Source: a virus. Taken from it: a stretch of 33,606 bases of DNA. Each line of letters begins with the position of its first letter. The stretch's first letter is position 1. Under the pieces are notes generated by a model. The model was not told where the DNA came from. It saw nothing but the letters and a program-made list of their open reading frames with translations, and ran no database searches. The translations under genes and the position numbers were made by a program. The stretch is taken from the IMG/VR virus record IMGVR_UViG_3300037225_000810, positions 1 through 33,606 of that record. One strand, given 5' to 3'. This document shows, piece after piece, positions 1-33,606 of this stretch.

Positions 1-111
1 TGCTGTCAACAGATCATCACGAAAACGTAAAACGCAAAACTAATGGCCTGGGCCAGTACATTAGTACGAGCTTTTTTGTCTTTAAACGATGATGTTTTTT
101 GAAAGGAGTAA
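1..111. other. Probable host flank left of the prophage
   Basis: I see no ORF worth calling. The last bases carry a GAAAGGAG ribosome-binding-site-like string at 101-108 that runs into an ATG at 111-113, exactly where the candidate phage terminus begins. If the terminus is right, this is chromosomal DNA next to the insertion. If it is wrong, these bases are phage left-end DNA. Confidence 0.4.
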
Positions 112-290
112 TGTAATAAGCGACAAGGGATGTGCAGGGATATGGTGGGATTATGCGGGATGCATATCTTTAAGATTATAAATAGTTGGAAATATTTTTG
201 GCCCGTTTATTTGCGATTTTTATTTTATTTGTCGCCGAATAGCTTTCGCCGAAATCCTGTGGATAGAGCAATGTAATCGGAGACAAAATA
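112..290. repeat. Candidate prophage left end with three transposase-site-like motifs
   Basis: A TG dinucleotide at 112 starts a string containing TAAGCGACAAG (core 117-127). A related core, TCGGAGACAAA, lies at 277-287, preceded by the same ATGTAAT heptamer that precedes the first site. A third core, TCGGCGACAAA, lies inverted at 228-238. The second and third cores differ at one base of eleven. Three sites within about 180 bp of a TG end is the layout of a Mu attL (L1-L3), and the repressor and transposase genes lie just inside. The exact terminus is inferred; the repeats are seen directly. Confidence 0.55.
127..166 (+). repeat. Four GGGAT motifs at exact 10-bp spacing
   Basis: GGGAT occurs at 127, 137, 147 and 157, so four copies sit on one face of the helix. 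They lie between the first and second transposase-site-like motifs. From memory, the L1-L2 spacer of phage Mu holds similar GGGAT-type repeats and is a site of HU-assisted bending. A role in transpososome assembly is inference. Confidence 0.6.
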
Positions 291-305
291 GTAAGAAAAA
301 AATAA
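166..305. other. AT-rich non-coding left-end spacer
   Basis: There is no ORF here. Besides the two inner transposase-site-like cores, the stretch has a direct repeat TCGCCGAA at 232-239 and 246-253. No clear Rho-independent terminator is visible for the leftward cargo transcript, only a T-run in the minus-strand sense just past its stop codon. Confidence 0.5.
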
Positions 306-764
306 TTATTTGCTTAGTATTTTTCGCGCTTCGGTGAGATTATTTGACGCTTCAGAATAGCACCAAGTTATCGCACTATCAAGGGCAATGGTCCCCTTCA
401 GTATTTCATGAGATGATGGATATATCTTATAAAAATTTTTCATAAAATCATCATATTCATGAACATAGGGTGCCTTGTTAAATTTTAAATTCCAAAAGGT
501 AGCCGCCCATTTATATGCATCGGAAGTCTTTTCTATGGTCGTGGCTAACTTTCTATTTTTCTTTGCTTCTAATCCATCAAGATAAAGATTGACCTCGGCT
601 TTGGCATCAGCATAAGCATTAATAAAATCTCTGCCCGATGGATTGTCCTTTGCGATTGCCTCAACTTTCATGAGGGATTTCATTGCATCTTTAGCCGACT
701 GCGCATATAAAATGGTTGGCGATATTAAAAGAAACAACACAATTATTACTATTGATTTTCTCAT
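306..764 (-). CDS. Secreted cargo protein of unknown function
   Basis: This 152-aa protein begins with a clear Sec signal peptide: MRKS, a hydrophobic core of about 12 residues, then a likely cut after ILYAQ-S or LYA. The mature part is Lys/Ala-rich and mostly helical, with a single Cys late in the chain, and I recognise no family. The start codon lies six bases after the repressor stop codon and has a GGAGAGATAGGA-type ribosome-binding site, so it is almost certainly transcribed with the repressor in the lysogen. Its place between the phage left end and the repressor is where Mu-like phages carry extra genes. A periplasmic lysogenic-conversion or superinfection-exclusion role is inference; a neutral passenger is equally possible. 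Confidence 0.7.
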   Translation of the reverse strand: MRKSIVIIVLFLLISPTILYAQSAKDAMKSLMKVEAIAKDNPSGRDFINAYADAKAEVNLYLDGLEAKKNRKLATTIEKTSDAYKWAATFWNLKFNKAPYVHEYDDFMKNFYKIYPSSHEILKGTIALDSAITWCYSEASNNLTEARKILSK

Positions 765-770
765 TACGTC

Positions 771-1538
771 CTATCTCTCCATTTCCCTGGCGAACCAGAT
801 CACCTTGCCATTGATTTTTATCTTCTCTGTGTCAATTTCGAAGGGATTGTATTGTTTATTATCGCTAATAACAAGGAGTTTTCCGTCTGGAAAGACCGGC
901 TGGACGCGTTTAATCATAATCTCGTCATCAATGGCGATGGCGTAAATTCCTCCCTGGGCCGCAACATTATTACGCCGGTGATCGACCAGAACCAGGTCTC
1001 CGCTTAATAACGTTGGCTCCATACTGTCACCTTCGACTTTGATCAGGGACATATTTTCCGGCTTACCCTTCCGCGTGATCCAGTCCTTCCGGAAGGCAAT
1101 GCGCATATCAACGGCATTGTCTGGCTGAAGACCGCCTCCCGCGCTGATCTTTCCGTATATCTGACGGATGAAAACAAAATCATCGGCCGGGAACTCAGGC
1201 TGTAATTTACTATAATCCCACGTGTTTTCACAAATACTGACGAATTCTAATGGACCGCAAACCTCGGGAAATTTAATGCGGGCGCCAGGAAAGGGTTCAC
1301 CCTTACCGAGAGTGAACCATTCCGAGTTAAAACCGTAACTCGCCATATATCCTAAGAAATCTAGACCAGGCAAAGTAATCATACGTCGATAACTGTTAAC
1401 GGTGCTGGTGGCGCACCCCATAGCTTTAGCAATCTTTTCATTTGTCAACGAATAGTTGTTAGCAAGGTAGGTAATTGCCCACCGTACTCTTTCTTTCATC
1501 TTAGGTTCTTCGGACTGATTTAATGCTTCATTTGACAT
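771..1538 (-). CDS. S24/LexA-type phage repressor
   Basis: This 255-aa protein should hold lysogeny by repressing the early promoter. An N-terminal helix-turn-helix is visible at about residues 31-53 (LTNEKIAKAMGCATSTV). The C-terminal half is an S24 peptidase: nucleophile Ser172 in GDSMEPTLLSGD, general-base Lys210 in DEIMIKRV, and a scissile-type Ala133-Gly134 in ISAGGG. Full catalytic equipment predicts RecA-stimulated self-cleavage. I chose the ATG at 1538 because an AAGG lies eight bases upstream; an in-frame GTG at 1568 would add ten residues and run into the operator-like dyad. The gene diverges from the early operon, as in Mu, though the classical Mu c protein is not an S24 protease. 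Confidence 0.9.
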   Translation of the reverse strand: MSNEALNQSEEPKMKERVRWAITYLANNYSLTNEKIAKAMGCATSTVNSYRRMITLPGLDFLGYMASYGFNSEWFTLGKGEPFPGARIKFPEVCGPLEFVSICENTWDYSKLQPEFPADDFVFIRQIYGKISAGGGLQPDNAVDMRIAFRKDWITRKGKPENMSLIKVEGDSMEPTLLSGDLVLVDHRRNNVAAQGGIYAIAIDDEIMIKRVQPVFPDGKLLVISDNKQYNPFEIDTEKIKINGKVIWFAREMER

Positions 1539-1570
1539 AAATTCAACCTTATTTTTTGACAAAAACACAT

Positions 1571-1596
1571 TTCGCAGTTCCGTCCCGAACAGCGAA
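1571..1596. promoter_or_regulatory. Operator-like dyad
   Basis: Half-sites TTCGCAGTTC and GAACAGCGAA face each other across six bases and match at nine of ten positions. The dyad lies immediately upstream of the repressor start. The half-site GCGAAA recurs nearby: ACTGCGAAAT at 1682-1691 is the inverse of ATTTCGCAGT at 1569-1578, and a variant, CCGAAAT, lies at 1604-1610. Repressor or Ner binding is inferred. Confidence 0.55.
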
Positions 1597-1619
1597 ACGA
1601 ACTCCGAAATGGCATAAAT

Positions 1620-1663
1620 AGGATAATATCCTTTTTATATCGATAATTTATAAATATTTATAA
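1620..1663. promoter_or_regulatory. Two AT-rich palindromes in the repressor/early control region
   Basis: AGGATAATATCCT (1620-1632) is a perfect 13-base palindrome around a central A. TTATAAATATTTATAA (1648-1663) is a perfect 16-base palindrome. Both lie between the divergent repressor and Ner genes. They may be regulator sites or part of the leftward promoter, for which TATTAT in the minus-strand sense at 1624-1629 is a possible -10. Confidence 0.4.
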
Positions 1664-1702
1664 GCAAAAGTATAAAAAACTACTGCGAAATTGAATTAAT
1701 GC

Positions 1703-1731
1703 TTGACATAGACATTTAATCGGTTTATAGA
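1703..1731 (+). promoter_or_regulatory. Early promoter, sigma70 type
   Basis: TTGACA at 1703-1708 is followed after 17 bases by TATAGA at 1726-1731, a near-consensus promoter. Transcription would start near 1738, about 40 bases ahead of the Ner-like gene, and feed the whole rightward early operon. The ACTGCGAAAT half-site ends twelve bases upstream of the -35, so repressor control is likely. Confidence 0.8.
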
Positions 1732-1778
1732 ACAATTCAAATAGCAAAATTAAACCTCAAAAAAAGGAGCGGTCAATA

Positions 1779-2057
1779 ATGCCCACTAAACCCCAAAACA
1801 TGAAGCCGGTTGACATCCGCATCGCCATGATGAAGGCCGGTATCACCCAGGCCCAGTTGGCCCGCGAGCTCGGGAAAAAATCGCCCCTCATTTACCACGT
1901 CATCGAGGGCAACACGGTTTCCGATTATGTGCGTCGGCACATCGCCAAGCGGATAGGTATCGACGTCAAACGCATCTGGCCTGATCCGTATCTTCTTTAC
2001 GGTGGACCGCGCAAAGCTGGACGGCCGACCTGCGATGGGCAGCGAAGGGTGGCTTAG
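1779..2057 (+). CDS. ner: Ner/Nlp-like DNA-binding regulator
   Basis: This 92-aa helix-turn-helix protein is the first gene of the early operon. The helix-turn-helix is GITQAQLARELGKKSPLIY at about residues 24-42. It continues into the IAKRIGIDVKRIWPDPY segment that resembles the IG-x-IWPSRY ending of Ner and Nlp proteins. Ner turns down both early and repressor transcription in Mu. The start is an ATG preceded by AAGGAGCGG. The divergent position opposite the repressor supports the call. The C-terminal tail is basic and longer than in Mu Ner, and may extend DNA contact. Confidence 0.85.
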   Translation: MPTKPQNMKPVDIRIAMMKAGITQAQLARELGKKSPLIYHVIEGNTVSDYVRRHIAKRIGIDVKRIWPDPYLLYGGPRKAGRPTCDGQRRVA

Positions 2058-2109
2058 GAACGATCTTATTTTCATGGCTTCCTTATAACCTAACGAAAAA
2101 GGCTTTTCA

Positions 2110-2568
2110 ATGGCTAAGTTGAAACAAAGAATAGACAACCAGGCATCACTTTTTGACCTTCTAAAAACTTACCAGGATAATATATCACGCCCGGCGGCCA
2201 GTTTCGATTTAGACAGACAATTCAGGGAGTCAATCAGCCAGGCGCTGAAGGATTGCCCATTATCGCGGTACCAAGTAGCGGCGCGGATGTCGGAACTCGT
2301 GGGCGGAGAGATTACAAAGACCATGTTGGATAGCTGGACGGCGGAGTCGAAAGAGGGTCACCGCTTTCCGGCTATTTTTTTGCCCGCTTTCTGCGAGGTG
2401 ACCGGCTGCAGTGAGCCTTTAAAGATCATGGGCAAACCGGTTGGTGTGTTTGTGCTGCCGGGACCGGATGCGCTGCGCGCGGAGATACAGCGAAGTGAAG
2501 AAGAGATCAACCGGAAACAGGCGGAAAAGCGCAAAAGACTAATGTTCCTTAAAGAGATGGAGGGATGA
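2110..2568 (+). CDS. Early-region DNA-binding-like protein
   Basis: This 152-aa protein is of a type often found between ner and the transposase gene in Mu-like phages, but I cannot name a function. A helical region around residues 50-95 looks like a helix-turn-helix (LSRYQVAARMSELVG, then ITKTMLDSW). It is followed by a hydrophobic stretch and a charged C-terminal helix rich in Glu, Arg and Lys, probably coiled. An AAAAGG lies upstream of the ATG, and the next gene starts two bases after its stop codon. A regulatory or replication-accessory role is inference. Confidence 0.65.
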   Translation: MAKLKQRIDNQASLFDLLKTYQDNISRPAASFDLDRQFRESISQALKDCPLSRYQVAARMSELVGGEITKTMLDSWTAESKEGHRFPAIFLPAFCEVTGCSEPLKIMGKPVGVFVLPGPDALRAEIQRSEEEINRKQAEKRKRLMFLKEMEG

Positions 2569-2570
2569 CA

Positions 2571-2735
2571 ATGATTCTATCTTATATCAGGAAAACTGAA
2601 GATGAGACATTTAAAGGTGTGGATGCCCTGGAGCGTTTTTTTGATAGCCAGGGTCTTAAACGGGCGATCTGGATAGTGCTTCTCTTTTCAGCGATCTATT
2701 TCGGGCCAGTAATTTTCAACATTATTAATAGATAG
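2571..2735 (+). CDS. Small single-pass membrane peptide
   Basis: This 54-aa ORF fits between two tightly packed early genes. It has a charged, soluble N-terminal half and one membrane helix near residues 32-49 (AIWIVLLFSAIYFGPVIF), ending just before a short Asn-Arg tail. A GGAGGGATG string precedes the ATG, and the transposase gene follows after nine bases. No family was recognised. Membrane peptides expressed early by phages often act in superinfection exclusion or host takeover; that is only a possibility here. Confidence 0.6.
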   Translation: MILSYIRKTEDETFKGVDALERFFDSQGLKRAIWIVLLFSAIYFGPVIFNIINR

Positions 2736-2744
2736 GGAGCGGCA

Positions 2745-5024
2745 ATGGTTGACAGGACGTTTGCGGCAAAGGAAATCGCGGAAATCACGGGTAAATCACA
2801 ACGAGCCATAGAAATGAGAGCTAAGAAAGAAAACTGGCACTATATAGAGGATACCGGCAACGGCCGCGGCGGCAAGACCAAAAAATACCCTCTTTCCGGC
2901 CTGCCTTCCGACGTCCAGGAAGCGCTTATATATAAGGAAGGGGTCAATCCCGAAATGCTGCCGGCGCTCAAACCCTCCGCCGCGGCACTAATGATTAATA
3001 AATATAATGATGTGGACAATCTTTTCCCCACATTTGAGCAAGCCTTGACGCCGGTTAGCCAGGGCGGGCTCGATTTGCTGCACTGCGATCGCACGCCCGA
3101 GACCGCCATCCGGGAACAAGACCTCACCGACCCTCGCATCTGCAAGATTCTGGCGATCCTCCGTGAAGTCGACGCCATGCCGCGGGACTGGACCGGCGGC
3201 AAACGCAAATGGATCGAATCTGTGGCCATGCGAAACGAGGTCGGCTGGCAAACCATCTACAAATGGATAGACAAATACGAGAAAAAAGGCATTCCGGGTT
3301 TGCGCCATACGAAATCTTATGCCGATTCGCCGCGGGTCTGGTCTCCGGACGCCATTGATTTCTGGGTCAGTCTGTGCGGGAAAAGGGAACACCGCGCCGC
3401 CAATCACAAGGATCTATATGAAAACTGCCTGATCATCGAGGCGCACCGGCGCGGTTGGACCATCGGCGGTTATGAATCTGCCAACTGGTGGTTTGACAAG
3501 CGCTGGAATCCCGCCCTGGACGCCCTGCAACGCGGCGGCATGCGAGCCCTGGACAATATTCTGCCGCCGATCCTTCGGGACTATTCCGACCTGGCGCCTT
3601 TCCAGATCCTGGTCGGCGATCAGCACAAGTTTGACCGCTGGGTGATGGATGAGGAAACCGGCGAACTCTTCCGGCCGGAAGGTTATCTCTGGCAAGATCT
3701 GCGTTCCCGCACGATTTACGGCGCCGCCGTCGACAAGAAATACGACGCCTGGCTGATTGGCTTGGCCCTGCGCATCGGCGTGTCTTTCTATGGCGCTTTC
3801 GGCAGCATCTATACCGACAACGGGCGCCCGGAAATTTCGCGTTTCGTAACCGCCATCCTGGCCAATATGCGCGCCCACGGCATGGATTGGCAGAAGACCG
3901 ACGAACTGGTCACGGACCTGCTGGACGTGGACGCCGAAGAGATAACGCCCTGCTGCATTTATCCGGGATCCCATCGCAAAGCGATCGTTAAGAACGCTAA
4001 AGCGAAAATGATCGAAGGCACATTTCATCGCCTCGAGCAGATCATGGCCTCCGTGATGTTGCTCCCCGGCCAGACCAAGAAACTGTCCGACGATATTCAC
4101 TGGCAGGACATCGATCATCAGGAAGCGCAGAAACTTGCCATTCAAGGTAGACTGCTGACCAGCCGAGAGTTTGCGCTGGCCATGTATCAAGCCTGCGACT
4201 ACTACAATAATAAAAAGGTCCATCGAGGAGTACTCGCCGAATGGTCCTGGCAGCCGAAGCCGAAAGAAGCAACGCCGCTCGCGTGTTTGCAGGCTTGCTA
4301 TAACGACGGCTGGCGTCCGAAGAGAATATCCAATGACGCCGCCGATCTGCTTTTCCTGGCCCGCGACACGCGCGTGATCAATAAGGGCCAAATCAATCTG
4401 GCTAATGAATTCTACGTCCATGACGCACTCATCGAACTACACAAGCAGCGCGTGGATATCCGCTATAATCCTATGACCTACGCCGAAGTCCACGTTTACC
4501 AGGGTGGGCAGTATCTTTGCACCGCTTACCCGGTGGAACGCTCATCCATGATCGATCAGGATCTCTCTTCCCGGAAGATCGCCGAGAAGCGCGAACGGCG
4601 CCGCCGCTTTGCTGAAGAATTCAAGAAGATCTCTTCCATCGCTCCGGACTTCCGGCAGTACTCGACAGTCCCGGAAGCCGAGCGAGTTGCCGCCCTGATC
4701 GGTACCGAGCGCAAACAACGGGCTATCGAGAATAAGGAATTCACCAGGACACTGACCCAGGAGGAACTGGACCGCGGCGTTGAACAACTCGAGGTGCTGC
4801 AGCATCTGCCGGCGAAGAGCAAGAAGCAACTGGCTGGGCCGCGGCCGTCATTCTTTATGTCGGATGCAGCCCGCCATGACTGGAGCATCCTGGCCACGGT
4901 GGATGGAACCATATCGGCCGAAGATCGCTCCTGGATGCTGAATTACGAGGCTTTGATGGAGCCCGCAGCACGCGAACGGTGGGAATATGAGAGAGAGTGC
5001 CGCGCCCAGGAAGCGCAATTATAA
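2745..5024 (+). CDS. A: Mu-type DDE transposase A
   Basis: This 759-aa protein cuts the phage ends and joins them to target DNA, for both integration and replicative transposition. The N-terminus (residues 4-60) is a Mu-type DNA-binding domain (FAAKEIAEITGKSQRAIEMR). A second helix-turn-helix region follows at about 145-215, then the catalytic core with Asp292 (VGDQHKFD), Asp358 (YTDNGRPE) and Glu424 (MIEGTFHRLE). The spacing is close to that of MuA, and all three residues are present. A Mu C-terminal beta-barrel-like region follows at about 480-600, then a basic, helical tail like the MuA domain that contacts MuB. Length is somewhat above MuA. The ATG has a GGAGCGG site, and gene B follows after 22 bases. 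Confidence 0.95.
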   Translation: MVDRTFAAKEIAEITGKSQRAIEMRAKKENWHYIEDTGNGRGGKTKKYPLSGLPSDVQEALIYKEGVNPEMLPALKPSAAALMINKYNDVDNLFPTFEQALTPVSQGGLDLLHCDRTPETAIREQDLTDPRICKILAILREVDAMPRDWTGGKRKWIESVAMRNEVGWQTIYKWIDKYEKKGIPGLRHTKSYADSPRVWSPDAIDFWVSLCGKREHRAANHKDLYENCLIIEAHRRGWTIGGYESANWWFDKRWNPALDALQRGGMRALDNILPPILRDYSDLAPFQILVGDQHKFDRWVMDEETGELFRPEGYLWQDLRSRTIYGAAVDKKYDAWLIGLALRIGVSFYGAFGSIYTDNGRPEISRFVTAILANMRAHGMDWQKTDELVTDLLDVDAEEITPCCIYPGSHRKAIVKNAKAKMIEGTFHRLEQIMASVMLLPGQTKKLSDDIHWQDIDHQEAQKLAIQGRLLTSREFALAMYQACDYYNNKKVHRGVLAEWSWQPKPKEATPLACLQACYNDGWRPKRISNDAADLLFLARDTRVINKGQINLANEFYVHDALIELHKQRVDIRYNPMTYAEVHVYQGGQYLCTAYPVERSSMIDQDLSSRKIAEKRERRRRFAEEFKKISSIAPDFRQYSTVPEAERVAALIGTERKQRAIENKEFTRTLTQEELDRGVEQLEVLQHLPAKSKKQLAGPRPSFFMSDAARHDWSILATVDGTISAEDRSWMLNYEALMEPAARERWEYERECRAQEAQL

Positions 5025-5046
5025 AATTAAAAGGAGGGATCGCCTA

Positions 5047-5736
5047 ATGAAGCAAGAATTTATCACGACCGGCAATACTAAAAAATTTGAGGAAATCTGC
5101 ACCGAGTTGACTTCCACCATGTCTCTCATCGGGCCGTCGCTGGCAATGCTCACCGGCCCGGCCGGGCGCGGGAAAACAGAGGCAGCGCGGCATTATGCCG
5201 TTAACAGCGATGCGATCTATATCCCGCCGATGAACATCCGCAGCCCGGCGATGGTGCTGCGGGAAATAAGTTTCGAACTGGCTGGACTTCGGCCCGCGCG
5301 AACGGACGCCTGCCTCGCTATCATCGGCGAGGAAATGACCAAAAACAGGCGGCTCATCATGATCGACGAGGCTGATCTGCTCGAGATGAAATGTCTCGAG
5401 ATGCTGCGCAACGTCAATGAGCGGTTCGCCTGCCCGATTATGCTGATCGGCGAGGAAGAACTTAAAGGGCGCGTTGGATCCCGGCGTCGCCTCGCCAGCC
5501 GGATCCGCCGCCGGATGGACTTCGGCCCTATCAATCAGTTTGACATCGCCCAGTTTTTTAAAACCGCCCTGGGCGTGAAAGCCGGACCGGATATCACCTC
5601 CATAATTCATAAGCACGCGAACGGCGACTGGAGACCTGTACTGACGGCAGCAATCGGAATTGAACGGGCAATGAAAGCCAGCAACGTAACCGAAATCACC
5701 GTGGAGATGGTTAGCGATGTCCTTAAAAATGGATGA
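5047..5736 (+). CDS. B: Mu B-type AAA+ target-selection ATPase
   Basis: This 229-aa ATPase should bind target DNA, activate transposase A and give target immunity. Walker A is GPAGRGKT at residues 37-44, and Walker B is LIMIDEAD at 103-110. A sensor/arginine region RRRLASRIRRR and a helical C-terminal domain follow. I chose the ATG at 5047 because AAAAGGAGGGAT lies seven bases upstream; an upstream in-frame ATG at 4987 would overlap the A gene and lacks such a site. The protein is shorter than Mu B (about 312 aa) and begins close to the ATPase core, so the N-terminal helix-turn-helix domain of MuB is probably missing. The next gene overlaps its 3' end. Confidence 0.93.
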   Translation: MKQEFITTGNTKKFEEICTELTSTMSLIGPSLAMLTGPAGRGKTEAARHYAVNSDAIYIPPMNIRSPAMVLREISFELAGLRPARTDACLAIIGEEMTKNRRLIMIDEADLLEMKCLEMLRNVNERFACPIMLIGEEELKGRVGSRRRLASRIRRRMDFGPINQFDIAQFFKTALGVKAGPDITSIIHKHANGDWRPVLTAAIGIERAMKASNVTEITVEMVSDVLKNG

Positions 5737-6274
5737 GACTGATATCCGCGAGTTAGCGGAGAATTATTGCGCCACGGGAAAGAAAACGCCCAAGACCGGA
5801 CTGGCCGCTACTATGCGCGAATGGATGAAGAGTCGCACGGGCACCAAGACGCAGCGGCGATTCACTATTGAACAGATGGCCGAGGCCCTGGGGATCGCGC
5901 CGGGTGATGAGCATCAAAAATTGCGTAATACCCTGGGCGATTTCGAGAACCGAAAAGAGGTCAAGAGCTACTTCTTAAAGAAACACAATCGGCGACAATA
6001 TCTCTATTGCCACGATTGGAAGGCGGAGCTGAAGGGGAAGATCAACCGTAAAATCTTTAAGGCAATGTATGTCAGCCAGAACTTCGCTGTCACGGATATC
6101 CAGCGGCTTACTGGGCTCCAGGATCGCTGCTGGGTGGATAAAATAGTCCGCCAGCTAAAGAAAGACGCCCACCTGCAGCAGGTTCAGCGCCGACGATGTG
6201 CTCACGGCGCCGGAGCGGAGATTGTTTACCGTATCGTCGATCACGACAAATTTAAACTGGAGGTGATGAGGTGA
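5717..6274 (+). CDS. Winged-helix-like early protein
   Basis: This 185-aa basic protein has two helix-turn-helix-like parts: RFTIEQMAEALGIAPGDEHQ at about residues 48-67, and a second around 107-150 (FAVTDIQRLTGLQDRCWVDK). It ends in a strand-like stretch typical of a wing. The start overlaps the end of gene B by 20 bases, and its stop overlaps the GTG of gemA, so the three genes are translationally coupled. Mu-like phages often carry such a protein between B and gemA. DNA binding is likely; the target is unknown. Confidence 0.7.
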   Translation: MSLKMDETDIRELAENYCATGKKTPKTGLAATMREWMKSRTGTKTQRRFTIEQMAEALGIAPGDEHQKLRNTLGDFENRKEVKSYFLKKHNRRQYLYCHDWKAELKGKINRKIFKAMYVSQNFAVTDIQRLTGLQDRCWVDKIVRQLKKDAHLQQVQRRRCAHGAGAEIVYRIVDHDKFKLEVMR

Positions 6275-6768
6275 ATTCGCAGACCATTCCTGGCACCGAC
6301 TTCCCTTTTACCGTCTATGAGCGCAAAGGCCCGCCGCCGTTAACCAATGACGCCCAGGCTCAGCAACGCCGTGGATTGCTGGCGAAAATCCACGTCGCCA
6401 AAGCGCAGATGCATCTCAACGAAGGCGAATATGAAATGATCCTGCGAGCGTTTAAGGTCTCAACCGCTGCGGATCTGACGATCCCCCAGCTGGAGAACAT
6501 GGTTAAGCTGCTCAAGCATTACGGCTGGAAGGAAACGGTCATCAGACGAACAAAGAAAGGCGAAGATCCGCTACAACTCGCTGCATTACGGCACCGCTGC
6601 ACTGAGATCGCCGAGGAAATAGAGAACGGGCAAAAGCGCCTGGCCGGACTGGCGCAGAAAATCTGCGGAACATCGCAACTGGCATGGTGCCGTGATGCGG
6701 CGAAACTGGAGCGATTATTAGCGGTGCTCGGGAAAATAAAGGAGGGAAACTATGACGAACCCAGATGA
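6271..6768 (+). CDS. gemA: GemA-like early regulatory protein
   Basis: This 165-aa protein carries the GemA (Mu gp16, DUF1018) core at about residues 33-90: LLAKIHVAKAQMHLNEGEY, then ASLT-like DLTIPQLENMVKLLKHYGW. In Mu, GemA alters host gene expression and DNA supercoiling during infection. It starts with GTG inside a GAGGTGATGAG context that overlaps the previous stop codon. The C-terminal half is helical and charged and less conserved by eye. The downstream gene starts before this one ends. Confidence 0.85.
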   Translation: MNSQTIPGTDFPFTVYERKGPPPLTNDAQAQQRRGLLAKIHVAKAQMHLNEGEYEMILRAFKVSTAADLTIPQLENMVKLLKHYGWKETVIRRTKKGEDPLQLAALRHRCTEIAEEIENGQKRLAGLAQKICGTSQLAWCRDAAKLERLLAVLGKIKEGNYDEPR

Positions 6769-7159
6769 AAGAATCGAAATTGACAACTCGGGATATCGAG
6801 CCCGGTTGCTTGCCGAATTGACGAGCCATATCGGAGAGGCAAACGCTATCAGCATGCCCGCGCTTTACCAGGCTGTATATGATCGGCCCTGGGATAACAG
6901 GGTTAACGACACTCGCCGCATCCGCAAACTGGTCACCAATATGCGCGAGGACGGCGTGCCGATCTGCTCCGTGTCCACCACTTTCGGCGGTTATTACATA
7001 GCCGCTGCCGGCAGCGAACTGACGGCCTATCTGCGCCGCGACAAATATCGGGCGCTGCGCATTCTCCGGCGTGATGCGAAGATGATGAATACCACGCTGC
7101 CCAACTATCTCGGACAATTAAAAATCGAAGCGGAGGGCGGCGATGGCGAAGCAGCGTAA
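6752..7159 (+). CDS. Small winged-helix-like protein
   Basis: This 135-aa protein has a winged-helix look. A helix pair around residues 15-45 (MPALYQAVYDRPWDNRVNDT) is followed by RRIRKLVTNMREDGVPICS, which resembles a recognition helix. A GGYYIA hairpin comes next, as in WYL/HTH-type phage regulators that read a gene context with IRKL...GvPI. The C-terminus is helical and basic. It overlaps gemA upstream and gam downstream. An AAGGAGGGAAACT site precedes its ATG. It could be an early regulator; no specific family is claimed. Confidence 0.7.
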   Translation: MTNPDERIEIDNSGYRARLLAELTSHIGEANAISMPALYQAVYDRPWDNRVNDTRRIRKLVTNMREDGVPICSVSTTFGGYYIAAAGSELTAYLRRDKYRALRILRRDAKMMNTTLPNYLGQLKIEAEGGDGEAA

Positions 7160-7661
7160 AACAGCGACCAGCCTCGCTTTAGAGGTTGTCGCCTCTAACG
7201 GGGCCAGTCCACAGAAAGCATCAATCCAGTCACTCGCGGAAGGGTTGCTTTCCTCTATTGCCTTCACGAAAAATATAATCGCCCAGGTGCAAGCCGAATA
7301 TGAGGCGAAAGTCGCGGAGATCAATGAGTGTTATTCTGCAAAGTTAACCCCTCTACTTGGAGACCAGGCCGAAGATGAAAAGGCGCTTCTGGGCCACATG
7401 AAGAAATATAAGGCCGTCCTGTTCGATGGCACCGACGTTGTCAACCTCCCGCCCGGTTCCCTGATCCACAGTAAAGACGATAAAGTCAGCATTCCGAAGA
7501 CCGCCCTGGCTGCGTGTGAGAAGCAGGGCTTTGATGAAGTGATCAAGACCGTCAAAAGCCTGGACCGGGAGGCCATTGAAAAGTGGCCGGACGCCCGCCT
7601 AGCGCTGATTGGCGCGGAGCGGAAACCGAAGGAGGTATTTTCCTATGATCTCAGAAAGTGA
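7143..7661 (+). CDS. gam: Gam-like host-nuclease inhibitor
   Basis: This 172-aa protein fits the Mu Gam family (Ku-like), which binds DNA ends and protects them from host exonucleases. The N-terminal half is a long, charged helix (IIAQVQAEYEAKVAEINECY) with the family's typical coiled stretch. A strand-rich part follows (YKAVLFDGTDVVNLPPGS) and then a final helix ending KPKEVFSYDL. The length agrees with Mu Gam (about 174 aa). The start overlaps the upstream gene, and the stop overlaps the next small gene. The position in the early operon also fits. Confidence 0.85.
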   Translation: MAKQRKTATSLALEVVASNGASPQKASIQSLAEGLLSSIAFTKNIIAQVQAEYEAKVAEINECYSAKLTPLLGDQAEDEKALLGHMKKYKAVLFDGTDVVNLPPGSLIHSKDDKVSIPKTALAACEKQGFDEVIKTVKSLDREAIEKWPDARLALIGAERKPKEVFSYDLRK

Positions 7662-7875
7662 GGGCATTATAAATGAGGCATCACAAATCCCGAAAGAGAA
7701 AAGAAATTATTGCGATGGCCGGGGCAATTGCACAGTCGAGCACTATCCGGATGAACGAAACTGCTTATTCTACGCAGAACCGGAATCACCGCTCGCCCAC
7801 TTCTGCCTCGTGTTTATCTGCGGCGAGTGTATGTCGCCGGAAGCCCGCACCGCAGCTCGTCAGGCGGCTGATTGA
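7645..7875 (+). CDS. Cys-rich small early protein
   Basis: This 76-aa protein has seven cysteines, several in pairs that could bind a metal: NYCDGRGNC near residues 20-28, then NCLFY, and FCLVFICGEC near 57-66. I chose the ATG at 7645 because a GGAGG lies nine bases upstream; an earlier in-frame ATG at 7609 lies inside gam without a site. The gene overlaps gam by 17 bases. No family was recognised. A zinc-binding protein or an exported disulfide protein are both possible. Confidence 0.6.
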   Translation: MISESEGIINEASQIPKEKRNYCDGRGNCTVEHYPDERNCLFYAEPESPLAHFCLVFICGECMSPEARTAARQAAD

Positions 7876-7888
7876 AGGAGCCAGACGC

Positions 7889-8221
7889 ATGAAAGACTTT
7901 ATTATTCCGAGGGGCCTTCTGATCAAATTATGGACAGAGCGTTATACACTGGAGATCGCGATAGCCGGGGCGTTATTGACCTTGTTCATCCTGATGGGTT
8001 TCCTCACCTGGCTGCACATGACTGCGCCAAAGACGATTGCCGCGCGGGTTGAGTATGCGCTTTATCTGGAGCGGGTGCAGCGGGCAAACTCAACGGATGC
8101 CGGGAAACGCGCCTGGCAGCGTCTGCACCGGCTGCATGGATCTCCGGGAGCGGTTATCTATCAACCGGGTCGGACGCCGTATTACGTCGATCGTCAGTGG
8201 AGGAATTGCTCGTTTATATGA
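7889..8221 (+). CDS. Single-pass membrane protein, early operon
   Basis: This 110-aa protein has one membrane helix at about residues 23-45 (IAIAGALLTLFILMGFLTW) after a basic, amphipathic N-terminus, then a soluble basic domain. An in-frame ATG at 7673 would add 72 residues overlapping the previous gene in another frame. I prefer 7889, which has AAGGAG nine bases upstream. No homology was recognised. The soluble part (RVEYALYLERVQ, then HGSPGAVIYQPG) has the look of phage proteins of unknown function. Confidence 0.6.
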   Translation: MKDFIIPRGLLIKLWTERYTLEIAIAGALLTLFILMGFLTWLHMTAPKTIAARVEYALYLERVQRANSTDAGKRAWQRLHRLHGSPGAVIYQPGRTPYYVDRQWRNCSFI

Positions 8222-8394
8222 CGCCTGTCCTGACAGCGCCTCTTGAGCGTATCTGCGCGAACTGCCGGAATTACGGCTGGAAGAGTGGCAACCCCAAAGG
8301 CTGGCGCTGGGCCTGCTGCCTTCTAAAGAAATTCTGGTTCCCGGACAGTGAAGAGAAGCCGGGAGAACGGAAAGGATGTGAGGAATGGGAATGA
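8218..8394 (+). CDS. Small Cys-rich protein, zinc-binding candidate
   Basis: This 58-aa protein has a CANC pair near residue 15, a CC pair near 35 and a Cys near the C-terminus in GCEEWE, a pattern common in small phage proteins of unknown role. The ATG overlaps the previous TGA as ATGA, which points to coupled translation. An in-frame GTG at 8197 would add seven residues. Aromatic residues cluster between the cysteine pairs (GWRWACC). Confidence 0.6.
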   Translation: MTPVLTAPLERICANCRNYGWKSGNPKGWRWACCLLKKFWFPDSEEKPGERKGCEEWE

Positions 8395-8966
8395 AATTCA
8401 ACTGTCCCTACTGTAAGAAGGAACTTAATATTATGGAAATTCAGATGGATAAAGACCTGGAATATATTTTCGCCGTGCTGCCGTCGTTTGGAACGCGGTA
8501 TTCTAACCTGGTTATGGGTTACGCCTGCCTGTTCGGCGTGACGCCGTTTCAAATTAAGGCCAAAAAGATGCGGCTGATAATGGAAGAGATGAAGAAGCTC
8601 TTCGATGCCCAAGCGTTCACCTTCCAGAAAAAGAAATATGACATCACCCACGCGGGGATCGCCGAGGCCCTGGATGTCTGTATCAAAAAGAACTTCGAGC
8701 AGCACCTGGAAAATCACAATTATCTGAAAAAGGTAATGGTGGGGATCTCCGAACGCGAGGGCAAGGATAAATCCCGATCGGACGAAAAGGATCTCCGGAA
8801 TCGCGAGCAGAAATCAATGGCGGGCTATGAACGTCCCGCGGGTGATGAGGACGATAATTCCGGATACCCGGAAACCAAACCCAAGACGTCGCCGCGGCGA
8901 CCGTCCGCGGAGGATGCGGCGTTGAACCGTGCCCGCGTGGCGGGAATAATCAAGAGTATTGGGTAA
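8385..8966 (+). CDS. Early protein with N-terminal CxxC, unknown function
   Basis: This 193-aa protein starts with FNCPYCKKEL, half a zinc finger. A helical middle (residues 20-110) follows, containing FQIKAKKMRLIMEEMKKLF and a basic region ITHAGIAEALDVCIKKNFEQ. The tail is charged, low in complexity and Pro-rich (about 120-175), and ends in RARVAGIIKSIG. The helical part plus disordered linker and short C-terminal helix resembles phage replication-initiation or loader partners, but I see no firm match. It occupies the place where Mu keeps its middle-operon activator and does not look like Mor/C. Confidence 0.6.
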   Translation: MGMKFNCPYCKKELNIMEIQMDKDLEYIFAVLPSFGTRYSNLVMGYACLFGVTPFQIKAKKMRLIMEEMKKLFDAQAFTFQKKKYDITHAGIAEALDVCIKKNFEQHLENHNYLKKVMVGISEREGKDKSRSDEKDLRNREQKSMAGYERPAGDEDDNSGYPETKPKTSPRRPSAEDAALNRARVAGIIKSIG

Positions 8967-8970
8967 TGAG

Positions 8971-9153
8971 ATGACACTCAATCCAGGGTATAAAGTAGTC
9001 TCCAATCGGAAGAAGATGGAATGTGATCCAGGACAAACATTCTCTTGCCCGACTTGTCGCCATATCATCCTAGAAGCTAATGCTGAACGATTCCGTATTA
9101 AATGCAAACATTGCGGTCAGTGGGTCTATGCGGAGAGACAGGACGCGGAATAG
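8971..9153 (+). CDS. Com-like zinc ribbon protein
   Basis: This 60-aa protein has two Cys pairs, Cys26-Cys29 (FSCPTCRHI) and Cys45-Cys48 (IKCKHCGQW), spaced as in the Mu Com family. In Mu, Com is a zinc protein that lets the mom mRNA be translated. I chose the ATG at 8971; a TTG at 8959 would overlap the previous stop codon. It is the last early gene before the terminator region. No mom-like acetyltransferase gene lies in the window, so its target is unknown; a generic zinc ribbon is the alternative. Confidence 0.65.
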   Translation: MTLNPGYKVVSNRKKMECDPGQTFSCPTCRHIILEANAERFRIKCKHCGQWVYAERQDAE

Positions 9154-9393
9154 TGGTAAAATATTTTAATATAAAGTAAAATAAAAATAATTGCAAATTT
9201 TTTAAAAAAAGAGCTTGATTTTTCCCCTTCGCTATGTTTTAAGTCACAAACAGTGAATTGATCTTTACAATCTTAGAGGCGGCTGGACCGCCCATTTTGC
9301 AAAGAAGGCTCTTGAAGCCCGGTTGCTTCCCGATTTTCGGGACGGCAGCCGGGCTTTTTTCGTTTCAAGGCCCTGCAGGAGGATAAAAATGAA
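9154..9393. other. Early/late junction, AT-rich, non-coding
   Basis: The first 60 bases are almost pure A/T with phased A and T runs. TTGATT at 9215-9220 with TTTAAG 17 bases later (9238-9243) is a weak promoter candidate for the lysis and late genes. A short GGCGG/CCGCC hairpin lies at 9278-9292. The strong terminator listed separately follows. An activator-dependent late promoter would be expected here. Confidence 0.45.
9316..9360 (+). terminator. Rho-independent terminator after the early operon
   Basis: AGCCCGGTTGC (9316-9326) pairs with GCAGCCGGGCT (9345-9355) with one mismatch. An inner stem CCCGA/TCGGG (9329-9333 and 9337-9341) extends it, and a run of six T begins at 9355. It is the strongest terminator in the window and separates early from late genes, just 34 bases ahead of the holin-like gene. 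Confidence 0.85.
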
Positions 9394-9675
9394 ATGACTG
9401 AAACTGTAAAATACATAATTCGCTTCGGTGTTGTCCTGCTGATCGTCATCCCCATCCTCTATTTCACCCAGGGCGCAAGCGCCCCGCGAATTGTTTTCTA
9501 TAAGTTGGCCCTGGCCTTTACAGGTGTCGGCACCGCCGAACTGGTCTGGGGTGTGTTTTTTAAACCTGTTTACGGACTGACAGAGAAGCTCCCTAATGAA
9601 GAAAAACTCAGCATTATGGTTTTTCGTGGCTTGCTTTACGCTGCTCTCATTCTGGCTTTTACCCTCGGTTTGTAG
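9394..9675 (+). CDS. Holin-like multi-pass membrane protein
   Basis: This 93-aa protein has three hydrophobic stretches: about residues 7-26, 36-56 and 73-92. It has few charges between them, a holin-like plan. An AGGAGG at 9377-9382 precedes it, with an ATG-AAA-TGA mini-ORF overlapping the real ATG. The transglycosylase gene starts inside its 3' end in another frame. Holin function comes from size, topology and neighbours only; a membrane protein of other function cannot be excluded. Confidence 0.6.
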   Translation: MTETVKYIIRFGVVLLIVIPILYFTQGASAPRIVFYKLALAFTGVGTAELVWGVFFKPVYGLTEKLPNEEKLSIMVFRGLLYAALILAFTLGL

Positions 9676-10225
9676 CGCGGAGCCGAAAGCAAGCTCAATT
9701 AACCGCTGCCTTAAATATCAATCCCAGGTGATCCGGGAGGCCCGCTATAACGTCGGCATGGATGCTCCAGCCGGCAACTTTTTAGCGCAGATTGAAACGG
9801 AAAGCCGCTGCGATCAGGGCATCACCGCATTTGACGGAGGCATGGGCCTCGGCCAGTTCATGCCGGAGACAGCGGAGTGGATCCAGAAGAAAGAAAAGAC
9901 TCTGCAGGATATCGCCATGCAACCCGCGCCTTACGATCCGCGCTGGTCGATCCGGGCACTTATCCTCTATGATCGCTGGCTATATCAGCATACCAGTTGC
10001 CATGATTGGTATTACGCCTTCCGAAGTTACAATGGCGGTATCGGAAGGATGAACAAGGAAATCCAGAAAGCCGGGACTTGCGAATTTGCTCAAGTTGAAG
10101 CTGCCTGCAGCCGGCAGATCATCAAGATGAAATCGGGCCAGCTGGATATGTGTAAAGTCAACTGTGAATATCCTGTGAAAATCAGCCAGGCAGCCCGAAA
10201 ATATCAGGACGTCTTGGCACAATGA
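9596..10225 (+). CDS. Exported lytic transglycosylase (endolysin)
   Basis: This 209-aa protein cleaves peptidoglycan glycan strands and is the likely endolysin. It has an N-terminal signal sequence (residues 1-28, ending CSA) and an SLT domain. The catalytic Glu69 lies in QIETESRC, followed by GLGQFMPET (84-92) and SYNGGIGRM, the three classic SLT motifs. Several extra cysteines in the C-terminal part fit folding in the periplasm. The gene overlaps the holin-like gene by 80 bases. A signal peptide on an endolysin suggests Sec-dependent release, so the holin would control timing rather than passage. Confidence 0.9.
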   Translation: MKKNSALWFFVACFTLLSFWLLPSVCSAEPKASSINRCLKYQSQVIREARYNVGMDAPAGNFLAQIETESRCDQGITAFDGGMGLGQFMPETAEWIQKKEKTLQDIAMQPAPYDPRWSIRALILYDRWLYQHTSCHDWYYAFRSYNGGIGRMNKEIQKAGTCEFAQVEAACSRQIIKMKSGQLDMCKVNCEYPVKISQAARKYQDVLAQ

Positions 10226-10274
10226 CCATGAGCGCTTATTAATCGGACGTGAAGACATGGAAGGAGAAAATAAA

Positions 10275-10694
10275 ATGAGAAAGAAACTATTAAACAATAT
10301 AGTCGGTTTGCTTTATGCGATCGCAATCGTTGTTGGACTCCCCCTGGCATGCTCGATGCCTTCTGTTCAGACGACTGAAAATGTCGCTCTGCAGATAGTG
10401 GCGCAGCGCATCGGGTTTAACCTTGCGAAAAACAACCCTTCTATCGTCCCCCAGGTTAAACTCGCAGCACAGGGCATCCTCTCGGGGAATACCGCCGATT
10501 TACAGAAGATGGCACTTCAAGCCGGAATAACGGCATTAACATTTCAGTTTCCAGGCGACCCGCTTTTGGCGGCAGACATCCAGCTTATCGAATCCGGTCT
10601 TAATCTATCGCTACCGGATGTAACCCTGACCACCGCGCAAATTACGCCACTGGTCAATGCATTTATCGCCGGTCTGGATGTGGGAGTGAAATAA
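10275..10694 (+). CDS. Lipoprotein-like envelope protein of the lysis region
   Basis: This 139-aa protein has a signal sequence ending LPLAC-S, an imperfect lipobox. The mature part is low in charge, Ala/Leu/Thr-rich and helical, with repeats such as AAQGILSGNTADLQKMALQ. I chose the ATG at 10275 because AAGGAG lies eight bases upstream; an in-frame ATG at 10257 adds six residues. The position right after the endolysin suggests a spanin or another outer-membrane lysis factor, which is inference. No family was recognised. Confidence 0.65.
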   Translation: MRKKLLNNIVGLLYAIAIVVGLPLACSMPSVQTTENVALQIVAQRIGFNLAKNNPSIVPQVKLAAQGILSGNTADLQKMALQAGITALTFQFPGDPLLAADIQLIESGLNLSLPDVTLTTAQITPLVNAFIAGLDVGVK

Positions 10695-10697
10695 ACT

Positions 10698-11219
10698 GTG
10701 AATAATCTGGCTCCATATGAAGTAGTCAAAGACCTTTTTCGAACGGGTGATGTGATTGAATATCACGGCTTTGACGCTCCTGGTCCTGAAATCAGATTCC
10801 GGACAGGCTATGACGTAAATCATTCCGAACTCGTCGTGGTTATGAAGAGCCCTTATACGGGCGTAATGCGCAGATATACGCATGCGGCATTATCGCCTGG
10901 TTTCATGCCTACCTACTTATCTAACACCCTCGCCAACTATAACGGCATTGCTTACTGGTATCCGATCCGCGACGAATTTGTGAAGGACATACCGGACATC
11001 GAAGCCCGAGCCTTCGAATATCTCGGCGTCGGTTATGATTACACCGGTCTCGTGAAAAATCTCTTCGGTCGGACCCCTATAGAAAAGGGTCTGATGTTCT
11101 GTTCGGAAGCGTGTCAGGTTTGTTGGGATTTAGTTCAGGAGGGAGTGGCCTGGTGGCCTGGAGAACTAATTGAAAAAGGCCAGAGATGGCAGCAACCCCG
11201 ATACCAATTGATTGGATAG
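10698..11219 (+). CDS. YiiX/NlpC-like permuted papain-fold amidase
   Basis: This 173-aa protein starts at a GTG four bases after the previous stop codon. It has the order His then Cys expected of permuted papain-fold enzymes such as YiiX: His42 in VNHSELVVV and Cys135 in MFCSEACQ. The GDVIEY near residue 17 is the usual start strand of this fold. Members hydrolyse amide or lipid-ester bonds. Between the lipoprotein and a small holin candidate, a role in lysis or peptide-stem cleavage is likely. No signal peptide is seen. Confidence 0.75.
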   Translation: MNNLAPYEVVKDLFRTGDVIEYHGFDAPGPEIRFRTGYDVNHSELVVVMKSPYTGVMRRYTHAALSPGFMPTYLSNTLANYNGIAYWYPIRDEFVKDIPDIEARAFEYLGVGYDYTGLVKNLFGRTPIEKGLMFCSEACQVCWDLVQEGVAWWPGELIEKGQRWQQPRYQLIG

Positions 11220-11229
11220 GAGAGACATT

Positions 11230-11406
11230 ATGAAAAACTGGAAGACAACATTAGCCGGATGTGTTTCGGCGGCGCTTTATGCAGGACTGGCAATATTGCA
11301 AACCGGTAAACTCGATCCTAAAGATATCGCTCTGGCGGCGGGAATTGCGGCTCTCGGTTTCCTGGCCAAAGATCTGAATGTTACCGGCGGATCAGTAAAA
11401 CAGTAA
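11230..11406 (+). CDS. Small membrane protein, possible second holin
   Basis: This 58-aa protein has an N-terminal helix (TTLAGCVSAALYAGLAILQTG) and a second hydrophobic patch (IALAAGIAALGFLAKDL) separated by a KLDPKD loop, ending in a short polar tail. This plan occurs in many small phage holins. The ATG at 11230 follows an AGGAGA site; an upstream in-frame start at 11212 overlaps the previous gene. Two holin-like genes bracket the lysis cassette, so one may be an antiholin. Confidence 0.6.
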   Translation: MKNWKTTLAGCVSAALYAGLAILQTGKLDPKDIALAAGIAALGFLAKDLNVTGGSVKQ

Positions 11407-11679
11407 ATGGACATTTTCGACCAGGCGCAGGCGAACGATGAATTATTCCGGCAATCGGCTCTGAATAAGCACTTTGCCGAAACACGAAATAAACCGGCCG
11501 AGGGCCTCAATCATAGTGCTTGCCGCCCCAGCAATCTGGCGGGGGCGGCGCAAGCCAGGATTTGTGAGGATTGCGGAAACCCGATACCGGCGGCGAGGCT
11601 CAAAGTAAACCCACAGGCGACGCGCTGCATCGGTTGCCAGGAGAAAATAGAACGGAGGAACAAAAATGGATTCGTTTAG
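11407..11679 (+). CDS. TraR/DksA-type C4 zinc finger protein
   Basis: This 90-aa protein carries the zinc finger ICEDCGNPIPAARLKVNP then RCIGCQ (four Cys), the signature of phage TraR/DksA proteins that bind RNA polymerase in its secondary channel. The N-terminal part is a short helical region with an FAETRNKPAEGL stretch. It starts directly after the previous stop codon and overlaps the next gene. Similar proteins occur at this place in Mu-like phages. A role in tuning host or phage transcription late in growth is inferred. Confidence 0.8.
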   Translation: MDIFDQAQANDELFRQSALNKHFAETRNKPAEGLNHSACRPSNLAGAAQARICEDCGNPIPAARLKVNPQATRCIGCQEKIERRNKNGFV

Positions 11680-12001
11680 TTTGACGGCCGTCCTAAAAAT
11701 CTTAAGCGACTTCGGCATGGTCGGCCTGGTCATTTTCATGTGGTGGTCGGATAACAAGCGTATGTGGGCCACTCTGGCTCGATATGAAAAGGACATGCAG
11801 GAACAACGAGAGATGTATAAAAGCAACGTATCCCTTTGCCGTGACTTCGCCGGGATCGCCACAGACTTGCGGGATATAGTTTCCCTCAACATTCAGACGA
11901 TGACGCGGGTTGACGACGGTATCCGACAGAATCAATACTGCCCGATGGTGCGCATCGACCGCGTAAAAAAAATGACAATACCGGAGAAAGACAATGGGTG
12001 A
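11666..12001 (+). CDS. Membrane-anchored coiled-coil protein (gp25 position)
   Basis: This 111-aa protein has one N-terminal membrane helix (residues 13-27, around FGMVGLVIFMWW) followed by a charged coiled coil and a tail with two Cys. In Mu-like phages, proteins of this build lie just ahead of the gp26 and gp27 genes (DUF2730-like). An inner-membrane spanin would look similar. The AACGGAGGAAC site supports the start, and it overlaps both neighbours. Confidence 0.65.
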   Translation: MDSFSLTAVLKILSDFGMVGLVIFMWWSDNKRMWATLARYEKDMQEQREMYKSNVSLCRDFAGIATDLRDIVSLNIQTMTRVDDGIRQNQYCPMVRIDRVKKMTIPEKDNG

Positions 12002-12236
12002 TGAACGTCTAAAATTTCTGGGGCGGCGCGGCGAATTGGAGATGGAAAAAAAGGCTCTGGAGATCCGCATTCAGGGGCTTATCAGGAATCTTCGCGATGC
12101 TCTGGATCCGCTGGTCGCCGTCGAGGATTTGCGCCCGGATGCCATTTCCGCCTGGTCGCTGGAACTCAACGCGGCGCGTGAACGATACCGTGAAGTTGTC
12201 GCGGCGCTGAAGCAAATCAAGGACCTCATAGGATAA
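11994..12236 (+). CDS. Helical protein (gp26 position)
   Basis: This 80-aa, almost fully helical protein has heptad-like spacing (MEKKALEIRIQGLIRNL, then LNAARERYREVVAALKQ). Its place between a membrane coiled-coil protein and the gp27-like gene matches Mu gp26. Function unknown. The start overlaps the end of the previous gene, and the next starts four bases after its stop codon. Confidence 0.65.
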   Translation: MGDERLKFLGRRGELEMEKKALEIRIQGLIRNLRDALDPLVAVEDLRPDAISAWSLELNAARERYREVVAALKQIKDLIG

Positions 12237-12240
12237 CCGC

Positions 12241-12768
12241 ATGCCGGCACGGTCGAAAATAAACTTACTGCCCGATGATCTACGCGCTGAACTGGAACGA
12301 CGACTGATAACCAGCGGTTTTTCCAATTATGACGCTATCGCTCAGTGGCTGCGGGAGCAAGACCAGGATATCTCACGCTCCGCCGTACATCGATTCGGGC
12401 AGGATTTCGCGGCAAAATGCGATGCAATCAGGATCGCTACGGAGCAGGCAAAAGCAATCTGCGCGACCGTGGGTGATGACGAGGGCAACATGAACGAGGC
12501 CCTGATCCGCTTGATCCAGCAGCTCAGTTTTGACGTCCTGATTAACAATCAGGATGCCGACGTGGCCGCACTCTTGCCAAAGATGGGCGTCATGATCGCT
12601 AAACTCAGCAAAGCCTCGGTGGATCAGAAGAAATGGACTGCGGAAACCAGGAAAAAAGCGGCCGCAGCCGTGGAAAATATCGAAAAGAAGACCGCTGAAA
12701 GTGGCAAAAAGTCGCTGGATCCTGAAACACTTAGGATCATCCGCGAGGAGATATATGGCATCGTCTAA
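12241..12768 (+). CDS. Mu gp27-like protein (DUF3486), small terminase candidate
   Basis: This 175-aa protein begins RSKINLLPDDLRAELERRL, the hallmark of the DUF3486/Mu gp27 family. It continues with a helix-turn-helix (FSNYDAIAQWLREQ, then ISRSAVHRFGQDF) and long helices. The gene is directly upstream of the large terminase, where a DNA-recognising small terminase would sit. A DNA-binding N-terminus plus an oligomerising helical C-terminus supports that role; experimental proof for the family is limited. Its 3' end overlaps the terminase start. Confidence 0.85.
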   Translation: MPARSKINLLPDDLRAELERRLITSGFSNYDAIAQWLREQDQDISRSAVHRFGQDFAAKCDAIRIATEQAKAICATVGDDEGNMNEALIRLIQQLSFDVLINNQDADVAALLPKMGVMIAKLSKASVDQKKWTAETRKKAAAAVENIEKKTAESGKKSLDPETLRIIREEIYGIV

Positions 12769-14296
12769 AAAACCGGCCGTTCCCTTAACCGAATATCAGT
12801 GCAACTGGGTGAAAGATAAGAGCCGATTCAAGATCGGTGTCCTTACCCGGCAGGGCGGCAAATCATTCGAAGCCGCTCTCGAGTGTGTTGATGACGGGAT
12901 GGAACACAAGACGATGTGGGTAATCCTCTCCGCCGGCGAGCGGCAATCGAAGGAAGTCATCAATAAGTGCGCCATGCACGCCCGAGCCTATGGCCTGGCC
13001 GTGCGCGAACTGGAATCTGACTTCGTGGTCGATAAGGATACCAAATACAAGCAGCTTGAAATCGTACTACCCAACGGCACGAGGATTGTCGGCCTGCCGG
13101 CAAATCCGGACACGGCCCGTGGCTGGTCGGCAAATATCATCCTGGACGAATTCGCACTCCATAAGGACAGCCGGGAGATCTGGAAGGCGCTCTTCCCGAC
13201 AGTCACCCGCGGCTATAAGATCCGCGTAATATCCACCTTCAAGGGTAAAACTAATAAATTTTACGAGCTCTTTTTCGGCGCCCCGACGCTGCAGAGTTAC
13301 AATGGCCGCGACTATGAACACAAGGGCGAAAAAGGCGGCTGGTCGAAGCATTTCGTTAACATTTACCAGGCTGTCGACATGGGTCTGGAACTGAAAGATG
13401 ACCAGGGCAAGTCCTGCGATCCGGAAGATCTGCGGCTCGCCCTGAACGATGATGATGCCTGGGGCGAGGAATATGAGTGCGTGCCGTCCGATGAAGTATC
13501 CGCCTTCCTGACCCACGAGTTGATTTCCTCTGTCGAGGACGTGAAGGTCAATGGGGATCCGGCCTGGGTGGCGATGCTCATCAAGGCAGCCGAGGAGAAT
13601 TATAAAGAATTCAAGCGCACCAAGATTGCCCCGCCGCTGCCGACACATATTCTGGCGAAGGTTGAATTCCTGGGTGAATTGTACGCCGGGATGGATATCG
13701 GCCGAAAACGCGATCTTTCCGTGATCTGGCTCGATCAGAAGATCGACAACGTCCTGCGGCCCGCGGCGATCATTGAACTCAAGAGGCAACCGTTTTTTAT
13801 CCAGGAGCAGGTGCTCCATACGATTCTGGAACGAAAGGAACTACGTCGTGTATGCGTTGACGAGACGGGTATCGGTGCTCAGTTGACCGAAACTGCGCAG
13901 AATCTTTACGGGAGCGGCCGCGTGGAAGGCATAGCGTTTACAGCGGAAAGCAAAGAGACCCTTGCCGTCGGCCTGAAACAGAATTTTGAGGATCGCGGCA
14001 GCGTTATCCCGGCAAACCATACGATCCGGGATTCCCTGCACAGCGTCAAGAAATACGCGACGACTACCAAGCATTTCCGGTTTGATGCCGAGCGCACGGA
14101 AGCCACGGGCCATGCCGATCACTTCTGGGCGAAGTGCCTGGTCGTGCAGGCGGCCTCCAGCAATGTGACGGCGGTATGCCTCGGCCGGAATCCGGAAAAA
14201 CGCGAAACGCCGATGGGAAGACCGATGGCGCAGCACAAGGGCGGATTTTTTGGACGATTCAGTCGCAAAATTACGATGGATGAAAAGGCGGCATAA
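12755..14296 (+). CDS. Large terminase (Mu gp28-like)
   Basis: This 513-aa packaging motor has an ATPase domain with a Walker A-like TRQGGKS (residues 31-37) and Walker B in ANIILDEFALHKDS (about 128-141). The RNase H-like nuclease domain comes next, with acidic residues in YAGMDIGRKRDLSVIW, VCVDETGIGA and GHADHFWAK. The ATG at 12755 has GCGAGGAG five bases upstream; an in-frame ATG at 12701 lies inside the previous gene. Mu packages by headful from a pac site at the left end, cutting into flanking host DNA, and the same is expected here. The stop codon overlaps the portal ATG. Confidence 0.92.
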   Translation: MASSKKPAVPLTEYQCNWVKDKSRFKIGVLTRQGGKSFEAALECVDDGMEHKTMWVILSAGERQSKEVINKCAMHARAYGLAVRELESDFVVDKDTKYKQLEIVLPNGTRIVGLPANPDTARGWSANIILDEFALHKDSREIWKALFPTVTRGYKIRVISTFKGKTNKFYELFFGAPTLQSYNGRDYEHKGEKGGWSKHFVNIYQAVDMGLELKDDQGKSCDPEDLRLALNDDDAWGEEYECVPSDEVSAFLTHELISSVEDVKVNGDPAWVAMLIKAAEENYKEFKRTKIAPPLPTHILAKVEFLGELYAGMDIGRKRDLSVIWLDQKIDNVLRPAAIIELKRQPFFIQEQVLHTILERKELRRVCVDETGIGAQLTETAQNLYGSGRVEGIAFTAESKETLAVGLKQNFEDRGSVIPANHTIRDSLHSVKKYATTTKHFRFDAERTEATGHADHFWAKCLVVQAASSNVTAVCLGRNPEKRETPMGRPMAQHKGGFFGRFSRKITMDEKAA

Positions 14297-15774
14297 TGGG
14301 TTTACGTGAAGGCATAGCAAAGATAATCGCGCCGGGATTGAAAAACGAAGCGGAATTGCGGGCGTCGATGGCCAATGAAATAAAGGCGATGGTGGCCGAG
14401 CAAATCACCAAAGCCAAGATGGACATGCCGATCTCCGTTAACTACGATCCCAAGAACGAAGGCTACCGGCGCGTCTCCGACAGTATTTATACCCGTAACC
14501 TGCTGCCTGTTCAGCAACAGCGGATGTTCGAGATCTGCTATTTCATGTTCGATTCCTCCGCCATGTTCAAACGCCTGGCCCAGATGGATAAGGGCTTCCT
14601 GTTTTCCGGTCCCGTAAAAGTATCCTCCGAAGACGAGGATGTCCAGAACGTCATTGATAGATTCTGGAACGATTCGGAAAACTGCATGGCGATAAAATTC
14701 CCCGAACGGGCGATGTGGCTTTCCGTTCTGGGAGAGCAATGCTGGCCCGTGGAAGTCAATCCCTACAATGGTTTTGTCCGCATGGGTTATGAGGACCCGG
14801 CGCTCATCAAGGATATCTGGGTCAATCCTCTCAAGATCGATCAGCTGATGCAAGTGGAGATGATGGGACTGGAAGGCCGCGCCGGAAAAAAATACGCCAT
14901 CATCCGCAAGGATTATAATATCAACTCCAAGACTTATGACCGCCTGGTCGGCGACTGCTTTTTCTTTGCCATCAATAAGCCGCCCAATTCCGCGCGGGGA
15001 CGTTCCGATTTCATGACCCTGGTCGACTGGATCGATTCCCTCGAGCGCTACGGATACAATTACCTCGAGCGGGCGGAACTTATGCTTAATTTCGTCTGGG
15101 ATATCACGCTGAAGGGCGCGAATGCCGACCAAATCCAGGACTTTCTCCGCGACAATCCACCTCCGGAGCCTGGATCCCAGCGAGCGCACAATGAAAACGT
15201 GACCTGGGACGCCGTATCGCCGGAACTGAAAGCACAGGATTTCAAAAGCGGGTTTGAAATGGGGAAGTCCTTCGTGATGGGCGCCGCCGGCCGGCCGGAA
15301 TCATGGTTCGGATCGGGCGGCAAGATGTACCAGACGGAAGCCGACGCCGCCCTGCAGGCTCCGGTAACCGATCTCGAACAACGGCAGGAATATCTCAAAT
15401 ATCAAATAAGATCGGTCATCCAGTTTGCAATCGACCAGGCGGTGAGTCACAGCACCTTGACGCCCGCGCAGGCGGAAACGGGTTTCTCCATAACCATGCC
15501 GGAAGTTTCCAAGAAGGATCTGGCCAAGATGGGCAACGTCATCCCTCAACTGACGACGGCTCTGACTCTGGCTGTTAATAATAAATTTATCAGACGTGAT
15601 ACTGCGATTCAACTCTTCGCATTCATGGCCGGTTATCTGGGCTATGAGGTCGACGCCCAGGCGGAAATCGACGCAGCGGCTGCAGAATTGCCGCCTGACC
15701 AAACAGACTATGAAGCGCTGCTGAAAGCAGCGAAAGAAAAGGGACAGGCCAATGCCGCGACAAACATCGTATGA
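14296..15774 (+). CDS. Portal protein
   Basis: This 492-aa protein should form the dodecameric ring through which DNA enters the head. Features include a helical N-terminus, an alpha/beta core (YTRNLLPVQQQRMFEICY, then FLFSGPVKV), a long stem-type helix around residues 250-275 (LERYGYNYLERAELMLNF) and a crown-like region rich in Gln and Ala. It lies between large terminase and minor head protein, the normal order. It is close to Mu gp29 in length but does not obviously show the DUF935 signature to my eye, so the exact portal family is uncertain. Confidence 0.88.
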   Translation: MGLREGIAKIIAPGLKNEAELRASMANEIKAMVAEQITKAKMDMPISVNYDPKNEGYRRVSDSIYTRNLLPVQQQRMFEICYFMFDSSAMFKRLAQMDKGFLFSGPVKVSSEDEDVQNVIDRFWNDSENCMAIKFPERAMWLSVLGEQCWPVEVNPYNGFVRMGYEDPALIKDIWVNPLKIDQLMQVEMMGLEGRAGKKYAIIRKDYNINSKTYDRLVGDCFFFAINKPPNSARGRSDFMTLVDWIDSLERYGYNYLERAELMLNFVWDITLKGANADQIQDFLRDNPPPEPGSQRAHNENVTWDAVSPELKAQDFKSGFEMGKSFVMGAAGRPESWFGSGGKMYQTEADAALQAPVTDLEQRQEYLKYQIRSVIQFAIDQAVSHSTLTPAQAETGFSITMPEVSKKDLAKMGNVIPQLTTALTLAVNNKFIRRDTAIQLFAFMAGYLGYEVDAQAEIDAAAAELPPDQTDYEALLKAAKEKGQANAATNIV

Positions 15775-16576
15775 CAAAAAGGTTGCGGAACTGATCGCGA
15801 CCGCCGAACAGATGACCGATGACCAGGTCGTCAAGGCTGTTCAGTTCCTGGACCGCGCCCGACAGGAAGTCGCAGCGGCCGTCGGCACGACCGACTGGCA
15901 ACTTTATCATCTGCCTCAGTTGAAAACGGCGATCGAGAGAGCCATGCAGGAATTTACCTCGCGTTATGGGATCCAACTCAACCGCGATCAATCGGAGTTC
16001 TGGAATTTTGGCCAGACGATGGTGGATGAACCGCTGCGAGTGGTTGGCATCACGGCCGCAATCCCGGCGATCGACACGACCATTTTCAGCGCCATGCAAA
16101 ATTATTCGAAGCACCTGATCGACTCCCTGGGAGCGGATGCGACGGCGAAGATCTACAGCGAATTTGCCTCGGGTTTGATCGGGCAGAAATCGCCTTTTGA
16201 AGTCATGCAGGCCGTAGGCTCAAATCTCAACGATAAAGGCATTTTCAACTCGATTGCTGCCAGGGCGGAGACAATCACCCGGCAGGAGACCGGCCGGATC
16301 CTGGAGGAGGCCAGCCAGGCTCGGCTGGAAAAAGCGGCCGAAGTTGTGCCGGGATTACAAAAGATGTGGCAGCACGGGACGTCAAAAGTACCACGGTTAA
16401 CTCATCTTGCGGCGGAGGGGCAAGTCCGCGATGTGAATGAACCATTCATGGTCGGAGGCGAGGCCCTGATGTACCCGCGGGACATGGCCGGATCGCCCGG
16501 CAATACGATCAATTGCAGTTGTTACACCGTGCCGTACATGGCCGGATGGTCCGGAGAAGAGCAGGCAGCAGCATAG
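15752..16576 (+). CDS. Minor head protein, Mu F / SPP1 gp7-like
   Basis: This 274-aa protein ends in the head-morphogenesis motif: TRQETGRILEEASQARLEKA, then a conserved WQHGTSKVPRLTH, DVNEPF and GSPGNTINCSCYTVPYM. Members bind the portal and are packaged in small copy number with the DNA. The N-terminal 120 residues are helical and variable. It overlaps the portal gene by 23 bases. No toxin or ADP-ribosyltransferase domain is fused to it, as is seen in some relatives. Confidence 0.88.
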   Translation: MPRQTSYDKKVAELIATAEQMTDDQVVKAVQFLDRARQEVAAAVGTTDWQLYHLPQLKTAIERAMQEFTSRYGIQLNRDQSEFWNFGQTMVDEPLRVVGITAAIPAIDTTIFSAMQNYSKHLIDSLGADATAKIYSEFASGLIGQKSPFEVMQAVGSNLNDKGIFNSIAARAETITRQETGRILEEASQARLEKAAEVVPGLQKMWQHGTSKVPRLTHLAAEGQVRDVNEPFMVGGEALMYPRDMAGSPGNTINCSCYTVPYMAGWSGEEQAAA

Positions 16577-16585
16577 GATATTACA

Positions 16586-16611
16586 GAACAAGGGGTTGCA
16601 ACCCCTTGTTC
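16586..16611. other. Perfect 26-base palindrome before the head genes
   Basis: GAACAAGGGGTTG is followed directly by its own reverse complement, so the transcript can fold into a stem of about 11 bp. There is no T-run behind it, so it is more likely an mRNA-stability or processing element than a full terminator. It lies between the minor head gene and the small gene before the capsid. Confidence 0.6.
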
Positions 16612-16637
16612 ATAACAACTAAAGGAGGAATCAAAAG

Positions 16638-16874
16638 ATGGCGGACAAGACAATCGGCGACAAATTAATAGCGGATGCCTGCAAGGCATACGGAATCGGC
16701 CCTAAATTCGTGGCGGCCAGCAGATACGATGACGACTCTCAGACGGCGATCATTTTAACCAATGGCGGATCAAAGGTCAGATACAAGGACGGCGACAAGC
16801 CCACACCGCTGGATGAAATCTCCATCACCGGAATTAATCCGGCAAAGCGTAAATCCATCACCGGAAAGAAATAA
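16638..16874 (+). CDS. Small basic head-region protein
   Basis: This 78-aa protein has a strong AAAGGAGG site. It has a helical N-terminus (IGDKLIADACKAYGIGPKFV), a strand pair around TAIILTNGGSKVRYKDGD and a basic tail. No family was recognised. The place directly before the protease-capsid gene is often used by small structural or assembly proteins. Confidence 0.6.
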   Translation: MADKTIGDKLIADACKAYGIGPKFVAASRYDDDSQTAIILTNGGSKVRYKDGDKPTPLDEISITGINPAKRKSITGKK

Positions 16875-16930
16875 CATACCCTGGCGGGGCAGGATTGAGG
16901 CAAACGGTAGAGCAGAGAAGGAGACGGCAA

Positions 16931-19585
16931 GTGAAAAAAACAAAAAAAGAAAACGGCGTCGATTATCCGGTAGGGGCCTATCTTTACGTTCCGGATCCGG
17001 CAAAACCCGAGACCTGGAAATTACGCTATAAAAATTACACCGACGGTAAACTGAAACTGGATCCCGAGCAGCTGGGTAAAGTAGTTGCCGCATTTTCTCC
17101 CGGAGGCTTCCGCGGGCAGAAAGTAGAGATTCCGGACGCGGACAAAAAGAAAATGATCACTAAGATCCGCGGCATCTATACCAAAACGCTGAAAGTTAAG
17201 GAAGCCGACATGCCGGAAACTCTGCGCGTGACGCAGGACATGAGTTTTGCCGATATCCGCAGTGCCCTTTGGGACGCCGTTCAAGCTCTCAATCCTAACG
17301 ATGACATCTGCATCGAGGATGTTTATCCGGACTACGTGATCTATGAACAGGGCGATTCCTTCTTCAAATGCTCTTATTCGATTCTCGATGGAGTTGTAAC
17401 ACTGGGCGACAAGCCGGTGGAAGTGGAAGAGACATGGATCGAGGCGCCGCGGGTTGCTCAGGATGAAGAATTTTCTCTGATTCTCCGACTCGGGCAGGCG
17501 TTGAATCCGGAAGGATCTTCCTGGGAAGTTGTGATTTGCGAACCGGGATTCACGAAAAACGGCTGTTATATTCCCGATGAAATATTGCGCCAGGGCGCCG
17601 CGGTCCAGTTTGAAGGCCTCGATGTCAATCTCTATGATTTGCCCCAGGGAGCAACCCATGTACCCGGCCCATTGTTCGATATCAAAAGCCTCCTGGTGAA
17701 AAACAAAGTCGGCTGGCTGGATACGGTCCGGCACGTTGCCGGCAAGGGCCTGGTCGGTATTGTGCATTTTCTGGATAGTGCCAAATGGCTGGGCAAAAAT
17801 ATGCTCGAAGCCATGAATCAGGGCAAGAGTATTTATGGATTATCCTGGGACGCGCTAATCCGCGGCGCCCAGGCAGTAATAGAAGGCAAGAACGTATTAC
17901 GGATCGACGGTTTCAACAGAGCCGATTCGCTCGACGTGGTCAGCCGTCCCGCTGCGGGCGGAAAATTTATCAGGGCAGTGGCTGCGATGCCGGCCCAAAA
18001 CGAGGAGGATAAAATGAAAGAAATGCTTTTGAAGTTGATCCAAACGAAGCGGCCGGACCTCCTGAACGGCAAAGATGTGGCGACAATCACCGATCAGGAA
18101 TTGGAAGGATTAGCCAGGATGGCGATGGATGTGCAGACACCGGCTATCGATCCGAAAAACATTGTCACTAAAGACGACCTCGCAGTAATACAGTGCGGGA
18201 TGGCGCTCAAGGACAAACTGGCGGATACGACCCTCGGCCTGCCGCCGATCGCCTTAGAGCGCATCAAAAAGACATTCGAAGGGCGTGTTTATATGGCCGC
18301 GGATCTGGACAAAGCCATAGCCGACGAAAAGGATTATCTGGCCAAAATCAGCACAGTGCTGATTGTGGACAGTATTCCTGCAGGGTCGGTCACCGGCGGC
18401 CTGGGATCATACGAACGTGCCTGCATGGCAGCCGATCGGATGTTCGGCCTGAAAAAAGAAGATATGATCAACATGACGAAGTTGACCACGCTGGACAACA
18501 AACCTTTCTTCACTGACGTCCGCAATGTCCAGGACTATGACGAATTCGATAAGGTTCCGGCATTTTCCAGCATCCGGGAAATGTACACATATTTTACCGG
18601 CGACCCAGAAGTCACAGGCCGTTTCAACCGGAAGGCGCTCCCTCCTGAGTTGCGAAAATCGATGGACTCCATCAGCAGCGCAACGTTCACCTACGTTCTG
18701 GGTAATACTCTGGGCCGCAGATTGGTTGGCATTTACCGGGCGATAGCTTACCTGGAAGAGTTGCTGATCAGCGTGAAAAAGCCGGTCCGCGATTTCCGCA
18801 CCCAGGAAGCAGTACTCGTCGGCGGGTTTGCCGATCTGGAAACGGTCGATCCCGAAAGCGGAGATTATCAGGAAGTTGCCGGCGTCACGGACGAAGAGTC
18901 CAGTTACACCATCGGGCAGAAAGGCAATATCCTGAGCATTACCCGCAAAACAATCATCAATGACGATATCAGCATTATCCAGCGCCTGATCAACGGCCTG
19001 GCACGGGCAGCCCGGAGAACCCACGCGAAATGCGTCTGGGGTCTCTACATCAACAATGGCACCTGTACCGACGGCACAGCCTGGTTCACAGCCGGTCATG
19101 GCAATCTCGGATCGACCGCGTTGTCTTATGTTACGGCGCTGGCCGGATATAAGGTCCTGGCCCTGACAACGGAAAAAGATTCCGGTGAACGCCTCGGCCT
19201 GCTTTCTGACCCGAGCGTGAAACCTAACCTGGTCGGCCCGGTGGATTTGATGGAAACGATCAATAAAATCGCCACCGAACCTTTCTACTACACGACCAAC
19301 GATCTGACGAACAAGACCCCGAACCCTCTGTTGAACAAGATCACTCCCGTTGTCAATCCGCTCCTCACCGACACCAACGACTGGGGTCTGCTGCTTCCTC
19401 CGCAGATCGCCGACATGGTGGAAATGGGGTATCTCAACGGCCGGGAGGATCCGGAACTGTTTGTCGCCGACATGCCGCAGAGCGAGCAGGTCTTCGTCGC
19501 GGATAAGATCCGTCACAAGATCCGGCACGAATATGCGGGCGCCGTGATCGACTGGCGAACTGGCTATAAAGCCGTAGTGGCGTAA
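16931..19585 (+). CDS. Prohead protease-scaffold-major capsid fusion
   Basis: This 884-aa ORF holds three roles that are usually separate. Residues 12-90 (YLYVPDPAKPETWKLRY, then GFRGQKVEIPDAD) are a domain seen by memory on phage prohead proteins. Residues about 165-350 look like a prohead protease; YGLSWDA (Ser305) and SLDVVSRPAAGG (333-344) resemble the end of that fold, with His243, His268 or His279 as partner candidates. Residues about 362-510 are helical and scaffold-like. Residues 515-884 are an HK97-fold capsid like Mu gpT (SITRKTIINDDISIIQRL at 669-686). The GTG start has GAAGGAGA upstream; a TTG at 16895 is less likely. An internal AGGAGG at 18003-18008 precedes Met362, so scaffold-capsid may also be made alone. 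Confidence 0.88.
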   Translation: MKKTKKENGVDYPVGAYLYVPDPAKPETWKLRYKNYTDGKLKLDPEQLGKVVAAFSPGGFRGQKVEIPDADKKKMITKIRGIYTKTLKVKEADMPETLRVTQDMSFADIRSALWDAVQALNPNDDICIEDVYPDYVIYEQGDSFFKCSYSILDGVVTLGDKPVEVEETWIEAPRVAQDEEFSLILRLGQALNPEGSSWEVVICEPGFTKNGCYIPDEILRQGAAVQFEGLDVNLYDLPQGATHVPGPLFDIKSLLVKNKVGWLDTVRHVAGKGLVGIVHFLDSAKWLGKNMLEAMNQGKSIYGLSWDALIRGAQAVIEGKNVLRIDGFNRADSLDVVSRPAAGGKFIRAVAAMPAQNEEDKMKEMLLKLIQTKRPDLLNGKDVATITDQELEGLARMAMDVQTPAIDPKNIVTKDDLAVIQCGMALKDKLADTTLGLPPIALERIKKTFEGRVYMAADLDKAIADEKDYLAKISTVLIVDSIPAGSVTGGLGSYERACMAADRMFGLKKEDMINMTKLTTLDNKPFFTDVRNVQDYDEFDKVPAFSSIREMYTYFTGDPEVTGRFNRKALPPELRKSMDSISSATFTYVLGNTLGRRLVGIYRAIAYLEELLISVKKPVRDFRTQEAVLVGGFADLETVDPESGDYQEVAGVTDEESSYTIGQKGNILSITRKTIINDDISIIQRLINGLARAARRTHAKCVWGLYINNGTCTDGTAWFTAGHGNLGSTALSYVTALAGYKVLALTTEKDSGERLGLLSDPSVKPNLVGPVDLMETINKIATEPFYYTTNDLTNKTPNPLLNKITPVVNPLLTDTNDWGLLLPPQIADMVEMGYLNGREDPELFVADMPQSEQVFVADKIRHKIRHEYAGAVIDWRTGYKAVVA
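18003..18016 (+). promoter_or_regulatory. Internal ribosome-binding site and start in the capsid ORF
   Basis: AGGAGG at 18003-18008 lies five bases before an in-frame ATG at 18014 (Met362 of the fusion), and a second ATG follows at residue 365. Translation from here would give a 523-aa scaffold-capsid protein without the protease. The position falls exactly at the domain border, after the Pro/Ala/Gln/Asn/Glu-rich linker. Nested scaffold genes are known in Mu (I/Z) and lambda (C/Nu3). Confidence 0.65.
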
Positions 19586-19693
19586 GTACAAAATCGACAG
19601 GAGTAAAGAGTAAATCTTGTAAAACTCAGGCAGGGGGGTCAGCCATAAAATAGCCTGCCCCCCTGCCTTAACCAAGCAATTTAGGAGGAAAAA
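19586..19693. terminator. Hairpin after the capsid gene
   Basis: AGGCAGGGGGGTCA (19628-19641) pairs with TGCCCCCCTGCCT (19656-19668) with one bulged T and a 14-base loop. The stem is very GC-rich but has no T-run, so it may be a partial terminator or a 3' stabiliser of the capsid transcript. The rest of the gap holds nothing else that I can see. Confidence 0.55.
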
Positions 19694-20437
19694 ATGAGAA
19701 AGGGATTCGATAAAATATTCAGTGCGCTGTTTGTGCTGGTGTTTCTGTTTATCATCATCGCTTCGGTGTCGACAGACGCATCCGCCACCACCTATAACAT
19801 CAAGCAAGTTGTATCTCATTTCTACGGCACGGCAGGCGAAACCCTGACTACGGGTAACGTGGTTATGATTAAGGATGCCGACGGCTACGCCTATAAAGCA
19901 AATGCCAGTGACAGTACATTGCGTCCAGCGGTCGGCATCGTTGGCAAGGGTGGTAACACCGGACAGACCGTGGAAATTATAACCATCGGTGTGCTTTCCG
20001 GCTGGTCTTCACTTGCTGAAGGCGGAACGGGATTTCTAGCGACAAGCGCAGGAGCGGTAACGCAAACCGAACCTGCCTATGCTCAGAAGATTGCCAGCGC
20101 CATTTCGACAACCGCCTATATGTTCAACTTCGCGGCACATCCGGCGGTCGGATATTATAATGCAGGCACCGGGACCGCCAGCGCCAATACAAATAAACGA
20201 TCGAGCGGATTGTTTTATTCCGGATCAATTACGATAACCGGCGGTACCAGTGCTGTCGTCGCCGGTTTATCGCCGCCCTTTACAAGCACGAGCACGTATA
20301 ATTGTCTTGTCGCACCCGTGGTAGTCGCAGGAACGTCGATCCCATTTTTCTGCGCCAAGACGAGTAGTGCGTCAATCACTGTTTCAACTCCAACATCGAC
20401 GACGGCCACCGTAGATTACATCATTGTGGGATATTAG
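19694..20437 (+). CDS. Cement-like protein with a signal peptide
   Basis: This 247-aa protein has a convincing Sec signal peptide (MRKG, then a hydrophobic stretch to ASVSTDASA). Residues 40-130 read like a capsid-cement domain of the DUF2190 kind: GETLTTGNVVMIKDADGY, AVGIVGKGGNTGQTVEIITI. The rest is Ser/Thr/Gly-rich, beta-type and repetitive, as in virion decoration proteins. It sits right after the capsid gene with a TTTAGGAGG site. A virion protein made in the cytoplasm should not need a signal peptide. Either it is displayed or secreted, or it has become an envelope protein. Confidence 0.65.
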   Translation: MRKGFDKIFSALFVLVFLFIIIASVSTDASATTYNIKQVVSHFYGTAGETLTTGNVVMIKDADGYAYKANASDSTLRPAVGIVGKGGNTGQTVEIITIGVLSGWSSLAEGGTGFLATSAGAVTQTEPAYAQKIASAISTTAYMFNFAAHPAVGYYNAGTGTASANTNKRSSGLFYSGSITITGGTSAVVAGLSPPFTSTSTYNCLVAPVVVAGTSIPFFCAKTSSASITVSTPTSTTATVDYIIVGY

Positions 20438-20441
20438 CGGG

Positions 20442-21020
20442 ATGATGATACTTCGGAAAATACGCCCCGCCCATATTTTTGCGGGCATCTTCGCGTCGAA
20501 TCTTGTCGCTCTTTATTTTGTTCTGGGATCTCCTTTTCAGGATGAATGGAGGGGCAAAGCGCGGGCTCATAATAATCTTGGGCAAGCGTACCAGAACGCC
20601 GGGCGTATCGCGGACGCGAAGCGGCAGTATATGCTCGCCATGCGTAAGAAGCCGAATTATTCCCATCCCTATATCAACATGGGGACGATTCTGGTGATGG
20701 AAAAAGAAGATGCCGAGGCGGCGCTGTTGTTTCAACTGGCGCTAAAAATACAGCCCGATAGCAGCGAGGCCATGTACAATCTGGGAAGTTGCTTAATGCG
20801 CCTGACCAGTCTCGACGAGGCCGCCGAAAAATTTATCGAGCTTATCCGGATGAACAAGATGGTTGCCGAATCACATAACAATCTTGGCGTCATTTGGGTA
20901 AACCAGGGACGATTTGCTGAGGCAATTATCGAATTCCGGGCAGCGTTGAAAGCGGATCCGACTTTTGCCGAGCCGTTAAAGAATATCCTGCGCCTTACCG
21001 GGCAGGAGGAGAAAGGATAA
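20442..21020 (+). CDS. Membrane-anchored TPR protein
   Basis: This 192-aa protein has an N-terminal hydrophobic segment (residues 11-29, IFAGIFASNLVALYFVLG) and then about four TPR units: ARAHNNLGQAYQNAGRIADA, SHPYINMGTILVMEKEDAEA, SEAMYNLGSCLMRLTSLDEA and AESHNNLGVIWVNQGRFAEA. TPRs bind partner proteins. The start (ATG at 20442) has a poor ribosome-binding site and follows the previous stop codon by four bases; a TTG at 20424 overlaps that gene. Nothing of this sort is standard in Mu- or lambda-type head operons. It may scaffold envelope or assembly partners; the function is unknown. Confidence 0.85.
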   Translation: MMILRKIRPAHIFAGIFASNLVALYFVLGSPFQDEWRGKARAHNNLGQAYQNAGRIADAKRQYMLAMRKKPNYSHPYINMGTILVMEKEDAEAALLFQLALKIQPDSSEAMYNLGSCLMRLTSLDEAAEKFIELIRMNKMVAESHNNLGVIWVNQGRFAEAIIEFRAALKADPTFAEPLKNILRLTGQEEKG

Positions 21021-21031
21021 TATTCCATGAG

Positions 21032-21091
21032 CGCGGAGATTGACCACTCCGCGAATCTCCTTTCCGGCGGATGACTCGAAGCATCCGCCGG
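21032..21091. other. Two tandem hairpins after the TPR gene
   Basis: CGCGGAG (21032-21038) pairs with CTCCGCG (21047-21053), and CCGGCGGATG (21064-21073) pairs with CATCCGCCGG (21082-21091), which is followed by only three T. Both lie in a 177-base gap that otherwise holds the leader and ribosome-binding site of the next gene. A terminator or REP-like function is possible. Confidence 0.5.
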
Positions 21092-21197
21092 TTTCCAGGG
21101 ACGGCAAACGACCAATTTGCCGGATCCGGAAGCCGAAAAGACGGGAAATTAGATAAGTTGTCGCCGATTGCATTACGCTACAGCAGGAGGTTTCAAG

Positions 21198-21695
21198 ATG
21201 ATCGATCGCGTTAAAATGCGTTTTAAGGCCCCGATCTCAAAAAAAGCGACCCATTGGGCATCCAGGGGGGGCAAAATTGAAAACAGACGGGGTATTGCGC
21301 GAAGCTTTATGGCGTTTACGATTATCCTGACCCTGATTTTTGCATTTTTCACATCCGCCCAGGCCGAAGATCACAAAACTCGCACCATCACCCTGCTATC
21401 CTCCGGGATAAAAACCGCCTCGACGGCGCAATCGTCTTCTTTCGATGTATCGTCTTATGCCGAGGGGCAGATCTTCGTCGACGTGACTGCGGAGGGTGGT
21501 ACCTCAACCCTGGATATCACCGTCCAGACCTCTCCGGATAACTCGACCTGGTACACGCACACGGCCATGACGCAGATCACATCGACGGGGCAGTACCGGC
21601 AGGTGATTACCAACTTCGGCAATTATCTGCGGATTAACTATACCGTCGGCGTGACGTCGTTCACCTTCTCGGTGGTGGGAGTGTTTAAGAATTGA
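21198..21695 (+). CDS. Beta-rich decoration-like protein with a signal peptide
   Basis: This 165-aa protein has a long basic N-terminus and then a signal-like helix (MAFTIILTLIFAFFTSAQA) with a cut before EDHK. The mature part resembles a common phage beta-sandwich family found near capsid genes: FDVSSYAEGQIFVDVTAEGG, LDITVQTSPDNSTWY, YLRINYTVG. An AGGAGG six bases upstream supports the ATG at 21198; an internal ATG at residue 38 would give a normal-length signal peptide. Like the cement-like gene it joins a virion-type domain to an export signal. The long basic leader is odd for Sec substrates and may mean that translation starts inside. Confidence 0.6.
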   Translation: MIDRVKMRFKAPISKKATHWASRGGKIENRRGIARSFMAFTIILTLIFAFFTSAQAEDHKTRTITLLSSGIKTASTAQSSSFDVSSYAEGQIFVDVTAEGGTSTLDITVQTSPDNSTWYTHTAMTQITSTGQYRQVITNFGNYLRINYTVGVTSFTFSVVGVFKN

Positions 21696-21728
21696 GCGCG
21701 TAAGCGCGAAACCCGGCGCATGCCGGGT
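21696..21728. repeat. Tandem palindromes before the connector gene
   Basis: GCGC-GTAA-GCGC (21696-21707) and ACCCGGC-GCAT-GCCGGGT (21711-21728) fill most of a 51-base gap. The second resembles bacterial REP-like palindromes by shape. No T-run follows. Confidence 0.5.
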
Positions 21729-21746
21729 ACGGAGTAAGGCGCACAA

Positions 21747-22442
21747 ATGACCACAAGACAAGATTTTATCACTGCGATCGGGAGTCTGGTAAAGGGCGAC
21801 TTTCCGCTGGGTGAACCGGAAAAGATTCTGGCGCTGAGCAAGGCGGTCAAACGCTACTCACAGGACCGGCCGCGGGAAGTTGTGGAAGACGAAGTCGGGA
21901 ACGGCACTCCTGACTATGCATTGACGCTCCTAGCATCCTGGGCGGAAGGCTTTTCCACGGTCAAAAAGATCGAATATCCGCTCGATGCGCTCGATGACGA
22001 CGATGCCAACACTCTCCAGGAAGATTCCTGGAAGATTTACAACAAACCGGCCGGGAAAGTGATCCGGTTCGTGGATGATAAACCCGTGGCGACGGAATCC
22101 ATGCGCATTACCTATACCGCCCTGCATGTCTGCGATGATACGCAGTCCACAATTCCGGTCGCGGACGAGGAAGCGGTGCAAATGCTCGCGGCATCTGGGT
22201 TCTGCAATATGTTGGCCACCTATTATGCCAATTCCCAGGATAGCACAATTCAGGCCGATTCCGTCGATCACAAAAGCAAATCAGGAGACTATGCGGCCAG
22301 GGCGAAGACCTACCGCCAGCAATATTTTGACCATCTGGGCCTCCAGGAAGGCGAAGTCCCTCCGGCGAGTGTGACGCGCGACCAGGATACACGGCCCAGT
22401 TGGAGGAGTGATCAATTAACGCACCCGAGGAAATTCAGGTAA
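21747..22442 (+). CDS. Head-tail connector-like protein
   Basis: This 231-aa helical protein lies at the head-to-tail transition. Helices at the N-terminus (TTRQDFITAIGSLVKGDF, then ILALSKAVKRYSQDRP) and the C-terminal helix (YAARAKTYRQQYFDHLG) match the general plan of gp6/gp15-type connectors. The first segments resemble phage proteins that begin with an LVRG-type initial helix. The start has a GGAGTAAGG region upstream, and its stop codon overlaps the next ATG as TAATG. The call rests on position and fold pattern, not on a named family. Confidence 0.6.
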   Translation: MTTRQDFITAIGSLVKGDFPLGEPEKILALSKAVKRYSQDRPREVVEDEVGNGTPDYALTLLASWAEGFSTVKKIEYPLDALDDDDANTLQEDSWKIYNKPAGKVIRFVDDKPVATESMRITYTALHVCDDTQSTIPVADEEAVQMLAASGFCNMLATYYANSQDSTIQADSVDHKSKSGDYAARAKTYRQQYFDHLGLQEGEVPPASVTRDQDTRPSWRSDQLTHPRKFR

Positions 22443-22939
22443 TGGAATTTAAAATTACCGCCGACATGAAAGAAATGGAGCAGCTGATAGCCAAGTGGCC
22501 GCAGGCCGCTCATGACGCGCAGGTCTCGCGTGTTACAGAAGCATCGCTTCTCATGGAAGGTGCAATCAAACAACTAACCCCTGTCGGCGCCGGGCCGATC
22601 CATTTACGAGATACGATATTTCATAAGATCGAGGCCTTTGGAGAAAATGTCTGGGGTCTGATTTCGACTCCGGCTGTGTATGGTGAACCGGTGGAGCTGG
22701 GCACGCGCCCGCACTTCCCGCCTGTGGCTCCCATTCAACACTGGGTGGAAAAGCAGATGGGCCTGTCCGGTAGTGAAGCTAAATCCGTCGCTTTCCTGAT
22801 TGCTCGCGCGATATCAAAACGCGGCACAAAGGCGCAGAAAATGTTTACGATTTCCGTGGAGCAACATGAGGCGGACGTTATCCGGATCCTCGAGCAGATC
22901 CCGGCGGATATTCTACAGAAAGTGACGAAGGGGCATTAA
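22442..22939 (+). CDS. HK97 gp10-like head-tail/tail-completion protein
   Basis: This 165-aa protein has an N-terminal helix over residues 8-40 and the motif GEPVELGTRPHFPPVAPIQH with WVEKQMG behind it, typical of HK97-gp10 and related tail-completion proteins (variant YA-x-VEfGT). It lies between the connector and the putative tail terminator, in the usual order. The adjacent gene starts directly after its stop codon. Confident at family level; less so for the exact role. Confidence 0.8.
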   Translation: MEFKITADMKEMEQLIAKWPQAAHDAQVSRVTEASLLMEGAIKQLTPVGAGPIHLRDTIFHKIEAFGENVWGLISTPAVYGEPVELGTRPHFPPVAPIQHWVEKQMGLSGSEAKSVAFLIARAISKRGTKAQKMFTISVEQHEADVIRILEQIPADILQKVTKGH

Positions 22940-23422
22940 ATGCCGGTATTAGACGACATTCGCGAGCAGATCAAGGTCATCCTCCAGGGAGTGCCGGGGA
23001 TCGGCGTGGTGCATGACCACGAGCGCCTGGCTGTGGACATAAATAAGATGCTGAAGTTATTTCAAACCGCCGACGGCACGATTAACACGGTCATGTTCCG
23101 GCGGGAAAAGATGGCGAAGAAATCGCTTTCCCTCGGGGCGCCCAAACAGCGGGCTCACGTCTTTATCTTCCGGGCGATCAGAGGGCTCCAGGATGAGCAG
23201 GCAACCGAACTTATCTTTGACACTCTGCTGACAGCGATCGAAGAGACCTTTGATGCCCACGACGATCTCAACGGCACGTGTGAATCGTGCGACATGGATT
23301 TTGGACCGATGGCAGGACTGAGTGGAATGCAGATAGATTTAAGCGAAAATCGCATGTTCGGCGGCGTGCTTTGCCATTATGCCGAACTGCGTTTGCAGGT
23401 AGTAGAACGGCACACAACATAG
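22940..23422 (+). CDS. Putative tail terminator protein
   Basis: This 160-aa alpha/beta protein has an N-terminal helix (VLDDIREQIKVILQGVPGIG), strands around HVFIFRAIRGLQDEQ, a central helix (TELIFDTLLTAIEETF) and a final strand pair. That is the pattern of lambda gpU-like terminators, which cap the tail tube and join it to the head. The place right before the tube gene fits. No sequence signature is certain. Confidence 0.6.
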   Translation: MPVLDDIREQIKVILQGVPGIGVVHDHERLAVDINKMLKLFQTADGTINTVMFRREKMAKKSLSLGAPKQRAHVFIFRAIRGLQDEQATELIFDTLLTAIEETFDAHDDLNGTCESCDMDFGPMAGLSGMQIDLSENRMFGGVLCHYAELRLQVVERHTT

Positions 23423-23428
23423 GAGGCC

Positions 23429-23584
23429 ATGATGGAAGACAATTTCAATACCGGCGGAACGCATTACCAGGACGCAGACGGCAAGGAAATCAGCCAGGAA
23501 GAATACCTAAAGCTGACGATTCCTGCCGACGGCGCTTCGGATGTTCCGGCACCGGATAAAAAAGAGGGAGGTAAAAAGCAATGA
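23429..23584 (+). CDS. Small acidic protein before the tail tube gene
   Basis: This 51-aa ORF has an AGGAGG just upstream of two consecutive ATGs. It is polar and Asp/Glu/Lys-rich (GKEISQEEYLKLTIPADG) with no membrane or signal segment. Its TGA overlaps the tube ATG as ATGA, so it could couple translation to the tube gene. Unknown function. Confidence 0.55.
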   Translation: MMEDNFNTGGTHYQDADGKEISQEEYLKLTIPADGASDVPAPDKKEGGKKQ

Positions 23585-24504
23585 TAGTAAAACGAGCCCA
23601 ACTGGCCGCCAAAGCGGAAGTAACCGAAGGTTCAGCGCAAGTCTTAGCCGGCGTAGATGCCTTCCCGGCCCAGAATATTACTTTTAATCCGGCAATTGCG
23701 ATGGCCGAGCGGCCGAATATGTCCTCATCGCTTTCAGTGTGGCCACAGATTCCCGGCTCCAGGCAGGCCACGATGGACTTTGACATGGAGCTGAAGGGAT
23801 CAGGCGCGGTGGCTACCCCCCCGGCCCTGGGCAAACTACTAATAGGTTGCGGCTTCGCGGAGACTATTGTTGCCGCGACCTCGGTTACCTATAAACCGGC
23901 GTCTACAGGGATCACGTCGGCGACCCTGGCTATGTATAACGATGGCGTCATATATGGGTTATTCGGCGCCCGCGGCGATGTCAGTCTGAAACTGGATAAA
24001 GGCAAACCGGGTCTGCTGCATTTTGTCTTTACCGGCGCTGATTTTACCGTCACCGATGGGGCGATGCTTACGACCGGCGTAGCCTATGAAAGTACCGTAC
24101 CCAAGCCTTTCATGGCAGCGACAATGACGATCGATTCCTATGCCGCCCTGGTGGGCTCAATGGAATTCAAGATGAACAACGAAATCAGTGTTCGCGATGA
24201 TGCTAATGCGTCATCCGGGCATAAAAGCGTTGTCATCACCGGACGCAAACCGGCGCTCTCAATCGATCCGGAAATGGTCCTGGCCGCCACTTACGACTTC
24301 TTCGGAAAGTGGCGCAGCGGCAGCACCGGAGCACTGACCCTGGCATTGACCGGAACGGCTGGAAATATCTGCACGATCACGGCTCCGGCAGTTCAATATA
24401 CCGGCGGTAAAATGGCCGATAAAAGCGGGCTGCGCTCCCTGGGCATCGATTGTCAGCTCAACCGCAATGCCGGCGACGATGAAATATCAATCGCGTTTAC
24501 CTAA
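23581..24504 (+). CDS. Major tail tube protein
   Basis: This 307-aa beta-rich protein should form the hexameric rings of a non-contractile tail. It has a tube-like start (KRAQLAAKAEVTEGSAQVLA), a G/A/T-rich core (YNDGVIYGLFGARGDVSLKL) and a C-terminal Ig-like or tube-domain strand set ending ISIAFT. Long Ala/Thr/Gly strands and few Cys fit tube proteins. Position between tail terminator and chaperone genes supports it. AGGGAGG precedes the start. Size is above the lambda V average, so a second domain is possible. Confidence 0.8.
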   Translation: MIVKRAQLAAKAEVTEGSAQVLAGVDAFPAQNITFNPAIAMAERPNMSSSLSVWPQIPGSRQATMDFDMELKGSGAVATPPALGKLLIGCGFAETIVAATSVTYKPASTGITSATLAMYNDGVIYGLFGARGDVSLKLDKGKPGLLHFVFTGADFTVTDGAMLTTGVAYESTVPKPFMAATMTIDSYAALVGSMEFKMNNEISVRDDANASSGHKSVVITGRKPALSIDPEMVLAATYDFFGKWRSGSTGALTLALTGTAGNICTITAPAVQYTGGKMADKSGLRSLGIDCQLNRNAGDDEISIAFT

Positions 24505-24507
24505 TAA

Positions 24508-24536
24508 CTGGATACCGGCCATCGCCGGAATGACAC
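24508..24536. repeat. REP-like palindrome after the tail tube gene
   Basis: CTGGATACCGGCC is followed by ATCGCCGGAATGACACA, the same shape as the widespread GGATTCCCGC...GCGGGAATGAC palindromes of many proteobacteria. The stem is CCGGC/GCCGG. It lies in a 42-base gap between tube and chaperone genes. Finding it in a phage operon is unusual, but it may just act as an mRNA-stability hairpin. Confidence 0.5.
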
Positions 24537-24546
24537 AGAGGGAATT

Positions 24547-24996
24547 ATGGAAGAACAAAAATATACAATCGGCGACAAAATTTACACTCAGCGGCCGCTG
24601 GTGCTGGGGCAGGTAAAGCAGTTAATTGACCTACTGCGCGGCACAACAATCCCGGCCAACTCCAGTGGGGTTGAGTTAATAGGCGCTTTGGGCGAAAGCC
24701 TCCCCGTGGCGCTGGCAATAGTGCTGACGGAAGAAGGAAAATCGCCCGGTGACAAAGACATATTTGAACTTGCTCGCGAACTAGAATTTTCCGTTTCTCC
24801 GGAAACGGCGCTGGATGTAATCGACCATTTTTTCGCATTGAACCCGATGCCCTCACTCTTGAAACGCGTCGGGGACATGATGCTCAGCATCACGCAGACG
24901 ATGGGCCAGACGGGGATTTTATTACAGAAATCTGCGTCCTCCTCACCGACGGGCGAATTGACAAGCGAGACTGGGTCCTCTGGCACATCACACTGA
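24547..24996 (+). CDS. Tail assembly chaperone, G-like frame
   Basis: This 149-aa protein is placed between tube and tape measure, as lambda G is. It starts with a strand pair (KYTIGDKIYTQRPLVLGQ), then helices (VKQLIDLLRGTT, LPVALAIVLTEEG, IFELARELEFSV and an FFALNP region). The last 35 residues become Ser/Thr/Gly-rich and low in complexity, as expected when the useful reading frame changes near here. T-TTT-TTC, a -1 slippery heptamer in frame, lies at 24828-24834. It should chaperone the tape measure during tail assembly. Confidence 0.75.
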   Translation: MEEQKYTIGDKIYTQRPLVLGQVKQLIDLLRGTTIPANSSGVELIGALGESLPVALAIVLTEEGKSPGDKDIFELARELEFSVSPETALDVIDHFFALNPMPSLLKRVGDMMLSITQTMGQTGILLQKSASSSPTGELTSETGSSGTSH

Positions 24997-25169
24997 AAGA
25001 AGCGCAGCAATGGGCAAAAGAAGTGCTGAAACAAAAATATCAATGGATGGAACTGCTCTTCGGCCCCAGCGATGGAAACATGGAAGCACCGGTGCAGAAA
25101 CAATGCAGTCAACCGGATTTATGCGCCATGTGTGTGAAACAATGCACTGCACGGGCCACGTTGCATTAG
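24834..25169 (+). CDS. Chaperone GT extension in the -1 frame
   Basis: The -1 frame stays open from about 24770 to the TAG at 25167-25169 and has no ATG, GTG or TTG before coding-like sequence begins. From about 24920 the frame reads as protein: DFITEICVLLTDGRIDKRDW, then LKEAQQWAKEVLKQKYQWME, with a Cys-rich end. A -1 shift at the TTTTTTC heptamer would give a 207-aa G-T fusion, but the first 25 codons after it look unlike protein. A shift closer to 24915-24925 is therefore also possible. The stated start is the first base after slippage at the heptamer. A simple sequencing frameshift is the alternative. Confidence 0.6.
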   Translation, partial: RIEPDALTLETRRGHDAQHHADDGPDGDFITEICVLLTDGRIDKRDWVLWHITLKEAQQWAKEVLKQKYQWMELLFGPSDGNMEAPVQKQCSQPDLCAMCVKQCTARATLH

Positions 25170-25177
25170 GATAAAAG

Positions 25178-27460
25178 ATGACGGATCAAAACATTAAATT
25201 AACCATCTCCGCCCAGGACAATACCCAGCAGACTATCCAGTCCACCGGAAAGAGTCTGGATTATCTGGGTGGTACATTGACAAAATTATCCGTCCAGATC
25301 ACAGCCTTTCAGGGTGCCTGGAACTCCGCAATGATGGTATTCCAAAAGGGAATGCAATACGCGGAACTTGGCGCGAAAGCGCAGCAGGCTGAGGAGTCAT
25401 TCCGCCTTGTGGCTGCTTCCGCCGGAGCATCCGCAGATGGAATCCTCGCGGCAATGAAACGCGCATCCGCTGGCACTGTTGATGATTCTGATATCATGCA
25501 AAAGGCCGTCAAGGGCATGATCCAGGACATTCCCGCCGATCAGCTAAGTAAGATCATGGATGGCGCCAGAATTTCAGCCCGAGTCGCCGGTGTGGATGTC
25601 GGTGAAGCCTTCGCCTCAATCACAGACGCCATCGCTAATCAGATGCCCCGATCACTGAGGCAATTCGGCTTAATTTCCAAAGAGCAAATGACCATCTTTA
25701 ACAACGCCGTTGCTGAAGGTGTGGATTCCGTAAAACTCCTCGATTTCGTCATGGAGAACATGGAATTACAAGCCGCAAAGATGGGGAACCCATTGAAAAA
25801 CGCTGCTGAACAGCTGCAGATATTTAAAGCCCAGGCAAAAGATACTGGTGAAACCATCGGCAAATTTCTTCTCAGTGTTTTGCAAGGTCTATATGGGGAA
25901 GTACAATGGTTGGTATCCGGCTTCATGGGTATGGCATCGGCGATTACATATATCCAATCGGCCATATATTCCGCGTCTGCATATATGCATGAAAAAGTAG
26001 GCGACAAAGCTGGCGCCGAAGCATTGCGGGCCACAGCCGGGGAATTGAGTGACAGAGCTGATGTCTTATATGGTGCCGCAGACGAGCTAAACAAGAAAGG
26101 CTCTTCAAATGTTACTGGGGTAACGTCTACATCTCAGACCGATGTTGTTAGCAATCAAAATAAAAAAAGAACGGCCGATGAAATAGCTGAAGATAATAAA
26201 CGGAAGGATGCTGCCGCGGCTGCCCTGGTTGCTCGTGCACAAGCCGCAAAATTGGCTGTTGAAGCCATGAAGGTGATCGACAAAGACTATTTTGAGACTC
26301 AGGCTCAAAATATACAGCATAATTCAGAAATGGCCAAATTGGCCTCACAAAATGATTTAATCACGGCACAGACCACACTCGATGCTAAAACTGGTCTAGA
26401 TCAGCAATATTACACTCGGACAAAAGCGGAGATCTTCGCCGAGGAAGCAGCGCGATCGGACACCGATAAGAAGAAAATCAGTGGGGCCATATTCACATCA
26501 GGGAAACTACAAGCGCTGGACGCAGAGATGGCCAAACGCAAGCAGGAAGCCGCTAACACGCAAATAGAACTCAATGCGAAGATAGATTTATCCAACAGGG
26601 CAGCACTTAATTCTTATGCTGCCTGGGACCAGGATACACAAGATAAGTTAACGGAAAATACGCGCAATGGCTATGGGAAAAGGTTCGCAATCACCGCCGA
26701 ACAGTACGATAAAATTCGCGACTATGAGCGGATGACCGGCCAAGAGACGACGAATGATGAGAAACAGACCATTGACGAAATTATGGCCATATATCAGACC
26801 ACCTTCGTCGGCGGATGGAAAACCGGCCTCCTGGAAATATCTGATGAATTCACAAACATCGGTAAAAACATGACCGATGCCACCAAGAAAATCTTTGGTA
26901 CCATAACCGATGCGCTCACAGAATTTCTCACTACCGGATCCACGAGTTTTACCGACCTGGCCAATTCTATTATCAAGGATCTGATCCGCGTTCAGATCCA
27001 GGCAAATATCACCGGCCCACTGGCAGGATTGCTAAGTGGATCATCCGGCTGGAGTATCGACTGGGGCGAACTGGGCAGCATGATTTCAGGATCAGCAAAG
27101 GGTAACGTGTTTGAATATGCCCGAGTTGTTCCTTATGCCAATGGCGGTATCGTCAATAGACCCACTTTGTTCCCAATGGCCAACGGCGCCGGGCTGATGG
27201 GTGAAGCCGGACCGGAAGGAATATTCCCGCTGCGGCGCAACAGCAGAGGCGAGTTGGGAGTAGTCGGTTCCGGGCAATCTCAGCCGGTCAATATCACGGT
27301 GCAGTTAGACAATAAATCCGGGACGGAATTGAAAACAACAAGTTCGCAGACGAAATTTAACGGGCAGGCATACATCGTCAATGTCGTAGTCGATGCAGTA
27401 AGCCGCAATGCCGGCGGGGCAAAAACGAATCTACAGGCAGCCTTATTCGGAGTCGCATAA
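25178..27460 (+). CDS. Tail tape measure protein
   Basis: This 760-aa protein sets tail length and is injected during infection. It has a helical N-terminus (TIQSTGKSLDYLGGTLTKLS), hydrophobic, membrane-prone segments at about residues 225-275 (FLLSVLQGLYGEVQWLV, then MGMASAITYIQSAIYSASAY), a long coiled-coil middle and the C-terminal signature NGGIVNRPTLFPMANGAG with GEAGPEGIFPL. At about 0.15 nm per residue the tail would be near 110 nm. The ATG lies eight bases after the chaperone-frame stop codon with AGGATAAAAG as a weak site. Confidence 0.93.
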   Translation: MTDQNIKLTISAQDNTQQTIQSTGKSLDYLGGTLTKLSVQITAFQGAWNSAMMVFQKGMQYAELGAKAQQAEESFRLVAASAGASADGILAAMKRASAGTVDDSDIMQKAVKGMIQDIPADQLSKIMDGARISARVAGVDVGEAFASITDAIANQMPRSLRQFGLISKEQMTIFNNAVAEGVDSVKLLDFVMENMELQAAKMGNPLKNAAEQLQIFKAQAKDTGETIGKFLLSVLQGLYGEVQWLVSGFMGMASAITYIQSAIYSASAYMHEKVGDKAGAEALRATAGELSDRADVLYGAADELNKKGSSNVTGVTSTSQTDVVSNQNKKRTADEIAEDNKRKDAAAAALVARAQAAKLAVEAMKVIDKDYFETQAQNIQHNSEMAKLASQNDLITAQTTLDAKTGLDQQYYTRTKAEIFAEEAARSDTDKKKISGAIFTSGKLQALDAEMAKRKQEAANTQIELNAKIDLSNRAALNSYAAWDQDTQDKLTENTRNGYGKRFAITAEQYDKIRDYERMTGQETTNDEKQTIDEIMAIYQTTFVGGWKTGLLEISDEFTNIGKNMTDATKKIFGTITDALTEFLTTGSTSFTDLANSIIKDLIRVQIQANITGPLAGLLSGSSGWSIDWGELGSMISGSAKGNVFEYARVVPYANGGIVNRPTLFPMANGAGLMGEAGPEGIFPLRRNSRGELGVVGSGQSQPVNITVQLDNKSGTELKTTSSQTKFNGQAYIVNVVVDAVSRNAGGAKTNLQAALFGVA

Positions 27461-27805
27461 ATGTCTACCTGGCCGTCAACATTACCGACGCCTTCCTGGG
27501 GTCTCGAGGAAGAACATTACAAACCGCAGGACAAAATAGAATTCGAGGCCAACTATGTCCAAAGTAGACCCTTATCGACGCGAGCCAGGGATCGCTGGGG
27601 AAACCTGGGCTGGGCGTTGATGAGCGAGGCCGAATATCAAATATTGGAAGCCTTTTTTGATGCCAATCAAGGCAATACTTTCACCTTTGTACATCCGATG
27701 ACCGGCGTGTCTCGTACATGTCTGTTCAGCACGGACAGTATTAAATCAAAATATAAATCTCCGGGCTGGCGACAAGACGTGCAATGCCCGATTGAGGAAC
27801 TATAA
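27461..27805 (+). CDS. Minor tail protein, lambda M-like position
   Basis: This 114-aa beta-rich protein has a WPSTLPTPSWGL start, an aromatic segment (ARDRWGNLGWALMSEAEY) and FTFVHPMTGVSRTCLF. It follows the tape measure directly and precedes the L-like gene, the order of lambda H-M-L. This fits a tail-tip ring protein. Sequence likeness to lambda M is not obvious; the call rests on order and size. Confidence 0.7.
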   Translation: MSTWPSTLPTPSWGLEEEHYKPQDKIEFEANYVQSRPLSTRARDRWGNLGWALMSEAEYQILEAFFDANQGNTFTFVHPMTGVSRTCLFSTDSIKSKYKSPGWRQDVQCPIEEL

Positions 27806-28450
27806 ATGCCGCTGCCTTTATCCGACATCGCGACTCAGGAAAAAAACAAACTCGGGACCGACAGCATCTTTTTGCTCTTCCTGCAGTTGATCGTGCCCGG
27901 TGATGACGATCTATATTATGTCCGCAACAGTGAAAGCATTGACTGGAATGGCCAGACCTGGAATCCGGCGCCCTTTGAGATCGACAGCGTCACTGAAAGC
28001 AAGGATGAGGTGCCGCAAACGAACCTGAAAATCAGTAATATCTCAATGGCCATGCGACGCGTGATTGTTAAGTATGATTACTATTTGAAAACGCACGCGA
28101 CCCGGATGGTTGAGATCTCTTTTTTTATTGTGAACACGAAATCGATCGCGGCGGACGCGGCGTGTGATCCGGAAGATGAATGGCGTTTTCAAATCGCGGA
28201 TATACATATCGATCATGACTGGGTATCTCTCGTGTTGAGCGCCTACAATCCCTATAAGCGCCGTTTTCCGCAATATAAAATCATGAAGGACGGCTGCAAT
28301 TTTATTTTTAAATCGGCGCTGTGCGGTTATACGGGCACCGCCGCATCATGCGATAAGACGCTCGGGCGATGCCGCGAGTTGGAAAATTCCGCACGTTTTG
28401 GTGCATTTCCGGGAGTGGGTTTTGGTGGAATCGTCGTTACATCTCGTTAA
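27806..28450 (+). CDS. Tail tip protein L-like, likely Fe-S cluster binding
   Basis: This 214-aa protein resembles lambda L. The N-terminal 150 residues are a beta-barrel hub-type domain (YYVRNSESIDWNGQTWNP). The C-terminus has four Cys: Cys164, Cys173 (CGYTGTAASC), Cys182 and Cys189, then ENSARFGAFPG. Lambda L binds a [4Fe-4S] cluster through Cys residues in this region. All four ligand candidates are present here. It lies between the M- and K-like genes and overlaps the K-like gene by 26 bases. Confidence 0.85.
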   Translation: MPLPLSDIATQEKNKLGTDSIFLLFLQLIVPGDDDLYYVRNSESIDWNGQTWNPAPFEIDSVTESKDEVPQTNLKISNISMAMRRVIVKYDYYLKTHATRMVEISFFIVNTKSIAADAACDPEDEWRFQIADIHIDHDWVSLVLSAYNPYKRRFPQYKIMKDGCNFIFKSALCGYTGTAASCDKTLGRCRELENSARFGAFPGVGFGGIVVTSR

Positions 28451-28826
28451 AGATTTGATCGGGATCCCGTTTCGCGACGGCGGCAGGGATATTTCTGGCC
28501 TGGATTGTCTGGGCCTGGCGATATTGGTCGCCTCGCGTATAGGCAAGCAGCTTCCCGATTTCCGGATATCCTGCAAGGAGCCCGGTAAAATCAGCGACGC
28601 CGTGGCGATGGTCCGCGCGACTATGTCTTTCCGGCGGGTGCAGGTACCGCGATTCGGCGACCTGGTGGCGATCAAAGCCGATCCGCGCATCCCGGACATT
28701 ATTCAGCACTTCGGAATTTATCTGGAAGGAGATCGCTTTATCCATGTGACTCCCTCGCAAGGAGTAATTATTACGCGCATTGAAGGTTCATGGAAACGAC
28801 GGCTGGAGGGGATTTATCGATGGTAA
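28425..28826 (+). CDS. Tail-associated NlpC/P60 peptidase, lambda K-like
   Basis: This 133-aa cysteine peptidase should help the tail tip cross peptidoglycan. Cys28 lies in SGLDCLGLA (the usual DCSGL pattern with Ser replaced by Leu), His95 in IIQHFGIYL and His107 in FIHVTPSQG; GDLVAI around residue 78 is the usual strand. I chose the GTG at 28425, nine bases after a GGAG; an in-frame TTG at 28398 would extend the overlap with the L-like gene. The protein lacks the JAB/MPN metal-protease domain that lambda K has at its N-terminus. Confidence 0.88.
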   Translation: MESSLHLVKDLIGIPFRDGGRDISGLDCLGLAILVASRIGKQLPDFRISCKEPGKISDAVAMVRATMSFRRVQVPRFGDLVAIKADPRIPDIIQHFGIYLEGDRFIHVTPSQGVIITRIEGSWKRRLEGIYRW

Positions 28827-31800
28827 ATGACGATATAATCGCAGTCCTTCAGCGCAATCCCGTCGATGCAAACGACCGCGTCGTGAAAAGCTTCGCCCAC
28901 GGCATCACTCTGGAAGAGTGCCTGAAAGCCTTTACCTATGAAAAAATCACGGAAGAATATGCCGTCAAAGTCTGGATAAACGATGCAGAAATCATCGAGG
29001 TCAACTGGCTCTCTGTACCGGAGAGCGACTCGCGAATAGTCTTCTGTGTCATGCCGGCCTACGAGGGGCTCGCGGCAGCAATAGCTTACATTGCGGATGC
29101 CATTATTTCCTATCTTGAAGTGGAAAGCCTGTATGTTGCGGCAGCCTGTTATTTAGCAGCAGCCGTCCTCGTTGGCGGAGTTGTCGTAGGCGGCATGATG
29201 GCTTTACAGGCGCTGTTTGCGCCCAAAGCGCCGGGCGCGATCGGCGACGGCACCAGCGATTCGTCAACATACACTTGGGGCAATAAGGTCAACGTTCCAT
29301 ATCAAGGCGGCGCCGTTCCCATACTGTTAGGCAAGATGCGCGTCGTTCCTCCCAGGATTGGCCTATACGTCGAAACTGCCGATGGCAAACAATTCCTGAA
29401 TATGCTTTTTCTGGTTGCCGGGCACAAGATTGATTCCATCACCGGCGTCCGCATTAATGAGATTCCGATCGAACAGTACAATCCAGAGGGAATGGAAGTG
29501 CAGATAAGGTTCGGCGACATCAACCAGTCGGCCATTCCCTTTTTTAGTTCGACCCAATCCGACCAGGCCGTCGATGTTAAATTGACAACCGACTGGGTGT
29601 CGCGTCTTACCGAAGGCAACACCGTGGAGGGGCTGAGCATCACGCTGGATTGCCGCCGCGGCCTCGGGGTAATTTCCGGTAACAGCACTGCGGAGTATTC
29701 GTTCGACGTGGAAATCGAATACCGGCAAGTGTCACCGGTGGCGGAAGAGGCCTTCAAAAAATTAGTATCGCAGACGGCCATAGGCGGTTATACAGACCTT
29801 ATAGTTCCGACAAGCCGCTGGTCGGTCGGGTTTGCCAAGCCGGCGGGATATACCATGATTGGCGAGCAAATCATACCTAATAAATCCAGTTATTACCGGC
29901 CCGACGGCATTGCCGACGGTATGGACTGGGTAGAAGTATCAGACGGTGGCGTAAATCCCGATCCCGCGGCTCATTCGCCCGGCGATCCGGCAAACATTGA
30001 CTTGGAGGTTTATCCCGCGGATCTGCCGAAAAACTGGGAGTGGCGTTGGATTGAGTGCGCTCCTACCGAAGGTCCGCCGGATAAACTGCCGCCGCCCGAC
30101 GAATACGGATTTATAATATATAATGATCCTTACGAACAGTGGTCAGCCTGGTGGATTGGCTACTGGAAATATTTTGCCTGGGGTACATATAACGAAATAC
30201 CAGCGCCGACCTTCGGCGCGCCGCGGCCACAAACAATCCAGAAACTAGACATAACGACGACTTCCGATCCACATTACACGCTGACGGCGTCACAGCTCGA
30301 CGCTTATATAGTGAGCGTTCCGACCGTGCAAAAACTGACACCCGGAGTCTATGAGGTGCGTGTGCGCCGGGTGGCCGATCCCGTCGGTACGCTGACCACG
30401 CTGGATGATTGCTGGTGGGACGCGCTGGAGGAGCGTGTCTATGATCCCTTCCAATATCCCGGATCGGCATTGCTCGGCTTGCGCATTCAGGCTTCGGACG
30501 AGCTGGCCAACTCTATTCCCGTCGTGGACATGATCGCGGAACGCAAAATGGTCGATGTAATGTATCCGGCGACGGATTTAACGCTTTATCCCGATGGCTG
30601 GATGCCCACCCCTAAACCAGCCAATCAGCATGCCTGGGCGAGTTATGATGTCCTTTACAACTCACGTTATGGAGCACATGAAGCGCCGGAGAATTTCGAT
30701 CTGGCTGACTTTGAACGCTGGGCTGCCCGCACAACGGAAAAAGGCTGGGAATGCAACCTATACATTGATCAGACCGGTGATGTGACCGGGGTATTGAGCC
30801 GGATCGGGTCCACCGGAATGGGCGGTACGGCGAAACTCGGCCGCAGGCATGTCTGCATCGTGGATGCCCCGGAAATCGTCGGCACGCGCCGCTTTTTATT
30901 CACCGCGGGGAATATAGCATCAAAGTCCTACCAGGAAGATTTTCTCGGGGCGCTGAATCGGGCCAACCGCCTGGAAGTGATCTATTACGATCAAGATGCC
31001 GATTATACCAAAACGCCGATGATCATCAAGTCCGAGGACAGCGATAATGAAGAAATCCCGGTGCAGTCCATCTCTTTGGATCTGATCGGTTGCACAAGCC
31101 GCAATCACGCCATTGCGCTGGGCAATATGATCATCAAGGCCAATCGTTATCTTACTCGCAGAGCAACCTGGCTGGCGGGCATCGATTCGCTCGGCTGCCG
31201 CATCGGTGATGTGGTCGAGGTTCAGTTATATGACAACCCCAGCGGCCGGGTTGCTGAAGCCACAACATCGACTGTTCGGCTGGACACGATCGTCGAGCTT
31301 ACCGGGCCATCCTCGATTGTAGTTAAACATTCCACGGACGATACCCTCGAGCAAAAACAGATTGCTAGTTTAATCGTCGATTCGCCCTGGGTGGATCAAT
31401 TAGGAACCGGAGATGCTTATGGCGCCGGAGCGGTCGTGACGGGCATACAGACGTATTGTCACTGGAAATGCATTCAAAATCATCAGTCCTCGCCGGCGAT
31501 CCTTTGCGGCGACAACCGATACTGGGAACAGATCGGTTCCGGACTTAATATCCTCGGGACCTGGTCACAAATACCCGCGCAATATGACGTTTATTCATTC
31601 GGTCTCGATGCCGAGGTGACCAAACTGATGAGGATTGTCAATATTGAGAAGGATCAGAATTTCAAAAAGAAAATCACCGCGATGGAATATCTACCTCAAA
31701 TATATGAAAATGATATGTCCATTACGGTTCCCATCACTGAACCGGTATTCCAGGGCGTCCGGAACCTGGTCGCCGAGGAAGTATATGTGGCCGGAGGAAC

Positions 31801-33606
31801 CTTTGGCATCGCTTTGAGCTGGTCCGGCGCCGCCACGAAATGGCAGGTTTACATTCGTCGCAGTGTAGCGGCCTTCTGGGGTTTCATCGGCGAAACCGCC
31901 ATCCCGTCTTACATAGTGCGGAATCTTTCGCCGGGCGAGACGTATGATCTTTGCGTCACGACCGACGGCAATCCGGCGCAGGGCAAGATCGTCACAAAGG
32001 CGTTCAGTGGTGTTCCTTCAGTTCCGCCGCCGGCTCCGCAGAGTTTTATCGCCTCCAAGACCGGCGATTTTATCTCTATTTCCTGGGCTGCGACGACGGA
32101 TTTATCAATTACCGGCTACAACATCACCATGAACGGCGCCGCGCTGGTTGAAGGCTATGCCGGCAATAATTATGTCACGAGCGGCCAGTTGCCCTCCGGG
32201 ACGTATGTATTTGCGGTCACAGCAACCAATCGGTTCGGCCAGACAAGCGAAGCGGCATCATTCACGCTGGAAATCACGCCCTCCGGGAGTTCCGGCGGGC
32301 AGACGGGTTCTAACGCCAAATATATACTGAGCGCGGGAGTGCTGACCTTTACCTGGACATGCTCATCCGATCCACAGATTGACCGCTATGACGTATTCAA
32401 AGCGCCGTCAGGCGGAGCGATCGCTAATGCCGTTTTCGATGGGTCCTTCGCCGTAGTCTCGGGCATTTCCGCCGGCGCCTATTCCACTGCTTACGATTCC
32501 AATTTTGGCCGTTACTTTATCCGCGCGCATTACATTGACGGCACAATGGCGCAGGTTTATGAAACATTTGATATTAATATCCTTGCCCAGGTACAATCGA
32601 TAACCGTCCGTGTGGCCGAACCGAATATTGTAGTCACCTGGCCGGCTGTCGCTGACGCAGAAAAATACGAGATTATAGTTGATAGCGGAAATATCGCCCA
32701 GCAGTCCTGGTCGACCGCGACGCAGTTTTCTTTCCAAATCCCCAAATATGACGCAGTCGTGAGGATTCGGGCCTGGTCTAAAGATGGACGATGGTCCAAA
32801 TGGCAGGAAGAGGAAGTCGCCGTCGCCGGCATCTATAACTGGAACGAAGTCATTAATTTCTCGATCGCTTCTTTTACCGGCGGCAAATATGTCAACATGG
32901 CCTGGATCAACGGCAATACGGTGCAGCGGCCGTCGCTTCTGGGCGGGACCGTGGCAGCGCCATATGCCGCTAATATCAACGATTCTGACCTCTTTAACTT
33001 CGCGGAAGCCTATAGCGCAATCGCAGCAGGAAACTTTCTCAATACGCCGGCGAGCTGGTTCCGGTCGGATTGGTGGACGGAAGAAGATTCATATTTTGAA
33101 AGCCCGATTTATGACCTGGGCGCAATTTATTCCGGCAGGCTGACGTTTTCGTTAACCAGGACAGTCACTGATTACGGGACATCCGCGCCATTGTCGGCCC
33201 TGGACGACATCCTGGCAAAATATCTGAGCAAATATACGATCGATGACCTGACCGACTCCAGCACCCATTTGCAGGCAGATATTGACATATCTGTGGATGG
33301 CTTATCCTGGCAACCAGCAGAAAACGGTGCATGGGTCACGATGCGATACGCGAAAGTGCAGGTGTCAGTCATGCAGGCATCGCCGCTTACAGATATAAAA
33401 ATAACTGCCGGCGCAATCACTCTTGATGTTCCTGACGTGACGGAGAGCGGATCGAAGCAATTAACCGGCGGCGCAACGTCGATAACGTTCGCCTGCACGA
33501 ACAAATTCAACGCGGTCCATTGCGTTATTTGCAGTGCAGCCGGAAATGCAAAGGCCTGGTGCGGCGTGGTTAATGTAGCGAATGGGATAGCGACTATCAC
33601 ATTGAA
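28820..33606 (+). CDS. Tail tip/host-specificity protein J-like, cut at the window end
   Basis: This ORF runs open to the last base: 1595 complete codons, no stop codon. Residues 1-130 have a hydrophobic segment at about 95-130 (YVAAACYLAAAVLVGG) and then VPYQGGAVPILLGKMRVVP, the start of the J core. The hub domains reach to about residue 970. A Trp/Pro-rich insert lies near residues 370-470 (for example WSAWWIGYWKYFAWG). A carbohydrate-binding-like segment, AYGAGAVVTGIQTYCHWKC with YWEQIG, lies near 870-910. About four fibronectin-III-like repeats follow at 974-1336. No separate lambda I-like gene precedes it; the N-terminal hydrophobic part may take that place. The C-terminus should bind the host receptor. 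Confidence 0.9.
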   Translation, partial: MVNDDIIAVLQRNPVDANDRVVKSFAHGITLEECLKAFTYEKITEEYAVKVWINDAEIIEVNWLSVPESDSRIVFCVMPAYEGLAAAIAYIADAIISYLEVESLYVAAACYLAAAVLVGGVVVGGMMALQALFAPKAPGAIGDGTSDSSTYTWGNKVNVPYQGGAVPILLGKMRVVPPRIGLYVETADGKQFLNMLFLVAGHKIDSITGVRINEIPIEQYNPEGMEVQIRFGDINQSAIPFFSSTQSDQAVDVKLTTDWVSRLTEGNTVEGLSITLDCRRGLGVISGNSTAEYSFDVEIEYRQVSPVAEEAFKKLVSQTAIGGYTDLIVPTSRWSVGFAKPAGYTMIGEQIIPNKSSYYRPDGIADGMDWVEVSDGGVNPDPAAHSPGDPANIDLEVYPADLPKNWEWRWIECAPTEGPPDKLPPPDEYGFIIYNDPYEQWSAWWIGYWKYFAWGTYNEIPAPTFGAPRPQTIQKLDITTTSDPHYTLTASQLDAYIVSVPTVQKLTPGVYEVRVRRVADPVGTLTTLDDCWWDALEERVYDPFQYPGSALLGLRIQASDELANSIPVVDMIAERKMVDVMYPATDLTLYPDGWMPTPKPANQHAWASYDVLYNSRYGAHEAPENFDLADFERWAARTTEKGWECNLYIDQTGDVTGVLSRIGSTGMGGTAKLGRRHVCIVDAPEIVGTRRFLFTAGNIASKSYQEDFLGALNRANRLEVIYYDQDADYTKTPMIIKSEDSDNEEIPVQSISLDLIGCTSRNHAIALGNMIIKANRYLTRRATWLAGIDSLGCRIGDVVEVQLYDNPSGRVAEATTSTVRLDTIVELTGPSSIVVKHSTDDTLEQKQIASLIVDSPWVDQLGTGDAYGAGAVVTGIQTYCHWKCIQNHQSSPAILCGDNRYWEQIGSGLNILGTWSQIPAQYDVYSFGLDAEVTKLMRIVNIEKDQNFKKKITAMEYLPQIYENDMSITVPITEPVFQGVRNLVAEEVYVAGGTFGIALSWSGAATKWQVYIRRSVAAFWGFIGETAIPSYIVRNLSPGETYDLCVTTDGNPAQGKIVTKAFSGVPSVPPPAPQSFIASKTGDFISISWAATTDLSITGYNITMNGAALVEGYAGNNYVTSGQLPSGTYVFAVTATNRFGQTSEAASFTLEITPSGSSGGQTGSNAKYILSAGVLTFTWTCSSDPQIDRYDVFKAPSGGAIANAVFDGSFAVVSGISAGAYSTAYDSNFGRYFIRAHYIDGTMAQVYETFDINILAQVQSITVRVAEPNIVVTWPAVADAEKYEIIVDSGNIAQQSWSTATQFSFQIPKYDAVVRIRAWSKDGRWSKWQEEEVAVAGIYNWNEVINFSIASFTGGKYVNMAWINGNTVQRPSLLGGTVAAPYAANINDSDLFNFAEAYSAIAAGNFLNTPASWFRSDWWTEEDSYFESPIYDLGAIYSGRLTFSLTRTVTDYGTSAPLSALDDILAKYLSKYTIDDLTDSSTHLQADIDISVDGLSWQPAENGAWVTMRYAKVQVSVMQASPLTDIKITAGAITLDVPDVTESGSKQLTGGATSITFACTNKFNAVHCVICSAAGNAKAWCGVVNVANGIATITL

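Follow-up and report, generated by a model that had tools for sequence, protein, structure and literature searches.

Two capsid cements of unrelated fold, encoded close together in the head operon of a lineage of Mu-like siphophages from environmental, mostly delta-proteobacterial hosts, are both predicted to begin with a conserved, classical and cleavable signal peptide. Decoration of the heads of tailed phages normally takes place in the cytoplasm, and the original prediction, made on the DNA of one of these phages, had pointed to the resulting paradox of virion-type proteins that bear export signals. The paradox is genuine, as the signals are conserved and do not arise from an error in the choice of start codons. 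The reading that we tentatively favor, with a little less than an even chance of being correct, is that of an export-routed capsid decoration module, in which periplasmic cements would join the virions at lysis. Conserved signals on two unrelated cements imply either that capsids are finished outside the cytoplasm or that cements have been re-used wholesale in the envelope. Extracytoplasmic finishing, if true, would open the capsid to chemistry that is available only in the periplasm, such as glycosylation, and the Wzy_C ligase found within the head operon of relatives provides a concrete enzymatic hypothesis.

The stretch of DNA analyzed, referred to here as the window, is an entire virus record of 33,606 b from a Mu-like transposable siphophage, with MuA/MuB-like genes recognized by inspection in its left part. 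The gene order is terminase, portal, MuF, protease-MCP, cement, TPR, beta, head completion, neck, tail tube, tape measure, and tip, and all of the head and neck features located below lie on the + strand. The fused head protease/major capsid protein (MCP) occupies positions 16895–19585, with PF25209 in its C-terminal third. The first gene past beta (21747–22442) is assigned to a head-completion type protein by its position and the conserved order in relatives, and is followed by that of a neck/tail completion protein (22442–22939; phrog_5). Relatives were gathered from viral contigs and genomes by means of the MCP, beta, and cement proteins and are mostly metagenomic contigs; the order MCP-cement-(insert)-beta-head completion recurs among them. 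The matches in genomes are MAG contigs labeled Deltaproteobacteria, Syntrophobacterales, Desulfomicrobium, and Desulfonema, along with single Verrucomicrobiales and Spirochaetes bins, all labels in which binning errors are possible. A family search over 297 genomes yielded only two additional weak matches.

The cement gene lies directly 3' of that encoding the MCP in the window and in most relatives. Its start is the ATG at 19694, 5 nt behind the Shine-Dalgarno sequence AGGAGG (19683–19688), the strength of which fits a high copy number. Residues 1–31 (19694–19786) form a predicted Sec-type signal peptide with the n-region MRKGFDK, a hydrophobic core with a mean Kyte-Doolittle value of about 3.8, and an end that reads SVSTDASA before TTYN, so that cleavage is placed between ASA and TT both by rules and by the matching start of a signal-less homologue (L046, discussed below). 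The mature domain (19787–20146) is modeled with a pLDDT of about 97 over residues 1–120 and is followed by a Ser/Thr-rich C-terminal extension without a confident model (20147–20434). Foldseek matches the domain to the decoration proteins of Adjutor, HFTV1, Sf11, TW1, and Pam3, to the base of the phi29 head fiber, and to lambda gpD, at E-values that are modest (8.6e-5 and weaker). The window protein itself gave no direct Pfam match, and 14 of 34 cement relatives matched Phage_cement_2 (PF09956); for that of L021, the score was 27.7 bits against a curated cut-off of 24, and the match begins at residue 35, past the signal. We regard the window protein as a putative virion component, a capsid cement of the Phage_cement_2/gpD-like kind. 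It shares domain, size, and position after the MCP with the PF09956/gpD-like proteins of Pam3, TW1, Sf11, and Adjutor, but the cements of this clade add about 30 N-terminal residues, corresponding to the signal peptide, and often a fiber-like C-terminal extension. The longer ones thereby resemble the phi29 head fiber gp8.5, which has a capsid-binding base and a variable distal part and which we take to lack an export signal. The cement profile further picked up a segment of a phage neck fiber (8keg; E 1.7e-9), and the fold is therefore also used in fibers. Long cements of L002, L020, L040, L070, L072, and L095 contain repeated blocks resembling 'GATPLIFEGATADAYETTL-DPTADRTVTLPD', the tail-fiber PHROG phrog_38058 is matched by 8 of the 34 cement members scanned, and long cements with that match are candidate head fibers. 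Cement variants are exchanged freely between MCP backgrounds (10–14 changes on the MCP tree), a pattern that speaks against a tight coevolution of cement and MCP.

Most MCP-cement gaps (about 60–150 b; 19586–19693 in the window) contain a stable hairpin, in many cases rich in GC, ahead of a very strong Shine-Dalgarno sequence; in the window, the hairpin has an 11-bp perfect stem (19628–19668). The sequence of the hairpin differs between relatives, and several gaps are made up of short direct repeats. It is possibly a stabilizer of mRNA or a partial terminator that sets the ratio of capsid protein to cement.

The start of beta is the ATG at 21198, which is preceded by AGGAGG and replaces the TTG at 21168. 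Its predicted Sec-type signal peptide (residues 1–56; 21198–21365) has an unusually long basic n-region of about 38 aa and ends in FTSAQA before EDHK, with cleavage between AQA and ED. This n-region (21198–21311) is far beyond the usual length in many relatives as well, and it is reminiscent of the extended signal peptides that slow export; no twin-arginine motif was seen in it by eye. The mature protein (21366–21692) is predicted as one jelly roll with a pLDDT of 93.9. Against the PDB, the beta profile gave a weak but significant match to the cementing protein of BPP-1 (3j4u_H, E 0.0023), and that to Pfam Bbp16 (E 0.013) fell below the cut-off. Foldseek returned XepA first, then Carin1 (TM 0.64) and BPP-1 3j4u_H (TM 0.58) among many jelly rolls. 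Because the jelly roll is a common fold, the putative assignment of beta to the cements of the BPP-1/Carin1 kind draws on its sequence match together with its gene position. The cements of BPP-1 (Bbp16, 3j4u) and Carin1 (8cjz) share with beta both the fold and the head-gene neighborhood and differ from it in the 56-residue signal peptide, of which we found no description for cements of this type in the literature. The virion-type character originally ascribed to both proteins is thus upheld by cement folds recognized through Pfam, HMM, and structure searches.

Signal peptides were called across the head genes by a fixed rule, demanding charge before a hydrophobic core and then an AxA-like site, with the start taken at the best ribosome site; the calls rest on this rule and on control families, in place of SignalP. 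Of the 52 distinct cement proteins, 51 have a signal-like N terminus, as do 41 of the 50 beta proteins, 4 of which show the core only and 37 an AxA-like site as well. The same rule applied to seven other head and neck families gave rates of 0–2%: MCP, 1/64; head completion, 0/54; neck, 0/47; tail completion, 0/44; MuF, 0/37; portal, 0/34; and terminase, 0/20. Among the nine beta proteins without a call, four are artefacts in which the start was mis-picked or the frame is a fragment or fused (L019, L027, L098, and the second of L105), and the other five, from distant phages, are truly signal-less homologues (L056, L102, L103, L105, and L106). Every assessable beta protein within the clade carries a signal, and so the claim that both proteins start with a Sec signal extends well beyond the window. 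Between related phages, amino acid change is usually two to five times faster in the signal than in the mature part, and pN is mostly 0.3–0.55 in the signal segment compared with 0.1–0.2 in the mature part. The basic n-region, core, and AxA site are retained despite this divergence, a combination that is the signature of functionally constrained signal peptides. Ser and Thr make up 18.6% of signaled and 12.2% of signal-less cements, and 26.4 and 21.2%, respectively, of the beta proteins, with 4–5 signal-less proteins in the comparison; the enrichment fits either export or O-glycosylation. Disulfide formation was considered as a reason for export and rejected, as the cements contain few cysteines, the short ones about one each, and those without a signal do not differ in this respect.

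Distant homologues also bear on the start codons. In L046, the MCP of which is 33% identical, a signal-less cement starts with 'MAAYVKSQGKRL', which aligns with the predicted mature end 'AAYSVKQVW' of signaled cements. The signal-less beta proteins of L102, L103, L105, and L106 likewise start at about the predicted mature end of the signaled ones, and in L103 the beta gene lies directly 5' of that for head completion. That homologues lacking the signal begin at about the mature end, at the same gene position, indicates that the start codons are correct. It had been foreseen that signal-less relatives might expose wrongly chosen starts; instead, all close relatives are signaled, and in the distant ones the extension is missing altogether. 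In five isolated phages whose MCP belongs to the same class, the gene immediately 3' of the MCP encodes a signal-less PF09956 cement, which identifies the slot as one for decoration. It is likely from these unrooted comparisons that signals were gained on both proteins in this lineage, which would make export a derived and maintained trait.

The membrane-anchored TPR protein that the original prediction placed between cement and beta is present in the window, and the start of its gene was moved from the TTG at 20424 to the ATG at 20442, 4 nt behind the cement stop. The TPR protein (20442–21020) has a single N-terminal hydrophobic segment preceded by K/R, which predicts a periplasmic location for the TPR side, and a hairpin with a 10-bp perfect stem lies 3' of its gene (21064–21091). 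Its matches in the PDB are generic TPRs and OGT, and those in NCBIfam, such as PilW, are all below the cut-off. The scan of viral contigs found no relative of it, and the proposal that the three genes form one system, for which receptor masking, tethering of particles to the envelope, or surface display had been put forward as candidate functions, was therefore abandoned: the TPR gene occurs in this window only and is a local insertion particular to it.

In relatives, the slot between cement and beta holds either nothing or a Wzy_C enzyme, a polytopic membrane protein of the O-antigen ligase/PglL type that is absent from the window. PF04932 was found in all four slot proteins scanned, above the cut-off in three, and the A-H-N motif of Wzy_C is invariant (14/14). 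PglL_A (PF15864) was not found in the scanned proteins, and with PF04932 alone, WaaL, Wzy, and PglL activities are indistinguishable. The family spans WaaL and PglL enzymes, of which those of the PglL type commonly adjoin the gene of an exported substrate (PMC3643930). The relatives' enzyme shares its Wzy_C domain, polytopic build, and A-H-N motif with these ligases, including those of phages D3 and VarioGold, but differs in being encoded inside a head operon, between two cement genes with predicted export signals. The stop of Wzy_C overlaps the start of beta (ATGA) in L009, L021, L041, and L044, and the insert hence belongs to the late operon. Of the 21 loci whose cement is short (domain only, under 200 aa), 16 encode the enzyme, and none of the 22 with a long cement does (Fisher 8e-8); on the MCP tree, 7/7 independent pairs agree (p about 0.016). 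On the cement's own tree, however, cement length and Wzy_C change only 3 and 2 times. With so few changes, a short cement and ligase moving together as a cassette explains the association equally well, and it was rejected as proof of function. In the distant L054 (MCP 35%), the MCP is followed by an unrelated gene with a signal and this, in turn, by a Wzy_C-like gene.

In the mechanism that we favor, the two cements would be made late and abundantly from the MCP operon and exported through Sec; having lost their signals, they would fold in the periplasm, where they would be kept apart from the procapsids. Upon lysis, holin and endolysin would mix cytoplasm with periplasm, allowing the cements to bind finished heads. 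The passage through the periplasm would permit modification, in many relatives by the intervening Wzy_C ligase, and the TPR protein would be a local accessory that is exposed on the periplasmic side of the inner membrane and may help in docking or act as a chaperone. Several considerations count against this scheme: head assembly is cytoplasmic, and cements that decorate after lysis would be diluted; the best structural match of beta, XepA, is exported yet reported absent from mature particles; and cement variants move freely between MCP backgrounds. In a more specific version, which we consider rather doubtful, cements that receive a host lipid-linked glycan from the phage Wzy_C in the periplasm, or that bear a fiber-like extension, would coat the heads at lysis with sugar or fibers; in the window, the cement has the extension, and the predicted periplasmic TPR protein occupies the ligase slot.

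The most serious competitor to decoration at lysis, and a real possibility even though we lean away from it, is that former cements have been co-opted for the envelope. Exported late, they would serve in the periplasm or on the cell surface to promote lysis, to mask receptors, or to block re-adsorption or superinfection, and would not be part of the virion. The signal peptides on both proteins are compatible with this, as is the occurrence at the same place in L026, L027, L008, and L013 of further exported LamG- or fiber-like ORFs and a lipoprotein. Host surface glycans are the known or proposed targets of the Wzy_C enzymes of D3 and VarioGold (PMC9658991), and XepA of the prophage PBSX, the closest PDB fold to beta and a phage jelly-roll protein located outside the cytoplasm, is exported, reported absent from mature particles, and cytotoxic (PMC6834076). 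The parallel is nonetheless incomplete, because XepA comprises two jelly rolls and is encoded in a lysis cassette, in contrast to the single jelly roll, head operon location, and signal peptide of beta. We also presume that XepA itself has no signal peptide. Furthermore, the genes remain in the operon for MCP and head completion, in the order known for virion cements that lack a signal, and the joint move of two independent cement folds suggests that a whole virion coat was re-routed.

Less probable, and in our estimation unlikely, is that the N termini are used for export inefficiently or not at all, such that a cytoplasmic pool or an assembly anchored in the inner membrane decorates the heads with the N terminus retained. 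The normally cytoplasmic site of decoration is in its favor, as is the n-region of beta, which at about 38 aa could slow export. It is at odds with canonical AxA sites that lie exactly at the domain boundary and are kept over large divergence, with the positive-inside rule, which puts the cement domain outside, and with the near lack of alternative internal starts: none with Shine-Dalgarno support was found 3' of the core in any beta protein, and the weak candidates in 5 of 51 cements lie deep in the domain. That the block of cement, Wzy_C (or TPR), and beta is instead a moron, expressed in the prophage and altering the host surface, seems highly improbable. Wzy_C proteins of phages such as D3 do serve seroconversion, and that of VarioGold has been proposed to be moron-like and active in lysogeny but is located outside the head genes (PMC9658991). 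The genes considered here form part of the late head operon, stop and start codons overlap at the junctions with beta and head completion in several relatives, and promoter-like sites around the block are no more frequent than expected by chance. Wrong starts or chance hydrophobic stretches in ordinary cytosolic cements, for which nothing speaks beyond the oddity of the claim, are scarcely credible given the 51/52 conservation, the ribosome sites on the signal start, and the lack of a usable internal start.

The suggestion that no phage module like this had been described held for the collections and literature searched. Neither cement, beta, nor Wzy_C found a match by tblastn in 50,697 phage records, and no description of cements with signal peptides or of exported cements turned up in a literature searched mostly without subscription journals.

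Other proteins with predicted export signals are encoded near head genes. An unusually large cassette of them lies inside the head genes of L027 (12789–18555), where five extra signal-bearing ORFs, one of them for a LamG/beta-helix protein of at least 543 aa, accompany the signaled cement and beta. Small signal-bearing proteins that are unrelated to the cement are encoded directly behind Mu-type MCPs in a Bacteroidetes prophage (L061, 10881–11363), in which a signal-less cement-like gene comes next, and in a Syntrophobacterales prophage (L054, 12357–12851); their sequences suggest that exported proteins of the head slot arose more than once. In the window itself, the − strand at 306–764, beside the left-end repressor gene, encodes a small protein of 152 aa with a strong signal peptide, predicted export, and no Pfam match, which is a candidate for an envelope or exclusion factor expressed by the prophage.
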